NCBI RefSeq assembly: GCF_000876655.1
Contig: NZ_JYCN01000014.1
Location: forward strand, 124,001 to 188,000
Source of the DNA: Arthrobacter sp. SPG23
Lineage (GTDB): Bacteria; Actinomycetota; Actinomycetes; Actinomycetales; Micrococcaceae
Length of the DNA stretch: 64,000 bases
Direction: 5' to 3'
Positions within the stretch are counted from its first letter, which is position 1, and every line of letters begins with the position of its first letter. A model generated the notes under the pieces. The model was given only the letters and a program-made list of their open reading frames with translations, ran no database searches and was not told the DNA's origin. Below are positions 1-64,000 of the stretch, piece after piece. Both the position numbers and the translations under genes were made by a program.

Positions 1-674
1 AGAACTGCCCGACGGATCAACGTCTGGACCTGCGCACCCGGCCCCAGCAACTCCTGGACGGCCTGGTCGGCGCCGCCAAAGTCGCCCTCGCCACCGGAAA
101 CCTCCCCGCTGCGGGCGGTCTGCGGCCCCAGGTCATGGTCACCATCGACTACCGCGACCTCCTCGAACGACTCGAACACGCCAGCGACCGCGCCAGTGAT
201 GGACCAGGCGGCGCCCCCGGCACCGGCACCTTACGCACCCCCGGCATCCCGGGCACGGGCTCGTTCACCTTCACCTGCCCCGTCACCGCCGCCACCGTCC
301 GGAAGATCGCGTGCGACGCGGACATCATCCCCGTCCTGCTCGGCAGCGAGGGACGCGTCCTCGATATCGGCCGGACCACACGGATCTTCCCGCCCCACAT
401 CCGCAAGGCCATCACCGCACGGGACCAGGGCTGCGCCTTCCCGAACTGCACCATCCCCGCACCCTGGTGCGAAGCCCACCACATCACCTACTGGTCACAC
501 GGCGGCACCACCAGCACCGAGAACGGCACCCTGCTCTGCTCCCATCACCACCACCTGATTCACAAGGAACAGTGGCAGATCCAGGTCAAAACCGGGATCC
601 CCTGGTTCATCCCGCCACCCCACATCGACCCACGCCAACAACCCCAACGAAACCGCTACTTCAGACTCGAGTGA
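1..674 (+). CDS. DUF222/HNH endonuclease, 5'-truncated by window edge
   Basis: C-terminal part of a 13E12/DUF222-type protein with an HNH nuclease domain. The reading frame is open from base 3 to a TGA at 672-674 (223 residues visible), so the true start lies before the window. The end carries the HNH signature: a Cys (FPNC), then WCEAHHI about 10 residues later, a conserved W-x-H-GG segment, an N-G-x-L-LC motif, and a final HHHHLIHK. In this family the Cys and His residues bind metal and the central His is catalytic. These proteins are multicopy in Arthrobacter and mycobacteria. Their role is unclear, and many behave like mobile or selfish repeats. The family call is firm; the biological function is not known. 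Confidence 0.85.
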   Translation, partial: NCPTDQRLDLRTRPQQLLDGLVGAAKVALATGNLPAAGGLRPQVMVTIDYRDLLERLEHASDRASDGPGGAPGTGTLRTPGIPGTGSFTFTCPVTAATVRKIACDADIIPVLLGSEGRVLDIGRTTRIFPPHIRKAITARDQGCAFPNCTIPAPWCEAHHITYWSHGGTTSTENGTLLCSHHHHLIHKEQWQIQVKTGIPWFIPPPHIDPRQQPQRNRYFRLE

Positions 675-935
675 CGCTGCAGCAGGTCTAACCGGCGTGC
701 CCTCGTGAAACATGGTCCCATCAGACTGAATTCCGGCAGCCGGTCCGGCAGCCTCACGGCTGGCGGAAGAGAGCGAACATCCTGAGCGGGTCCGGCTTGA
801 AGTCCGAACCCGCAGTGCGCCACGCCCGCTGGAATTCACTCCGAACGGGCTGATTCGGCTGAGTGCTATCGTTTCAAATCGCGGTGCGCCAGAGTTCGGG
901 GAGGCCGGACCGGCGAATAGGCAGGGGAGCAGATC

Positions 936-1529
936 ATGAAACCCATCCCGGTAAACCCGTCCCGTGTCCTCTTTTACGGTGTCACGGGCAGCGGCAAGTC
1001 CTCGGCGGCCCGCGCGTACGCGGCAGCGTCGGGGCTGCCCGAGTTTTCAGCAGACGACGACATTGGCTGGCTTCCCGGCTGGCAACAGCGCAGCGTCGAG
1101 CAGCAACGGCAGCTCGCGGGCGAAGTTGCGGCACGCGAGCGCTGGGTGCTGGACAGCGCCTATGGTGTCTGGCGCGACATCGTTGTACCCCGGGCGGAAC
1201 TGGTTGTCGCGTTGGATTATCCCCGGTGGCTGTCCCTGGCCAGGCTCGTGCGCCGATCGCTGCGACGAGTGATTACCAGGCAGCCCGTCTGCAATGGAAA
1301 CGTCGAAACGCTCGCGAGGCTATGTGCGAGGGACTCGATCTTCTACTGGCACTTCAACTCATTTGCCAGGAAGAAACGTGTTTTCAAGGAATGGCAGGCC
1401 AGCCCGGACATGCCGCCGGTGATGGCGTTTCGCAGGCCCCGGGACCTCGACGACTGGCTGGCGGGGGTCGCAACAGCCGCTTCAGGTCCCGGGGATGCTG
1501 CCGAAGGTTCCGGCCGCCCGCACCGCTAG
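936..1529 (+). CDS. P-loop NTPase, adenylate kinase/topology-modulation-like
   Basis: A 197-residue soluble protein with a Walker A motif near the N-terminus (GVTGSGKSS, residues about 15-23), then an Asp-rich stretch (SADDD) and an Arg-rich lid-like region (residues about 105-120, several RR pairs). This is the layout of small adenylate-kinase-fold proteins annotated as topology modulation or FlaR-like proteins, which probably phosphorylate a nucleotide or small molecule. The substrate cannot be read from the sequence. The ATG is preceded by a GGGGAGC ribosome site 6-7 bases upstream. It stands alone, convergent with the DUF937 gene. Confidence 0.6.
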   Translation: MKPIPVNPSRVLFYGVTGSGKSSAARAYAAASGLPEFSADDDIGWLPGWQQRSVEQQRQLAGEVAARERWVLDSAYGVWRDIVVPRAELVVALDYPRWLSLARLVRRSLRRVITRQPVCNGNVETLARLCARDSIFYWHFNSFARKKRVFKEWQASPDMPPVMAFRRPRDLDDWLAGVATAASGPGDAAEGSGRPHR

Positions 1530-1547
1530 AAGTTCGAGTCAGGACAG

Positions 1548-2369
1548 CTACTTTTTGCCGAAGAGTCCGCCCAACAGCCCGCCGAGGCCGCCGCCGTCGT
1601 TCTTTTTCTCGTCTGGGCGGTCCTGGGAGCCGTTACCGGCACCGTCGCCGGGAAGATCGACGTCGACCACCTCGCCTGGTACGGGCGCACCGCCCTGCGG
1701 AATCGGCTGACCGAGTGGTCCGGTGGGGGGTTGCGGCGCCCTTTCGGTCCTGGGCTCCGGGACGACCGCATCGCGGGACTGCTGGCCCCCCTGCGGGCCC
1801 CCTCCCAAAATGCCGCCGAGGATGTCTCCCAGACCTCCCTGGGCGCCCGCACCGCCTTGTGAAGCGCCGCCAAGAATGCCACCCAGGATGCTGCCGAGGT
1901 CGATGCCGCCGGGGCCGCCGGCCGCGTCGCCCGCTGCTCCGCCTCCCGCCTGTGCATTCCGTCCGCCGAGAATTTTGTTGGCGAGGTAGGACATCACGAT
2001 GGGCGCCAGAATTGGGAGAAGCTTCCGGACGAGGTCGCCGCCCACGCCGCCCAGGTTGGCAGTGCCCGCGAGCTGGTTTGCCACCTGGTCCTGTTGCCCG
2101 CCGAAAACATGGCTGACAATCTTCTCGCCGTCGGCTGTATCCACCTGTGCGGCGTCCACGCCGCCGTCCACGAGCCCGTTCTGGTGTTGGGCCAGCGCTG
2201 ATTCAAGGGACGCTGCTCCCTCGGGCGCCTGCACGTTGCTCTGCATGCCGGCGAGGAGGGTGGGCACCGCAGCTTCGACGGCGGCCCGGGCGGTCTCCCT
2301 GTCCGTGCCCAGAAGACCGGCAATCTGGTCAACGGGTACCTGGTCCAAGATCTCGCGGATGTCTGTCAT
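1548..2369 (-). CDS. DUF937 family protein
   Basis: A 273-residue protein. Residues about 1-150 match the DUF937 pattern: an N-terminal helix pair (DQVPVDQIAGLLG), an A-V-P-T-LL-AG-M segment, then L-x-QH. The middle to C-terminal part (about residues 135-190) is Gly/Ala-rich with repeated LGGILGG segments, followed by a Pro/Gly linker and a Gly-Leu-Phe-Gly-Lys-Lys end. No signal peptide or clear membrane helix is visible. An AAGGAG site precedes the ATG. Function of DUF937 proteins is unknown. It is divergent from ribF and could share its control region. The low-complexity tail suggests a flexible or self-associating region. Confidence 0.75.
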   Translation of the reverse strand: MTDIREILDQVPVDQIAGLLGTDRETARAAVEAAVPTLLAGMQSNVQAPEGAASLESALAQHQNGLVDGGVDAAQVDTADGEKIVSHVFGGQQDQVANQLAGTANLGGVGGDLVRKLLPILAPIVMSYLANKILGGRNAQAGGGAAGDAAGGPGGIDLGSILGGILGGASQGGAGAQGGLGDILGGILGGGPQGGQQSRDAVVPEPRTERAPQPPTGPLGQPIPQGGAPVPGEVVDVDLPGDGAGNGSQDRPDEKKNDGGGLGGLLGGLFGKK

Positions 2370-2530
2370 GGCGCTCTCCTTCAGCCCGGCGCGGGGCCGC
2401 GGGCATCGTTGGCTTCGGCGCGCAGCTGCGCCGCCGGGTGCTGCCCTTGCATCCTAGTCGGGGACACAGACCCGCGGAAGGGCGGGGGTCGGGGCCGGCC
2501 GCGGCGTCGGTTGCGGCGGGCAATTGCGGG

Positions 2531-2536
2531 TAATCT
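2531..2536 (+). promoter_or_regulatory. candidate -10 box of ribF
   Basis: TAATCT lies about 66 bases upstream of the ribF ATG in the divergent DUF937/ribF gap. It fits TANNNT. No convincing -35 box is visible. Confidence 0.4.
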
Positions 2537-2601
2537 TAGAGAGTTCCGGGGGCCGGCGGCTCTCCGGACGAGTCAATGGCAGGCAGTAAAAGGCGAGGTT
2601 G

Positions 2602-3585
2602 ATGGTCCACATCTGGAACGATCCGTCCGAGGTCCCCGCGGACTTCGGCCCTACCGTTGTCACGTTTGGCAATTTCGACGGCGTACACCGCGGGCACCAG
2701 CAGGTGCTTTCCCAGCTCATCCGCACAGCGCGACTCAATGGTGCGCGTGCTGTAGCGGTGACGTTCGATCCCCACCCGGCGCAGGTACACCGGCCTGAGT
2801 CCGCCCCCGAGCTCATCATGGGCCTCGAGGACAAGCTCGTCGCCCTCGGGGAGCTGGGCCTGGATGCCGTCCTGGTGATGAAGTACTCCCTTGAGCTTGC
2901 CAGTCTGACGCCGGAAGAATTCGTGGCCGGGATCCTCGTCGGCAGCCTCAAAGCCGGCCACGTGGTGATCGGCCATGACGCACGCTTTGGCCGCGGCAAC
3001 TCCGGCGACCTGTCCACCATGCAGGAGCTGGGGGAGAAGTTCGGCTTTGCCGTGCAGGTCATCAGCGAGTTCGGTTCCGAAGGCTTCCCCATCCACGACG
3101 ACGGCGGCACTGACCGCCGGTGTTCGTCCACCTGGGTTCGGGAGTCCTTGCGGGACGGCGACGTCAGCACGGCCGCTGCCGTGCTGGGCAGACCGCACCG
3201 GATGCGCGGTGAGGTTGTCCACGGCGCCGCCCGCGGCCGCGCACTCGGATTCCCCACCGCCAACCTGGCCTCCGAAGCCAGCGGCTACATCCCGGCTGAC
3301 GGCATCTACGCCGGCTGGCTCGTGGACCAGGCCGGCACCAGATGGCCGGCGGCCATCTCCGTGGGCTCCAACCCCACGTTCGACGGGGTCAGCAGGCAGG
3401 TTGAGGCGCACGTTATTGACCGCCCGGAAGAACCGGTTGAAAACTTCGATCTGTACGGCCAGACAGTAGTTGTGGAGTTCGTGGCCCGGCTGCGGGGCAT
3501 GGTGGCGTACCGTGGGCCGGAGGCGCTCGTTGAACAGATGCGCCTGGACGTCGTCCAGGCCCACGACATCCTGTTCCGGCGCTGA
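2602..3585 (+). CDS. ribF: bifunctional riboflavin kinase/FMN adenylyltransferase
   Basis: Makes FMN from riboflavin and ATP, then FAD from FMN and ATP. The N-terminal nucleotidyltransferase domain (about residues 15-175) shows GNFDGVHRGHQ with the HxGH motif and a later S-T-W-V-R-E segment. The C-terminal riboflavin kinase domain (about 185-320) shows GEVVHGAARGRALGFPTANL. At 327 residues it has the normal family length. I chose ATG 2602 over the TTG one codon earlier (2599) because it sits about 4-5 bases after an AGGCGAGG site. kynA follows after 29 bases, so the two may be co-transcribed. Confidence 0.95.
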   Translation: MVHIWNDPSEVPADFGPTVVTFGNFDGVHRGHQQVLSQLIRTARLNGARAVAVTFDPHPAQVHRPESAPELIMGLEDKLVALGELGLDAVLVMKYSLELASLTPEEFVAGILVGSLKAGHVVIGHDARFGRGNSGDLSTMQELGEKFGFAVQVISEFGSEGFPIHDDGGTDRRCSSTWVRESLRDGDVSTAAAVLGRPHRMRGEVVHGAARGRALGFPTANLASEASGYIPADGIYAGWLVDQAGTRWPAAISVGSNPTFDGVSRQVEAHVIDRPEEPVENFDLYGQTVVVEFVARLRGMVAYRGPEALVEQMRLDVVQAHDILFRR

Positions 3586-3614
3586 CCCCAGCCACTGGCA
3601 AGGAAGGCGCCGCT

Positions 3615-4469
3615 GTGTCCGTTGAGAAGAACACGAGGAAACTGGAAAAGGACATCGTCCGGGATTTCAGTTCACGGATGAGCTACGCGTCGTACCTGCA
3701 ACTACCCACGCTGCTCAGCGCGCAGCAACCCGTCAGTGATCCTGAACACCACGACGAACTGCTCTTCATCATCCAGCACCAGACCACCGAGCTGTGGCTG
3801 AAGCTGGTCCTCCACGAGCTGCGCAGCGCCGCGGCCTGGCTCCGCAGCGACGATCTTGGCTCTGCCCTGAAAGCAATTGCGCGCGTCAAACACATCCAGA
3901 AGACCCTGACCGAGCAGTGGTCGGTGCTGGCCACCCTGACACCCACCGAGTATTCCCAGTTCCGCGGCTTCCTGGGCAACTCGTCCGGGTTCCAGTCCAG
4001 CCAGTACCGGGCGGTGGAATTCGTCCTCGGCAACAAGAACCGCAAGATGCTTCCGGTGTTCGAATCCGATCCTGAGGCGTACCAGCAACTGAGCACCGTC
4101 CTCGAAGCGCCAAGCATTTACGACGAGTTCCTCGCCTACCTCGACCGGCAGGGCTTCGACATCCCGGCGTCCCTGCTGGAACGCGACGTCACCAAGGCGC
4201 ACCAGTTCTGCCCCGAACTGGTGCCGGTGTTCAAGCACATCTACGAAAACGCGTCCGACAACTGGGGTGCCTACGAGGCGTGCGAGGAACTGGTGGACCT
4301 GGAAGACAACTTCCAGCTGTGGCGGTTCCGGCACCTGCGGACGGTGCAGCGGACCATCGGCATGAAGGCCGGCACCGGAGGATCCAGCGGCGCCGCGTTC
4401 CTGCAGAAGGCCCTGGAACTGACGTTCTTCCCCGAACTTTTCGCCGTCCGAACGGAGATTGGCCAGTGA
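3615..4469 (+). CDS. kynA: tryptophan 2,3-dioxygenase
   Basis: Heme enzyme that opens the indole ring of L-tryptophan to N-formylkynurenine, the first step of the kynurenine pathway. The 284-residue protein shows the family block with Y-A-S-Y-L near residue 20, then HDELLFIIQHQTTELWLK with the active-site region, a Q-F-R-G-F-L-G-N-SSGFQS-x-QYR block, and a C-terminal GTGGSSGAAFLQKAL loop. It starts with GTG after an AAGGAAGGCG site. Its TGA overlaps the kynU GTG start (GTGA), which indicates translational coupling. No kynurenine formamidase is visible in the window. Confidence 0.96.
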   Translation: MSVEKNTRKLEKDIVRDFSSRMSYASYLQLPTLLSAQQPVSDPEHHDELLFIIQHQTTELWLKLVLHELRSAAAWLRSDDLGSALKAIARVKHIQKTLTEQWSVLATLTPTEYSQFRGFLGNSSGFQSSQYRAVEFVLGNKNRKMLPVFESDPEAYQQLSTVLEAPSIYDEFLAYLDRQGFDIPASLLERDVTKAHQFCPELVPVFKHIYENASDNWGAYEACEELVDLEDNFQLWRFRHLRTVQRTIGMKAGTGGSSGAAFLQKALELTFFPELFAVRTEIGQ

Positions 4470-5710
4470 CCACGGTTCAAGAGACTCAAGACGCCCTGCG
4501 GCAGCGCGCCGTCGGACTTGACGCCGCAGACCCGCTGGCGGGCTACCGCGACCAGTTCATCGGAACGGACACCGATCTGTGCTACCTCGACGGGAACTCC
4601 CTGGGCCGTCCGCTCAAGCGGACCGCCACGGACATCAACAGCTTCATTCACCACAGCTGGGGAGGCCGGCTGATCCGCGGCTGGGATGAGGAATGGCTCC
4701 GGCTGCCGGAAACCATCGGCGACCAGCTGGGCAGGGCGGTGCTCGGTGCCGCGCCAGGGCAGACGATCATCGCCGACTCCACCACGGTTGTCCTCTACAA
4801 ACTGATCCGCGCCGCACTCGCCGCGGTCAAGGACCCCGCCAGGACCGAAATCGTGCTGGACACGGACAACTTCCCCACGGACCGTTACCTCCTCGAAGGC
4901 ATCGCCCGGGAAGAAGGGCTGACACTGCGCTGGATCGAGGCCGATCCCAACGCCGGGGTGACCGTCGAGCAGGTGCGCGAGGCGGTTGGACCGGCCACCG
5001 CCGTCGTGGTCCTCAGCCAGATCGCCTACCGCTCCGGCTATCTCGCCGACCTGCCGGCGATCACTGAGGCAGTGCACGACGCCGGTGCGCTGGTGGTGTG
5101 GGACCTGTGCCATTCCGCCGGCTCGGTGGAAATCGCACTGGATGCCGCCGGCGTTGACTTCGCCGCGGGCTGCACCTACAAATACCTCAACGGGGGGCCG
5201 GGCTCGCCGGCCTTCGCCTACATCAACTCCCGGCACCTCCCGGGGCTGAGCCAGCCGATCTGGGGCTGGATGGGCCGCAAGGACGCGTTCGAAATGGCGG
5301 CCGGCTATGAACCGGCTCCCGGGATCCGCGGCTTCCTCAGCGGAACGCCGGCAATTTTCGGGATGATCGCCATGCAGGGCACGCTGGACCTGATCGAAGA
5401 AGCCGGCATGTCCGCACTCCGGGAAAAATCACGGAAGCTCACGGCATTCGCGCTCGAGCTCCATGATGCCTGGCTTGCCCCGGCGGGCGTCCTGCTGGCA
5501 ACGCCGCGGGATCCGGAGCGCCGGGGGAGCCACATCACCGTGGACCATCCGGACTTCCGGGAGATGACGGCCCAGCTCTGGGCGCAGGATGTCATCCCGG
5601 ATTTCAGGGCCCCGCACGGGATCCGGATCGGGCTCTCGCCGCTCAGCACCTCTTTCATGGAGGTCTACCGCGGCGTCGCCGCCGTCCGTGATCTGCTGGC
5701 ACGCCACTAG
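4466..5710 (+). CDS. kynU: kynureninase
   Basis: PLP-dependent hydrolase converting kynurenine to anthranilate and alanine (or 3-hydroxykynurenine to 3-hydroxyanthranilate). The GTG at 4466 overlaps the kynA stop and gives 414 residues, typical for the family. The frame stays open further upstream, but that part overlaps kynA. Visible motifs: L-D-G-N-S-L-G-R near residue 35, DLCHSAGSVE with the PLP-contacting Asp, GCTYKYLNGGPGSPAF containing the Schiff-base Lys, and F-L-S-G-T-P later. With kynA it forms a two-gene tryptophan degradation unit. Confidence 0.95.
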   Translation: MTTVQETQDALRQRAVGLDAADPLAGYRDQFIGTDTDLCYLDGNSLGRPLKRTATDINSFIHHSWGGRLIRGWDEEWLRLPETIGDQLGRAVLGAAPGQTIIADSTTVVLYKLIRAALAAVKDPARTEIVLDTDNFPTDRYLLEGIAREEGLTLRWIEADPNAGVTVEQVREAVGPATAVVVLSQIAYRSGYLADLPAITEAVHDAGALVVWDLCHSAGSVEIALDAAGVDFAAGCTYKYLNGGPGSPAFAYINSRHLPGLSQPIWGWMGRKDAFEMAAGYEPAPGIRGFLSGTPAIFGMIAMQGTLDLIEEAGMSALREKSRKLTAFALELHDAWLAPAGVLLATPRDPERRGSHITVDHPDFREMTAQLWAQDVIPDFRAPHGIRIGLSPLSTSFMEVYRGVAAVRDLLARH

Positions 5711-5747
5711 CCGGCCGGCCCACAGCAGCCAGGTTGCACGGCGTGTT

Positions 5748-5777
5748 TCGACAAGATTGTAGCCGGGCCGGTAAACT
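5748..5777 (+). promoter_or_regulatory. predicted rpsO promoter
   Basis: A TCGACA hexamer (5748-5753), an 18-base spacer and TAAACT (5772-5777) form a good sigma-70-type promoter about 140 bases before rpsO. Transcription would begin near 5784. Confidence 0.6.
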
Positions 5778-5783
5778 AAACGT

Positions 5784-5918
5784 TGGATCCGGCTGCAGTC
5801 CGTGGCGGCTGGCTCTTGTTATGTGCAGGAATTCCCGAATTAGCGGGGATCTCAGGCGCAGGCACACCCGGCAGTGAGTTACTGATTCGGGCCTCACGGC
5901 ACATCTCTAGGAGTTATT
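5784..5918 (+). promoter_or_regulatory. rpsO 5' leader, candidate S15 autoregulatory RNA
   Basis: About 135 transcribed bases precede rpsO. Near the end GTGAG (5874-5878) can pair with CTCAC (5893-5897), flanked by a CCGG/CGG extension, placing a hairpin just before the AGGAG ribosome site (5909-5913). S15 controls its own translation through unrelated leader structures in several bacterial groups. That this leader does so is inference. Confidence 0.35.
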
Positions 5919-6188
5919 GTGGCACTTGACGCCGCTGTAAAGCAGTCCATCATCAAGGATTTCGCAACGTCCGAAGGCGACACCGGTTCACCGGAGGTCC
6001 AGGTTGCAGTCCTCACTCAGCGGATCAAGGATCTCACTGAGCACATGAAGGAGCACAAGCACGACTTCCACACCCAGCGCGGTCTGCTGGCCATGGTTGG
6101 TCGTCGCAAGCGCATGCTCACCTACCTGAAGAACACTGACATCAACCGCTACCGTGCGCTCATCGAGCGCCTCGGCCTGCGCCGCTAG
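5919..6188 (+). CDS. rpsO: 30S ribosomal protein S15
   Basis: The 89-residue primary 16S rRNA-binding protein. The family signature is complete: [11 protein letters not shown] near residue 24, [11 protein letters not shown], the [13 protein letters not shown] core, and a C-terminal [12 protein letters not shown]. It starts with GTG after AGGAG. A strong terminator follows within 15 bases, and pnp comes next, the usual rpsO-pnp neighbourhood. Confidence 0.98.
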
Positions 6189-6200
6189 TCAGACCCGAGG

Positions 6201-6238
6201 GGCGGCCCCTTCCGTGACGGAAAGGGCCGCCTTCTTCA
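6201..6238 (+). terminator. intrinsic terminator after rpsO
   Basis: GGCGGCCCCTTCCGT pairs with ACGGAAAGGGCCGCC (one mismatch, 1-base loop region) and is followed by CTTCTTC. It lies 13 bases after the rpsO stop. Confidence 0.75.
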
Positions 6239-6240
6239 AA

Positions 6241-6434
6241 CAAAACTAAACAGGAGGATCAACCGCATCACGCATTCGCGGTCCTCGGTAGTGATTCCCG
6301 GGAACGGCTTCGAAGAATGAAGCCCGGCCCGTGGGTCTCGATCGATGACCGGGTGCAGTGCAGGCCAGTAGACAGATGCTGGACTGGGTTGATGCGGCTG
6401 GACTTCCGTTAACCAAGAAACGGAGGTGACTCTC
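6241..6434 (+). promoter_or_regulatory. pnp 5' leader, candidate Actino-pnp RNA
   Basis: The 190 bases between the rpsO terminator and pnp hold no ORF but several stem-loops: CTTC/GAAG around 6308-6325, a CCCGG/CCGGG helix around 6325-6355, and CCAG/CTGG around 6365-6385. A structured RNA called the Actino-pnp motif is known upstream of exoribonuclease genes in Actinomycetales. Position and structure fit, but I did not match its covariance model. Confidence 0.45.
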
Positions 6435-8675
6435 TTGGAGGGTCCCGAAATCCAGTTCTCAGAAGCCGTTATTGACAATGGCCGCTTCGGCAAGCGTGTA
6501 ATCCGCTTCGAAACCGGCCGCCTTGCCAAGCAGGCAGCCGGCGCAGCCATGGTGTACATCGACGAAGACACCGCGCTGCTGTCCGCTACCACCGCAGGCA
6601 AGCACCCGCGTGAAGGCTTCGACTTCTTCCCGCTGACCGTTGACGTCGAAGAGCGCATGTACGCCGCCGGCCGCATCCCGGGCTCGTTCTTCCGCCGCGA
6701 AGGCCGCCCGTCCACCGAAGCCATCCTGGCTTGCCGCCTCATGGACCGCCCGCTGCGTCCGGCCTTCATCAAGGGCCTGCGCAATGAGGTCCAGATCGTC
6801 GTCACCGTCCTGGCGATCAACCCGGACGAGCTTTACGACGTCGTGGCCATCAACGCCTCGTCGATGTCCACCCAGCTCTCCGGCCTGCCCTTCTCCGGCC
6901 CGATCGGCGGCGTCCGCGTTGCCCTCGTTTCTGACGAGAACGGCTCGCAGTGGGTTGCTTTCCCGAAGCACTCCCAGCTCGAGAACTCCGTGTTCAACAT
7001 GGTCGTTGCCGGCCGTGTTGCCGGTGACGACGTCGCCATCATGATGGTTGAAGCCGAAGCCACGGACAACTCCTGGAACCTCATCAAGGAACAGGGCGCC
7101 ACCGCTCCCACCGAAGAGGTTGTTTCCGAAGGCCTCGAAGCTGCCAAGCCGTTCATCAAGGCACTGTGCGACGCCCAGGCAGACCTCGCCGCCCGCGCCG
7201 CCAAGCCGACCGTCGAATTCCCGGTCTTCCTCGACTACGAAGACGACGCCTACGCCGCTGTTGAAGCCGCTGCCGCCGAGAAGCTGGCTGCTGTCTTCCA
7301 GATTGCTGACAAGCAGGAGCGCGACACCGCTTCGGACCAGCTCAAGGACGACGTCACTTCGTCGCTCGCCGGCCAGTTCGAGGGACGCGAGAAGGAACTG
7401 TCCGCAGCTTTCCGCTCGGTGACCAAGCACGTTGTGCGCCAGCGCATCCTGAAGGACCAGATCCGCATCGACGGCCGCGGCCTGACGGACATCCGCCAGC
7501 TCACCGCCGAGGTCGAGGTTCTGCCCCGCGTTCACGGTTCGGCCATCTTCGAACGCGGCGAGACCCAGATCATGGGTGTCACCACGCTGAACATGCTGAA
7601 GATGGAACAGCAGATCGACTCGCTGTCCCCGGTAACGCGCAAGCGCTACATGCACAACTACAACTTCCCGCCGTACTCCACCGGTGAAACCGGCCGCGTG
7701 GGTTCGCCCAAGCGCCGCGAAATCGGCCACGGTGCCCTGGCCGAGCGGGCACTCGTGCCCGTCCTGCCGTCCCGCGAGGAATTCCCCTACGCCATCCGTC
7801 AGGTATCTGAGGCACTCAGCTCCAACGGTTCGACGTCGATGGGTTCCGTCTGCGCCTCCACGCTGTCGATGCTCAATGCAGGTGTGCCGCTGAAGGCGGC
7901 CGTTGCAGGTATCGCCATGGGCCTGGTTTCCGACCAGGTTGACGGCCAGACCCGCTACGCAGCACTGACCGATATCCTCGGCGCCGAAGATGCCTTCGGT
8001 GACATGGACTTCAAGGTCGCCGGTACCTCCGAGTTCGTCACGGCCATCCAGCTGGACACGAAGCTCGACGGCATCCCGGCCTCCGTCCTGGCTGCCGCCC
8101 TGAAGCAGGCCCGCGAAGCACGCCTGCACATCCTCGAGGTCATCAACTCCGCGATCGACACCCCGGACGAACTCTCCGAGTTCGCTCCGCGCGTCATCGC
8201 GGTCAAGATTCCCGTGGACAAGATCGGCGAGGTCATTGGGCCCAAGGGCAAGATGATCAACCAGATCCAGGAAGACACCGGCGCGGACATCTCCATTGAG
8301 GACGACGGCACCGTTTACATCGGCGCCACCAACGGCCCGTCCGCCGACGCCGCACGCTCCGCGATCAACGCCATCGCCAACCCGCAGGTTCCGGAAATCG
8401 GAGAGCGCTACCTGGGTACGGTCGTCAAGACCACCACCTTCGGTGCCTTCATTTCCCTCACCCCGGGCAAGGACGGCCTGTTGCACATCTCCGAGCTGCG
8501 CAAGATCGCCGGCGGCAAGCGCGTTGACAACGTCGAGGACGTCGTCTCCGTGGGCCAGAAGATCCAGGTGGAGATCACCAAGATCGACGACCGCGGAAAG
8601 CTGTCCCTCTCCCCGGTCATCGCCGAGGAAGAAGGCGCTGAAAGCGCCGAGGTCGCCGAGGCGGCCGCAGAGTAG
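6435..8675 (+). CDS. pnp: polynucleotide phosphorylase
   Basis: Phosphorolytic 3'-to-5' exoribonuclease of the RNA degradation machinery. It has two RNase PH-like cores (about residues 10-230 and 330-560), a KH domain with IGPKGKMI near residue 605, and an S1 domain (about 655-725, [14 protein letters not shown]), ending in a Glu/Ala-rich tail. I chose TTG 6435 (746 residues) over GTG 6426 because GGAGG at 6422-6426 is then 8 bases upstream; the GTG would overlap the ribosome site itself. It sits between a leader RNA and a strong terminator, so it is probably monocistronic. Confidence 0.95.
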
Positions 8676-8705
8676 CCTGCAGCGCACTTTGTAGTACCAG
8701 CACGA

Positions 8706-8740
8706 CGGCGGGGCCGGTGGAACTTCCACCGGCCCCGCCG
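8706..8740 (+). terminator. intrinsic terminator after pnp
   Basis: A 17-base-pair perfect stem (CGGCGGGGCCGGTGGAA with its complement) with almost no loop, followed by CTGTT. It lies 31 bases after the pnp stop. Confidence 0.75.
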
Positions 8741-8843
8741 CTGTTAAGCCGCCCGATTGAATTGCCATTTCCACGGGCATGGCGGTAGTGGTCCGCTGGT
8801 ACGATTGCAGGCAGATTTGGCACCGTTTTCCTGAAAGGCCTTG

Positions 8844-10187
8844 ATGACTGTCGTACCCCTGCCGCTCGAGCAGAACCACCCTGGAGACACCCTGATCCAC
8901 GGAGCCGACGGCGGGTCCGTTGTCCGCCGGTCCGTGCTTCCGGGAGGCGTACGTGTACTGACGGAGGCCATGCCGGGCCAGCGGTCCGCGACCATCGGCT
9001 TCTGGGTCGGCGTGGGTTCACGGGACGAAGCCCACGGGCAACACGGGTCCACCCATTTCCTGGAGCACCTGCTGTTCAAAGGCACCAAGCGGCGCACCGC
9101 ACTGGAAATCGCGTCCGCCTTCGATGAGGTGGGCGGGGAGTCCAACGCCGCTACTGCCAAGGAAAGCACCTGCTACTTTGCCCGGGTCCTGGATACCGAC
9201 CTCCCGATGGCCATCGACGTCATCGCGGACATGATCACCGGCGCAGTCCTGGACCCGCAGGAGATGGAGCAGGAACGCGACGTCATCCTGGAGGAAATCG
9301 CGATGGACAGCGACGACCCCACGGACGTCGCGCACGAGCACTTTGTCGCCGCGGTGCTGGGAACGCATCCGCTGGGCCGCCCGATCGGCGGGACCCCGGA
9401 AGCCATCCGGGCCGTTGCCCGCGATTCCGTCTGGGACCATTACCGCCGGTACTACCGTCCGGACGAGCTGGTCATCACTGCCGCCGGCGGACTGGACCAC
9501 GACGTCGTCTGCGGACTCGTGGTGGATGCCCTTCACCAGGCGGGCTGGGCACTGGAGCCCGGGGCGGCACCGGTGGAGCGGCGCTCCACCGAACGGGCCG
9601 ACATCACCGGCACCGCCGGACTCCACGTGGTCAAGCGGCCCGTCGAGCAGGCAAACATCATCATGGGCTGCCCCACGATCGTCGCAACGGACGGACGCCG
9701 CTATGTCATGAGCGTGCTCAACGCCGTGCTGGGCGGAGGCATGTCCTCACGCCTGTTCCAGGAAGTCCGGGAGAAACGGGGCCTGGTGTACTCCACGTAT
9801 TCCTTCGCCTCGTCCTATGCCGACGCGGGCTATTTCGGGATGTACGCGGGCTGCACCCCGTCGAAGGTCCGCCAGGTCATCGAGCTGCTGGGTGTCGAAC
9901 TGGACAAGCTGGCGGGTCACGGCATTTCCGAGGACGAACTCAGGAAGGCCGTGGGCCAGCTCTGCGGCGGGATTGTGCTGGCGCTCGAAGACACCGGATC
10001 GCGGATGTCGAGGCTGGGCCGGGCCGAGCTGGTGTCCGGCGAATACCAGGACATCGAGGAGACGCTCCGGCAGATCAAGAGCGTCACGGTAGAGCAGGTT
10101 CGGGACCTGGCGCAGGAGCTTGCGGCGGCACCGCGAACGGTGACGGTGGTGGGTCCGTTCGAGGAAGGCGAAACCTTCGGCCTCTAA
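8844..10187 (+). CDS. M16 family zinc peptidase (processing-peptidase type)
   Basis: A 447-residue insulinase-type protease. The inverted zinc motif HxxEH is present as HFLEH near residue 72, with the downstream Glu in an E-V-G-G-E-S-N-A-A-T block typical of PepR/YmxG proteins. The second half carries the glycine-rich R-E-K-R-G-L-V-Y-S segment seen in M16 domains. ATG 8844 is preferred over TTG 8841 by its spacing from GAAAGG. Location just after pnp is common across actinobacteria. The substrate is unknown. No signal peptide is visible, so it probably acts in the cytoplasm. Confidence 0.9.
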   Translation: MTVVPLPLEQNHPGDTLIHGADGGSVVRRSVLPGGVRVLTEAMPGQRSATIGFWVGVGSRDEAHGQHGSTHFLEHLLFKGTKRRTALEIASAFDEVGGESNAATAKESTCYFARVLDTDLPMAIDVIADMITGAVLDPQEMEQERDVILEEIAMDSDDPTDVAHEHFVAAVLGTHPLGRPIGGTPEAIRAVARDSVWDHYRRYYRPDELVITAAGGLDHDVVCGLVVDALHQAGWALEPGAAPVERRSTERADITGTAGLHVVKRPVEQANIIMGCPTIVATDGRRYVMSVLNAVLGGGMSSRLFQEVREKRGLVYSTYSFASSYADAGYFGMYAGCTPSKVRQVIELLGVELDKLAGHGISEDELRKAVGQLCGGIVLALEDTGSRMSRLGRAELVSGEYQDIEETLRQIKSVTVEQVRDLAQELAAAPRTVTVVGPFEEGETFGL

Positions 10188-10272
10188 ACCGGACCCCTGA
10201 GCCGGGCGACTCCGTGCTGGACATCCCAACGCAGCGGCGTGATGATGAACCCGGGGACACACTGGAGGAGCA

Positions 10273-10734
10273 ATGGACCGTCCGCACCCGGGCAGTGCGC
10301 AGGAAGAGCTGGGAGCCTTCCTCGGGCACTGGACAGGGACTACGCGCATAGAGGCCACGTCCCGCAGGCCCGCCAGGACGGCAGCGGCCGAAGTGACGTT
10401 CACCAAGGCCGCCGGCGGCTACGCGGTGCTGCAAAGCTACCGGCACACCGAAACCGACGGAATCCGCTTTGAGCGGCATGGCATGTTCACCATGGACGCA
10501 GACCACGCGGACACGGTCTGGTACCACGTGGACAGCGTGGGACTGCCGCGGGAAGCGCCGATCCGGTGTAGCTGGCACGGCGGAGTACTCACCGTGGAAC
10601 GCCAGAACGGCAGGGACACGTCCCGGCATACCTTCCGGGTGGACGACGGCGTGCTGACGCACACGTCAGAGGTCCGCCTGGCCGGCGATTCAGGCTTCGC
10701 TCCGTTCATGACCTCCGTTTGCCGCCGCACCTGA
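10273..10734 (+). CDS. DUF1579-like protein
   Basis: A 153-residue soluble protein with no signal peptide. It begins with an L-G-A-F-L-G-H-W-T-G-T motif and continues as alternating beta strands, resembling DUF1579 or lipocalin-like domains. A GGAGGAGC site lies just before the ATG. It is not clearly co-transcribed with the M16 gene (85-base gap). Function unknown, and the family match is by pattern only. Confidence 0.55.
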   Translation: MDRPHPGSAQEELGAFLGHWTGTTRIEATSRRPARTAAAEVTFTKAAGGYAVLQSYRHTETDGIRFERHGMFTMDADHADTVWYHVDSVGLPREAPIRCSWHGGVLTVERQNGRDTSRHTFRVDDGVLTHTSEVRLAGDSGFAPFMTSVCRRT

Positions 10735-10739
10735 CAGCC

Positions 10740-10796
10740 CGAACGGACACTTACGGTCCCGGTGTTGAGCGCGAACGGACATGAGCGGCCCCCGCC
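10740..10796 (+). repeat. imperfect 32-bp direct repeat
   Basis: CGAACGGACA occurs at 10740 and again at 10772, each followed by a related C/G-rich segment. The second copy runs into the LuxR remnant. This could be a degenerate intergenic repeat or decayed sequence. Confidence 0.4.
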
Positions 10797-10961
10797 GCCG
10801 CGGGCGGACTGGACACCGGAGCGCTGGCGGCGGCCCTCGGGATCAGCGCTTACACGGTGCAGGACCAGTTCAAGCTGGTTTTTGCTGCCTGCGGGGTGCG
10901 GAGCAGGAATTCCTTGATGGCTTTGGCCCTCGGCACGGCGCGGGGCGGCCCGCCCTCGTGA
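10785..10961 (+). pseudogene. remnant of a LuxR-type HTH regulator (C-terminus)
   Basis: The frame starting at 10785 is open to TGA 10959-10961 and encodes a C-terminal LuxR helix-turn-helix: an A-L-A-A-A-L-G-I-S recognition entry, Y-T-V-Q-D-Q-F-K-L-V-F in place of the usual TVQDHLKxVF, then G-V-R-S-R-N-S-L. There is no start codon or effector domain, and an in-frame stop lies just upstream at 10782. It is too short and truncated to act as a normal regulator. It looks like the end of a deleted or decayed gene at the edge of the molybdenum cofactor island. Confidence 0.7.
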
Positions 10962-10992
10962 GAACCCGCCGTCGTAAGAACTTCCAGGCTGC

Positions 10993-11259
10993 CTAGCCGC
11001 CGGCGAAAGGCGGCAGCACGTCCACCACGTCGTCCGGCTCCAAGACCACGGACCGGTCGCGCACGGCCACTTCGTTGAGCAGGAAACTGCTTCGCGAAAG
11101 CAGCCGCGCGAGCGGCGGGGTGCCTGCGGGCGGAACCGGGCGGTCGACGTCGAGCACGGCGCTCAACAGTGCCTCCATGGTGGAGCCGGCGGGAAGCTCA
11201 AAGCGTTCTTCTTCCACGCCTGCCGCGGCGCGCGCGGCAGCGAAATAACGTACGTTCAA
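10993..11259 (-). CDS. moaD: molybdopterin synthase small subunit, MoaD/ThiS family
   Basis: An 88-residue ubiquitin-fold sulfur carrier. It starts with the beta strand MNVRYFAAAR, has the mid-protein FLLNEVAV strand, and ends in the required Gly-Gly (PPFAGG), whose thiocarboxylate donates sulfur to precursor Z. It begins 4 bases after the moaA stop, forming a moaA-moaD operon on the minus strand. Its partner moaE lies 7.5 kb away on the other strand. Confidence 0.9.
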   Translation of the reverse strand: MNVRYFAAARAAAGVEEERFELPAGSTMEALLSAVLDVDRPVPPAGTPPLARLLSRSSFLLNEVAVRDRSVVLEPDDVVDVLPPFAGG

Positions 11260-11263
11260 TGCT

Positions 11264-12394
11264 TTAGCCTCCGATGGCGCTCATGCTGCGGTCCGGCTGG
11301 ACGAAGTCCGGAGCGTCCAAACCGACATGGTCCATGCCGTGGGCTTTCGGCTTGATCCACATGGCGTCCTGCCAGCGTTCGGCGAGCTGCTCATCCGTGG
11401 CGCCTTCGCGCAGCAGCCCCAGGAGATCGACTTCCTCACGCGAGAAAAGGCAGCTCATGATCTTGCCCTCGGCCGTGATCCGGGTGCGGCGGCAATCCGA
11501 GCAGAAGGGTTCGGTGACGGAGGCAATGATCCCCACTGTTCCCAGCACGGGGCCGGTGGCCTCGTCGGAACCCGGGACCCGACGTCGTACTTCGAAGCGT
11601 TCGGCCGGCGCGCCGTCGCGGTCCCTCGGATCCGTACTGAGCACGTAGTCGACGGACAGCAGCTCGCGGATCTCGGCCGCGGTAATCATGTTCCGGCGGG
11701 TCCAGCCGTGGTCCGCGTCGAGCGGCATCTGCTCGATGAAGCGGAGCTCGTAGCCGCGGTCCAGTGCCCACGCCAGCAGCGACGGGGACTCGGCGTCGTT
11801 AATTCCCCGCATCAGGACCGCGTTGAGCTTTACGGGGCCGAGTCCAGCAGCCCAGGCGGCGTCCACGCCGGCCAGGACCTTGTCCAGGAAGGGCCGCCGG
11901 GTCAGCTTGGTAAACGTTTCCTCGTGCAGCGAATCGAGCGAAACGTTGATCCGCGACAGCCCGGCAGCCTTGAGGCCGGCCGCCTTCTTGTCCAACCCGA
12001 CGGCGTTGGTGGTCATGGAAATCGGCAGCTCCGGGTGTGCCTGCCGCAGGGCGGAAATGATGTCGAGCAGGTCGGCCCGGACCAGCGGTTCGCCGCCGGT
12101 GAGGCGCAGTTCGCGCACGCCCAGCATGTCGACGCCGATCCGCACGATCCTGACGATTTCCTCGGCGGACATCACGGCCTGCTTGGCCAGCCATTCAAGG
12201 CCTTCGGCCGGCATGCAGTACGTGCAGCGCAGGTTGCACTTGTCCGTCAGCGACAGCCTCATGTCCGTGGCCCGGCGCCCGTAACGGTCCATCAGGCCCG
12301 CGGGCAGGCCCGCCGGACGCGATGGCGGCGGTGCTGCTGCCGGGGCGGAACCGGCCCCCTCCCGGGGTTGCGGCATACCAAGCTGAACAGTCAT
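11264..12394 (-). CDS. moaA: GTP 3',8-cyclase
   Basis: Radical SAM enzyme that starts molybdenum cofactor synthesis by converting GTP to a cyclic intermediate later processed by MoaC. The 376-residue protein shows the SAM cluster CNLRCTYC near residue 52, LTGGEPLVR, and the C-terminal second cluster (CSDCRRTRITAEGKIMSC), ending in the catalytic GG. An N-terminal Ala/Pro-rich stretch of about 30 residues is extra. On the minus strand TAGCCT (12401-12406) lies 6 bases before the ATG, so the mRNA is probably leaderless. It is divergent from the response regulator. Confidence 0.96.
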   Translation of the reverse strand: MTVQLGMPQPREGAGSAPAAAPPPSRPAGLPAGLMDRYGRRATDMRLSLTDKCNLRCTYCMPAEGLEWLAKQAVMSAEEIVRIVRIGVDMLGVRELRLTGGEPLVRADLLDIISALRQAHPELPISMTTNAVGLDKKAAGLKAAGLSRINVSLDSLHEETFTKLTRRPFLDKVLAGVDAAWAAGLGPVKLNAVLMRGINDAESPSLLAWALDRGYELRFIEQMPLDADHGWTRRNMITAAEIRELLSVDYVLSTDPRDRDGAPAERFEVRRRVPGSDEATGPVLGTVGIIASVTEPFCSDCRRTRITAEGKIMSCLFSREEVDLLGLLREGATDEQLAERWQDAMWIKPKAHGMDHVGLDAPDFVQPDRSMSAIGG

Positions 12395-12514
12395 AAATTC
12401 AGGCTACGCCACGTTGGGGCCAACCATCACGCCTGTGACATCCGCGGATCTTACGGAATCCCTACGGATCGCCCCGGGCGGCGGCAAAGCCGTGCCGGGC
12501 CCCTGCCCCGAACC

Positions 12515-12520
12515 TATGCT
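12515..12520 (+). promoter_or_regulatory. -10 box of leaderless response-regulator transcript
   Basis: TATGCT ends 6 bases before GTG 12527, placing the transcription start at the start codon. The GGAGG between them is only 1 base from the GTG, too close to serve as a normal ribosome site. Confidence 0.6.
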
Positions 12521-12526
12521 GGAGGA

Positions 12527-13270
12527 GTGAACAAGTCCCAGCCGGCGCCGGTCCAGGCCGCAGTCGGAAACCGGCGGATACTCCTCGTCGAAGACGAACA
12601 AACCATCGCCGGCGTGGTCCGTGACTACCTCGTGCAGGCCGGCTTCCAGGTGGACCTGGCAGCGGACGGGTTCACCGCCCTGCGCCTCGCCGCCGAGCGG
12701 AACCCTGACCTCGTTCTGCTGGACCGCATGCTGCCCGGGCTGGACGGCGTGGAAGTGTGCCGCAGGCTCCGCCAGACGACGAGCGTGCCCGTCATTATGC
12801 TGACCGCCCTCGGGACGGAGGATGACAGGATCCTGGGGCTGGAGGTCGGCGCGGACGATTACATCACCAAGCCTTTCTCGCCCCGCGAACTGGTGCTCCG
12901 GGTGCGATCGGTGCTGCGCCGCAGCGTCCAGGAGTTCAGCCCTGAACCTGCGGTGGAGGTCGCCGGGTTCGAGCTCAACCCGGCAGCCCGGACTGTGTCG
13001 CACCACGGAACACCCCTCGCGCTGACCATCCGGGAGTTCGACCTGCTGGCGTTCCTGCTGCGCCGCCCCAACCAGGTGTTCAGCCGTGAGGAACTGATCA
13101 AAGCCGTGTGGGGCTGGGACTTCGGGGACCTGTCCACGGTCACCGTCCACGTCCGGCGGCTGCGCGAGAAGATCGAGGCTGACCCCACCCGGCCGGGGCT
13201 CCTGAAGACAGTGTGGGGCGTGGGCTACCGGCTGGACACTCCGGACGGGGCTACCGGTGCAAACAGCTGA
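12527..13270 (+). CDS. OmpR-family response regulator
   Basis: A 247-residue two-component regulator. The receiver domain (about residues 15-130) has the acidic pair in LLVEDEQ, the phospho-acceptor Asp near residue 66 (LLDRMLPG), the conserved Thr (MLTALG) and Lys in ITKPFSPRE. The winged-helix DNA-binding domain (about 145-235) has LTIREFDLLAFLLRRPNQVFSREELI and VHVRRLREKIE. GTG 12527 is taken because a -10 box sits 6 bases upstream, although the frame is open far upstream. The kinase gene overlaps its end. Genomic position suggests control of the adjacent Moco enzyme. Confidence 0.93.
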   Translation: MNKSQPAPVQAAVGNRRILLVEDEQTIAGVVRDYLVQAGFQVDLAADGFTALRLAAERNPDLVLLDRMLPGLDGVEVCRRLRQTTSVPVIMLTALGTEDDRILGLEVGADDYITKPFSPRELVLRVRSVLRRSVQEFSPEPAVEVAGFELNPAARTVSHHGTPLALTIREFDLLAFLLRRPNQVFSREELIKAVWGWDFGDLSTVTVHVRRLREKIEADPTRPGLLKTVWGVGYRLDTPDGATGANS

Positions 13271-14501
13271 GCTTCTCGCGATCGTGGCGTGGGCGCTGCT
13301 CTGGGCCGTCGTCATCGGGGCAGGGTCGCTGCTGCTGCTCAGACCGCTTCGCCGGACGTCCCTGGCCGTCCAGATCTGCGTGGTGGTGCTGTCCACCGTC
13401 GCGGTCCTGACCGCCGGCATGGTGAGCGCGTTCAATGCGATGGTGATTTCCGCCCGGGACCTGGAGGTCATGTGGTACGTCCTGGCCATCGCCTCGGCGG
13501 TGGCGCTGGCCATCTCCCTGGTCCTCGGGGCGCGGGTTTCCCGCAACGCCAGGCTGCTCGCAGCGGCCGCACGGAGCATCGGGCGCGGCGAAAACCCGGG
13601 CCTGCCGGCACCGCTCATGAGCTCCGAGCTCTCGGAACTGGCGGATGAACTGGAACGCAGCAGCCGCATGCTGGCCGAATCCCGCGAGCGGGAGGCCGCC
13701 GTCGAAAATTCACGCCGGGAACTCGTCAGCTGGATTTCGCACGACCTCCGCACGCCGCTGGCCAGCATGCGCGCCATGGCCGAGGCGCTTGAAGACGGAA
13801 TGGCCGCCGACGTCAACGGCTACTACCGCAAGATCATCAGCCAGACGGACCAGATGGCCGTCATGGTCAACGACCTCCTGGAGCTGTCCAAAATCCAGGC
13901 AGGCACCCTGCGGCTCACAGCCGAGCCCCTGGATCTCTACGACCTCGCCAGCGACGCAATCGCGGACCTTGCTCCGCTTGCTGCCCGCAGGCAGATAACG
14001 CTCGACGGCGGCGGTGTCCGTGAGTGCCTGGCCCTCGCGGACGGTCCGTCGCTGGGACGCGCGGTCCGCAACGTCGTGCTGAACGCCATCCTGTACAGCA
14101 AGCCCGGCTCCGGCGTGACCGTGGAAGTCGGCCGGGAAGGGCAGGACTCTGTGATTTCAGTGACGGACGGCTGCGGCGGCATTGCACCGGAGGACATCCG
14201 GCACCTCTTCGACACCGGATGGCAGAAGAAGAACCCCGCGCGCGGCCGCTCCGGCGGCATGGGCGTGTCCGGAGCCGAGCCGGAGGCGCCGGGTTACAGC
14301 GGCGCCGGGATCGGGCTCAGCATGGTGGCCGGAATCGTCCGGGCCCATGACGGCAGCGTGACGGTGGAAAATGTCGACGGCGGCTGCCGTTTTTCCCTTC
14401 GCCTGCCCGCCGAGGATCCGGAGCACCTGGCGGAGGCCCCGCGCCCTCGCGGGCCGGCAAGCCACAACGATCCGGAAGCGAAGGTGCCCCGTGGACACTA
14501 A
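13257..14501 (+). CDS. sensor histidine kinase
   Basis: A 414-residue membrane sensor. Two or three hydrophobic segments (about residues 5-27, 33-55 and 70-92) are followed by a HAMP-like linker (about 95-150). The dimerisation domain has SHDLRTPLASM with the phospho-acceptor His near residue 162. The ATPase domain has the N box (NVVLNAILYS), the G1 box (VTDGCGG), a 25-residue Gly/Pro-rich insertion, and the G2 box (GAGIGLSM). There is almost no extracellular domain, so the signal is probably sensed in the membrane. The GTG overlaps the response regulator by 14 bases. The next gene starts inside its end. Confidence 0.92.
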   Translation: MQTAELLAIVAWALLWAVVIGAGSLLLLRPLRRTSLAVQICVVVLSTVAVLTAGMVSAFNAMVISARDLEVMWYVLAIASAVALAISLVLGARVSRNARLLAAAARSIGRGENPGLPAPLMSSELSELADELERSSRMLAESREREAAVENSRRELVSWISHDLRTPLASMRAMAEALEDGMAADVNGYYRKIISQTDQMAVMVNDLLELSKIQAGTLRLTAEPLDLYDLASDAIADLAPLAARRQITLDGGGVRECLALADGPSLGRAVRNVVLNAILYSKPGSGVTVEVGREGQDSVISVTDGCGGIAPEDIRHLFDTGWQKKNPARGRSGGMGVSGAEPEAPGYSGAGIGLSMVAGIVRAHDGSVTVENVDGGCRFSLRLPAEDPEHLAEAPRPRGPASHNDPEAKVPRGH

Positions 14502-16119
14502 CGAACCCGGAAGGGTGTCCGGGAAATTGCCAGCCGACGTCCCAACCGACGTCCCAACCGAGGTCCCCGCTGGCAACCGCCTCCACGCATCCGGCCGGTG
14601 GGCAGCCGCCGCCGGCGTTGTGGCCGTGGCCGCCGGGGTGGTGGCCGGCGAACTCGCCGCTGCCCTCGTGAGCCCGGCGCTTTCGCCGATGACGGGCGTT
14701 GGCGGTGCCGTGATCGATGCTGTCCCGCCGGCTGTCAAGGACTGGGCCGTCTCAGTGTTTGGCACTGCGGACAAGCTGGCGCTTCTCGTGGGTATGGGAC
14801 TGGCGATGGCCGGGCTCGCGGCGCTCGCCGGCCTGCTGGAATGGCGCCGCCGCTTTGCCGGGTTCGCGGTCATCGCCGTATTCGGCGCGGCCGGCCTGGC
14901 GGCGGTCCTTGGCCGGGCCCAGGCAACCGGCAATGCCGTTGTGCTTCCCCTGCTGGCGGCCGGCATAGGAATCCTGGCGCTGCGCTGGCTGATGTCACGC
15001 CTCCGGGAATGGAGTACGGCAGGGCAAGCCCCAGAAACGCAGCCGGGACCGGGCCGGCGCCGGTTCCTGCAGGCACTTGGCGGAAGCGCTGTCTTCGCGG
15101 CCGTTGGCGGCGCGCTTGCTGTCGCCCTGCGTGGCGCCGCGGCCGGAGTCAGCGAATTCCGGAGCAAGCTCGCGCTGCCCGCCGCGGTTTCCCCGGCTCC
15201 GCCGGTTCCGGCGGGAGCCGGGCTGGGGCTGGACGGCATCAGTCCGCTGGTGACGCCCAACCGTGACTTCTACCGGATCGACACTGCCCTCACTGTTCCG
15301 GCGGTGGATCCGGACTCCTGGGTCCTCAGGGTCACGGGCATGGTGGAACGGGACATCGAGCTCGATTTCGCCACGCTGCTCTCGAAGCCCATGACTGAAC
15401 GCCATGTGACCATCGCCTGCGTCTCCAACGAAGTGGGAGGGGACCTCATCGGCAACGCGCTGTGGCTGGGCTGGCCGGTCCGGGAGCTGCTGGCCCTGGC
15501 AGGGCCGCAGAACGGGGCGGACATGGTGCTGTCCCGCAGCAAGGACGGCTGGACGGCCGGCACACCTCTCGAAGCATTGACGGACACACGGGACGCGCTC
15601 ATCGCCGTCGGCATGAACGGCGAACCGTTGCCGCTGGAGCATGGCTTCCCGGTGCGGCTCGTCGTTCCCGGCCTGTACGGCTACGTCTCCGCCACCAAAT
15701 GGCTCACTGAACTGAAAGTGACCCGGTTCGCAGACGACGTCGGGTACTGGACTCCCCGCGGCTGGAGTGAACGCGGGCCCATCAAGACGTCGTCCCGCAT
15801 CGACGTTCCGCGCTCCGGGCGCCCGATGCGCGCCGGAACGGTGGCCTTCGGCGGCGTCGCCTGGGCCCAGCACACCGGAATCGGCACGGTGGAACTCCGC
15901 GTCAACCGCGGCGCATGGCAGACGGCGGAGCTTGCTCCCGGCATCTCCCGGGACACCTGGTACCAGTGGCAGTTGTCACTGCCCCTGACGCCCGGGCAGT
16001 ATGAGGTCCAGGTCCGGGCCACGGACCTCAATGGCGTGCCGCAGATCGAAAAGGCGTCCCGGGTTGCCCCGGACGGCGCTACCGGATTCCACACCATTAG
16101 AGTTGACGTGACGCCGTAG
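14491..16119 (+). CDS. membrane molybdopterin oxidoreductase, sulfite-oxidase type, five TM helices
   Basis: A 542-residue polytopic Moco protein. Four helices (about residues 37-60, 95-116, 122-141 and 149-168) are followed by a twin-arginine motif RRRFLQ (189-194) and a fifth helix (195-215). The extracellular catalytic domain of the SUOX family follows, with the molybdenum-ligating Cys in TIACVSNE (about residue 310). Streptomyces relatives insert helices 1-4 by Sec and helix 5 by Tat. A 12-bp repeat gives the N-terminal D-V-P-T repeats. The GTG start overlaps the kinase by 11 bases. The substrate and electron acceptor are unknown. Confidence 0.88.
   Translation: MDTNEPGRVSGKLPADVPTDVPTEVPAGNRLHASGRWAAAAGVVAVAAGVVAGELAAALVSPALSPMTGVGGAVIDAVPPAVKDWAVSVFGTADKLALLVGMGLAMAGLAALAGLLEWRRRFAGFAVIAVFGAAGLAAVLGRAQATGNAVVLPLLAAGIGILALRWLMSRLREWSTAGQAPETQPGPGRRRFLQALGGSAVFAAVGGALAVALRGAAAGVSEFRSKLALPAAVSPAPPVPAGAGLGLDGISPLVTPNRDFYRIDTALTVPAVDPDSWVLRVTGMVERDIELDFATLLSKPMTERHVTIACVSNEVGGDLIGNALWLGWPVRELLALAGPQNGADMVLSRSKDGWTAGTPLEALTDTRDALIAVGMNGEPLPLEHGFPVRLVVPGLYGYVSATKWLTELKVTRFADDVGYWTPRGWSERGPIKTSSRIDVPRSGRPMRAGTVAFGGVAWAQHTGIGTVELRVNRGAWQTAELAPGISRDTWYQWQLSLPLTPGQYEVQVRATDLNGVPQIEKASRVAPDGATGFHTIRVDVTP
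14534..14569 (+). repeat. three tandem 12-bp repeats in coding sequence
   Basis: CCGACGTCCCAA occurs twice in a row, then CCGAGGTCCCCG. It encodes D-V-P-T-D-V-P-T-E-V-P in the cytoplasmic N-terminus of the Moco membrane protein. Unit number could vary between strains. Confidence 0.85.
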
Positions 16120-16222
16120 CGGGCCGGTGCCCCTCAGGGCTGGACCGCAGTAAGCCCGGCGCCGCGAATGCAGGCACAGCAGCACCCCGACACAGCACGC
16201 CCGGACCCGAGGTAAGGAACGC

Positions 16223-17452
16223 ATGCACCGCACCGACAACGGCCATCAGGCCCGCTCTGTGGAAGTCCACCGCGAAGCAGTACGGGAGCTCCTCGCGGAC
16301 CTCAGCGGCCCCGGCCGTACCGAAGAGTTGCCGCTCCAGGCGGCCCTGGGACGCGGGCTCACGGCGGACATCCCGGCTCCCGTGGACCTGCCGCCGTTTG
16401 CGAACTCCCAAATGGACGGCTTCGCGGTCCGCAGCTCGGACATTCCCGACGGCGGGACGGACCTGACAGTGGTGGCGCCCATCCCGGCCGGTGCTCCCGC
16501 AGCGGCGCTGGAACCGGGCACGGCCGCCCCGATCATGACCGGAGCCATGATTCCTCCCGGAGCCGACGCCGTCGTACCTGTTGAGAGGGCGGTTCCGGAC
16601 TCTTTCCCGGAGCCCGGAACGGCGGCCACGGTCCGGCTTCCGGCAACAGCGTCAGGAACCTACGTCCGGTACGCGGGCAGCGATATCCGGGCCGGGGAGC
16701 TGGCGCTCGCCGCCGGAACGTTCCTGGGCCCGGGCCAGCTGGGGCTCCTGGCGGCCCTGGGCATCACACGGGTCACGGTGCACCGGAAACTGACAGTGCT
16801 CCTCGCCACCACGGGGGATGAAGTGGTGGAGCCCGGCAGTCCGCTGGAACCCGGCAAGATCTATGACGCCAACGGCACGCTCCTGGAAGCAGCCATGCGC
16901 CAGGCCGGGCTGGATGTCCTGCGGGCAGCGATCTCCACGGACAGTCCGGATGAGCTCACGGCCATGCTCCGGGAGCACGCCCCGCAAGTGGACCTGATCG
17001 TCACCACGGGCGGTGTCAGCAAGGGCGCCTACGAAGTGGTCAGGCAGGCGGCTGCGGGACAGGACGTGGAATTCCTGCACGTGGCCATGCAGCCCGGGGG
17101 ACCCCAGGGGATCGGCCGGTTCGACGGCGTCCCGTTTGTGGGTTTCCCGGGCAACCCGGTCAGCTGCCTGGTCTCCTTCGAAATGTTCCTGCGCCCGGTC
17201 CTCGGCGAGTTGTTCGGGTCACCGGCGCCGCGGCCGGCCGTGCTGGCCAGGCTGGCGGAGCCGCTGGAATCACCCGCGGGGAAGCACCAGCTCCGGCGCG
17301 GCACCCTCTTTCCGGACGGTAAGGTACGGCTTGAAGGCGGCGCAGGCTCGCACCTGGTTCATGCCCTGGCCAATTCCAACGCCCTGATCCACGTCCCGGT
17401 GGGGACTTCCGCGCTCGCCGCGGGCGCAGAAGTGGAAGTATGGACGCTGTGA
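16223..17452 (+). CDS. moeA: molybdopterin molybdenumtransferase
   Basis: Inserts molybdate into adenylylated molybdopterin to give active Moco. The 409-residue protein has the MoeA order: an N-terminal domain with [14 protein letters not shown], a [12 protein letters not shown] motif, a MogA-like domain (about residues 185-325) with TTGDE and [11 protein letters not shown], an F-P-G-N-P-V-S motif, and a C-terminal barrel. GAGGTAAGG precedes the ATG. It leads the moeA-moaC-mog-moaE operon, whose start and stop codons overlap throughout. Confidence 0.95.
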
Positions 17453-17934
17453 ACAATGAAGACAACGCTGCCGGGCTGACGCATCTGCGCCGGGACGGAA
17501 CAGCGCAGATGGTTGATGTTTCCGGCAAAGCCGAGACCACGCGGGAGGCCACGGCCACCGCCACGGTCCGCACCACCGAGGAGGTTCTCGCCCTCCTGGG
17601 CGCGGGGGACCTGCCGAAGGGCGACGCCCTGGCTGTGGCCCGCGTTGCCGGGATCATGGCGGCGAAGAAGACCCCCGAGCTCATCCCGCTGTGCCACCCG
17701 CTGCCCATCTCCAAGGTCACTGTTGACTTCGAACTGGGCCGGGATGCCGTCTCGGTACTGGCAACGGTCAAGACCCGCGGCGTGACCGGCGTCGAAATGG
17801 AAGCGCTCACCGCAGCGTCGGTGGCGGCCCTCAGCGTGTACGACATGATCAAGGCAGTCGACAAGCATGCCGTATTGACCGACATCAGGGTGCTGGCCAA
17901 AAGCGGCGGCAAGAGCGGGGACTGGACAGCATGA
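17440..17934 (+). CDS. moaC: cyclic pyranopterin monophosphate synthase
   Basis: Converts the MoaA product to cyclic pyranopterin monophosphate. Family blocks are present: MVDVSGKxxTxRxA, the GDAL-x-VAR-x-AGI-x-A-AKKT segment, L-I-P-L-C-H-P-L, and [14 protein letters not shown] ending with [12 protein letters not shown] 17440 gives 164 residues and overlaps moeA by 13 bases; GTG 17449 would give 161 residues with a GTGA overlap on the moeA stop. I cannot decide between them. The short charged N-terminus precedes the conserved region either way. Confidence 0.95.
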
Positions 17935-18455
17935 GCACCTTTGGACAGCAGCCCGAACCACACCGCCATGGAGAGGCCACCGGCCGGAAGGCCGGCGTCG
18001 TGATTGCCTCCAACCGGGCGGCGGCGGGCATCTACCGCGACGAAACCGGGCCGGTGATCACCGATTGGCTGACGGAGCACGGCTTCGAGACGTTCCCGGC
18101 CATGGTGGTGCCCGACGGCGAGCCCGTGGGCGCCGCGCTGCGCGCCCTCCTGACGCAGCAGCCCGCCGTGATCATCACCAGCGGCGGTACCGGGCTGAGC
18201 CCCGATGACCTGACCCCGGAGATGACGGTTCCCCTGCTGGACCGCGTAATTCCGGGGATCATGGAGGGCATCAGGCAGGCGGGACTGGCCAAGACACCCA
18301 TGGCCATGTTGAGCCGCGGACACGCGGGCGTGGCCGGACGCACTTTCATTGTCAATCTTCCCGGATCACCCAAAGGCGTCATGGACGGCCTGAGTGTGCT
18401 GGATCCGGTCATCAGCCACCTTTGCGACCAGTTGGAAGGCAGCCATGAGCACTGA
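17931..18455 (+). CDS. mog: molybdopterin adenylyltransferase (MoaB/Mog family)
   Basis: Adenylylates molybdopterin before metal insertion by MoeA. The 174-residue MogA-like fold has [11 protein letters not shown] near the start, [12 protein letters not shown] at the nucleotide-binding loop, and a NLPGSPKG motif near residue 143. The ATG overlaps the moaC stop (ATGA). The N-terminal 20 residues, rich in Gln, Pro and His, are outside the fold. Confidence 0.93.
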
Positions 18456-18912
18456 CAAGGCCACTGAATCCGGATTCGAGATCGTCAACGCGGTGCTGAG
18501 CGCCGAGCCCATCTCCGTGGCCCAGGCATTTGCCGCGGTGGAATCGGACACCGCCGGTGCCGTGGTCAGCTTCAGCGGCGTGGTCAGGAACCACGACGGC
18601 GGCAAGCCGGTTGAGCGGCTCAGCTACAGTGCGCATCCCACCGCCCACCAGGTGATGGCCGACGTCGTTGCGCAACTCGTCGCCGAACATGCCGGCGACG
18701 GCGGCGAAACGGTACGGATCTGGGCCGCGCACCGCGTGGGCATGCTGGAAATCGGAGACCCCGCCCTGGTGTGCGCCGTCTCCGCGTCACACCGCGGCCA
18801 GGCGTTCGAGGTGTGCTCGGAGCTCGTGGACCGTGTCAAGGCCCAGGTGCCCATCTGGAAGGAACAGTTCTTCAGCGACGGGACCGTCGAATGGGTCGGG
18901 GCCGGAGCCTAG
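18445..18912 (+). CDS. moaE: molybdopterin synthase catalytic subunit
   Basis: Large subunit that, with MoaD, adds two sulfurs to make molybdopterin. ATG 18445 gives 155 residues and follows a GGAAGG site. The frame extends upstream inside mog, but that part is not MoaE-like. Motifs: GAVVSFSGVVRNHDGG, Y-S-A-H-P, HRVGMLEIGD, and the catalytic Lys in VPIWKEQFF. It overlaps mog by 11 bases and closes the operon. Confidence 0.95.
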   Translation: MSTDKATESGFEIVNAVLSAEPISVAQAFAAVESDTAGAVVSFSGVVRNHDGGKPVERLSYSAHPTAHQVMADVVAQLVAEHAGDGGETVRIWAAHRVGMLEIGDPALVCAVSASHRGQAFEVCSELVDRVKAQVPIWKEQFFSDGTVEWVGAGA

Positions 18913-19006
18913 GACCATCGTTGCCGGAGCTTGAGGACCGCGGGGCGGCGGTTAACGTCCCGTCCCGGTTCATCGGCGCGGGCGGCCCGACGGTAGGGTT
19001 AAGGCC

Positions 19007-19765
19007 ATGACCGAACAACTTGCCGTCGCCGTCCTGGGCGCGAACGGGCGCATGGGCGCCGAGGCCGTGAAAGCCGTTGAAGCGGCCCCCGACATGAAGC
19101 TTGTAGCGGCCCTCGGACGCGGTGATTCCCTCGACGAGCTGGTCAACGTCGGCGCCCGGATTGTGGTGGACCTGACCGTCCCCGAAAGCACCGAGGCGAA
19201 CGTCCGCTTCGCAGTCGAAAACGGCATGCACGCCGTCGTCGGCACCACCGGCTGGGACGCAGCCAGGCTTGGCGGGCTTGAGGAACTATTGGGCCGCAAC
19301 GCCCGGGTTGGCGTCCTCATTGCCCCCAACTTCGCGCTCGGCTCCGTCCTGGCGTCCGCTTTCGCCGCCAAGGCGGCCAAGTACTTCGAGTCCGTGGAGG
19401 TCATCGAGCTGCACCACCCGGACAAGGTTGACGCGCCCTCCGGCACCGCTGTCCGCACCGCGCAGTTGATAGCCGCTGAACGCGCCGCCGCCGGCGTCGG
19501 TGCCAGTCCGGACGCCACCACCTCCGAACTTGCCGGCGCCCGAGGCTGCGATGTGGACGGTATCCGCGTGCACAGCGTGCGCCTCCGCGGTCTGGTGGCC
19601 CACCAGGAAGTACTGCTCGGCGGACCGGGGGAGCAGCTGACCCTGCGCCACGACTCCTTCGACCGGGCGTCCTTCATGCCGGGGGTGCTGCTGGGAGTGC
19701 GGAACGTCGCCGGCCACCCGGGACTGACCGTGGGCCTGGACGGCTACCTGGACCTCGGAGTCTGA
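19007..19765 (+). CDS. dapB: 4-hydroxy-tetrahydrodipicolinate reductase
   Basis: NAD(P)H-dependent step of lysine/DAP synthesis. The 252-residue protein has the Rossmann start AVLGANGRMG, a G-T-T-G-W segment, APNFALGS, and the substrate-binding ELHHPDKVDAPSGTA. TAGGGT (18994-18999) ends 7 bases before the ATG with no ribosome site, so the transcript is probably leaderless. The TPR-like membrane gene follows after 5 bases. Confidence 0.96.
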   Translation: MTEQLAVAVLGANGRMGAEAVKAVEAAPDMKLVAALGRGDSLDELVNVGARIVVDLTVPESTEANVRFAVENGMHAVVGTTGWDAARLGGLEELLGRNARVGVLIAPNFALGSVLASAFAAKAAKYFESVEVIELHHPDKVDAPSGTAVRTAQLIAAERAAAGVGASPDATTSELAGARGCDVDGIRVHSVRLRGLVAHQEVLLGGPGEQLTLRHDSFDRASFMPGVLLGVRNVAGHPGLTVGLDGYLDLGV

Positions 19766-19770
19766 CGGCC

Positions 19771-20253
19771 ATGGGCAACGTCCTCGCCGGCCTGAAGAAG
19801 AACCGCACCAAGATCTGGGTCGGCGCGGTGACGCTGCTGCTGGTTTTCTACCTGGTGGTGTCCTTCCAGCGGTCCGTCCTGCTCCTCGCCGACCCCAACC
19901 CCGTGGCCAAGGCCATTGGTGCCGCCTACCTGGTCCTGCCGGTCATCGGAGCCTGGGCCCTGGTGCGTGAACTGCTGTTCGGCGCCCGGACGGAACAGAT
20001 GGCCAAGGTCCTCGAGGCCGAAGGCGGGTTGCCGGTTGACAACCTGCAGCGCACACCTGCCGGGCGGATTGTGCGGGAGTCGGCAGATGCCGAGTTTGAG
20101 AAGTACCGGACCGAGGCCGAGGAAGCGCCGGACGACTGGCGCTCATGGTTCCGGCTCAGCTGCGCCTATGACGCCGCGGGGGACCGCAAGCGCGCCAGGG
20201 CCTCCATGCGCGATGCCCTGAAGCTGTTCCGCGAGGGTAACAAGCCCGCCTAG
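19771..20253 (+). CDS. small membrane protein with TPR-like C-terminus
   Basis: A 160-residue protein with two membrane helices (about residues 14-34 and 48-68) and a soluble C-terminal half (about 95-155). That half has a single tetratricopeptide-like pair, with the W-x-S-W-x-x-L-x-x-A-Y-D-A-A-G-D pattern. It sits directly after dapB, as in other Arthrobacter genomes I recall. Function unknown. Its TAG stop overlaps the stop of the convergent acyltransferase gene at a CTAG. Confidence 0.7.
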   Translation: MGNVLAGLKKNRTKIWVGAVTLLLVFYLVVSFQRSVLLLADPNPVAKAIGAAYLVLPVIGAWALVRELLFGARTEQMAKVLEAEGGLPVDNLQRTPAGRIVRESADAEFEKYRTEAEEAPDDWRSWFRLSCAYDAAGDRKRARASMRDALKLFREGNKPA

Positions 20254-21485
20254 CGGATCCCTGCCCGCTGGTACCGGCCCACCTCGCTGGCGGCGTGGGC
20301 CACCCACTCCAGCGGTCCCCGCCAGTTGAGTGCCGCGAAGGACCCTCCGATGAGGACGGCGGTCAGCGCCTGGGCCGCATACACGCCTTCCGGGGTCCAC
20401 CCGGCGGGCAACGGCTGCAGGTACAGTGCGGCCACCAGGCACACGTGCGCCGTGTAGAGGCTGAGGGTCATGGCACCGGCGCCCCGCAGTGGCAGCAGCA
20501 GGTCCAGGCTGAGCCATTCGCCCAGCCTCCCCAGCAGCAGGCAGGCGCCCACCACGGCGGCGGCCACGGCGGAAGTGTGGAGCAGATCCAGTGTTGTGCC
20601 CGAGTGCGGTGCGCTGGTTGCCAGCCACCACCATGAGCCCGATTGCTCCACCCCGGCAAGGTTGACCTGCAGGAGGCTGTCCAGCGGGTAGCGGGGGTCC
20701 GCCAGCCGGGCCTGCAGCGCTTCCTTGCCGCCCCACTCATTCATCGCCAGCCCGCCCAGCCATTTGGCCAGCACGGCCACCACTGCGCCGCCGGCCAGCA
20801 ACGTCACCTGGACAGCCGCCTTCGTCAGTGCCAGCCGGCCGATCACCAGCCCGATCAGCAGGTAGCTTAACCACTGCAGGACGGGATAGTACCCGGTCAG
20901 GAAGATGTCGCCCAGCAGGCGGCCCGGCGTGACGAGGTCTTCCCAGCCGGGGTTGTGGTGCAGCTGCAGCGGCGGTGAAGGCGCCAGGAGCCACGGACGC
21001 AGCAGGTAGGCCAGGACAGGGGAAAGCAACACCCAGCCGGCGGCCCACGCGCAAAGCGGCCTGATGCCGAGGCCGATGAACGGCAGGACGCACAGGAACA
21101 ACACTGAGTAGTGGACCAGGATCACCGCGACGTTGACATCCAGCCCGCCCAGGAAGAGTCCGACGACGGCAATCACCAATGCCCGGAGCGCTATGCCGCG
21201 GCGTGCGCCGCTCAGTTCCCGGCCTTGTGGCGGACGCTGCTTTCCGGTGGACAGGGCAAGCCCGACCCCCGCCAGGACGGCGAACAGTGCGGCCGCCCGC
21301 CCCGAGAATGTCAGGCCGATCCATGTGGGCGTCAGCTGCGCGTCGGCTTCGAACGTGGGAAGCAGGTGGGTGGCCATCATGCCAAGAAGCGCCAGCCCCC
21401 GGGCCGCGTCTATTCCGGTAAGCCTCGTTGTTGTGCTGGTGCCTTTGGCAGTCCGCGAGGGGGAAGCAGTGCCACGGGAGGTCAT
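20250..21485 (-). CDS. polytopic DUF418/DUF1624-type membrane protein
   Basis: A 411-residue integral membrane protein with about 10-11 hydrophobic helices. The first helix begins with GIDAARGLALLGMM, the signature of DUF1624/DUF418 (YeiB-like, heparan-alpha-glucosaminide acetyltransferase superfamily), followed by F-S-G-R-A-A-A-L-F-A. Such proteins are thought to modify cell-surface components by acyl transfer; this is not shown here. A TATGAG -10-like box lies about 14 bases before the ATG. A LexA-type operator at 21525-21540, near the expected -35 position, makes DNA-damage control plausible. Confidence 0.75.
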   Translation of the reverse strand: MTSRGTASPSRTAKGTSTTTRLTGIDAARGLALLGMMATHLLPTFEADAQLTPTWIGLTFSGRAAALFAVLAGVGLALSTGKQRPPQGRELSGARRGIALRALVIAVVGLFLGGLDVNVAVILVHYSVLFLCVLPFIGLGIRPLCAWAAGWVLLSPVLAYLLRPWLLAPSPPLQLHHNPGWEDLVTPGRLLGDIFLTGYYPVLQWLSYLLIGLVIGRLALTKAAVQVTLLAGGAVVAVLAKWLGGLAMNEWGGKEALQARLADPRYPLDSLLQVNLAGVEQSGSWWWLATSAPHSGTTLDLLHTSAVAAAVVGACLLLGRLGEWLSLDLLLPLRGAGAMTLSLYTAHVCLVAALYLQPLPAGWTPEGVYAAQALTAVLIGGSFAALNWRGPLEWVAHAASEVGRYQRAGIR

Positions 21486-21524
21486 GAGCCGATCGTCTCA
21501 TATCCGGCCTGCGGGCTCTTGTAT

Positions 21525-21540
21525 TCGAATATATGTTCGA
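21525..21540. promoter_or_regulatory. LexA operator between divergent genes
   Basis: TCGAAT-ATAT-GTTCGA differs from the actinobacterial SOS box (TCGAAC-N4-GTTCGA) at one base. It lies 40 bases before the minus-strand membrane gene and 2 bases before the -10 box TACCAT (21542-21547) of the plus-strand gene. Confidence 0.75.
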
Positions 21541-21553
21541 ATACCATCGTTGC

Positions 21554-21970
21554 ATGAACAACGCACCAGAACGCGGGGCCCCAGAACGCCGGGCACCAGA
21601 ACGCCGAACCGCGCCGGACCACGGAACTGCTTCGGGCCCGCTCAAGGCGATGAGCCCGGGAGTGGTGGATTATCTCTTTCGGCAGCTGGTGGCCGGAAGC
21701 CCTGCCGAGGATGTCCAGTGGGGGAGCGAGGGCGTGGCCCTGTCCGCCCAGCCGCCCGGCGCCGAGTTGGCACGCAGGCTCTCCGAGTGCGATCTCGACG
21801 CGCTGACGCCCACAGAGCTCTTCCACTACGTCCGGGCCGCCCAGCGGCTGGCCTCCTGGGCCGAGGCACTCCGGGAAGACGCCGTGGGCCGCTATTGCGG
21901 GCCGCCCCGCCAGGAAGCGTCGCCTCAGGAGCATGCGCAGCCGGCGCCGGTCCGTGGCACCGAAAAGTGA
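21554..21970 (+). CDS. small SOS-box protein, DUF222 N-terminus-like
   Basis: A 138-residue soluble protein of unknown function. I chose ATG 21554 because TACCAT ends 6 bases before it (leaderless pattern); an earlier in-frame ATG (21533) lies inside the LexA operator. The first 20 residues are a repeat of A-P-E-R-R. The middle (about residues 75-110) has L-T-P-T-E-L-F-H-Y-V-R-A-A-Q-R-L-A-S-W, similar in pattern to the N-terminal helices of DUF222/13E12 proteins but without an HNH domain. The adjacent operator suggests DNA-damage induction. The DUF222 link is tentative. Confidence 0.6.
   Translation: MNNAPERGAPERRAPERRTAPDHGTASGPLKAMSPGVVDYLFRQLVAGSPAEDVQWGSEGVALSAQPPGAELARRLSECDLDALTPTELFHYVRAAQRLASWAEALREDAVGRYCGPPRQEASPQEHAQPAPVRGTEK
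21563..21607 (+). repeat. three 15-bp tandem repeats encoding APERR
   Basis: Units begin at 21563, 21578 and 21593 with the core CCAGAACGC. They encode the Arg/Pro/Glu-rich N-terminus of the SOS-box protein. Confidence 0.8.
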
Positions 21971-22048
21971 CGCCGGCGCTGTGAATTTGACGATCGTCAC
22001 GCCGCCCCCATTGTCCTAACAAGGCGGGGACAGGGTAACGTTTTTCCT

Positions 22049-22957
22049 ATGGCTGAAACTTCCGCGAATATCCCTGCTTTTGGCACCCTCCTGACCGCCA
22101 TGGTCACGCCGTTCACTGAGGACGGCAAAGTGGACTACCAGCAGGCGGCGGAACTGGCCGTAAAGCTCGTCGACGACGGCTGTGACGGCCTCGTTGTCAC
22201 CGGAACCACGGGAGAAACGTCCACCCTCACCGACGAGGAGAATGTGGGCATGTTCCGGGCCGTGAAGGACGCTGTCGGCGGCCGCGCCGCGATCATCGCC
22301 GGCACCGGAACGAACGACACCGCACACTCCGTGCATCTTTCGAAGCAGGCAGCCGAGGTTGGCGTCGACGGACTGTTGATCGTCACGCCCTACTACAACA
22401 AGCCCAGCCAGGCCGGCGTGCGCGCCCATTTTGAGACCATCGCCTCCTCCACCGACGTTCCCGTGATGCTGTACGACATCCCCGGCCGTTCCTCGATCCA
22501 GATCGCTCCGGAGACCATGATCCGTCTCGCCGAGCACCCGAACATCGTGGCAGTCAAGGACGCCAAGGCCGATTTCGCTGCCGCCACGCGCGTCATGGCC
22601 CACACTGACCTCCTGTTCTACTCCGGTGACGACGGACTGACCCTGCAGTGGATGGCGCTGGGCGCCGTCGGGCTCGTGGGCGTCACCACCCACGTCGCCA
22701 CGCGCCGGTTCCGCGAGCTGATCGACGCCGTCAACGCGAACGATCTCGGCACCGCCCGGAAGATTAACTTTGAACTTGAACCTGTCATCCGGGCCACCAT
22801 GACCCGCGTGCAGGGCGCCGTTGCGGCCAAGCAGATTCTTAAATGGCAGGGAGTCCTGCCCAACTCGGTTGTCCGTTTGCCCCTCGTGGAGCCGGACGAA
22901 GCTGAGATCGCAATCATCCGCGAGGATTTGGCGGAAGCAGGCATGGTCTTTTCCTGA
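22049..22957 (+). CDS. dapA: 4-hydroxy-tetrahydrodipicolinate synthase
   Basis: Condenses pyruvate and aspartate semialdehyde in the lysine/DAP pathway. The 302-residue TIM barrel has TGTTGETSTLTDEE, the Y-Y-N-K-P block with the catalytic Tyr, Y-D-I-P-G-R, and the Schiff-base Lys in V-A-V-K-D-A-K. TAACGT (22036-22041) lies 7 bases before the ATG, so it is probably leaderless. RNase J follows after 42 bases, a pairing common in actinobacteria. Confidence 0.96.
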   Translation: MAETSANIPAFGTLLTAMVTPFTEDGKVDYQQAAELAVKLVDDGCDGLVVTGTTGETSTLTDEENVGMFRAVKDAVGGRAAIIAGTGTNDTAHSVHLSKQAAEVGVDGLLIVTPYYNKPSQAGVRAHFETIASSTDVPVMLYDIPGRSSIQIAPETMIRLAEHPNIVAVKDAKADFAAATRVMAHTDLLFYSGDDGLTLQWMALGAVGLVGVTTHVATRRFRELIDAVNANDLGTARKINFELEPVIRATMTRVQGAVAAKQILKWQGVLPNSVVRLPLVEPDEAEIAIIREDLAEAGMVFS

Positions 22958-22999
22958 TCGGCAAAGACCATTCCTGTTCCGCCCGGAAAGTAGTGCACT

Positions 23000-24691
23000 A
23001 TGACCCAAACCGCCCTTCCCGGCCTTGTTACGCCGCCGAAACTGCTCAAGGACACCCTGCGGATCGTTCCGCTTGGCGGCCTGGGGGAGATCGGCCGCAA
23101 CATGACCGTCTTCGAAATCGACGGCAAGCTGCTCATCGTCGACTGCGGCGTCCTCTTCCCTGAGGAGACCCAGCCCGGCGTCGACCTGATCCTGCCCGAT
23201 TTCTCCTACATCGAGAAGCGCCTCGATGACATCGTCGCCGTCGTCCTCACGCACGGCCACGAAGACCACATCGGCGCCGTTCCGTACCTGCTGCGCCTGC
23301 GGGCCGACATTCCCCTGGTGGGCTCCCAGCTGACGCTGGCCCTCATCGAGGCGAAGCTGCAGGAACACCGGATCAAGCCGATCACGCAGACCGTCACCGA
23401 GGGGCAGGTCCAGAAGTTCGGCCCCTTCGAATGCGAATTCGTGGCCGTCAACCACTCCATCCCTGACGCCCTCGCCGTGTTCCTCCGCACCTCCGGCGGC
23501 ACCGTGCTGCACACCGGCGACTTCAAGATGGACCAGCTGCCGCTGGACGGCCGCATCACCGACCTCCGCCATTTCGCCAAGCTGGGCGAAGAAGGCGTGG
23601 ACCTGTTCATGTCGGACTCCACGAACGCGGACGTGCCGGGCTTCACCACGGCCGAGAAAGAAATCGGCCCCACCCTGGACCGCCTCTTCGGCCAGGCCTC
23701 CAAGCGCCTGATCGTTGCGTCCTTCTCCTCGCACGTGCACCGTGTCCAGCAGGTCCTCGACGCCGCCGCCAACCACAACCGCAAGGTGGCCTTCGTGGGC
23801 CGCTCGATGGTGCGCAACATGGCCATCGCCGAGAAGCTCGGGTACCTCGACGTGCCCCCGGGCATCCTGGTCGACATCAAGAACATCGACAACCTGCCGG
23901 ACAACCGCGTAGTGCTGATGTCCACCGGTTCCCAGGGCGAGCCGATGGCAGCCCTGTCCCGCATGGCCAACGGTGACCACCGCGTCGTCGTCGGCCAGGG
24001 CGACACTGTGATCCTCGCCTCCAGCCTGATCCCGGGCAACGAGAACGCGGTGTTCCGCATCATCAACGGCCTGCTCAAGCTCGGCGCCGACGTCATCCAC
24101 AAGGGCAACGCCAAGGTCCACGTCTCCGGCCACGCCGCGGCCGGGGAACTGCTCTACTGCTACAACATCCTCGAACCGCTGAACGCCATGCCGGTGCACG
24201 GCGAGACGCGGCACCTGATCGCCAACGGCAAGATCGCCCTGGAGTCCGGCGTGCCGGACGAAAGCATCCTGCTGGCCGACAACGGCACCGTGATCGACCT
24301 CCGCGACCACCAGGCCGACGTCGTGGGCCAGGTCGAGGTGGGCTACGTCTACGTTGACGGCTCCAGCGTCGGTGAAGTGACGGAAGCTGACCTGAAGGAC
24401 CGCCAGACCCTCGGCGACGAAGGCTTCATCTCCATCATCACCGTGATCCACCGCGCCACCGGCAAGGTGGTCTCCGGACCGGAAATCCACGCCCGCGGGG
24501 TGGCTGAAGATGATTCCGTTTTCGACGAAATCATTCCCAAGATCAATGCTGCGCTGGAAGAGGCCGTGCTCAACCACACGGACCACACAACGCACCAGCT
24601 CCAGCAGGTTGTCCGCCGCGTTGTCGGCACCTGGGTCAACCGCAAGCTTCGCCGCAAGCCCATGATCATTCCGGTGGTGCTCGAGGCGTAA
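23000..24691 (+). CDS. rnj: ribonuclease J
   Basis: A 563-residue metallo-beta-lactamase/beta-CASP RNase with endo- and 5'-3' exonuclease activity in RNA maturation and decay. The zinc motif HGHEDHIG is near residue 82, and N-H-S-I-P-D, H-T-G-D-F-K and S-D-S-T-N-A follow. The beta-CASP motif has A-S-F-S-S-H-V-H-R-V-Q, and V-H-V-S-G-H-A-A comes later. The C-terminal domain (about 455-560) is the oligomerisation region. A GGAAAG site precedes the ATG, and a large terminator follows. With pnp it gives the window two major RNA decay enzymes. Confidence 0.95.
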   Translation: MTQTALPGLVTPPKLLKDTLRIVPLGGLGEIGRNMTVFEIDGKLLIVDCGVLFPEETQPGVDLILPDFSYIEKRLDDIVAVVLTHGHEDHIGAVPYLLRLRADIPLVGSQLTLALIEAKLQEHRIKPITQTVTEGQVQKFGPFECEFVAVNHSIPDALAVFLRTSGGTVLHTGDFKMDQLPLDGRITDLRHFAKLGEEGVDLFMSDSTNADVPGFTTAEKEIGPTLDRLFGQASKRLIVASFSSHVHRVQQVLDAAANHNRKVAFVGRSMVRNMAIAEKLGYLDVPPGILVDIKNIDNLPDNRVVLMSTGSQGEPMAALSRMANGDHRVVVGQGDTVILASSLIPGNENAVFRIINGLLKLGADVIHKGNAKVHVSGHAAAGELLYCYNILEPLNAMPVHGETRHLIANGKIALESGVPDESILLADNGTVIDLRDHQADVVGQVEVGYVYVDGSSVGEVTEADLKDRQTLGDEGFISIITVIHRATGKVVSGPEIHARGVAEDDSVFDEIIPKINAALEEAVLNHTDHTTHQLQQVVRRVVGTWVNRKLRRKPMIIPVVLEA

Positions 24692-24707
24692 GCCCGGAAT
24701 TGTTAGA

Positions 24708-24766
24708 CGGGGCCCTCCCCGCAGGAAAGCACGCCCTTCGGGCCGCTGCCTGCGGGGAGGGCCCCG
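24708..24766 (+). terminator. large terminator after RNase J
   Basis: An 18-base perfect stem (24708-24725 with 24749-24766) encloses a 23-base loop that has its own small CCC-TTCG-GG hairpin. The sequence after it is CTCGTTAAG. Confidence 0.7.
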
Positions 24767-24839
24767 CTCGTTAAGCCGGCCGAAGCCTCCGGAAACGCCT
24801 TGCTCCCGCCGTTTCATCCGCAACACCCATCCCGGACCG

Positions 24840-24860
24840 CCCCGGAAATCCGGGGTTTTT
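24840..24860 (+). terminator. compact intrinsic terminator upstream of ftsK
   Basis: CCCCGGA, a 2-base loop, TCCGGGG, then TTTTT: a textbook rho-independent terminator only 28 bases before the ftsK start. It would stop read-through from the RNase J side just before the ftsK promoter. Confidence 0.65.
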
Positions 24861-24887
24861 GGCCCGGCTTCCGGTACCGTGGCGGGT

Positions 24888-27827
24888 ATGGCGACACGTA
24901 CCTCCTCCGCGCCTAGAGGCAACTCAAGCGGCAAACCAGGCAGCTCAGCGGGCAGGGGCTCCGGCTCCGCTGCGTCCAAAACCAGCCGGGCCGGAGGATC
25001 GTCGGGCACGGCACGCACCCGCCAGATGGCCGCCGTCGAACCCCGTCAGCCGTGGCTCGTGCGGGTGGCCGCAGGCGCGTGGCTGGGAATCGGTCACGTC
25101 GTCGGCGGCGGTGTCCGCCGGATCGGCCACGACGTCAGCGACGTTGCTCCCGAGGACCGCCGGGACGGGGCCGCCCTCTTCAACCTCGCCCTGGGCGTGT
25201 TTGTTGCCACCTTCGCGTGGTGGGGTTTCAAGGGATGGTTCCCCGACACCGTGTTCGCGATCGTCAACGGTACTTTCGGCTGGATGTCGCTGCTGCTGCC
25301 GCTGATGCTTTTCGTCTGCGCCTTCCGGCTGTTCCGCCAGCCGTCGGACGGGCGGGGCAACAACAGGATCGGCATCGGCTTCCTCATCATGACCTTCGCC
25401 GGCTGCGGCCTGGCACACATCATCGGTGGCCAGCCCACCGTAACGGACGGTTTCGACGGCCTGCGGCAGGCCGGCGGAATGCTCGGCTTCCTGGCCGCCT
25501 CTCCACTGGCAGCCCTGCACACGGCGGTGCCCGTGGCGGTGTACGGATTGCTGGCCTTCACGTCCCTCCTGATTGTGACCGCGACGCCGTTCGGCGCGAT
25601 TCCCCGCCGGATCAAGGATGCCTATGAGCACCTCATGGGCATCGACCTGCAGGAACCCGGCGACGTCCACGACCGCAGCTACCTCTACGAAAACTCCGGC
25701 CAGGCCGCGCCCAAGAAGAAGAAGCGCGGCCGGCTGTTCGGCAAGGACCAGGAGAATGATCCCCGCCTCGAAGGGTATGTGGGTGACGAAGCCTTCGAAC
25801 ATGCCGTCATCGACGACGACGAGGCAGCCGACAGCGCCAACGGCACCAAGGCTGGTGCCAAGGGGCCCCGCCCTGCGCCCGGCGTGCGCCGGCCCACCCA
25901 GGCCGAAATCGCCGTCGAGAAGATCAAGGCAGCCCAGGGGCTGGGCACCAAGGGGCAGGATGCGCCCGGCGAAAACGCCACCGAAGCCATCCCGCTGGTG
26001 ACCCCGGGGATGGTGGCAGCCGGGTCACTCAATCCCGCTGCAGGTGCGGCCGCCGTTGCTTCAGCTGCGCAAGTGCCCTCACGCCCCGTTGCCCCCGCGC
26101 CGCCGCCCACGCCGATCCCGCAGCGCACGGAGCAGCTCTCCCTCGCCGGAGACGTCACCTACACGCTGCCGTCGTCGGACGTACTGACCCCCGGTTCCAT
26201 CCCGAAGGAGCGTACGGAGGCGAACGATGCCATCGTGGCGTCACTCACCGAAACGCTCAACCAGTTCAACGTGGACGCCCAGGTCACCGGCTTCAGCCGC
26301 GGCCCCACCGTCACCCGCTATGAAATCGAACTCTCCCCGGGCACCAAGGTGGAGCGCGTCACGGCGCTGTCCAAGAACATCTCCTACGCCGTCGCCTCCA
26401 GCGACGTCCGCATCCTCAGCCCCATCCCCGGCAAGTCCGCCATCGGCATCGAGATCCCCAACACTGACCGCGAGACCGTCTCCCTCGGCGATGTGCTCCG
26501 CAGCCAGAACGCCCGGCGCACGGACCACCCGATGGTCATGGGCGTCGGCAAGGACGTGGAGGGCGGCTACGTCGTCGCCAACCTGGCCAAGATGCCCCAC
26601 CTGCTCGTGGCTGGTGCCACCGGCGCCGGTAAGTCGTCCTTTGTGAACTCCATGATCACCTCGATCCTGATGCGCGCCACGCCGGACGAGGTCCGGATGG
26701 TCATGGTGGACCCCAAGCGCGTGGAACTCACCGCGTACGAGGGCGTCCCGCACCTGATCACGCCCATCATCACCAACCCCAAAAAGGCCGCCGAGGCCCT
26801 GCAGTGGGTGGTCCGGGAGATGGACGCCCGCTACGACGACCTCGCCAACTACGGCTTCAAGCACATCGACGACTTCAACAAGGCCGTCAGGGCCGGCAAA
26901 GTCCACCCGCCGGTCGATTCCAAACGCGTCATCCGCCCGTACCCGTACCTGCTGGTGATTGTGGACGAACTCGCCGACCTCATGATGGTCGCCCCGCGCG
27001 ACGTTGAAGATTCCATCGTCCGCATCACCCAGCTCGCCCGTGCCGCCGGCATCCACCTGGTCCTGGCAACTCAGCGGCCCTCCGTCGACGTCGTGACCGG
27101 CCTGATCAAGGCCAACGTCCCCTCCCGCATGGCGTTCGCCACGTCGTCCGTGACCGACTCCCGCGTGGTCCTGGACCAGCCCGGCGCGGAAAAGCTCATC
27201 GGCCAGGGCGACGCGCTCTTCCTGCCCATGGGCGCCTCCAAGGCAATGCGTGTGCAGGGCGCCTGGGTCACCGAATCGGAAATCCACAAAGTGGTTGAGC
27301 ACGTCAAGGGCCAGCTCAAAGCTGTGTACCGTGACGACGTTGCCCCCGAGGCGCAGAAGAAGCAGATCGACGACGACATCGGGGACGACCTCGAAGTGCT
27401 GCTGCAGGCCACCGAGCTTGTAGTCACCACCCAGTTCGGTTCGACGTCCATGCTCCAGCGCAAGCTGCGTGTCGGCTTCGCCAAGGCTGGCCGGCTGATG
27501 GACCTGCTCGAATCCAGGGGAGTGGTGGGGCCCTCGGAAGGCTCCAAGGCCCGCGACGTGCTGGTGAAGCCGGATGACCTTGCCGCCGTCCTCGCCGCCA
27601 TGAAGGGCCAGGATGCCCCGGCCGCGCCGGACTCCCAGACCGCTGCGCTGAGCGACAACGCGAACGCGAACATCGCCCAGGGCGGTTACGCAGAGGATCT
27701 CGTGGCCGCAGACCTGGACAACCGAACCCAGAAAGTTGAGTACTACGACGGCGCCGACGCCAGCACGGGAGGCTACGGTGACGACGAAGACGGCTCCGAA
27801 GACGCCTGGTCGCTCACCGGACGGTAG
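24888..27827 (+). CDS. ftsK: DNA translocase FtsK/SpoIIIE
   Basis: A 979-residue septal DNA pump. The N-terminus is disordered and Ser/Gly-rich (about 1-40), followed by four hydrophobic helices (about residues 90-225) and an acidic/Pro linker (about 255-430). The motor has GATGAGKSSF (Walker A, near residue 580) and LLVIVDELADLMM (Walker B). The gamma winged helix (about 860-905) has R-K-L-R-V-G-F-A-K-A-G-R-L-M-D. An acidic tail follows. ATG 24888 is chosen over GTG 24879 because TACCGT ends 7 bases before it (leaderless). Its stop codon lies within the pgsA -10 box. Confidence 0.95.
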   Translation: MATRTSSAPRGNSSGKPGSSAGRGSGSAASKTSRAGGSSGTARTRQMAAVEPRQPWLVRVAAGAWLGIGHVVGGGVRRIGHDVSDVAPEDRRDGAALFNLALGVFVATFAWWGFKGWFPDTVFAIVNGTFGWMSLLLPLMLFVCAFRLFRQPSDGRGNNRIGIGFLIMTFAGCGLAHIIGGQPTVTDGFDGLRQAGGMLGFLAASPLAALHTAVPVAVYGLLAFTSLLIVTATPFGAIPRRIKDAYEHLMGIDLQEPGDVHDRSYLYENSGQAAPKKKKRGRLFGKDQENDPRLEGYVGDEAFEHAVIDDDEAADSANGTKAGAKGPRPAPGVRRPTQAEIAVEKIKAAQGLGTKGQDAPGENATEAIPLVTPGMVAAGSLNPAAGAAAVASAAQVPSRPVAPAPPPTPIPQRTEQLSLAGDVTYTLPSSDVLTPGSIPKERTEANDAIVASLTETLNQFNVDAQVTGFSRGPTVTRYEIELSPGTKVERVTALSKNISYAVASSDVRILSPIPGKSAIGIEIPNTDRETVSLGDVLRSQNARRTDHPMVMGVGKDVEGGYVVANLAKMPHLLVAGATGAGKSSFVNSMITSILMRATPDEVRMVMVDPKRVELTAYEGVPHLITPIITNPKKAAEALQWVVREMDARYDDLANYGFKHIDDFNKAVRAGKVHPPVDSKRVIRPYPYLLVIVDELADLMMVAPRDVEDSIVRITQLARAAGIHLVLATQRPSVDVVTGLIKANVPSRMAFATSSVTDSRVVLDQPGAEKLIGQGDALFLPMGASKAMRVQGAWVTESEIHKVVEHVKGQLKAVYRDDVAPEAQKKQIDDDIGDDLEVLLQATELVVTTQFGSTSMLQRKLRVGFAKAGRLMDLLESRGVVGPSEGSKARDVLVKPDDLAAVLAAMKGQDAPAAPDSQTAALSDNANANIAQGGYAEDLVAADLDNRTQKVEYYDGADASTGGYGDDEDGSEDAWSLTGR

Positions 27828-27836
27828 CCTAGGAGA

Positions 27837-28478
27837 GTGACTAGCACTGAAGCCAACAGCTCAGGCTCCGCCTCCGGGATCTGGAACCTTCCGAACATCC
27901 TGACGATGCTGCGGATTGTCCTGGTGCCGTTCTTCGTCTGGTTCCTCATCGCGGACGCGCCGGGGCTCCACAGCCAGAACGGCCTCTGGCGCTGGGCCGC
28001 TGCCTTGACGTTTGCGGTTGCCATCTACACGGACAAGCTCGACGGCGACATCGCCCGGAGCCGGGGACTGATCACCGACTTCGGCAAGATTGCCGATCCG
28101 ATCGCGGACAAGCTCCTCACCGGTTCCGCCCTCGTGATGCTCTCGCTGCTGGGCGAACTGCCGTGGTGGATCACCATCCTGATCCTGGCCCGCGAATGGG
28201 GGATCACGGCACTGCGGTTCTTCGTGATCCGCTACGGCGTCATCCCGGCGTCACGCGGCGGCAAGCTAAAGACCGTGGTGCAGACCGTCGCGATCCTGCT
28301 GTATGTGGTCCCGCTCGCCTCACTGGCGCCGTGGCTGGGCGTGGTGGCCTTCCTGGTGATGCTGGCGGCCGTGGCAATTACCGTCTGGACCGGCGGCCAA
28401 TATGTCGTCGAAGCGCTGAAGCTGCGGGCGAACGGACGGCGCGCAGCCAGCAAGCGCGTCCAAGGAGAGCTGCCATGA
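27837..28478 (+). CDS. pgsA: CDP-diacylglycerol-glycerol-3-phosphate phosphatidyltransferase
   Basis: Membrane enzyme of phosphatidylglycerol synthesis. The CDP-alcohol phosphotransferase signature D-G-x2-A-R-x8-G-x3-D-x3-D is complete near residue 66 (LDGDIARSRG then FGKIADPIADK). The protein has 213 residues and about 5-6 helices. GTG 27837 is 6 bases after TAGCCT (27825-27830), giving a leaderless start right after ftsK. cinA overlaps its end (ATGA). Confidence 0.94.
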   Translation: MTSTEANSSGSASGIWNLPNILTMLRIVLVPFFVWFLIADAPGLHSQNGLWRWAAALTFAVAIYTDKLDGDIARSRGLITDFGKIADPIADKLLTGSALVMLSLLGELPWWITILILAREWGITALRFFVIRYGVIPASRGGKLKTVVQTVAILLYVVPLASLAPWLGVVAFLVMLAAVAITVWTGGQYVVEALKLRANGRRAASKRVQGELP

Positions 28479-28969
28479 GCAATTTGCACCGTATCGCTGA
28501 ACAGGCCGTCACCGGCGCCATCTCGCGGGGACTGACTGTGGCCACCGCCGAGTCCCTGACCGCGGGCATGGTGGCGGCGGTCCTCGCTGACACCCCCGGC
28601 GCCTCGGGCATGCTCCAGGGCGGCGTGGTTTCGTACCAGAATTCCGTCAAGGCGGACGTCCTGGGCGTTCCCGCCGAACTGCTCGACGCCGTCGGATCCG
28701 TGGACGGTGACGTCGCTAAGGCGATGGCCGAGGGGGCGCGACGCGTCTGCGGGGCAGACATCGGCGTGTCCACGACGGGCGTCGCGGGCCCGGAACCGCA
28801 CGGCGGCAAATCCGTGGGGACGGTTTTTGTGGGTGTCGCCACCGCGGAGGGCACGACGTCGTTCGGTTACGTTTTCGAGGGAAACCGCGCGGACATCCGC
28901 GGCCAGGCGTGTGCTGCTGCTTTGGAGCGGCTGCTGGAGGCCCTATCTTCCGAGGCTTACCCGGCGTAA
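28475..28969 (+). CDS. cinA: CinA-like nicotinamide-nucleotide amidohydrolase domain
   Basis: A 164-residue stand-alone C-terminal CinA domain, likely a PncC-type enzyme that deamidates NMN in NAD recycling. Motifs: T-A-E-S-L-T-A-G-M near residue 22, VVSYQNSVKADVLGV, and S-T-T-G-V-A-G-P-E-P-H-G-G-K-S-V-G-T-V. ATG 28475 overlaps the pgsA stop and follows AAGGAGAG. The frame is open further upstream, but that part lies inside pgsA. Confidence 0.9.
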   Translation: MSNLHRIAEQAVTGAISRGLTVATAESLTAGMVAAVLADTPGASGMLQGGVVSYQNSVKADVLGVPAELLDAVGSVDGDVAKAMAEGARRVCGADIGVSTTGVAGPEPHGGKSVGTVFVGVATAEGTTSFGYVFEGNRADIRGQACAAALERLLEALSSEAYPA

Positions 28970-29109
28970 AGTTGCCGGGAACAAAATTTGATTCCTAATA
29001 GTTGTTACATTGTGTCGCTTCCGAATCAGTGAGGCGCCTAGGATGAATAAATAATTACGGTTCGCCTGATGAGGGCGGACCTGACGTACGAGGGAGCAAG
29101 GCGATACAG

Positions 29110-29553
29110 ATGGTAAAGCAGCCCGTATCCGTAAACGGCGTTGTCCGCTGGAAGGATGTGGGCCTCGCCGATCAGGCCAAGAGCGAACAGAAGGAGCGCA
29201 AGATGGTAGTTCTTCGTCACGAAATCGGTGATGTGCTGCGCGACGTTCGCCAGCGTCAGGGCCGGACCCTCCGCGAAGTGTCACACAGTGCCCGGGTCTC
29301 CCTGGGTTACCTGAGTGAAGTGGAGCGCGGCCAGAAGGAAGCCTCTTCGGAGCTGCTGTCTTCGATCTGCTCGGCCCTGGACGTACCGTTGTCCAGCATG
29401 CTCCGCGAAGTCAGCGACCGCGTTGCCGTCGCCGAGGGCGTTGCTGTTCCGGACACCGTTCCGCAGGAATTCTCGCAGCGTTACCTTGACCGCGAACTTA
29501 ACACTGAGCTGTCTGACGAACTGGCCAAGGGGCTGCTCTCGGGCGCCCGCTGA
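29110..29553 (+). CDS. clgR: ClgR-type XRE transcriptional regulator
   Basis: Helix-turn-helix activator. In actinobacteria ClgR switches on clp protease and related stress genes. The HTH core (residues about 40-100) has [22 protein letters not shown] followed by E-A-S-S-E-L-L, and the tail ends in an Ala-Arg that may be a Clp degron; ClgR itself is a Clp substrate in relatives. ATG 29110 gives 147 residues. ATG 29203 gives 116 residues, has a better AAGGAGC site 5-6 bases upstream and starts at the conserved region, so it may be the true start. It sits after cinA, as in mycobacteria. Confidence 0.88.
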
Positions 29554-29590
29554 CCCGCATAAGTCAGGGTTTTCGTTTTTCCAGTTGACG

Positions 29591-29623
29591 CGAGGGGCCT
29601 TCGGCTAAGCCGGAGGCCCCTCG
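29591..29623 (+). terminator. terminator after clgR
   Basis: CGAGGGGCCTTCGGC pairs with GCCGGAGGCCCCTCG (one G-T mismatch) around a TAA loop. There is no T-run. It lies between clgR and the convergent MarR gene and may serve both. Confidence 0.55.
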
Positions 29624-29684
29624 GCGTGCGTATCGGAGCTTGTGGGCGGTATGGCGCGGGGTGCGCACACCGGCCGTCAGGCCT

Positions 29685-30194
29685 TTATTTCGTCTCGTCC
29701 CTTGGGAATCCGTCCCGTTCATAGGTCGCGTTGAGCTTGGCCATGTAGGTGGCGAGTGTCTGCAATTCCTCTACCGGCCATTCCCCGAGCCGCTCACGGA
29801 AGACCTCGCGCCGGGCATCCTGCACCTGGTGCATCTTCTCCTCGCCCTTGGGCGTCAGCCGGATGGTCTGGGCCCGGCCGTCCAGCGGGTCCGCTTCCTT
29901 CGACACGAGGCCGATGCTCTCAAGGAATGCGATCTGCCGGCTGACCGAGGGTTTGCCGACTCCGATGCAGGAGGCGAGTTCTGTAAGCCTGATGGGGCCC
30001 TCCCCGCGGATGACGGTGAGAAGGCCATAGGCCGCCGGTTCCATGTCCGGGTGGACCTGCCGGGACAACTGCTGGGAGATGGATCGTCCACGGCGCCAGA
30101 AGAGGCTCATCTGGTTCTCAACGTTTCGCAGGGCGGCGTCGACGCTGTTTTCCGTGGCGCCGGGGGCATCGGGTTCCACAGCTGGGTTGCTCAT
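29685..30194 (-). CDS. MarR-family transcriptional regulator
   Basis: A 169-residue winged-helix regulator. The recognition part has L-T-E-L-A-S-C-I-G-V-G-K-P-S-V-S-R-Q-I (about residues 70-90) and the wing D-P-L-D-G-R-A-Q-T-I-R-L-T. On the minus strand TAGAAT (30202-30207) lies 7 bases before the second of two in-frame ATGs, so I place the start at 30194 rather than 30203. The ligand is unknown. It lies divergent to DUF3046 and is not itself near an operator I can define. Confidence 0.85.
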   Translation of the reverse strand: MSNPAVEPDAPGATENSVDAALRNVENQMSLFWRRGRSISQQLSRQVHPDMEPAAYGLLTVIRGEGPIRLTELASCIGVGKPSVSRQIAFLESIGLVSKEADPLDGRAQTIRLTPKGEEKMHQVQDARREVFRERLGEWPVEELQTLATYMAKLNATYERDGFPRDETK

Positions 30195-30235
30195 GGCAAC
30201 CATTCTATTGGCCTCAGGCGTGAGAGACTTTATCC

Positions 30236-30460
30236 GTGCGAATCAGCGACTTTTGGCGGCTCATGGACGACGAGTTCGGTGCGGGGTACTCCCGTGTCCT
30301 CAGCAGTTCGCTGGTGCTGGCAGGTGTTGGCGGGCGGACCGCGGACCAGGCGCTGGCGGCGGGTGTTCCCCCGCGGCAGGTATGGCTCGCGATGTGCGAC
30401 GTGCAGGATGTCCCGGCTGATCGACGTCTCGGCAGGGACATTAAGCCGTCCCGAAACTAA
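30236..30460 (+). CDS. DUF3046 protein
   Basis: A 74-residue protein matching the DUF3046 pattern: M-R-I-S-D-F-W-R-L-M-D-D-E-F-G near the start, then A-L-A-A-G-V-P-P-R-Q-V-W-L-A-M-C and D-V-P. Genes of this family sit just upstream of recA in actinobacteria, as here. It starts with GTG. Function unknown. The recA SOS box lies 32 bases past its stop. Confidence 0.85.
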   Translation: MRISDFWRLMDDEFGAGYSRVLSSSLVLAGVGGRTADQALAAGVPPRQVWLAMCDVQDVPADRRLGRDIKPSRN

Positions 30461-30490
30461 GTGTCCGCAGCCTGACACGCCGACGGGTTG

Positions 30491-30520
30491 TTCGAATATC
30501 TGTTCGGGTCGGGCTATGCT
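30491..30520 (+). promoter_or_regulatory. recA promoter with LexA operator
   Basis: The operator TCGAAT-ATCT-GTTCGG (30492-30507) overlaps a -35-like TTCGAA (30491-30496). After an 18-base spacer comes the -10 box TATGCT (30515-30520). The operator covers the -35 and spacer, the right place to block RNA polymerase. The mRNA leader would be about 125 bases. Confidence 0.8.
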
Positions 30521-30650
30521 TTTTTCAGACCGTTTTTCCACATACGCAATGTCATCCGGCAAGAATGTCGGTGGGTACCGTTAGCGTCGGTGATGACAGA
30601 CAAAGGGCCGCTCAGGCCACTCCACAGCGAGAAAACTAGAGGTGTGAACC

Positions 30651-31706
30651 ATGGCGGCAGCCCCGGATCGTCAGAAGGCGCTCGATGCAGCGCTGGCCCA
30701 GATCGACAAGCAGTTCGGCAAAGGCTCCGTCATGCGGCTGGGCGATGAAGTACGTGCTCCCATCGAAGTCATCCCCACCGGCTCCATTGCCCTGGACGTT
30801 GCGCTAGGAATTGGCGGCCTGCCGCGCGGCCGCGTCGTGGAAATCTACGGCCCGGAATCGTCGGGTAAGACCACCGTTGCCCTGCATGCCGTTGCAAATG
30901 CCCAGCGCCAGGGTGGCATCGCCGCCTTCATCGACGCCGAGCACGCGCTGGATCCGGAATACGCTGCCAAGCTGGGTGTCGATACCGACGCCCTGCTGGT
31001 TTCGCAGCCGGATACGGGTGAACAGGCCCTCGAAATCATGGACATGCTGATCGGCTCGGGTTCCCTCGATGTCATCGTCATCGACTCCGTGGCCGCCCTC
31101 GTGCCCCGCGCGGAAATCGAAGGCGACATGGGCGACAGCCACGTCGGCCTCCAGGCCCGCCTGATGAGCCAGGCCCTGCGTAAAATCACCGGACGGTTGA
31201 GCCAGACCAAGACGACTGCCATCTTCATCAACCAGCTGCGCGAGAAGATCGGCGTTTTCTTCGGATCACCCGAGACCACCACTGGTGGTAAGGCACTGAA
31301 GTTCTACGCCTCCATCCGTATCGACGTCCGCCGCATCCAGACGCTGAAGGAAGGTGCCGACTCGGTGGGCAACCGCACCAAGGCGAAAATCGTCAAAAAC
31401 AAGATGGCTCCGCCCTTCAAGATCGCCGAATTCGACATCATCTACGGTCAGGGCATCTCCCGTGAGGGCGGCATTATCGACATGGGTGTGGAGCACGGCC
31501 TGATCAAGAAATCGGGTTCCTGGTTCACCTACGACGGCGACCAGCTGGGCCAGGGCATGGAGAACTCCCGACGCTTCCTCCGGGACAACCCGGAACTTGC
31601 CGCAGAACTGGAGCGCCTCATCAAGGAGAAGCTGGGTGTCGGCGTGAAGCCCGCCGCCGCTGAAACTGAAGAGTCTCCGAAGCTCAAGGCCGTTGACGGC
31701 TTCTAG
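30651..31706 (+). CDS. recA: recombinase RecA
   Basis: ATP-dependent strand-exchange protein and SOS co-protease. The 351-residue protein has Walker [10 protein letters not shown] (about residue 67), Walker B in [10 protein letters not shown], loop L1 with E-G-D-M-G-D, loop L2 with G-S-P-E-T-T-T-G-G, and the typical acidic C-terminus. There is no intein. An AGAGGTG site precedes the ATG. recX overlaps its end. Activated RecA would trigger LexA self-cleavage and release the operators described in this window. Confidence 0.98.
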
Positions 31707-32280
31707 GAGACGCCGGTCCGGGGCCGGGTTCTCCGTGGAGCAGGGTGCGGCGCCGCAGGCGGAACAGGACGCGGAGCCGGATCCGGCCTCGGTGGCGCGG
31801 GCCATCGTGCTGCGGCAACTCACCAATTCGCCCAAAAGCAGGCTGCAGCTTTCCCGCAAGCTCGCCGAACGCAATGTTCCGGAGGACGTGGCCGAGGCCG
31901 TGCTGGACCGGTTTGAGGAGGTCCGGCTGGTCGATGACTCGGAGTTTGCTGACATGTGGGTCCGGAGCAGGTCCCAGACCCGCAAGCTTGCCAAGGGAGC
32001 ACTGCGCCGCGAGCTGGCGGACAAGGGCATCGAGCCGGACATTGCTGCCCGTGCCCTGGAGCAGCTCAGCGACGAAGCGGAGGAGTCGGCTGCGCGCCAA
32101 CTCGTCGAACGCAAGCTGAAGGCCTCAGCGGACCTCACGGACCGGGCTGAGCGGGACAAAGTCACCCGTCGGCTGGCTTCCATGCTGGCGCGTAAGGGGT
32201 ACCAGCCCTCACAGGCCTTCCGGATTGTGGGGGAAGTCCTCGACGCCGCCGGCGAACCGGCGGCAACGGAATTCCTGTGA
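31693..32280 (+). CDS. recX: regulatory protein RecX
   Basis: Inhibitor that limits RecA filament growth. The repeated three-helix blocks are visible: R-L-T-N-S-P-K-S-R-x-Q-L-type first repeat, [15 protein letters not shown], then [10 protein letters not shown], and a final [12 protein letters not shown]. The start is uncertain: TTG 31693 overlaps recA by 14 bases and gives 195 residues; GTG 31735 gives 181 and loses only a low-complexity Arg/Gly segment. Confidence 0.88.
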
Positions 32281-32297
32281 ACCGGTACCCTTAACAG

Positions 32298-33866
32298 GTG
32301 AGTTTGACCATTCCCTCCCCAGCGTCCGGCACCAGCACTTCAGCCAGCACCGACACGGCACCCGCAGCTGCCCGGCAGCGAACCTACCAGGTGCGTACTT
32401 TCGGCTGCCAGATGAACGTGCACGACTCCGAACGTATGGCCGGCATGCTGGAAGATGCCGGCTACGTCCCGGCGTCCGGGGATCACGCCGATGTGGTGGT
32501 GTTCAACACCTGCGCTGTCCGGGAAAACGCTGACAACAAGCTCTACGGCAACCTGGGGATGCTCGCGCCGGTCAAGGCGGCCAACCCCGGCATGCAGATC
32601 GCTGTGGGCGGCTGCCTGGCCCAGAAGGACCGCGAAACAATCCTGAAGAAGGCTCCGTGGGTGGACGCCGTGTTCGGCACCCACAACGTCGGAGCCCTGC
32701 CCGCGCTCCTGGACCGCGCCCGGCACAACAACGAAGCCCAGCTGGAGATCCTGGAATCGCTGGACGTCTTCCCGTCCACCCTTCCCACCAAACGGGACTC
32801 GGTGTACTCGGGCTGGGTCTCGATTTCAGTGGGTTGCAACAACACGTGCACGTTCTGCATCGTTCCCGCCCTGCGCGGCAAGGAAAAGGACCGCCGCCCG
32901 GGCGACATCCTCGCCGAGATCCAGGCTCTGGTGGATGACGGCGCCATCGAAGTCACGCTCCTGGGCCAGAACGTGAACTCCTACGGTGTGGAATTCGGCG
33001 ACCGGCAGGCCTTCTCCAAACTGCTCCGTGCCTGCGGCGAAATCGAAGGACTGGAGCGCGTCCGGTTCACCAGTCCGCACCCCGCCGCGTTCACTGACGA
33101 TGTCATCGACGCCATGGCCGAAACGCCGAACGTCATGCCGCAGCTCCACATGCCGCTGCAATCGGGCTCGGACAAGGTCCTCAAGGACATGAAGCGCTCC
33201 TACCGCTCCACCAAGTTCCTCGGCATCCTGGACAAGGTCCGGGATCGGATTCCGCATGCGGCCATCTCCACGGACATCATCGTGGGCTTCCCCGGCGAAA
33301 CTGAAGAGGACTTCCAGGCCACTCTGGATGTCGTCGAAAAATCGCGCTTTGCTACGGCGTTCACTTTCCAGTACTCCAAGCGCCCCGGCACGCCCGCAGC
33401 CGACCTGCCGGACCAGCTCCCCAAGGCCGTGGTCCAGGAGCGCTTCGAGCGCCTGACGGCCCTGCAGGACAGGATCGCCGCTGAGGAGAACGCCCGCCAG
33501 CTGGGCCGCCGGGTGGAAGTCATGGTCACGGCACAATCAGGCCGCAAGGCGGAGGAAACACACCGCCTGTCGGGCAGGTCGCAGGATCAGCGCCTGGTGC
33601 ATTTCTCTGTTCCGGAAGGTGCGGAGAAGCCCCGCCCCGGCGACCTCGTCACGGTGACCATCACCGAGGCCGCCGCATTCCACCTGGTTGCCGATCCCGC
33701 CTCGGCGGACGACTATTCCCTGCGCCGCTCGCGTGCCGGTGACGCCTGGGACAGGTCCCAGGCGGACTCCTGCGGAGCTCCGGCAGCCGGCAGCGGTACC
33801 GGCGCGAACGGCGGCAGAAGCGGCGTGTCCCTCGGCATGCCGGCCCTCCCCGTCCGCCGCAGCTAG
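32298..33866 (+). CDS. miaB: tRNA-2-methylthio-N6-dimethylallyladenosine synthase
   Basis: Radical SAM methylthiotransferase that modifies A37 of tRNAs after MiaA. The N-terminal cluster cysteines are in [15 protein letters not shown] and GGCLAQ. The SAM cluster is [13 protein letters not shown] (near residue 185). A TRAM domain (about 395-465) follows, then a Gly/Ser-rich 45-residue tail not needed for the fold. GTG 32298 is 6 bases after TACCCT (32286-32291), so it is probably leaderless although it directly follows recX. miaA begins 4 bases after its stop. Confidence 0.96.
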
Positions 33867-33869
33867 GCA

Positions 33870-34826
33870 ATGGCCAACCCGCGAGAGCACGCCAACCCGC
33901 AAACGCCCGCCAGATCCCAGACGCCCGCCCGGGACGTCCCCGCCGTCATCGCGGTGGTTGGCCCCACCGGATCCGGCAAGTCGGACCTCGCCGTGGCGCT
34001 GGCGCTGGAACTCGACGGCGAAGTCATCAATGCGGACGCCATGCAGTTCTACCGCGGAATGGACATCGGCACAGCCAAGATCACGGCGGAGGAGCAGCGG
34101 GGAGTCCCGCACCACCTGCTGGACACGCTGGACGTCACCGAAGAAGCCAGCGTTTCCGATTTCCAGCGGGACGCGCGTGCTGCCATCACGGAGATCCACG
34201 CCCGGGGCAAACGGGCCATCCTGGCCGGCGGGTCGGGCCTGTACGTCCGGGCCGCCCTGGACGTCCTCGAGTTTCCCGGCACGGATCCGGACGTCCGGCG
34301 CCGGCTTGAAACCGAGCTCGACACCGCCGGCCTGGCGCCGCTGCGCACCAGGCTCGAAGCAGTAGATCCAGTCTCTGCCGCCCGCCTGGGCGACGCCCGC
34401 AGGGTTGTCCGCGCACTGGAGGTCTTCGAGCTGACCGGGCGCCCTTTCAGCTCGTTCATGCCCGTCCGGGAGTACTACCAGCCCGCGGTCCAGATCGGGC
34501 TCCAGGTTGACCGCGAGCTACTGAAAGACAGGCTGGCGCAGCGCGTTCACGGCATGGTCGCCAACGGACTCCAGGCCGAGGTCGAGCGGCTGGACGCCGC
34601 CGGGCTGAGGAACGGCAAAACCGCGTCCCGCGCACTGGGCTATTCCCAGTTCCTGAAGGTGCTCGACGGCGAATGGGATGCCGGCCAGGCCGCGGAGGAC
34701 ACCATCATGGCCACGCGGAAATTCGCCCGCAGGCAACTGACCTGGTTCCGGGCGGACCCCCGCATCCACTGGTTCGACTGGCAGGACCCGGACCTGGTGG
34801 CCAAGGCACTGGGCGTCTGCCGCTGA
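33870..34826 (+). CDS. miaA: tRNA dimethylallyltransferase
   Basis: Adds the isoprenoid to A37 of tRNAs that read U-starting codons. The 318-residue protein has Walker [22 protein letters not shown], the catalytic D-I-G-T-A-K, then H-H-L-L-D, and A-G-G-S-G-L-Y. An N-terminal extension of about 25 residues is rich in Ala, Pro and Arg. It forms an operon with miaB. Confidence 0.95.
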
Positions 34827-34926
34827 ACACCAGCTCCGCAGGGATGCCGGGTACTGCGACACCGGGTCCGCTGTGATTCGCCGCACTCTTTTCCGGCCCG
34901 TCCCGCCGTGACGGTAACCTTGGACC

Positions 34927-35871
34927 ATGGACGAAACCCTTGCACCCGCCCCTGACCGTACACTCCAGGGGCTGAGCGGCCTGGCCTTCTCCAAGGGCCA
35001 CGGCACCGGCAACGATTTCGTGCTCGTCGCCGACCCCGAGGCCACCTGGCCCATTGCCCCCGAGCAGGTCGCGGAACTCTGCGACCGCCACCGCGGCATC
35101 GGCGGCGACGGGCTGATCCGTGCCGTGCCCTCGCGTTTCCTCCCCGAAGGGCGTGAGCTGCAGGCGGTCCACCCGGATGCCGAGTGGTTCATGGACTACC
35201 GCAACGGCGACGGATCCCTGTCGGAAATGTGCGGAAACGGCGTGCGGGTGTTCGTGCACTTCCTCGTCGCCCAAGGCCTTGTCCGCCTCGACGCCGGCGA
35301 TGCCCTGACAATCGGAACACGCGCGGGCGCCAAGACAGTGGTGCGGACCGACGACGGCTACGCCGTGGACATGGGCCCGTGGGAATTCATTTTCCCGGGG
35401 GAGGCCACGGCACGGGCCATGGACTCGCTCGTCACAGCCGACGGCCTGGAAGTGCCGCGACCGGCCCTGTCCGTCAGCATGGGGAACCCGCACACCGTGG
35501 TGGCCCTGGCGGAACTCAGCGAGCTCGAGGCAACCCAGCTGTTCAAAGCACCGCACGTGGACCCGAAGCCGGCCAACGGCACCAACGTCGAGTTTGTCGT
35601 CCCGTCCGAGCCGCTGGTCCACGACGGCGTCGGGACCATCACCATGCGCGTCCACGAGCGCGGTGTGGGGGAGACACAGTCCTGCGGCACCGGCGCCTGC
35701 GCCGCCGCCGTTGCCATCCGCCACTGGGCCGGGCAGGGCGCTCCGGACGCCTGGAACGTCAAGGTGCCCGGCGGCGTCGTCGGCGTTAAGTTCTTTGCCG
35801 GGCCGGAAGGCCACGAACACGTGGAACTCAGCGGCCCGGCAGTGATCGTCGCTAGCGGGACGCTTTCCTGA
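34927..35871 (+). CDS. dapF: diaminopimelate epimerase
   Basis: PLP-independent epimerase that makes meso-DAP for peptidoglycan and lysine. The 314-residue protein has both active-site cysteines: S-E-M-C-G-N-G-V-R near residue 100 and E-T-Q-S-C-G-T-G-A-C-A-A near residue 257. It opens with F-S-K-G-H-G-T-G-N-D-F. TAACCT (34915-34920) lies 6 bases before the ATG (leaderless). Its last 20 bases overlap the end of the convergent methyltransferase gene. Confidence 0.95.
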   Translation: MDETLAPAPDRTLQGLSGLAFSKGHGTGNDFVLVADPEATWPIAPEQVAELCDRHRGIGGDGLIRAVPSRFLPEGRELQAVHPDAEWFMDYRNGDGSLSEMCGNGVRVFVHFLVAQGLVRLDAGDALTIGTRAGAKTVVRTDDGYAVDMGPWEFIFPGEATARAMDSLVTADGLEVPRPALSVSMGNPHTVVALAELSELEATQLFKAPHVDPKPANGTNVEFVVPSEPLVHDGVGTITMRVHERGVGETQSCGTGACAAAVAIRHWAGQGAPDAWNVKVPGGVVGVKFFAGPEGHEHVELSGPAVIVASGTLS

Positions 35872-36466
35872 CCCGGAGGATCCTGAAGGACTTTGACGTG
35901 CTTTCCCGGGTGACGGTGAAGCTGCTGTCCAATTCGGCGCCCAACCAGCGTTGCAGCGAATCCGACCCCAGGTTCTTCTGGACCACCAGCCAGGCGGATC
36001 CGCCGGGAGCCAGCCGGGGGAGCCACAGCAGCAGCAGGGAGTGAAGCTCGTCCTTGCCGATCCGGATGGGCGGATTCGACCAGATCGTGTCGAAGCGGAG
36101 GCCGGGATCAACGTCGTCCGGCAGGCTGGCCGTCACGTTGTTCAGGCCCAGCAGGCCGGCATTTTCGTTCGTCAATGCGACACAGCGCTCGTTCACGTCC
36201 ACGGCGTAGACCTGCGAATGGGGTGCCCGCAGGGCCATGCTCAGGGCAATCGGACCCCAGCCGCAACCGATGTCCAGCAGGTTGCCCTGGGGCGAAGGCG
36301 CCGGCACGTCGGCCAAAAGTACGGCAGTTCCCTTGTCGATACCGTCCGGGCTGAAGATGCCGCTGGACGTCTGCAGCCTGCGCGTTTCACCGGCAAGTTC
36401 CACGGTGAGCGGTTTGCGGGTGAACGGCCCGGCAGGTTGGGCGCTGAAATAATGTGCAGACTCCAT
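35852..36466 (-). CDS. class I methyltransferase, small-domain (RsmC/RlmG-like)
   Basis: A 204-residue SAM-dependent methyltransferase. Motif I is LLDIGCGWGPIAL (about residues 63-75). Acidic motif II is Y-A-V-D-V-N. The N-P-P motif in S-N-P-P-I-R (about 130) is typical of N2-guanine or N6-adenine rRNA methylation, as in RsmC. The target is not shown. On the minus strand TAATCT (36475-36480) is 8 bases before the ATG. It faces away from the hflX leader. Confidence 0.85.
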   Translation of the reverse strand: MESAHYFSAQPAGPFTRKPLTVELAGETRRLQTSSGIFSPDGIDKGTAVLLADVPAPSPQGNLLDIGCGWGPIALSMALRAPHSQVYAVDVNERCVALTNENAGLLGLNNVTASLPDDVDPGLRFDTIWSNPPIRIGKDELHSLLLLWLPRLAPGGSAWLVVQKNLGSDSLQRWLGAELDSSFTVTRESTSKSFRILRVRKASR

Positions 36467-36551
36467 AACTCGCCAGATTAGTTGCCGCGCGCGCCGATGG
36501 GAAACGAGGACGCGAACGGGGCACGGTGACCGGTCTGCTAGTGTTTAATCC

Positions 36552-36572
36552 ATGTTCTTGATCTTTGAGTAG
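36552..36572 (+). CDS. putative leader peptide MFLIFE
   Basis: ATG-TTC-TTG-ATC-TTT-GAG then TAG. TAGTGT ends 7 bases before the ATG, the leaderless pattern seen at many genes in this window, so the transcript would begin at this codon. The F-L-I-F core resembles macrolide-stalling leader peptides, which often have I-F-V-I, but this resemblance is short. Not known to be translated. Confidence 0.45.
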   Translation: MFLIFE

Positions 36573-36688
36573 CCGGCACGGGCCACCGCCCGTCCCGCAG
36601 CGACGCAGGTATACACCTTCCGCTCAGTGCGCCGTCCTGCCGTGATTCTCCGGCACGACGTCCCGCCCGTCCTACTTGGAGTCCAGCA

Positions 36689-36703
36689 ATGCTGATCATC
36701 TGA
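36689..36703 (+). CDS. putative leader peptide MLII
   Basis: ATG-CTG-ATC-ATC then TGA, with GGAG (36678-36681) 7 bases upstream, a proper ribosome site for such a short frame. It lies 225 bases before the hflX ATG and just before a TGCGC/GCGCA hairpin (36706-36730). It may be a second sensing peptide or chance. Confidence 0.35.
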   Translation: MLII

Positions 36704-36880
36704 CCCTGCGCATCCCTTCGGGACCGGCGCACCCTCCGCAAGGCCGCCTGCCTCCCAGGCACCTCACTTACCGCCCGTACCGCCGCCCGCTGCACATCAG
36801 CCGCCGGCACTCCAGGAGCCCGAATGACCCATAGTCGTCAGCCCAGCGCGAATACCGCCCCGCAGACAAACAATCAGCAT

Positions 36881-36886
36881 TATTCT
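36881..36886 (+). promoter_or_regulatory. -10 box of a proximal hflX promoter
   Basis: TATTCT lies 28 bases before ATG 36914 and 18 bases before its AAAGGAGA site, so it could start a short hflX mRNA without the leader peptides. No clear -35 box is visible. Confidence 0.45.
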
Positions 36887-36913
36887 GAAAGTGTCGAATC
36901 TTCAAAGGAGAAC

Positions 36914-38482
36914 ATGACCAACCAGCCCAATACCGGATCAGATTCAGCCTCCCAGGACATGAGTCCTGAGGAAATCCAGGCTGTCATCGACCGGATTCTG
37001 TCCAAGGATGTCCCTGCCCGAGCCGCCGGATCCGCCCCTGAGAATCCGCGCGGAGTTCTGGGCTCGGCCCAGGCGATTTCCCGCCAGGACAGCGAACACA
37101 GCATCTTCGACGGGGACCAGCAGGACCTCGAGGAACGACGGGCCCTGCGCCGTACGGCCGGCCTTTCCACGGAACTCGAAGACGTCACCGAGGTTGAGTA
37201 CCGGCAGCTGCGCCTCGAGCGGGTGGTCCTGGCCGGCCTCTGGACCGAGGGCACCCTCGCCGACGCGGAAAATTCGCTGCGCGAACTTGCCGCGTTGGCC
37301 GAAACCGCCGGCTCGGAAGTCCTCGACGGCATCGTCCAGCGCCGCGCCAAGCCCGACCCCGGTACCTTCCTCGGCTCCGGCAAGGCCCAGGAGCTCAAGG
37401 ACATCGTGATGTCCACCGGCGCCGACACCGTGGTGGTGGATGCCGAGCTGGCACCTTCACAGCGTCGCGGACTTGAAGACATCGTGAAGGTCAAGGTCAT
37501 TGACCGCACGGCCCTGATCCTGGACATCTTCGCCCAGCACGCCAAGAGCCGCGAAGGCAAGGCCCAAGTAGAGTTGGCGCAGCTTGAATACCTGCTCCCG
37601 CGCCTGCGCGGCTGGGGCGAATCCATGTCCCGCCAGGCCGGCGGCCAGGTGGGCGGCGCAGGCGCCGGCATGGGCTCCCGCGGTCCCGGTGAAACCAAGA
37701 TCGAACTGGACCGGCGCCGGATCCGTACCAGGATGGCCAAGCTGCGGCGCGAAATCGCCGCGATGAAGCCGGCCCGGGAAACCAAGCGGGCCAACCGCCG
37801 TCGTAATTCCGTGCCTTCAGTGGCCATCGCGGGCTACACGAACGCGGGTAAGTCCTCATTGCTGAACCGGCTGACCGACGCCGGAGTCCTGGTGGAGAAC
37901 GCACTGTTCGCCACGTTGGATCCCACGGTCCGAAAGGCCGAGACGGCGGACGGCCTGGGCTACACCCTGGCTGACACCGTGGGCTTCGTCCGGTCGCTTC
38001 CCACGCAGCTGGTGGAAGCATTCCGCTCCACCCTCGAGGAAGTGGCCGATTCGGACCTCATCCTGCACGTGGTGGACGTTTCGCATCCCGATCCGGAGGG
38101 CCAGATCGCAGCGGTCCGGGCCGTGTTCAGCGAAGTGGATGCCCGCAAGGTTCCGGAAATCATTGTGCTGAACAAGGCCGACGCCGCGGATCCCTTCGTG
38201 GTGGAACGCCTCAAGCGGCGCGAACCCCGCCATGTGGTGGTTTCCGCCCGCACCGGGCAGGGCATCGCCGAGCTCCTGAAGGCGATCAGTGAATCCATCC
38301 CGAGGCCAAGCGTCAAGATGGAACTGCTGATTCCCTACAACCGCGGGGACCTGCTCAGCAAACTCCACGAAACGGACGCTGAAATCCTTCGCCTGGACCA
38401 TGAAGAGGAGGGCACACGCGCCCTCGTCATGGTGCGCGAGGGGCTCGCCGCTGAACTGGAATCCTTCATCAGCAATGTCTGA
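36914..38482 (+). CDS. hflX: GTPase HflX (ribosome-splitting factor)
   Basis: GTP-binding protein that splits stalled or drug-blocked 70S ribosomes; in some actinobacteria and Listeria, homologues give macrolide/lincosamide tolerance. The 522-residue protein has an N-terminal ribosome-binding domain (about 90-230) with R-R-A-K-P-D-P-G-T-F-L-G-S-G-K, a coiled-coil linker with G-P-G-E-T-K-I-E-L-D-R-R, and the G domain: GYTNAGKSSLLN, D-T-V-G-F, N-K-A-D. ATG 36914 has AAAGGAGA 3 bases before it; ATG 36824 would add 30 low-complexity residues. The helicase gene overlaps its end by 8 bases. Confidence 0.93.
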   Translation: MTNQPNTGSDSASQDMSPEEIQAVIDRILSKDVPARAAGSAPENPRGVLGSAQAISRQDSEHSIFDGDQQDLEERRALRRTAGLSTELEDVTEVEYRQLRLERVVLAGLWTEGTLADAENSLRELAALAETAGSEVLDGIVQRRAKPDPGTFLGSGKAQELKDIVMSTGADTVVVDAELAPSQRRGLEDIVKVKVIDRTALILDIFAQHAKSREGKAQVELAQLEYLLPRLRGWGESMSRQAGGQVGGAGAGMGSRGPGETKIELDRRRIRTRMAKLRREIAAMKPARETKRANRRRNSVPSVAIAGYTNAGKSSLLNRLTDAGVLVENALFATLDPTVRKAETADGLGYTLADTVGFVRSLPTQLVEAFRSTLEEVADSDLILHVVDVSHPDPEGQIAAVRAVFSEVDARKVPEIIVLNKADAADPFVVERLKRREPRHVVVSARTGQGIAELLKAISESIPRPSVKMELLIPYNRGDLLSKLHETDAEILRLDHEEEGTRALVMVREGLAAELESFISNV

Positions 38483-40547
38483 TCCCGGGGCCGGAGAAAC
38501 CAGCGGTTCCGCCGGCGAGCAGTTCGTCATCGAACTGCTCGACCGGGCGGTGTCCGGCATGGGGGGACAGAGCCGCAGCGGCCAGCACGAGATGGCCCGG
38601 CAGGTGTCGCGCGCTATCGACAGCGGCGACCACCTGCTGGTGCAGGCCGGCACCGGCACCGGAAAGTCACTCGCGTACCTGATTCCGCTGATCGCCCATT
38701 CACAGGTCAGCGACAAGCCCACCCTGGTGTCCACGGCAACCCTGGCCCTGCAGACCCAGATCGTGGGCAGGGACCTGCCGCGGCTGCTGGAAACCATCAC
38801 TCCCGCGTTGGAGCGGCCCGTCAAGGTGGCCCTCGTCAAGGGCCGGGCAAACTATGTCTGCCGGCACAAGCTCGACGGCGGGTTCCCCTCCGAGGAGCCG
38901 TCCGAAGGGCAGCTCTTCTCGCTGGGCGAGGACACCAGCGTCCCGCACTTCGCCGCCTCCCTGGGCGGCCCGGCGTCGCAGCTGGGCAAGGAAGTGGTCC
39001 GGCTCCGCGAGTGGGCGGAGAAGACCGCAACGGGGGATCGGGACGAACTGATGCCGGGTGTGACGGACCGTGCGTGGCGGCAGGTGTCCGTCACGTCGAT
39101 GGAATGCCTGGGGGCGCAGAAATGTCCCATGGCCGCCGAATGCTTCAGCGAACTGGCCCGTCAGGACGCCGCTGAGGCAGATGTCGTGGTCACCAACCAT
39201 GCCATGCTGGCCGTCAGCGCCTTCGAGGGCCTTGCGGTGCTTCCCGAGTACGACGTCGTGGTGGTGGACGAGGCGCACGAGCTGCAGGATCGGGTAACTG
39301 GAGCAGTCTCCGGGCAGCTGTCCGTGGCGATGGTCCACGCCGCCGCTTCGGGTGCCCGGAAGAATACCGGAATCACGGTGGACGCGCTCAATAACGCAGC
39401 CGCCAACCTTGAGCTGGCCATTGCCGGCGTCCCCAGCGGGCTCCTGCCCAATGGCCTCAACGACGAACAGCTTGACTGCGTGGACCAGCTGCGGGAAGCC
39501 TGCCGGGCCGCCCTTTCCGACTCGAAGGGGGACAGCGCCAACACGGCCGACGGCGGCCGCCAGCTTGCGCGCTCCCGCCTCATGGTCATCCTCGAGCTCT
39601 GTGAACGCCTGATCGCCGCCCGGGAGAACCGCGAGGTGGTCTGGTTCTCGCGGAACAGCACGTTTGATCCGCAACAGGGCTACTCCCAGCCGGACGACGC
39701 CGCCCCCGCGCTGATTAACATCGCCCCGCTGAGCGTGGCGGGGAAGCTGCGCGACGGGCTCTTTGCCGGCCATACAGTCGTCCTCACCTCCGCCACCCTC
39801 GCAATCGGATCCGCCTTCGAGCCGGCTGCAGGAGGGCTCGGGCTGGTGGGTCCGGGCGCACCCAGCTGGACCGGTGTGGACGTCGGCTCGCCCTTCGACT
39901 ACCCCAAGCAGGGGATTCTCTACGTAGCCAGCCACCTGCCGAAGCCCGGCCGCGGAACGTCACCCGAAGCGCTGGACGAGCTGGAGAAACTGATCCGGGC
40001 GTCCGGCGGCGGGGCACTGTGCCTCTTTTCGTCGCGGCGGGCCGCGGAGGAGGCGGCAGAGGCCATGCGCCCGCGCCTGGACGTCAGCATCCTGTGCCAG
40101 GGCGAATCCACCATGACAGCACTGGTGCGGCAGTTTGCGGACGAACCGGACACCTGCCTTTTCGGCACCATGTCGCTCTGGCAGGGAGTCGACGTTCCCG
40201 GCGGGTCGTGCCGGCTAGTGGTCATCGACCGGATTCCGTTCCCGCGGCCGGACGATCCCCTGATGACGGCGCGTTCCCGGGCGGTGGCCCAGGCGGGCGG
40301 CAACGGCTTTATGTCGGTGTCGGCCACCCACGCGGCGATCCGGCTCGCCCAGGGGGCCGGCCGGCTGATCCGCTCTACGGGCGACAAGGGCGTTGTGGCT
40401 GTCCTTGACTCCCGGCTGTCCACGGAACGCTACGGGGGCTTCCTGCGGGCTGCCCTGCCGCCGTTCTGGCCCACCACCGATCCTGCGATTGCGGTTGCCG
40501 CCCTGTCGAGGTTGGCAAAGGCTCCGTCAGAGGTTGCCGCCGGCTGA
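38475..40547 (+). CDS. DinG/XPD-type ATP-dependent DNA helicase
   Basis: A 690-residue superfamily 2 helicase. Walker A is Q-A-G-T-G-T-G-K-S near residue 60. The DEAH box is VVVDEAHE (about 265). Cysteines at VCRHKL and in CLGAQKCPMAAEC (between Walker A and DEAH) fit an iron-sulfur cluster as in DinG/XPD, which unwind R-loops and stalled forks. Motif VI is near Q-G-A-G-R-L-I-R-S. ATG 38475 overlaps the hflX stop. The gene lies between hflX and lexA, convergent with lexA; no LexA box is visible at it. Confidence 0.9.
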   Translation: MSDPGAGETSGSAGEQFVIELLDRAVSGMGGQSRSGQHEMARQVSRAIDSGDHLLVQAGTGTGKSLAYLIPLIAHSQVSDKPTLVSTATLALQTQIVGRDLPRLLETITPALERPVKVALVKGRANYVCRHKLDGGFPSEEPSEGQLFSLGEDTSVPHFAASLGGPASQLGKEVVRLREWAEKTATGDRDELMPGVTDRAWRQVSVTSMECLGAQKCPMAAECFSELARQDAAEADVVVTNHAMLAVSAFEGLAVLPEYDVVVVDEAHELQDRVTGAVSGQLSVAMVHAAASGARKNTGITVDALNNAAANLELAIAGVPSGLLPNGLNDEQLDCVDQLREACRAALSDSKGDSANTADGGRQLARSRLMVILELCERLIAARENREVVWFSRNSTFDPQQGYSQPDDAAPALINIAPLSVAGKLRDGLFAGHTVVLTSATLAIGSAFEPAAGGLGLVGPGAPSWTGVDVGSPFDYPKQGILYVASHLPKPGRGTSPEALDELEKLIRASGGGALCLFSSRRAAEEAAEAMRPRLDVSILCQGESTMTALVRQFADEPDTCLFGTMSLWQGVDVPGGSCRLVVIDRIPFPRPDDPLMTARSRAVAQAGGNGFMSVSATHAAIRLAQGAGRLIRSTGDKGVVAVLDSRLSTERYGGFLRAALPPFWPTTDPAIAVAALSRLAKAPSEVAAG

Positions 40548-40593
40548 CGCCGACAGTTGTCAGGGCGCGCCGCCCGGTCATCCGGTCACGACG

Positions 40594-40617
40594 GCTGCCC
40601 GGCCGCGGGCGGGCAGC
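40594..40617. terminator. shared terminator between helicase and lexA
   Basis: GCTGCCCG (40594-40601) pairs with CGGGCAGC (40610-40617) around an 8-base loop, just before the lexA stop codon on the minus strand. There is no T-run. Confidence 0.45.
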
Positions 40618-40619
40618 GG

Positions 40620-41369
40620 CTACAGCGAGCGGAGAACCGACACAACCTTGCCCATGATGTTGGCGTGGTCGCCGAGGATGGGCTCGTACTGCGTGTTCTG
40701 TGGCAGCAGCCAGGTGTGGCCGTCCCGTTGGCGGAACGTTTTGACTGTGGCTTCATCGTCCAGCAGGGCGGCCACGATGTCGCCGTTGACCGCGTCACTC
40801 TGCCGGCGGACCACAACCCAGTCGCCGTCGCAAATTGCCGCGTCGATCATCGAGTCGCCGGTCACTTTCAGCATAAAGAGCTCACCGTGGCCAACCAGTT
40901 GCCTTGGCAGCGGCATCACGTCCTCCACCATCTGGTCAGCCAGAATCGGGCCGCCTGCTGCGATCCGCCCGACCAGCGGGACCATGGCCGTGTCCGTTGC
41001 GGTGGCCAGCTCGGAGACGGCCAGTCCACCAACGGTGCGCAGCCGTGCAGGCTTCTCCACACCGGAGATTTTGGCGGTTCCTTCGTCCAGGGTCAGCGGC
41101 ATCAGGACTTCCATGGCACGCGGACGCTTCGGGTCGCGGCGGAGGTAGCCCAGCTTCTCGAGCTGCGAAAGCTGGTGGGTGACGCTGGAGAGGCTGGCCA
41201 GGCCCACGGTGTCGCCGATTTCACGCATCGACGGCGGATAGCCGTTGTCATTGACGGACCGCTGGATCGTTTCCAGAATCTTCTTCTGCCGCACCGTGAG
41301 GCCCTTCGGCTTCGCTGGTGACTGCTGGCTCCGCTGCGTAGCCCTGCCGCCGGTGGCTTGTGCTGCCAT
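40620..41369 (-). CDS. lexA: SOS repressor LexA
   Basis: Repressor that self-cleaves when RecA is active. The N-terminal winged HTH has [11 protein letters not shown] and S-L-S-S-V-T-H-Q-L. The cleavage site is the Ala-Gly in G-R-I-A-A-G-G-P-I. The catalytic Ser is in V-T-G-D-S-M-I-D-A, and the Lys follows about 38 residues later (A-T-V-K-T-F). I start at the ATG giving M-A-A-Q-A-T-G-G (249 residues). The frame runs to 41486, but a promoter at 41486-41514 starts transcription downstream of that point. Confidence 0.93.
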
Positions 41370-41485
41370 GTTCGCCAACGCCTTTCCGTTCCACCCGGCC
41401 TCCGTGGCTGCAGCTGCCGGGAACTTCCGGCCTGAAAATGTCAGACCCTGCTGATCAACTGCAGAAGTGGTTGTTCTGTAGCTCA

Positions 41486-41514
41486 AACGTAGGCCAGCCC
41501 CACAGCTTTTTCAA
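41486..41514 (-). promoter_or_regulatory. lexA promoter
   Basis: On the minus strand TTGAAA (41514-41509), a 17-base spacer, and TACGTT (41491-41486). The LexA operator at 41511-41526 overlaps the -35 box. Confidence 0.75.
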
Positions 41515-41526
41515 ACATTTGTTCTA
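41511..41526. promoter_or_regulatory. LexA operator, lexA-proximal
   Basis: TCAAAC-ATTT-GTTCTA matches each half of TCGAAC-N4-GTTCGA with one mismatch. It overlaps the lexA -35 box, consistent with autoregulation. Confidence 0.75.
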
Positions 41527-41577
41527 GTGAGTCTCGACAATGTTCGTTAATAAGTGCTAGAACGGAACCAGCAAAGT

Positions 41578-41593
41578 TCGAATATGTGTTCTA
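41578..41593. promoter_or_regulatory. LexA operator, LysM-gene proximal
   Basis: TCGAAT-ATGT-GTTCTA, one mismatch per half-site, 101 bases before the LysM gene start. Confidence 0.7.
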
Positions 41594-41694
41594 GTCGCAA
41601 GCTCCATTCGGTTCTATGTTCGAAGACCGGGTGGGCGGGTGGCAGCTTCAGGAACATGCCGGGCGGCACAGTCAGGTCCAGGAGGGCTCAGTTC

Positions 41695-42195
41695 ATGTCA
41701 GCAACAAGCGCTATTCAGGGTTCGCGTCACAAGGGTTCGGCCAATCAGGGCCGGGGCCATCACACTTCGGAGTCCCCGCGGTCCGCAGAGCAGGGAGCAG
41801 GCGTGTCGGGAATCCAGGGCTTCAACTGGGAAGAGCGTCCGGCGGTGAAAGCCGCCAGAGCGGCGAAGGTCAGGTCTGCGCAGCCGCCACTCCGCCTGAC
41901 GCGCAGGGGGCGCATCGTCCTGGTGGGCGTGCCGCTGATCCTGTTGACGGTGCTGTTGATCTCGCTGGCCGGGTTCTTGAACTCGCCTGCGAAGGCGGCG
42001 GATTCCGCGTCCGAGCTCTCAGTGACCCCCACCGTGTCGGTCACGGTTCAGCCGGGGCAGTCCCTGTGGGAGATCGCAGGCTCCGTAGCGCCGGAACGCG
42101 ACACCCGCGATGTTGTGGCCGACATCGTCCAGCTGAACAACCTTGATGGCGGCAAGGTCATGCCGGGCCAGCAGATCTTCGTGCCCTCGAACTAG
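41695..42195 (+). CDS. membrane-anchored LysM protein, SOS division inhibitor type
   Basis: A 166-residue protein with a cytoplasmic N-terminal part (about 70 residues), one membrane helix (about 83-104) and an extracellular LysM domain (about 115-163) with V-Q-P-G-Q-S-L-W-E-I-A and a closing G-Q-Q-I-F-V-P. Genes divergent from lexA with this layout (mycobacterial Rv2719c/ChiZ, corynebacterial DivS, Bacillus YneA) halt division after DNA damage. Position and two LexA operators support the same role here. ATG 41695 follows GGAGG at 41681-41685; the longer frame from 41554 lies over the operators. Confidence 0.85.
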   Translation: MSATSAIQGSRHKGSANQGRGHHTSESPRSAEQGAGVSGIQGFNWEERPAVKAARAAKVRSAQPPLRLTRRGRIVLVGVPLILLTVLLISLAGFLNSPAKAADSASELSVTPTVSVTVQPGQSLWEIAGSVAPERDTRDVVADIVQLNNLDGGKVMPGQQIFVPSN

Positions 42196-42272
42196 GCCCG
42201 GGAGATGGCCGTCGGCTGGGGCCGCGGCGTCACAGTTTCAGTGGCCCGGCCACCCTCACTTAAACTGTTGAA

Positions 42273-43391
42273 GTGACTGACCAGCTAGAGCGCCTGAACC
42301 GACTTCCCCTCCGGACCAACCTGCGTGGCCTTACCCCGTACGGTGCGCCGCAGCTGGACGTTCCCATCCTGCTCAACGTCAACGAGAATACCCATGGCGT
42401 TCCTGCCGATGTCCTCGTGGCCATCTCCGAAGCCGTCACCGCAGCCGCCGCCGGACTAAACCGCTACCCGGACCGTGAGTTCACCGAACTCCGGGAACGC
42501 CTGGCGGAGTACCTCGGCCACGGCCTGGGGGCTGAAAACATCTGGGCGGCCAACGGGTCCAACGAAGTGCTGCAGCAGATTCTGCAGGCGTTCGGCGGGC
42601 CCGGGCGCACCGCGCTCGGGTTCCCGCCCACGTACTCCATGTACCCCCTCCTGGCGAGCGGGACCGACACTGAATACATCGTCGGCCAGCGTGCAGAGGA
42701 CTATGGCCTCAGTGCCGAGTCGGCGGCGCGGCAGGTCCGGGAACTTCAGCCAAACATCGTCTTCCTGTGCTCGCCCAACAATCCCACCGGCACCGGGCTG
42801 GGACTGGATGTGGTGGAGGCCGTGTACGCCGCAGGCGAGGCAAGCCGGACCGTTGTGATCGTCGATGAGGCCTACCACGAATTTGCCCACGACGGTACGC
42901 CCAGCGCCCTGACCCTTCTTCCGGGCCGTGAGCGGCTGATCGTGTCCCGCACCATGAGCAAGGCGTTTGCCCTGGCCGGAGCGCGTCTGGGGTACATGGC
43001 GGCCGCGCCTGAGGTGGCTGACGCGCTGCGGTTGGTGCGGCTGCCCTACCACCTCTCCGCCATCACCCAGGCCACTGCCCTGGCCGCCCTGACGCACCGC
43101 GAGGCGCTCATGGCCGACGTCGAAGACATCAAGCGGCAGCGCGACCGGATCGTCACGGAACTCACCAGGATGGGCCTCAAACCCGCCGCGTCCGACTCCA
43201 ACTACGTCTTCTTCGGCGGGCTCGAGGACCCGCACGGGGTCTGGCAGGGCCTGCTCGACCGCGGGGTCCTGATCCGGGACGTCGGCATCCCCGGGCACCT
43301 ACGCGTCACCGCAGGCACTGAGACGGAAACCACAGCCTTCCTGGAGGCGCTGGAACTGATCCTGACCGGGCAGCCCAGCGTCCCGGCCTAA
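42273..43391 (+). CDS. hisC: histidinol-phosphate aminotransferase
   Basis: PLP enzyme of histidine synthesis. The 372-residue fold-type I protein has N-E-N (substrate contact), N-R-Y-P-D, A-N-G-S-N-E-V, S-P-N-N-P-T-G, V-D-E-A-Y, and the Schiff-base Lys in [14 protein letters not shown] 42273 is 6 bases after TAAACT (42261-42266): leaderless. It heads the hisC-hisB-hisH-priA cluster. hisF is not in the window. Confidence 0.96.
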
Positions 43392-43482
43392 ACTGGACTC
43401 AGACCCCCGGTTCCCCTGGGAGCCGGTTGCCACGACGCTGAACCCACACGGAATTCCTCCTTACATCCAAAGGACACAACAC

Positions 43483-44109
43483 ATGAGCACCACCGGATCC
43501 ATTGCTGCCGAGGCCCGGACCGCACGCATGGAGCGTTCCACGAGCGAATCGTCCGTGCTCGTCGAAATCAATCTTGACGGCACGGGCATCTCGGACATCA
43601 GCACCTCGGTTCCGTTCTACGACCACATGCTGACGGCGTTGTGCAAGCACTCGCTCATCGACATGACGGTCAAAGCTACCGGCGACATCCACATCGACGT
43701 CCACCACACCGTGGAGGACGTAGCCATCACCTTTGGCGAGGTACTTCGCACAGCCCTGGGCAACAAGGCCGGCATCCGCCGCTTCGGCGAAGCCACGGTG
43801 CCCCTGGACGAAGCCCTGGCCCACGCCGTGGTTGACGTCTCCGGACGCCCCTACCTGGTGCACGGCGGGGAGCCTGCGGGCCAGGAATACCACCTGATCG
43901 GCGGGCACTTCACGGGTTCGCTGACCCGTCACGTGTTCGAAGCCATCACCCTGCACGCCGGCATCTGCCTGCACATGAACGTCATCGCGGGCCGGGATCC
44001 GCACCACATCGTGGAGGCCCAGTTCAAGGCTTTTGCGCGGGCGTTGCGCGCAGCCGTGGAACCTGATCCCCGCGTGGAGGGCATCCCCTCCACCAAGGGT
44101 GCACTGTGA
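43483..44109 (+). CDS. hisB: imidazoleglycerol-phosphate dehydratase
   Basis: Dehydrates imidazole glycerol phosphate. The 208-residue monofunctional protein has duplicated metal motifs: D-V-H-H-T-V-E-D near residue 72 and D-P-H-H-I-V-E-A near residue 170, with F-Y-D-H-M-L-T-A earlier. AAAGGA precedes the ATG. Its TGA overlaps the hisH GTG. Confidence 0.97.
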
Positions 44110-44867
44110 CCGGCCCGGTCCTTCGCGACGGAGCTATTTTTGATCCTGCCGCGAATGCGAAGCCGGCGTCTCCCGAGGGCAAGCCCACTGTCACCGTCCT
44201 GGACTACGGCTCCGGGAACGTCCGCTCAGCCGTGCGGGCTCTGGAGCGTGCAGGCGCCGAGGTGATCCTCAGCGCCAAGCCGGAAGACGTACTGAATGCC
44301 GACGGACTGCTGGTGCCGGGGGTCGGCGCCTTCGAAACCGTCATGCGCGAACTCAAGGCAGTGGACGCCATCCGGATGATCGGCCGGCGCGTCGCAGGCG
44401 GCCGTCCCGTCCTGGGCATCTGCGTAGGCCTCCAAGTGCTTTTCGAAGCCGGAGTGGAGCACGGCACCGAAGCGGAGGGCATGGGGGAATGGCCCGGCAA
44501 AGTTGAACTGCTGCCTGCCGAAGTGGTGCCCCACATGGGCTGGAACACCGTGAAGGTTCCGGAAGGATCCAGGCTCTTCGAGGGCGTCGAAAACGAACGC
44601 TTCTACTTTGTCCACTCCTACGGTGTGCAGCACTGGGACTTTGACGTCATCCAGCCCCGCATGGCGGCCCCGCTCGTCACGTGGTCCGAGCACGGCGCAC
44701 CGTTCGTCGCCGCCGTGGAGAACGGGCCGCTGTGCGCCACCCAGTTCCACCCGGAAAAGTCCGGCGACGCCGGCGCCCGGCTGCTCCGCAACTGGGTCAA
44801 CAGCCTGCGGCGCGGCCAGGGTGCCGCCCCCGCAGCCGCCCCTGCCGGTACCGGACCGGCCGCCTAG
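44106..44867 (+). CDS. hisH: imidazole glycerol phosphate synthase subunit HisH
   Basis: Glutamine amidotransferase supplying ammonia to HisF. The 253-residue protein has [10 protein letters not shown], the oxyanion P-G-V-G-A-F, the nucleophile Cys in [10 protein letters not shown] (about residue 103), and the His/Glu pair in T-Q-F-H-P-E-K-S. It has an extra 30 residues at the N-terminus and an Ala/Pro-rich tail. GTG overlaps the hisB stop. Confidence 0.95.
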
Positions 44868-45026
44868 ATGTGGTCGATCGTCCTGATGGGCCTCGCCGGC
44901 CTGCTCGTCGGCGGGGCGTTGTCCTTCAGGCAGCAGCACAAGCCCCTCTGGACCCAGATCGTTTTCTACATTCTGGCCGGAATGGCGCTGCTGGCCGCCT
45001 ACCTGCTTACCCTGCCGGCCAGCTAG
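44868..45026 (+). CDS. 52-residue two-helix membrane protein in his operon
   Basis: The ATG directly abuts the hisH TAG. It encodes M-W-S-I-V-L-M-G-L-A-G-L-L-V-G-G, a polar turn (R-Q-Q-H-K), and a second helix ending in L-T-L-P-A-S. Coding potential is supported by codon pattern, the tight junction and the two clean helices. Function unknown. It probably is translated by coupling to hisH. Confidence 0.65.
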   Translation: MWSIVLMGLAGLLVGGALSFRQQHKPLWTQIVFYILAGMALLAAYLLTLPAS

Positions 45027-45080
45027 CCGGGCCCGAACCTCCCGATCAACGCAGCTTCACTACAACCTGAGGACCTGAAG

Positions 45081-45827
45081 ATGACCACCGAAACGCCGCT
45101 GCCCGTACTGGAACTGCTGCCCGCCGTCGACGTCGTGAACGGCCAGGCGGTCCGCCTGGTCCAGGGCGAAGCCGGCAGCGAGACGAGCTACGGCACGCCG
45201 CTGGAAGCTGCGCTCAACTGGCAGGAACAGGGCGCCGAGTGGGTCCACCTTGTGGACTTGGATGCCGCCTTCGGCCGCGGCTCGAACGCGGAACTGCTCC
45301 GCGAAGTGGTGGGCCGGCTGGACATCAAGGTGGAACTTTCCGGCGGCCTGCGCGATGATGAGTCGCTCGAAAAGGCCCTGGACCTGGGCGTTGCCCGCGT
45401 GAACCTTGGCACCGCTGCCCTCGAAAACCCGGAGTGGACGGCGCGCGCCATCGACCGCTTTGGCGACAAGATCGCCGTCGGCCTCGACGTTCGCGGAACC
45501 ACGCTGGCAGGCCGTGGCTGGACCAAGGAAGGCGGCGACCTCTGGGACGTGCTGGCACGCCTTGAAGAGGCCGGCTGCGCCCGCTATGTGGTCACCGACG
45601 TCACCAAGGACGGCACCCTGCAGGGCCCCAACGTTGAGCTGCTCCGCCAGATGGTGGAAAAGACGGGTAAGCCGGTGGTGGCCTCGGGCGGCATCTCCAG
45701 CCTGGAAGACCTCAAGGTCCTGCGCTCCCTTGTTCCCCTGGGCGTTGAAGGCGCCATCGTTGGCAAGGCGCTCTACGCCGGTGCGTTCACGCTGCCGGAA
45801 GCGCTGGATGTAGCCGGCCGCCGCTAG
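45081..45827 (+). CDS. priA: bifunctional HisA/TrpF isomerase PriA
   Basis: Isomerises both ProFAR (histidine) and PRA (tryptophan); actinobacteria use it because they lack a separate trpF. The 248-residue barrel has the catalytic Asp in [10 protein letters not shown] (residue 16 region) and the second Asp in [14 protein letters not shown] (about 175), with phosphate sites S-G-G-L-R and A-S-G-G-I-S-S. Dual function is inferred from lineage. Confidence 0.93.
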
Positions 45828-45840
45828 GCAGGCAGCCATC

Positions 45841-46740
45841 ATGGAACAGCGACCTCCAGCTTCCCGGGAACTGCCCGGCCACATCGCGGCCGCCCTGGCC
45901 GGCTCCGGCGGCGCCACGGATTCCGCCGGGCAGCCCTGGGCGGGCCGCAGCCTCGCCGGCGAGGATGCGAAGATCCATAACTTCGAGGACGACGACGGCA
46001 CGGCCGACGCCGGTTTCCTCGCCGCCGTCACGGCTCTCCGCTCGGCCGCGGGCGACGAAGCTGCCGTGGTGGCGTCCCTGGCCAACGCCCGGGTTTTCGT
46101 TCCGATCGTTGCCCAGCTGGCCGAAGAGAGCGAACACCCGGCCGGTCCGGAAGGTCAGCAGCACGGGGACAAGCTCCACGGGGATAAGCAAGCGGATATG
46201 GCGCTCGTAACGCTGAAGGCGCCGGACGGGCGGACGGCGATGCCCGTCTTCACGTCGGCCGCGGCGCTGGAAGCGTGGCACCCGCAGGCCCGGCCGGTGG
46301 CGGTGTATGCCGCCCGGGCGGCACTGTCCGCGGTGTCCGAAGGTGCCGAACTCCTGGTCCTGGACCCCGGCTCCGAGTACACGTTCGTCGTCCGCCGGCC
46401 GGCCGTCTGGGCCCTCGCCCAGCAGCAGGAATGGCTGCCGTCCTACGCAGATCCCGAGCTTGCCCGCGCCATGGCGGAGGCAACAGCCGGCTACCCGCCC
46501 GTGCGGCGTGTCGAACTCGCGCCGGGAGGCGGTGTCGCCTCGGCAACAGCCGGCGGCGCTATTGTGCCGGGCGGCGGTCCGGGCCCGGAGCTCCGGGTGG
46601 TGTTGTACCTGGCAGACGGCCTGGATGCGGCCGGCGTCCAGGCGCTAGTGGCAGGACTTAACGCCGAGTGGTCCCGGAATGCAGTCTTCGCCGAGCGGGT
46701 TGACTCGATCGAGGTAAAGTTGCAGCGCGTAGCAGAGTAG
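45841..46740 (+). CDS. SseB family protein
   Basis: A 299-residue protein matching the SseB pattern in its middle (about residues 70-200): V-F-V-P-I-V, D-G-R-T-A-M-P-V-F-T-S-A-A-A-L-E-A-W, then E-L-L-V-L-D-P-G-S. The N-terminal 50 residues are Ala/Gly-rich. The C-terminal part is less conserved. It lies 13 bases after priA and before an MFS gene, the usual actinobacterial neighbourhood of infC. Role unknown. Confidence 0.8.
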   Translation: MEQRPPASRELPGHIAAALAGSGGATDSAGQPWAGRSLAGEDAKIHNFEDDDGTADAGFLAAVTALRSAAGDEAAVVASLANARVFVPIVAQLAEESEHPAGPEGQQHGDKLHGDKQADMALVTLKAPDGRTAMPVFTSAAALEAWHPQARPVAVYAARAALSAVSEGAELLVLDPGSEYTFVVRRPAVWALAQQQEWLPSYADPELARAMAEATAGYPPVRRVELAPGGGVASATAGGAIVPGGGPGPELRVVLYLADGLDAAGVQALVAGLNAEWSRNAVFAERVDSIEVKLQRVAE

Positions 46741-46798
46741 CCGGCGGCAGGCGGGGCACACCCCGGTCCTCCCTCCGACAGGATGAAGGACGTAGCCC

Positions 46799-48109
46799 GT
46801 GAATTTCGCTCTTTACAAGGAGCTCTTGGCAGTCAGGCCCATCAGGCGTCTGCTGACTGTCGGAATGATAGCCCGCATTCCGCACTCCGCGGCCGGAGTG
46901 CTGCTGACGCTGCACATCGTCCTGACCCTGGGCGAGGGTTATGCCGCCGCCGGGGCCGCGGCAGCGGTGATGACCATTGGCATCGCCCTCGGTGCACCGT
47001 GGCGGGGGCGGCGGGTGGACACCGTAGGCCTTCGCAAGGCATTGATTCCTTCCGTGGTCTCGGAGACTGTCATCTGGTCCGTGGTGCCGCATGTTTCCTA
47101 CCAGTGGCTGCTGGCGCTCGTGTTCGTCGGGGGACTCCTCACGCTGCCCATCTTCAGCGTGGTGCGACAGTCCCTGGGCGTGCTGGCAAGCGGCGAGCAG
47201 CGGCGGACGGCATTCGCGCTGGATGCGATCTCCACGGAACTGGTCTTTATGCTCGGCCCGGCCGCCGGCGCCATTGTGGCCACCGCCGGGTACTCGGTTG
47301 TCGGGCTGACCGTGGTGGGCGTCTGCACGTCCGTGGCCGGACTCTTCCTGATGCGGTTCAACCCGCCCACCCGCAGTGCGGCGCCGGATGAAGAATACGA
47401 AACGGACCAGCAGGAAGGCGCGGAAGTTGCGGTCGTCGCGGCGTCTCCGGCGCACCTGCAGGAAGCAGCGGCGGAACTCGCTCCCGTAGCGGCCGGTGAG
47501 CTCCGTCGCTCAGGCTTGCGGCACACGGTGGCACACAACTTCGCCTGGTTTACCGCAGCCGTGGCGGCGGTCTTCGCCGTGGCCGCCGGGGCAGGCATGG
47601 TGCTCAGCGGCACGGACGTGGGGATCGTTGCCGCATTGGAGACCGGGGGGCATCAGGCGGAGATCGGGCTGGTCTTTCTCTTCTGGTGCGCGGCTTCCGT
47701 GGTCGGCGGCCTCCTCTACGGCGCGATGCACCGGCCGGTTTCGCCGATTCTCCTCCTGCTCGGCATGGCCGCCCTCACCATCCCGATGGGGTTCGCCCGG
47801 GACACGCTGACGCTGTGCCTGCTGTCGTTGCTGCCCGGGTTGCTGTGTGCTCCGGTCCTGTCCGCTGCGTCGGAAAAGGTGGCGGACCTTGTGGAGGAGG
47901 CCCGCCGCGGCGAGGCCATGGGCTGGTACGGGTCCGCGCTCACCGCCGGCGTGGCCCTCGGCGCTCCCCTGGCGGGGGTGTTCATCGACGGAATCGGGCC
48001 GTCCGCCGGATTTGTTTCGGTGGGCGCTGCCGGGGTTGTGCTCTGCCTGTTCGGCCTGGCGCTGCAGCACCGGAGGCGCCGGCGCGGCGTGGTTGCCGAG
48101 GCCGGCTAA
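46799..48109 (+). CDS. MFS transporter
   Basis: A 436-residue transporter with about 12 hydrophobic helices in two sets of six, divided by a charged loop (about residues 190-235: Glu-rich and Ala-rich). The first loop has G-A-P-W-R-G-R-R-V-D-T-V-G-L-R, the MFS motif A variant. The substrate cannot be predicted. GTG start. The terminator at 48127-48171 follows directly. Confidence 0.85.
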   Translation: MNFALYKELLAVRPIRRLLTVGMIARIPHSAAGVLLTLHIVLTLGEGYAAAGAAAAVMTIGIALGAPWRGRRVDTVGLRKALIPSVVSETVIWSVVPHVSYQWLLALVFVGGLLTLPIFSVVRQSLGVLASGEQRRTAFALDAISTELVFMLGPAAGAIVATAGYSVVGLTVVGVCTSVAGLFLMRFNPPTRSAAPDEEYETDQQEGAEVAVVAASPAHLQEAAAELAPVAAGELRRSGLRHTVAHNFAWFTAAVAAVFAVAAGAGMVLSGTDVGIVAALETGGHQAEIGLVFLFWCAASVVGGLLYGAMHRPVSPILLLLGMAALTIPMGFARDTLTLCLLSLLPGLLCAPVLSAASEKVADLVEEARRGEAMGWYGSALTAGVALGAPLAGVFIDGIGPSAGFVSVGAAGVVLCLFGLALQHRRRRRGVVAEAG

Positions 48110-48126
48110 ATTCCCGGACAGACACG

Positions 48127-48171
48127 ACGACGGCGGCGGGCGGACCGGATTGGTCCGCCCGCCGCCGTCGT
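48127..48171. terminator. bidirectional terminator, MFS / DUF1844
   Basis: A 20-base perfect inverted repeat (48127-48146 and 48152-48171) with a 5-base loop sits between the convergent stop codons. It has no long T-run on either side. Confidence 0.6.
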
Positions 48172-48188
48172 GCGACCCGTTGAAGTGC

Positions 48189-48587
48189 CTAGTTAACCGG
48201 CCCGGTGTACTTTTCCCCCGGACCCTTGCCGGGGGCGTCCGGAATGATCGACTCCTCGCGGAACGCCAACTGCAGGGAACGCAGCCCGTCGCGCAACGGG
48301 CCGGCGTGCTGGGAACCAATCTCCGGCGCTGCGGCGGTCACGAGTCCGGCCAGGGCGGTGATCAGCTTACGGGCCTCATCCAGGTCCTTGAGCTCCTCGG
48401 CATTTTCCTCGGCGGCAAGGCCGAGCTTGACGGCCGACGCGCTCATGAGGTGCACAGCGGCGGTGGTGATGACCTCGATGGCAGGGACCTCGGAGATGTC
48501 GCGGATCTGCTGCGACACCTGCTCCTGGCCGTCCCGCTGACCGGCGGCGGGCTCGAAAACGTGTGAATTACTGTCTGAAGTGCTCAT
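48189..48587 (-). CDS. DUF1844 protein
   Basis: A 132-residue protein with the DUF1844 core (about residues 25-110): I-R-D-I-S-E-V-P-A-I-E-V-I-T-T-A-A-V-H-L-M-type block, L-G-L-A-A-E-E-N, and D-L-D-E-A-R-K-L-I-T-A-L-A-G-L. It is cytoplasmic and helical. It lies next to infC, as in most actinobacteria. Function unknown. Confidence 0.85.
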   Translation of the reverse strand: MSTSDSNSHVFEPAAGQRDGQEQVSQQIRDISEVPAIEVITTAAVHLMSASAVKLGLAAEENAEELKDLDEARKLITALAGLVTAAAPEIGSQHAGPLRDGLRSLQLAFREESIIPDAPGKGPGEKYTGPVN

Positions 48588-48931
48588 ACTGGTAAGCTTG
48601 TCACAGACCGACTGAATGTCGTTATTTTTCTATGTGGAACCAGCTACTGCGAATGTGCAGTATCCGGGCTTCAGTCTGTAGAATCGACTTCAGTTTGCAA
48701 GCGGAGTTCTCTCCCACCCGCGTCAGCCGTTTTCCCGGAAGTCATTTCCGCGGAAGCCAAGGTTGCCGGGTACTTGGTCGGGCGGTCCACGGCAGCGTCA
48801 GTTGCCAGGAACGCGTACAGCCTCTCCGGAGGCGGCGTACATCCGATCTTCGAGGCCTTCGATTGCTCCGGCAATTGGGGGCCTTCTCTATTTGCCGGTG
48901 GAATACTCATCTCAACCACAGGAGTTCTAAC
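48588..48931 (+). promoter_or_regulatory. infC promoter region and long leader
   Basis: 344 bases without a gene. A TAGAAT box at 48679-48684 could start the infC-rpmI-rplT mRNA near 48691, leaving a leader of about 240 bases. IF3/L20 operons are often autoregulated by L20 binding the leader. I see GC-rich inverted segments but no defined L20 site. Confidence 0.45.
48920..48924 (+). promoter_or_regulatory. ribosome site that fixes the ATT start of infC
   Basis: AGGAG with a 7-base gap to ATT 48932. No ATG, GTG or TTG in frame lies near it. Confidence 0.75.
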
Positions 48932-50029
48932 ATTAGCGAGCCAAGAATCAATGAGCGTATCCGCGTCCCCGAGGTGCGGCTGGTCGGCCCTGCAGGTGAA
49001 CAGGTAGGAATCGTCCGTATTGAGGACGCCCTGCGTTTGGCTGCCGAGTCCGACCTTGATCTCGTTGAAGTTGCACCGCAGGCCAAGCCTCCGGTGTGCA
49101 AGCTGATGGACTTCGGCAAGTACAAGTACGAAGCCGCTGTCAAGGCACGCGAGGCCCGGAAGAACCAGACCAACACGGTTCTCAAGGAAATCCGTTTCCG
49201 GCTGAAGATCGACACCCACGACTACGAGACCAAGCGCGGCCACGCCCTCCGCTTCCTCGGCGCCGGGGACAAGGTCAAGGCCATGATCCAGTTCCGCGGC
49301 CGCGAACAGCAGCGTCCGGAAATGGGCATCCGCCTGCTCCAGCGCTTCGCCGACGACGTCGCCGAAGTGGGCGTTGTCGAGTCCAGCCCCCGTATCGACG
49401 GCCGCAACATGGTCATGGTTGTGGGTCCGCTGAAGAACAAGGCTGAGGCCAAGGCCGAAGCTCGCCGTGCGACGCAGCGCGCTGAAGCCAAGGCGCAGAA
49501 CGAAGCCAAGGCCAGCGGCCGTGTTGACGTCAGCCGCGACCAGCCCGCTATGACGCAGTCCCTTGCGGACCTGCTTCCTGAGGGTTTCGCGGTAAACACC
49601 GAAGAAGCAGCGCCCGAGGCCAGCACTGAGGCCGCTCCGGTCTCGGCCAGCGCCGAGGCACCTGCCGAAGCGGTTGCGGCACCGGAAGCCGAGGCCCCGG
49701 CCACGGAAGCTCCCAAGCAGGAAGCCCCGAAGCAGGAGGCCCCTGCCGAGGAAGCTCCCAAGGCGGCACCGGTCAAGGAAGCTCCGAAGCAGGAAGCTCC
49801 GAAGCAGGCAGCGCCGAAACGCGAGGCCCCCAAGGCAGCGCCGCGTCCTGCGGTCAGCAAGCCTGCAGCGGCCAAGGCACCTGAGGCGCCCAGGCCTGCA
49901 GCGGCCGCCCCCGTGGCGCCGAAGCCGGCCGGAGTGCCCTCGCCGCCCAAGCCGGTAGCACGGCCCGCTGCGCCCAAGCCTGCAGCACGGCCGGCCGCTC
50001 CCAAGCCGGGCACCAAGAAGACCAACTAG
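48932..50029 (+). CDS. infC: translation initiation factor IF-3 with long C-terminal extension, ATT start
   Basis: IF3 prevents early subunit joining and checks the start codon. The core (residues 1-168) has [15 protein letters not shown], the [14 protein letters not shown] linker, and the C-domain [11 protein letters not shown] as start codon fits: an ideal AGGAG site precedes it, homology begins at this point, and ATT also starts infC in E. coli, where IF3 represses its own translation. The rest (about 170-365) is an Ala/Pro/Glu/Lys-rich tail. Followed by rpmI and rplT. Confidence 0.9.
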
Positions 50030-50145
50030 TTCAAAGCTGCGCGCAGCATCGCCCGCGCGCAGCAAGCAACCAGCACGCCGCCCGCAGGGGTGGCTGCACG
50101 AAAGACTGCAGACATGTCTGCGGATACGTAAGGAGATCGGTTCCC

Positions 50146-50340
50146 ATGCCGAAGATGAAGACCCACAGTGGTGCTAAGAAGCGCTTCAAGCTGACCGGCA
50201 GCGGCAAGCTGCGCCGCCAGCAGGCAAACCGCCGCCACTACCTCGAGCACAAGTCCTCCAGGCTGACCCGTCGCCTCGCCGGCGACAAGATCGTCTTCAA
50301 GGGCGACGCCAAGGTCATCCGGAAGATGCTCGGCATCTAA
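50146..50340 (+). CDS. rpmI: 50S ribosomal protein L35
   Basis: 64-residue basic protein with the L35 signature [15 protein letters not shown] and T-G-S-G-K. The ATG follows AAGGAGAT. It lies between infC and rplT, 116 bases after the infC stop. Confidence 0.97.
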
Positions 50341-50459
50341 GTTCCAAGTTCTCTGACAGCTCGCCACCTGGCAGCGGTCAACTACCAAAAAGGCTTCTCA
50401 GGCCAGCCGGTTGTTCCGGCAGTAGTCGCTTGGGATCAGAATTCTGAAGGAGTACGCAC

Positions 50460-50933
50460 GTGGCACGTGTGAAGAGGGCGGTCAACGCCCACAAGAAGCG
50501 CCGGGTTATCCTTGAACGCGCAAAGGGCTACCGTGGACAGCGTTCACGCCTGTACCGCAAGGCCAAAGAGCAGCTGCTGCACTCGTTTGTGTACAGCTAC
50601 GGTGACCGCAAGAAGAAGAAGGGCGACTTCCGCCGCCTGTGGATCCAGCGCATCAACGCTGCATCCCGCGCCAACGGCCTGACCTACAACCGTCTGATCC
50701 AGGGCCTGAAGGCCGCTGAGGTCGAGGTTGACCGCCGTATGCTGGCCGAGCTGGCTGTTTCCGACGCCAACGCTTTCGCCGCCCTGGTGCAGGTTGCCAA
50801 GGACTCGCTGCCTGCTGACACTTCCGCGCCGGCCGTCTCGGCTGAAGCCGCCCCGAAGGCCAAGGCTGCCAAGAAGCCTGCCGCCAAGAAGGCCGCTGCG
50901 AAGAAGCCTGCCGCCGAAGAGGCCGCCAAGTAG
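50460..50933 (+). CDS. rplT: 50S ribosomal protein L20, with basic tail
   Basis: L20 organises 23S rRNA and, in other bacteria, represses the operon. The core (about residues 1-118) has [23 protein letters not shown] and [12 protein letters not shown]. The last 30 residues are an Ala/Lys/Pro-rich histone-like tail. It starts with GTG after GAAGGAG. No terminator is obvious after it; the methyltransferase has its own promoter. Confidence 0.97.
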
Positions 50934-50986
50934 CACCCGTTCTGGGTAGTTCAAGGACTGGTGGCAACAGCCACTAAAGTTCTTAT

Positions 50987-51883
50987 ATGAACGAAACCGG
51001 GCGCCCGCAAGATTTTCCACTCTCCAACCCCCGAGCTGATCGGGTGAGGGATGTGGCAAAGCTTGCCGGGCGCCCGGCCCGTTTAAAGCGCGGGCAGTTC
51101 CTGGCTGAGGGGCCGCAGGCTGTCCGGGAGGCCCTGGTGCTGCATCAGAAAAGAATTGCGGCGGGGGAGCCCGGGGTGGTCCACGAAGTATTCGCCAGCG
51201 AAGCCTGCCTGGACCGGTACCCCGAATTCGAGGAGCTGGCCGACGGTGTCAACGCCCGGCTCGCCACGGACGAGGTGCTCGCCGCCATGGCGGACACCGT
51301 CAATCCCCAAGGCATCATCGCCGTTTGCGCCTTCGTGGACGTGGCCCTTGACGCAGTGCTCGACGCCGGGCCCGGTCTGATCGCCGTCCTGTGCCAGGTA
51401 CGGGATCCCGGCAACGCGGGAACCGTCCTGCGGGCGGCCGACGCTGCCGGGGCCGACGCCGTCGTACTGACCGCCTCCAGCGTGGATATCTACAACCCCA
51501 AGGCCGTCCGCTCCACCGCCGGCTCATTGTTCCACCTCCCCGTGGTCCTCGGCGCCGACCTGGAAGAGCTGGCCAGCGCCTGCCGCGAACACGGTATCGG
51601 CATCCTGGCCGCAGACGGATACGGCCAGCTGGACCTTGACCAGCTCCAGGACGAAAACGCCGCCCGGAGGCTGGGCGCTTCCGGCGCTGGCTCGGCCTAT
51701 GATCTTGGGCAGCCCACCGCGTGGTTGTTCGGCAACGAGGCCCAGGGTTTGTCGGACGCCGAACTGTCGCTTGCCGACCACCGGGTGGCCGTTCCTGTCT
51801 ACGGCTCCGCGGAAAGCCTGAACGTGGGCACAGCGGCCACGGTGTGCCTCTACGCAAGTGCGCGTTCGCAGAAGCGGGCCTGA
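50987..51883 (+). CDS. SpoU-type (TrmH) RNA 2'-O-methyltransferase
   Basis: A 298-residue SPOUT methyltransferase. The N-terminal substrate-binding part (about 1-105) has R-G-Q-F-L-A-E-G-P-Q-A-V. The knot domain has Q-V-R-D-P-G-N-A-G-T (motif 1, about 138), L-F-G-N-E-A-Q-G (motif 2), and V-P-V-Y-G-S-A-E-S-L-N-V (motif 3). It probably methylates rRNA; the site is unknown. TAAAGT (50975-50980) is 6 bases before the ATG: leaderless. Confidence 0.9.
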   Translation: MNETGRPQDFPLSNPRADRVRDVAKLAGRPARLKRGQFLAEGPQAVREALVLHQKRIAAGEPGVVHEVFASEACLDRYPEFEELADGVNARLATDEVLAAMADTVNPQGIIAVCAFVDVALDAVLDAGPGLIAVLCQVRDPGNAGTVLRAADAAGADAVVLTASSVDIYNPKAVRSTAGSLFHLPVVLGADLEELASACREHGIGILAADGYGQLDLDQLQDENAARRLGASGAGSAYDLGQPTAWLFGNEAQGLSDAELSLADHRVAVPVYGSAESLNVGTAATVCLYASARSQKRA

Positions 51884-51891
51884 ACGCAAAA

Positions 51892-51923
51892 GGCGGGGGC
51901 CCACCTTCCGGTGGGCCCCCGCC
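51892..51923 (+). terminator. terminator after the SpoU methyltransferase
   Basis: A 14-base perfect stem with loop TTCC, 8 bases after the stop codon. It is followed by GTCGTAATT and may also serve the convergent GlsB gene. Confidence 0.6.
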
Positions 51924-51977
51924 GTCGTAATTTCCACCATCCGGCACCTTGGGTGCCTTAAGCGGTGGTGAGTGTCG

Positions 51978-52244
51978 TTATGTGGTCTTGCTCCTGCCGG
52001 TGATGAAGCCGTAGATTCCGGCGACAACCAGGCCGCCGACGATGGCGAGAAGCCAGGAACCGAGGTTCCAGAATTCCATTTTGCCGCCGCCGAACAACAG
52101 GTCGCCGATCCAGCCGCCGACGATGGCGCCGACAACACCAAGAACGAGGCTGGTGACCCAGCCGCCGCCGACCTTGCCAGGCATGATTGCCTTGACGATT
52201 GCTCCTACAATGAGTCCGAGAATGATCCAGCCAAGAAAGCCCAT
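51978..52244 (-). CDS. GlsB/YeaQ/YmgE family membrane protein
   Basis: An 88-residue three-helix membrane protein of the transglycosylase-associated family, with the typical G-L-I-V-G-A-I-V-K-A-I-M-P-G and a G-W-I-G-D-L-L-F-G. AGGAGG precedes the ATG. Such proteins respond to envelope stress in other bacteria; the role is not clear. The 242 bases after it hold nothing recognisable apart from the CDF promoter. Confidence 0.85.
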   Translation of the reverse strand: MGFLGWIILGLIVGAIVKAIMPGKVGGGWVTSLVLGVVGAIVGGWIGDLLFGGGKMEFWNLGSWLLAIVGGLVVAGIYGFITGRSKTT

Positions 52245-52486
52245 GTCTCCTCCTACATATTCGTCGGAACTCTCTACGGGTCCCGATTATGGATTCAAGC
52301 TAACACAGGTGTGATTGCTTGTCAGCAGGCTTAGTTTCAATGTTTTTGGTGTCGCCCGCAGTGCCCCGCATTGGCCCCTTGCGCGTCGGGCAGCGGCAGG
52401 CGGGTACGGTATTCCTTGCGGGCATCAGCATTGCGCGGTGATCGCACCTGCAAATTTCCGGCAATCCCTGAAGAGGAGAAGCTCAC

Positions 52487-53404
52487 TTGGCTGCAAATGG
52501 CGGTACCAAGGCGATCGTCGCGGCTCTGGCTGCAAACCTGACCATCGCTGTACTGAAGTTCGTCGCTTTCATCCTGACGCTGTCGTCGTCAATGCTGGCC
52601 GAGGCAATCCACTCCCTTGCCGATTCGGGCAACCAGATCCTCCTGCTGGTGGGCGGAAAGCGCGCCAAGCGTGCCGCGAGCCCCGAACACCCCTTTGGCT
52701 ACGGACGTGAGCGCTACATCTACGCGTTCATCGTCTCGATCGTGCTCTTCAGCGTGGGCGGCCTCTTTGCGCTGTACGAGGCATGGGGAAAGATTCAGCA
52801 CCCCCACGCCATCGAAGGCGACTTCTGGTGGGTTCCGCTGGCCGTGCTGATCGGGGCTATCATCGCCGAATCCTTCTCGTTCCGGACAGCAATCGTCGAG
52901 TCAAACCACTCGCGTGGCAAGCAGAGCTGGGTGCGCTTTGTCCGTAACGCCAAGCAGCCTGAGCTCCCGGTCATCCTGCTGGAGGACCTGGGCGCGTTGG
53001 TGGGCCTGGTGTTTGCGCTGTTCGGCGTGAGCCTGACGCTCATTACCGGAAACGGCATCTGGGACGCCCTGGGAACCGCGATGATCGGCTTCCTGCTGGT
53101 GGCCATCGCCATCGTTCTTGCGATGGAGACCAAGTCGCTGCTGCTCGGCGAGTCCGCTACCAAGGCGGATGTCGTCAGGATCAGCGGCGCGCTTGAGGCC
53201 GACGGGACCAAAATCATCCACCTGAAGACCCTCCACCTCGGACCCGAGGAACTGCTGGTAGCTGCCAAGATCAGCGTCGGCTCCGCTGCCACCGGTGCAG
53301 AGATTGCCAAGGCAATTGACGACGCCGAAAGCCGCATCCGCGAGGCGGTGCCCATTGCGCGGGTCATCTACTTGGAACCGGACGTGGAGCGCGCGCACGT
53401 CTGA
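52487..53404 (+). CDS. cation diffusion facilitator transporter
   Basis: A 305-residue CDF family metal antiporter with about six helices. The metal-site motif H-S-L-A-D-S-G-N lies in helix 2 (about residue 42), and a second acidic site follows in helix 5 (L-E-D-L-G-A-L). The cytoplasmic C-terminal domain (about 210-300) is present. It starts with TTG after AGAGGAG. The metal could be zinc or manganese; the sequence alone does not say which. Confidence 0.88.
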   Translation: MAANGGTKAIVAALAANLTIAVLKFVAFILTLSSSMLAEAIHSLADSGNQILLLVGGKRAKRAASPEHPFGYGRERYIYAFIVSIVLFSVGGLFALYEAWGKIQHPHAIEGDFWWVPLAVLIGAIIAESFSFRTAIVESNHSRGKQSWVRFVRNAKQPELPVILLEDLGALVGLVFALFGVSLTLITGNGIWDALGTAMIGFLLVAIAIVLAMETKSLLLGESATKADVVRISGALEADGTKIIHLKTLHLGPEELLVAAKISVGSAATGAEIAKAIDDAESRIREAVPIARVIYLEPDVERAHV

Positions 53405-53434
53405 CCCGGACGGCGGGACCTACTCCACCTGCGG

Positions 53435-53488
53435 AAGGCCGCTGGTTTCCCCGCCTGTAGAGGCAGGCTAGGAAACCAGCGGCCTTTT
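53435..53488 (+). terminator. terminator after CDF gene, enclosing the MFS stop
   Basis: A 16-base perfect stem (53435-53450 with 53471-53486) is followed by TT. The loop has its own GCCTG/CAGGC hairpin and carries the stop codon (53468-53470) of the convergent MFS gene. Confidence 0.65.
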
Positions 53489-54679
53489 GCGTTCCAGCAG
53501 GCCGCTGATGACCGCCACCGCGAGGCCCAGGATTGCCAGCACTGCACCGACAAGGGCTGGCGCGACGTACCCCCAGCCCCAGGCGATCACCAGGCCGCCG
53601 AGGAAGGCGCCGAGGGCGTTCGCCACATTCAGGGCCGCGTGGTTGAGCGAGGACGCCAGGGACGGGGCATCGGGGGAGGCGTCCAGCAGGCGCGTCTGCA
53701 GGGCGGGCACCAGCAACGAGCCGGCACCGCCCACCACAAACACCATGACGAAAGCGGACCACGGCCAGTGGACGGCCACCGCGTAGACGACCAGCGCGAC
53801 GGCGATGCCCGGCAGGACCCAGTAGATGGTGCCCATGACCGATTTGTCCGCAATGCGGCCGCCCACGATGTTTCCGGCCACCATGCCCAGCCCGTAGAGG
53901 GCCACCACCAAGGGGAGGAACGCCGGGGGAATGCCCGCCACGGAAGTCATGGTGTGCGCAATGTACGTGTAGGTGGCAAAGAATCCGCCGAAGCCGACTA
54001 TTCCGATCAGGATGGCTAGCCAGACCTGCAGCCGTTTCAGGGCGCCAAGTTCGCGGCGGATGCTGGCGTCCGGATGCGCTTCCTGGAACGGGACGAACTT
54101 CCAGAGCATGGCGAGCGTCACCAGCCCGATCACGCCGACGAGCACGAAGAGCAGGCGCCACCCGAACGCCTGGCCCAGCCACGTGGCGAACGGAACCCCG
54201 ATCACGTTCGAGATGGTCAGTCCGGCCATCACCATGGAAATCGCCCAGCCCCGCTTGGTCGGAGCGACCAGCGAAGCGGCAATTACGGCTGCAACGCCGA
54301 AGAAGGCTCCGTGAGGCAAACCTGCCGCGAACCGGGACACCAGCATGGTGCCGTAATCCGGAGCAATGAAGGACGTGAGGTTGGCCAGGCTGAAAAACAG
54401 CATGAGGCCCAGGGCGAGGTGCTTGCGGGGGAGCTTGGCGCCTACGGCTGCCAGGAGTGGTGCGCCGATGACAACGCCGAGCGCGTAGGCCGAGATGAGG
54501 TGGCCGGCTTCCGGGGTGCCGATGTTCAGCCCCTGTTCCACCTCCTTGAGCAGTCCCATCATGGTGAATTCGGTGACACCGATACCGAATCCGCCCATCG
54601 CGAGGGACACGATGGCCAAGGCGAGGTGGCTGGTTCCGGCCTTCGGCTTGGCAGTGCTGAGGGTGGGCGTGGAGGTCAT
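53468..54679 (-). CDS. MFS transporter, arabinose/sugar efflux (AraJ) type
   Basis: A 403-residue transporter with 12 hydrophobic helices. It shows the pattern G-I-G-V-T-E-F-T-M-M-G-L-L and G-A-P-L-L-A-A-V-G-A-K-L-P-R-K, as in AraJ/YdhP-like efflux pumps. The start at M-T-S-T-P-T-L is preferred to the longer frame (to 54733), whose N-terminus is not transporter-like. Substrate unknown. No regulator is adjacent. Confidence 0.82.
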   Translation of the reverse strand: MTSTPTLSTAKPKAGTSHLALAIVSLAMGGFGIGVTEFTMMGLLKEVEQGLNIGTPEAGHLISAYALGVVIGAPLLAAVGAKLPRKHLALGLMLFFSLANLTSFIAPDYGTMLVSRFAAGLPHGAFFGVAAVIAASLVAPTKRGWAISMVMAGLTISNVIGVPFATWLGQAFGWRLLFVLVGVIGLVTLAMLWKFVPFQEAHPDASIRRELGALKRLQVWLAILIGIVGFGGFFATYTYIAHTMTSVAGIPPAFLPLVVALYGLGMVAGNIVGGRIADKSVMGTIYWVLPGIAVALVVYAVAVHWPWSAFVMVFVVGGAGSLLVPALQTRLLDASPDAPSLASSLNHAALNVANALGAFLGGLVIAWGWGYVAPALVGAVLAILGLAVAVISGLLERKRPLVS

Positions 54680-54855
54680 GGGCCTGCTTCTCGAAAGTTC
54701 TGGTTCATCGGAGGTTTGGTCAGAGCGCAGCATAAAGTCTGATTACTTCAACGTAGGGGGAGGGGGCCGTATTCCGCAGCGGTCGCTTGTCCGGAGTGCC
54801 GTTCCGGGGCGCCGGCGGAACCAGCCACCCCTATTGTCCCCCATAGACTGGTGCG

Positions 54856-55296
54856 GTGACTGGACTCATCAATGTTGTTGGCGGAGCTGTGGTGGATTCC
54901 CTGAGCTTCCCTGCCCGGCTCCTGGTGGCCAGGAGGACTGCGCCGCCCCAGTTTGCCGGCATGTGGGAATTCCCGGGCGGGAAGGTGGAACCCCGCGAGT
55001 CGGCGGAGGACGCGCTGCACCGGGAACTCCGTGAGGAGCTGGGAATCGGGGTGCGGCTCGGCGCTGAACTGCCGGCCGAAACCGCAGCCGGCTGGCCCCT
55101 CAATGCCAAGGCCTCGATGCGCGTGTGGTTTGCCGAGATCGCAGACGGCGAACCCCGCCCTTTGGAAGATCACGATGAGCTGCGCTGGATTGCACTCGCC
55201 GGAAGTGATGAAGCTCTCACCCTGCCGTGGATACCCGCAGATTTCCCGATTGTCCGGGCCCTGCTGGCAGCGGTTGAAGGTCCAGGGCGGCATTAG
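54856..55296 (+). CDS. MutT-like Nudix hydrolase
   Basis: A 146-residue Nudix enzyme. The box G-x5-E-x7-R-E-x-x-E-E-x-G is complete (GGKVEPRESAEDALHRELRE, then ELG) at about residues 37-60. Such proteins remove 8-oxo-dGTP or other nucleotides. TAGACT (54844-54849) is 6 bases before the GTG: leaderless. It is convergent with the LexA-box radical SAM gene, both fitting DNA protection, though it has no operator itself. Confidence 0.88.
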   Translation: MTGLINVVGGAVVDSLSFPARLLVARRTAPPQFAGMWEFPGGKVEPRESAEDALHRELREELGIGVRLGAELPAETAAGWPLNAKASMRVWFAEIADGEPRPLEDHDELRWIALAGSDEALTLPWIPADFPIVRALLAAVEGPGRH

Positions 55297-55315
55297 CCGG
55301 AATCGTAACGGACGG

Positions 55316-56431
55316 TCAGAACAGCGTGGGCTGAGCAGGCTCCGCACCCGCGCTGGTTCCCGGGCCTGTTCTTGCTGCGGGGATGCTGCCGGCGGGGTAC
55401 TGCGCGTCCTCTTCCCTCGGGTCGCCGGCCAGGTCACGGTGGCTGAACCCGTGCGAACCGTAAAAGCCGTGCCTGGACTTGAAGTAGCGGATCCGTCCCG
55501 CGAGCCACTCGCGGTACTCCTTGGACGCGTAGGAACCCGTGCCGTACAGCCGGCGGTAGCGGCCCGCCAGTTCGGGGTGACGGGCAGCGATCCATTGCAT
55601 AAACCACTCACGCGTGCCCGGCTTCAGGTACAGGGCGCCGGCCGTGACGCCCGTGGCGCCGGCTGCAGCCAGCGAGCCAAACAACGAGTCCAGCGCGTCG
55701 TCGCTGTCGGACAGCCACGGCAGGATGGGCATGGCCATCACACCGCACGGCAGGCCGGCGTCCCGAAGCCTCGAGACGAGCTTGAGCCGCGCCCTGGGGC
55801 CCGGAGTGCCCGGCTCGACGGCCTCGGACAATTGCTCGTCGGTCATGGCCAGCGAGATTCCGATCCCCACGGGTACCTGCGTGGCGGCGTGCTTGAGCAG
55901 CGGAATATCCCGGGCCAGCAGCGTTCCCTTGGTGAGGATGGACAGGGGCGTCCCTGAGTCGGCGAGGGCGCGGATGATGCCGGGCATCAGTTGATACCGG
56001 CCCTCGGCCCGCTGATACGGATCCGTGTTGGTTCCCAGTGCTACATGGTGATGACCCCACGAAGGCTTGGCCAGTTCCTTCCGCAGGACCTCGGCGGCGT
56101 TGATCTTGACCACCACCTGGCTGTCAAAATCCAGGCCGGCATCAAAGTCCAGGTACGTGTGGCTTTTACGGGCGAAACAGTACACGCAGGCGTGGCTGCA
56201 GCCGCGATAGGGATTGACGGTCCATTCGAACGGCATGCGCGAACCGGCCGCCACTTTGTTGAGCACTGATTTGGCTGTGACCTCATGGAAAGTGACGCCG
56301 GCAAATTCGGGGGTTGATACGGAACGCACCAGGCCGGCCAGGGGCAGCAAGGCGTCGGCGGCCGGGGCCGGTGCGTTGCCGGCGGTGGTGTCCGTCAACG
56401 CCGGCCGGAGTGCTTGTGCGTCCCATCTCAT
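55316..56431 (-). CDS. radical SAM protein (Rv2578c/spore-photolyase-like)
   Basis: A 371-residue radical SAM enzyme. The cluster is P-Y-R-G-C-S-H-A-C-V-Y-C-F-A-R near residue 80, with the CxxxCxxC spacing. L-G-T-N-T-D-P-Y-Q and S-I-L-T-K-G-T follow. M. tuberculosis has a similar protein, Rv2578c, that I recall as DNA-damage-induced. A LexA operator (56441-56456) lies right at the promoter. ATG 56431 or 56440 (three residues longer) are equally possible. The reaction is unknown; a DNA lesion repair role is a guess. Confidence 0.85.
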   Translation of the reverse strand: MRWDAQALRPALTDTTAGNAPAPAADALLPLAGLVRSVSTPEFAGVTFHEVTAKSVLNKVAAGSRMPFEWTVNPYRGCSHACVYCFARKSHTYLDFDAGLDFDSQVVVKINAAEVLRKELAKPSWGHHHVALGTNTDPYQRAEGRYQLMPGIIRALADSGTPLSILTKGTLLARDIPLLKHAATQVPVGIGISLAMTDEQLSEAVEPGTPGPRARLKLVSRLRDAGLPCGVMAMPILPWLSDSDDALDSLFGSLAAAGATGVTAGALYLKPGTREWFMQWIAARHPELAGRYRRLYGTGSYASKEYREWLAGRIRYFKSRHGFYGSHGFSHRDLAGDPREEDAQYPAGSIPAARTGPGTSAGAEPAQPTLF

Positions 56432-56440
56432 GGCTACCAT

Positions 56441-56456
56441 TCGAAGGTATGTTCTA
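56441..56456. promoter_or_regulatory. LexA operator at the radical SAM gene
   Basis: TCGAAG-GTAT-GTTCTA, one mismatch per half-site to TCGAAC-N4-GTTCGA. It starts 10 bases before the 56431 ATG on the minus strand and lies 60 bases upstream of pcp. Confidence 0.7.
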
Positions 56457-56515
56457 ATGAATGTCAAGGGCCCGGAAGCCACTGTCGGTGCGTGGGCGGT
56501 TGCTAGGCTGGGGCA

Positions 56516-57190
56516 ATGATCCTCCTCACCGGGTTCGAACCCTTTGGCGGCGAAGCCATCAATCCGTCCTGGACCGCTGCGGAAGCAGCCTCTGGAATCC
56601 TGCAGGCTGAGGGCCATGCCGTCGCCGCGGTACAACTGCCGTGCGTGTTCGGACAATCCATCACAGTGTTGGAGGATGCATTGCAGCGTTACCGCCCGGA
56701 CCTGGTGGTCTGCGTCGGCCAGGCCGGCGGCCGGCCGCGGATCTCCCTGGAACGGGTCGCGATCAACTGCGACGACGCCCGTATCCCGGACAACGCGGGA
56801 AACCGTCCCGTGGACGAGGCAGTGGTTCCCGACGGGCCGGCAGCCTACTTCAGTTCACTGCCTGTGAAGGCGGGCCTTGAGGCCCTGCGTGCCGCGGGAA
56901 TACCGGCCGAGGTTTCACAAAGTGCCGGCACCTACGTCTGCAACCACGTCTTCTACGCACTCATGCACACACTCAACAGTGGCCGCGCAAGCGGTGGTTC
57001 CCCCAGCAACGGTTCGCCCGCAACCCGCGGCGGATTCATCCATGTCCCGTATGAGACGCAGCAGGTGCCCCGGGGCAGCGGCACTCCGTCGCTGCCCGCC
57101 GCCATGATGGCGGAGGCGCTCGCCGTCGTCGTCCGGACCGCGCTGGCGACCACCGCGGACATCAAGCTGCCCGCGGGCAGCGTCCACTAG
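56516..57190 (+). CDS. pcp: pyroglutamyl-peptidase I
   Basis: Cysteine peptidase removing N-terminal pyroglutamate. The 224-residue protein has all three catalytic parts: Glu in S-L-E-R-V-A-I-N, Cys in G-T-Y-V-C-N-H-V-F-Y (about residue 142), and His in G-F-I-H-V-P-Y. It starts with the family T-G-F-E-P-F-G-G. TAGGCT (56504-56509) is 6 bases before the ATG: leaderless. A Gly/Ser-rich insert follows the catalytic Cys. Confidence 0.95.
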   Translation: MILLTGFEPFGGEAINPSWTAAEAASGILQAEGHAVAAVQLPCVFGQSITVLEDALQRYRPDLVVCVGQAGGRPRISLERVAINCDDARIPDNAGNRPVDEAVVPDGPAAYFSSLPVKAGLEALRAAGIPAEVSQSAGTYVCNHVFYALMHTLNSGRASGGSPSNGSPATRGGFIHVPYETQQVPRGSGTPSLPAAMMAEALAVVVRTALATTADIKLPAGSVH

Positions 57191-57194
57191 CTCG

Positions 57195-57830
57195 TCACCG
57201 GAGCTCCCAGACGACGTCCACCGTGGCGGAGACGCCGGACTGCCCGGCTTCGATCCCTACGGAGTCCGTGGCCATGGCACGCTGCATCTTCGCAACCGGA
57301 ATCGGCCCCGACGGTCCGGGCCGCTGGGTGACGGATACCACCGGGCCGAGCTCGGCGCCCGCCAGCGAGGCGAACTGCCCGGCCGTGGCCAGGGCATCCT
57401 GCCAGGCGGCCTCCCGCGCCTGCGACGTCACGGCCGCCGGATCGGCGAATCCGAGCTCCAGCCCGTTCAGCCGGACGTCGTTGCCGCCGGCGGCCACCGC
57501 CCCCGCGATAACCTCGGAGGAACCGGCAACGTCCCGCAGCCGGACGGCCAGGATGCTTGATGCGATGTAGCCCGCGACAGTCTGGCCCTGCCCCTCCTTC
57601 CACACTACGTCGGCGCGGACGTTCAAGCCCGAGGTGCTGATGTCCGGGTCGGATACACCGTGCTCCCGCAGTACCGCCGATATCGCCGCCGCGGCCCTCC
57701 CCGCTGCCGCATAGGCGGCACCGACGTCCTCCCGGCGGCATTCCACCCCGATGGAAACTGTCAGCAGGTCCGGTACCGCTTCGGCAGTGCCGGACCCGGT
57801 GACCGTGACGGTCCTGGTGATTTCGGTCAT
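57195..57830 (-). CDS. SIMPL domain (DUF541) protein
   Basis: A 211-residue SIMPL protein with the opening V-T-V-T-G-S-G-T-A-E-A-V-P-D and repeated beta-alpha segments, plus V-Y-R/T-S-type N-V-R-A-D-V. Unlike most family members it has no signal peptide when started here, so it should be cytoplasmic. GAGG lies 6 bases before the ATG. Its start is one base after the stop of the upstream HExxH gene, so the two are probably one operon. Function unknown. Confidence 0.8.
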   Translation of the reverse strand: MTEITRTVTVTGSGTAEAVPDLLTVSIGVECRREDVGAAYAAAGRAAAAISAVLREHGVSDPDISTSGLNVRADVVWKEGQGQTVAGYIASSILAVRLRDVAGSSEVIAGAVAAGGNDVRLNGLELGFADPAAVTSQAREAAWQDALATAGQFASLAGAELGPVVSVTQRPGPSGPIPVAKMQRAMATDSVGIEAGQSGVSATVDVVWELR

Positions 57831-57831
57831 G

Positions 57832-58320
57832 TCATGCCTCAATTCCATTGTTTGCAGCGCTGCCCGTGCGGCGACTGTCCGTTCCGCGGCGACCCGTTCC
57901 GGGGTGGCGTCTATCAACGTAGCCGCCGGCCTCCAACCCCGCCATACGTTCAAAAACGTTGGCGGAGCCCGGGTTTCCCGTCCGCAGCAGCGACCACCCG
58001 GCAGCGATGAAGTACAGCGGAAGGAACGGCAGGCCCAGGCACCACGCATACTGGCTGCTGTGCCGTTCCTCATGGCCCAGCAGCTCCGGGCTGGAGAGTG
58101 CCTCAGGCGCGTGGGCCCGGAAAAGCACCACGTTCCCCACGGTGAACGCCCGGGCGAAGGGGAGCCGCCAGCGGTAGTCCGTGGCGATCAGCAGGCCGCG
58201 GGGTCCGGTGCACACGGAGGTGCGGGCGCACTTCGCCAGCAGCAGGCCTAGAAGCGTCGTTCCATTCAGCAGGTTGGCGCTCTGCCGCAGCCGCTGTCCT
58301 GGGGTAATGGGGCCGGTCAT
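57832..58320 (-). CDS. uncharacterised membrane protein with HExxH motif
   Basis: A 162-residue protein I do not recognise. It has H-E-E-R-H at residues 83-87, a HExxH zinc-peptidase signature, then S-S-Q-Y and a hydrophobic helix (about 94-112). Glutamates at 124 and 130 could be the third ligand. The start is the second ATG (58320), since TACCAT (58327-58332) lies 6 bases before it (leaderless). It is paired with the SIMPL gene. A very small membrane protease is possible but unproven. Confidence 0.6.
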   Translation of the reverse strand: MTGPITPGQRLRQSANLLNGTTLLGLLLAKCARTSVCTGPRGLLIATDYRWRLPFARAFTVGNVVLFRAHAPEALSSPELLGHEERHSSQYAWCLGLPFLPLYFIAAGWSLLRTGNPGSANVFERMAGLEAGGYVDRRHPGTGRRGTDSRRTGSAANNGIEA

Positions 58321-58425
58321 GAGGCCATGGTAGCGGGAGCCGGTCATGACCGCCCCAGCCCTGCTGCTCGGGCCTGCAGACTGTCACGTTGGGCCCTGTG
58401 GCGCGCTCAGCCGGGTGCCGTCAAC

Positions 58426-58604
58426 TAGACTTGGGGGAGAGTGCCCGCCGGACGAATTCCGGCGAGCCCTGCCCTTTGTCACTTCACGCGGTCCCTGAAC
58501 AGGGCCGGGCGGAAAGACAAGCCAGTGACGGACACGCTGCCGGTGGACCCGAATGCAGCTGGACAGCTCGCTGGCGAGACCCGACTCGTAGCTAAGAACA
58601 GTAG
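58426..58604 (+). promoter_or_regulatory. pheS promoter and structured leader
   Basis: TAGACT (58426-58431) could start an mRNA near 58439, giving a leader of about 165 bases. It opens with a perfect 7-bp hairpin (58446-58464). TTTGTC (58475-58480) can pair with GACAAG (58516-58521), while GTCACT (58478-58483) can pair with AGTGAC (58524-58529). These pairings share bases and exclude each other. The pheS ATG lacks a strong ribosome site. Confidence 0.45.
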
Positions 58605-59666
<1,062 letters not shown>

Positions 59667-59668
59667 CA

Positions 59669-62212
<2,544 letters not shown>

Positions 62213-62260
62213 GCCGTTCAGCGCCGGTTCCTTCGGCGCCTGCACGTGGAAGGGCGGGCC

Positions 62261-62941
62261 ATGGCATCACAACTTGTTGTGCGTGCCTGCCCGCCCTTTG
62301 GCATGTCCGGGCCGGACGCCGCCGAGGCGGTCGCCGGGCTGGAACGCAGGACCGGTGAACTCCTGGACCGCCCTGAACTCGAGCGTGCCCGTGCCATGGT
62401 GCCCCGGGCACGCGCGGATTTCCTCGCCGCCCGTCTGGCCCAGCACCTGTTGGCCGCGGAGCTTCTCGGTGTGCGCGCCCGGGATCTTGCCGCCAGTTAC
62501 AGCTGTCCGCAGTGCGGCACCGGACCGGGCGTTTCCCACGGGCGGCCGGGTTACACCCTGGACGGAGTGCCGGTGCCCCTGCTGCTGAGCCTGTCCCGGG
62601 CTGCCGGCTGGACCCTGCTGGCGGCTGTGACGGCGCCCGCTGCGGGGCAGCGGCTGGGCGTCGACGCCGAGGATCCGCAGCGGTTGGAGTTTGAGGGCTT
62701 CGACACGGTGGCGCTGACCCCGGCTGAGCGACGGGCCGTGGCGCCGTTGCACGGGACTGCCCTGCTGCGTGGGCGTGCCCGCCTGTGGGCGCGGAAGGAG
62801 GCCTTCCTGAAGATGACAGGGGAGGGCCTCAGACGGGCGCCTGAGGCGCTTGACGTGCTTGACCGGCCCGGCATCCGGGATCTGGCCTCCGCCGAATCGG
62901 GGCTGCCGGACGATCTGGTTGCCGCCGTCGCCCTCGGCTGA
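62261..62941 (+). CDS. 4'-phosphopantetheinyl transferase
   Basis: Moves phosphopantetheine from CoA to a carrier protein. The 226-residue Sfp-type protein has a C-P-Q-C-G pair followed by H-G-R-P (about 80-95), G-V-D-A-E-D (metal-binding, about 133-138), and W-A-R-K-E-A-F-L-K-M-T-G-E-G-L (about 175-190). ATG 62261 follows GGAAGGGCGGG; GTG 62246 is an alternative five codons upstream. No carrier protein or synthase lies nearby, so the target is elsewhere. Confidence 0.85.
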   Translation: MASQLVVRACPPFGMSGPDAAEAVAGLERRTGELLDRPELERARAMVPRARADFLAARLAQHLLAAELLGVRARDLAASYSCPQCGTGPGVSHGRPGYTLDGVPVPLLLSLSRAAGWTLLAAVTAPAAGQRLGVDAEDPQRLEFEGFDTVALTPAERRAVAPLHGTALLRGRARLWARKEAFLKMTGEGLRRAPEALDVLDRPGIRDLASAESGLPDDLVAAVALG

Positions 62942-62985
62942 AGCGCCGGCACCGTGAAACGCCCGCCGGGATGAAGCGCAGGCCG

Positions 62986-64000
62986 CTACCGCACGGGCAG
63001 GGCCGGCAGTGCCTCTTCGAACAGCCAGGGATGGAGCAAAGCTTCGGAATCGATTCCGGCCACGCGGTCCGCTGTCTGGATGAACCCGGCAGTGGACACT
63101 GATCCGTGGCGGTTGCTGGCCGCCCACTCGTGCAGCAGCGCAAAAAAGGCGAGGTCGCCGCACCGGATCCGCAGCGCATGCAGAGCCAGGGCGCCGCGCT
63201 TGTACACCCGGTCGTCGAACATCAGCTCCGGCCCGGGGTCACCGACCATGAGATCCTGGCGCCCGCCGTCGAGCTTCCGCCAGGCGGCCGCAGCGCGGTC
63301 CGCAACGCTCATGACCCCGGCCGCCTCGGACCAGATCCACTCCGCGTAGCACGCGAATCCCTCGTGGAGCCAGATGTCGCTCCAGGCCGCAACCGTCAGG
63401 GAATTGCCGAACCACTGGTGGGACAGTTCGTGGGCGATCAGCCGCTGCGACTCCCACCCCGTCGTCAGGTGGTTGGGGCCAAGGATGGCGAGCGTCTGGG
63501 CTTCCAAGGGAATTTCGAGCTCGTCCTCCGCCACCACCACGGTGTACTCCTGGAATGGATAGGGGCCGAAGCTGTTGACGAAGGCCCGCATCATCTCCGG
63601 CTGTCGGGCCAGGCCGCGGCGTGCAGCATCCGCCAGGGCGGCAGGGACGGCGACATGCTGAGCCACGCTGCCGGGAACCGCGGTGGTGTCGAGGGTCAGT
63701 ACGTCATAGCGGCCGATCTGGACCGTGGCGAGGTACGTCGCCATCGGTTCGGCCTGCTCGTACGTCCAGGTCTCACGGCTGGAGCCTGTCTTTCGGGAGA
63801 CCAGCAGGCCGTTGCAGACGGCCCGGTAGTTGGCCTCCGTGGTGACGGCGATCCGGTAGCTGGCCTTGTGCTGGGGGTGGTCGTTGCAGGGGAACCAGGA
63901 GGCGGCGCCGTTGGGCTGGCCCGCCACCAGCACGCCGTCGGTAAGTTCCTCCCAGCCCACCTCGCCCCAGAGGCCGCGGCGGGGAGCAGGGTTTCCCTCA
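62986..64000 (-). CDS. M1 family aminopeptidase, 5'-truncated by window edge
   Basis: Zinc metallopeptidase. The frame runs past base 64000 on the minus strand, so the start is not visible. The motif HELSHQWFGN is present, and the second zinc ligand Glu follows in W-L-H-E-G-F. The GAMEN exopeptidase motif is not seen as such: the matching region reads A-E-D-E-L-E-I-P, so the usual G-A-M-E-N is altered. Substrate unknown; the short C-terminal part after the catalytic domain fits the small M1 proteins of actinobacteria. Confidence 0.85.
   Translation of the reverse strand, partial: EGNPAPRRGLWGEVGWEELTDGVLVAGQPNGAASWFPCNDHPQHKASYRIAVTTEANYRAVCNGLLVSRKTGSSRETWTYEQAEPMATYLATVQIGRYDVLTLDTTAVPGSVAQHVAVPAALADAARRGLARQPEMMRAFVNSFGPYPFQEYTVVVAEDELEIPLEAQTLAILGPNHLTTGWESQRLIAHELSHQWFGNSLTVAAWSDIWLHEGFACYAEWIWSEAAGVMSVADRAAAAWRKLDGGRQDLMVGDPGPELMFDDRVYKRGALALHALRIRCGDLAFFALLHEWAASNRHGSVSTAGFIQTADRVAGIDSEALLHPWLFEEALPALPVR

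Follow-up and report, generated by a model that had tools for sequence, protein, structure and literature searches.

A conserved six-codon open reading frame at the apparent 5' end of the long hflX messenger of Arthrobacter, probably an antibiotic sensor

The gene of the ribosome-splitting GTPase HflX is preceded in Arthrobacter sp. SPG23 by a six-codon open reading frame (ORF), MFLIFE followed by a stop codon, which probably serves as a built-in antibiotic sensor turning on this ribosome-rescue gene. Comparison of hflX leaders among relatives revealed that the ORF is conserved, that it lies at a fixed spacing from a promoter-like box, that its amino acids are under selection, and that it is followed by hairpins, a C-rich leader and a second promoter-like box. 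We lean towards the explanation that drug-dependent arrest of the ribosome on MFLIFE controls the long hflX transcript by relieving its attenuation. Coordinates are those of the window, i.e. the whole stretch of 64,000 nucleotides that was analysed.

Results

The hflX locus

35852-36466, minus strand: methyltransferase, MTS domain family, divergent from hflX
36905-36910, plus strand: AAGGAG, Shine-Dalgarno sequence of hflX ATG 36914
36914-38482, plus strand: hflX, encoding the ribosome-splitting GTPase HflX (NCBIfam TIGR03156, 438.9 bits, cut-off 216.75)

The match to TIGR03156, far above its cut-off, agrees with an earlier note on this DNA, which had placed hflX downstream of a regulatory leader; the product also carries the Pfam domains GTP-bdg_N, GTP-bdg_M and MMR_HSR1. 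The leader, positions 36539-36913, lies between the divergent methyltransferase gene and hflX. Because two in-frame starts 30 codons apart, 36824 and 36914, are candidates for hflX, the leader as delimited earlier ends at the second start, and the candidate at 36824 lies further upstream.

A small ORF conserved throughout the genus

36536-36544, plus strand: putative distal promoter, extended -10 TGCTAGTGT (hexamer TAGTGT, 36539-36544)
36552-36572, plus strand: six-codon ORF MFLIFE-stop, putative drug-sensing arrest peptide, apparently leaderless (ATG-TTC-TTG-ATC-TTT-GAG-TAG)

A search of 101 genomes of the genus, that of SPG23 included, gave a match in each, and hflX was anchored in the fetched regions. 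All 101 hflX leaders carry the small ORF at the equivalent place, one of them in shortened form. The ORF was found by pattern or known offsets in 100 of them; the remaining one, missed by the pattern, was read by eye (L093: MILNFQ, 7 nt after TAAGAT) and is absent from most of the genus counts, and one leader (L031) duplicates another (L001). By genus we mean the window's own group and not all named Arthrobacter, since Arthrobacter-named records more distant in hflX, e.g. A. subterraneus, A. cheniae, H41 and Leaf234, lack the hexapeptide ORF. Among named records, the nearest relatives come from Arthrobacter, Pseudarthrobacter and Paenarthrobacter, and the 17 named records L177-L192 and L250 all have the ORF. 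A record titled Vibrio cholerae strain 35D (L198, WNZI01000016.1) holds an Arthrobacter-like hflX with 80% identity and is probably mislabelled or contaminated.

MFLIFE is encoded in 73 of 100 genus leaders (window included) by eight DNA variants. The other peptides are MFLNFK (6), MILNFK (6), MFLNSK (3), MILISK (3), MILIFK (2), MFLVFE (2) and, once each, MFLNFR, MFLTFK, MILIFQ, MFIILV and the shortened MFLI. Of the 100 leaders, 17 have Asn or Thr as residue 4 and 24 have Lys, Arg, Gln or Val as residue 6; L3 is kept in 98 of 99 small ORFs. Codon 2 is TTC in 87/99 and never TTT, and the stop codon is TAG in 78/99, as in the window, and TAA in 21/99. The leader in which the ORF is cut to MFLI (L052, genome G051) retains the second hairpin described below and may represent a natural loss. 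An exact MFLIFE pattern occurred in 13 of 245 genomes of the family, once each and all in the same genus, and hflX lies downstream at all 13 loci; a looser leaderless MFLIF/MYLIF pattern, run over 296 genomes of the class, gave three hflX leaders and one match elsewhere.

The hexamer TAGTGT is followed after 7 nt by ATG 36552, as the earlier note had described, and this distance is exactly 7 nt in 99 of 100 genus leaders and 6 nt in one. It stays constant while the distance from the small ORF to the 36914-type start ranges from 272 to 508 nt. The -10 consensus of the genus leaders is tCTGcTA..cT, with no conserved -35 element seen among them. From a -10 box lying 7 nt before the ATG we infer that the long hflX transcript is leaderless, beginning at or within 1-2 bases of ATG 36552.

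Codon changes were counted by parsimony on a tree from about 700 columns of flanking sequence in 99 genomes, the shortened L052 being excluded. Of 54 inferred changes, 34 were synonymous and 20 changed the amino acid, against an expected synonymous share of 13-16% when all changes are considered and of 33% when only transitions are; given the size of the tree and the parsimony counts, the P values for the excess over the transition-only expectation are rough (8e-6; 1.8e-3 without the stop codon). Switches between TTG and CTG at codon 3 were inferred 13-14 times, and those between TTC and TTT at codon 5 and between TAG and TAA at the stop nine times each. This pattern indicates that the amino acids of the small ORF are under selection within the genus. 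Selection on the peptide sequence and a position ahead of a resistance or rescue gene are both features of drug-responsive arrest leader peptides, and both were found for this ORF. Together, the data indicate that the MFLIFE ORF pointed out in the earlier note is real and conserved.

These substitutions bear on two other explanations. The conserved 5' stretch might act only as a promoter-proximal DNA or RNA element that is not translated, which would fit the strong nucleotide conservation of the adjoining RNA elements and the preference for TTC over TTT at codon 2. The predominance of synonymous changes, the retention of a six-codon frame and stop in 100 of 101 leaders (one shortened) and the presence at equal spacing of tiny ORFs of different sequence in other genera argue against such an element, which we consider improbable. 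Amino-acid attenuation, by which the Phe, Leu and Ile codons would sense charged tRNA, draws on the two Phe, one Leu and one Ile among the six codons. TTG and CTG are read by different tRNAs, and the repeated switching between them at codon 3, the nature of the downstream gene, a ribosome rescue GTPase, and the different residues of the peptides in other genera make this mechanism very hard to credit.

Resemblance of MFLIFE to MsrDL

The earlier note had likened the peptide to stalling leaders with an I-F-V-I-like core, which was near the mark; MYLIFM of MsrDL, the leader peptide of streptococcal msrD, is closer to MFLIFE. According to Fostier et al. 2023 (PMC10314930), MsrDL, which ends with UAA, arrests the ribosome at its stop codon with erythromycin and azithromycin and is unresponsive to telithromycin, tylosin and spiramycin; replacing L3 or I4 by Ala abolishes induction, Ala at any other position except Y2 weakens it, and a UAG or UGA stop lowers it. 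Both are hexapeptides with an immediate stop and identical M1, L3, I4 and F5; the drug-sensing residues of MsrDL, L3 and I4, are present in MFLIFE, the difference Y2F falls on the dispensable residue, and in both systems the product of the controlled gene acts on drug-stalled ribosomes. The hexapeptide with L3, I4 and a stop after residue 6 was found in the window and, as MFLIFE, in the 73 leaders counted above. MFLIFE differs from MsrDL in M6E, in an apparently leaderless ORF, in a stop that is mostly TAG, in the window as well, where MsrDL prefers UAA, and in a downstream gene that is hflX and not an ABC-F gene. MsrDL, moreover, works through a Rho-independent terminator covered by the arrested ribosome, and a simple consensus scan of 36300-37000 found no terminator-like site.

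Because MFLIFE is closer to MYLIFM than to that core, arrest would be expected at the stop codon, and lincomycin need not act on it, since MsrDL answered erythromycin and azithromycin only among the drugs tested. The literature searched (titles and abstract openings, with few subscription papers covered) gave no prior description of a leaderless hflX leader peptide, and MFLIFE gave unrelated matches only.

Tiny ORFs at hflX in other genera

All 61 genomes sampled from the family, which represent 32 genera, contain hflX; the first anchoring missed 14 of the 61, and 31 fetched loci were re-anchored by coordinates. Requiring an ORF of 3-16 codons whose ATG lies 6-8 nt past TANNNT, we found a leaderless tiny ORF in 24 of 58 hflX leaders outside the genus, from 14 of 31 other Micrococcaceae genera, and none in the other 34. 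Dinucleotide shuffles gave a mean of 1.19 and at most 4 (100 rounds), and the reverse strand gave 1. The distance between TANNNT and ATG in family leaders was 7 nt in 18, 6 nt in 7, 9 nt in 4 and 2-3 nt in 3, with none at 4, 5, 8 or 10-15 nt. When trinucleotides 6-8 nt past TANNNT were compared, ATG occurred in 24/58 leaders and 12 others in 0-13 (TGA 13, ATC 8, the rest 0-4), a less clean control than the shuffles; the count for TGA probably stems from the many ORFs that open with ATGA. The methyltransferase gene and hflX are 377-579 nt apart in 100 genus leaders. In other genera the interval is 170-560 nt where a tiny ORF is present (31 leaders), and among 56 leaders without one it is 81-249 nt in 48 (the rest up to 1368 nt), so that leaders lacking the ORF are usually compact.

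Outside the family, no leaderless tiny ORF was found in 52 hflX leaders; 21 of them came from the best-scoring loci of the same order and 31 from named records, not all of which are labelled below the rank of order. Looser rules (GTG allowed, 5 nt spacing, up to 20 codons) gave two among 40 leaders of the wider class, drawn from 77 matched genomes outside the order, and we take these two as chance. Conservation of the two ORFs, which the earlier note had wanted checked in related Micrococcaceae, thus holds for the MFLIFE ORF, present throughout the genus and with other peptides in the 24 leaders elsewhere, and fails for MLII, which was found in the five closest genomes only.

The peptides of the other genera include MTLIIL, MTLFFV, MTYL, MTYPYL, MTFFHS, MTYLFFV, MTYMFFL, MWIPLS, MWIYLR, MWITYL, MLSFL, MLIFL, MLLFI, MFLFT, MFTL, MFTS, MKNK and MKK, and the longer MILTQRVYTRIRFVG, MILTQRVLIRIRFVG, MWIHLTYSRPRG and MWIRPTQYARPRFAA; named examples are MRLFK of Sinomonas, MFLMYL of Micrococcus lylae, and MTLIYS and MTFIFV of Glutamicibacter. 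We know of no arrest peptide that MKNK, MKK or MFTS resembles. All four peptides longer than seven residues in the family sample, which come from two genera, contain RxR.

R/K-x-R/K is an erythromycin arrest motif (PMC12121999), and MFLIFE contains none. The hflXr leader rli80 of Listeria monocytogenes encodes a 14-residue RLR peptide, responds to lincomycin and has an intrinsic terminator (PMC6310831). With this leader and with the Bacillales uORFC-6-1 motif (PMC8632094), the hflX leader shares a short ORF ahead of an hflX-type gene; the longer peptides of the two Micrococcaceae genera have RxR in common with Listeria, and antibiotic-dependent attenuation is known in Listeria and proposed here. 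The Listeria system differs in its 14-residue RLR peptide, its intrinsic terminator and its second copy of hflX.

Such variety among peptides raises the alternative that the small ORF is a general translation monitor rather than a drug sensor, so that any slow ribosome would raise hflX and the peptide would matter little across genera. Peptides as different as MKNK and MKK are in line with this, and so is toiL-topAI of Escherichia coli, whose small ORF answers five or more drug classes by arrests that lie at different positions (PMC12121999), an MsrDL-like erythromycin arrest at the ORF end being suggested. Selection on the amino acids within the genus and the near-invariance of L3 are more than a mere roadblock would need, and we think a general monitor unlikely.

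Hairpins behind the small ORF

36574-36597, plus strand: stop-adjacent hairpin, CGGCACGGGC(loop)GCCCGTCCCG
36592-36633, plus strand: second hairpin, conserved, built on a core of GCGACGCAGG (36600-36609) and CCTTCCGC (36616-36623); its asymmetric internal loop is fixed

Folding with RNAalifold was done on 57 of the 100 leaders, 340-390 nt from hflX and cut before the second start. Six inner pairs of the stop-adjacent hairpin were kept in 45-56 of the 57, and a ribosome arrested at the stop codon of the small ORF would cover its first arm. Another clade, e.g. L070, seemingly has a hairpin of unrelated sequence at the same place, as judged by eye.

The core pattern of the second hairpin, GCGAYGCAGG ... 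YTTCCGC with 7-41 nt between, occurs in 96 of 100 genus leaders, the match in L023 using a displaced second half. Among the pattern misses, L026 and L060 were matched by a hairpin model (E about 0.001), L033, like L093, was matched weakly (E 0.12-0.14), and L074 was unmatched. An alignment of 58 out of 83 distinct segments has 16 invariant columns. That the leader holds hairpins ahead of hflX, as the earlier note had it, was borne out; the compensatory changes that it proposed to look for were absent from the second-hairpin core, whose nearly constant pairs yield no covariation. The outer stem of three pairs shows some compatible change and is paired in 87% of cells. A search of 36500-36960 with Rfam covariance models gave no match at E up to 1. 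Elsewhere in the window an Actino-pnp leader RNA was identified at 6277-6353 (Rfam RF01688, 55.5 bits).

The second hairpin is possibly a protein-binding RNA. Control might then run mainly through binding of HflX or another protein to 36592-36633, as feedback, with the small ORF as a modulator. The hairpin core hardly varies within the genus and is specific to hflX leaders: across 31 genomes the pattern gave 24 matches at hflX and 12 elsewhere, versus 22 for the reversed control. The hairpin model found nothing in tiny-ORF leaders of other genera, an absence that stays weak because the model also missed the genus members L070, L072 and L085, which have a long apical stem. We give such feedback control a small chance.

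Composition, start sites and pairing of the leader

36573-36823, plus strand: C-rich, G-poor leader (C 45%, G 25%), candidate Rho loading region
36689-36703, plus strand: MLII-stop ORF with GGAG upstream, not conserved, probably not functional
36813-36826, plus strand: CAGGAG Shine-Dalgarno (36813-36818) and upstream in-frame hflX start ATG (36824-36826)
36881-36886, plus strand: -10 box TATTCT of the putative proximal promoter, 33 nt before ATG 36914

Stretches rich in C and poor in G are typical of Rho loading regions. The excess of C over G in the leader was reached by 2 of 2550 comparison segments of 250 nt (both strands, 50-nt steps), and C exceeds G in all 100 genus leaders. Both segments lie at 401-700, the sole stretch of the window found to be more C-over-G-skewed than the hflX leader.

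MLII, followed by a stop and preceded by GGAG, is present as the earlier note described and was proposed there as part of the control. Four of the five closest leaders have MLII and one has MLIV, and in the other 95 genus leaders none of the ORFs behind a GGAG-type site contained LII, a count that covers LII forms only. We rejected MLII as a second sensor on account of this confinement and regard it as lying outside the device.

The upstream in-frame start with a Shine-Dalgarno sequence occurs in 89 of 99 genus leaders (L044, with a guessed hflX start, was excluded from the counts of starts and proximal boxes), and 8 of 100, one with a guessed hflX start, lack a 36824-type start. In 92/99, TATTCT lies 33 nt before the 36914-type ATG; the remaining 7 have TATTCT or TATCCT no more than 2 nt from this position. 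In a family set made of the 61-genome sample and named records, with leaders identical in the last 60 nt merged and start-less ones skipped, the upstream start with Shine-Dalgarno was found in 19 of 33 leaders with a small ORF versus 11 of 52 without, and a proximal TANNNT box in 30 of 33 and 38 of 52, respectively. A longer HflX starting at 36824 is possible, though the 30-codon extension lacks a coding signature, with no excess of third-position variation (entropy 0.48, 0.57 and 0.53 in 88 leaders). The proximal -10 box lies inside this extension, and two HflX isoforms may result.

RNAalifold pairs codons 2-3 of the small ORF (UUCYUG) with the CAGGAG before 36824, each of the six pairs being kept in 53-57 of 57 leaders. 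A single-sequence fold of the window's leader pairs the small ORF with the 36914 site instead (z -2.57, 1/100 shuffles as stable). Both pairings are weakened by per-genome duplexes, in which ORF-Shine-Dalgarno pairing is weak or missing in several clades, and by the commonness of C before AGGAG (4/9 in the window, 15/17 in 16 named loci including hflX). The earlier proposal that arrest changes leader folding is plausible and has partial support: the stop-adjacent hairpin is conserved, and pairing of the small ORF with a Shine-Dalgarno sequence is not kept in every clade. A precedent is toiL, whose small ORF pairs with a downstream Shine-Dalgarno sequence that drug arrest frees, Rho terminating transcription otherwise (PMC12121999); toiL differs in its gene and phylum, and the pairing in the hflX leader is short and not universal.

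Discussion

Drug-dependent arrest on MFLIFE, the explanation towards which we lean, could work as follows. hflX would be transcribed from two promoters, the proximal one (36881) yielding a short, plain messenger and the distal one (36539) a messenger that opens at or near the ATG of the small ORF. A ribosome would start on the leaderless ATG and make fMet-Phe-Leu-Ile-Phe-Glu. Without drug it would terminate immediately, leaving the C-rich, hairpin-filled leader untranslated, and the long transcript would be attenuated through Rho, through masking of the hflX Shine-Dalgarno sequence, or both. A macrolide in the exit tunnel would block release at the stop codon, as in MsrDL; the arrested ribosome would lie over the small ORF and over the first arm of the hairpin next to its stop, the hflX start region would be freed, the long transcript would proceed, and HflX would then split drug-stalled ribosomes. 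The leaderless start, the drug arrest, the direction of control and the choice between Rho and the Shine-Dalgarno sequence are what we infer from the elements described above.

Several observations support the drug-arrest reading: the conserved start and spacing, the selection on amino acids and the near-identity with MsrDL; the RxR peptides of two other genera, together with the drug-controlled Listeria hflXr leader; the tiny ORFs in 24/58 leaders of other genera against 1.19 in shuffles, and the C-rich leader; the toiL precedent for ORF-Shine-Dalgarno pairing plus Rho; and the location ahead of hflX of all 13 exact-pattern matches in the 245 family genomes. Against it stand Asn or Thr at residue 4, where Ala abolished MsrDL induction, Lys, Arg, Gln or Val at residue 6, where Ala reduced it, and the prevalence of TAG, MsrDL working best with UAA. 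So do MKNK, MKK and MFTS, which are unlike arrest peptides, the genus member shortened to MFLI, the weak or missing ORF-Shine-Dalgarno pairing in several clades, and the 34/58 leaders of other genera that have no ORF.

More tentatively, as a picture that we hold to be possible rather than likely, Micrococcaceae may use fast-evolving leaderless arrest peptides, read from the transcript's first codon onwards, to sense ribosome-targeting drugs, with the hexapeptide of the genus convergent with MsrDL or descended alongside it and with RxR used in two genera. The sensor of many leaders, among them most of those in the window's genus, would then also select a longer HflX with about 20-36 extra N-terminal residues, unavailable from the proximal promoter. 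Mycobacterial HflX is linked to macrolide-lincosamide resistance, and N-terminal extensions matter for splitting, according to a review (PMC12493154); mycobacterial hflX differs in its link there to the regulator WhiB7, and the word "leader" is absent from the main text of the review.

If the drug-arrest reading is true, a leaderless messenger would here carry the drug-sensing arrest peptide, and a ribosome would encounter the sensor with the very first base of the RNA. The roughly twenty natural tiny peptides, which share a fixed position before a single gene, would offer a panel for finding which few residues cause a ribosome, when a drug is present, to refuse release or elongation. It would also suggest that in common soil actinobacteria the response of HflX to antibiotics runs through the gene's own leader, either in addition to the WhiB7 link of mycobacteria or in its place.
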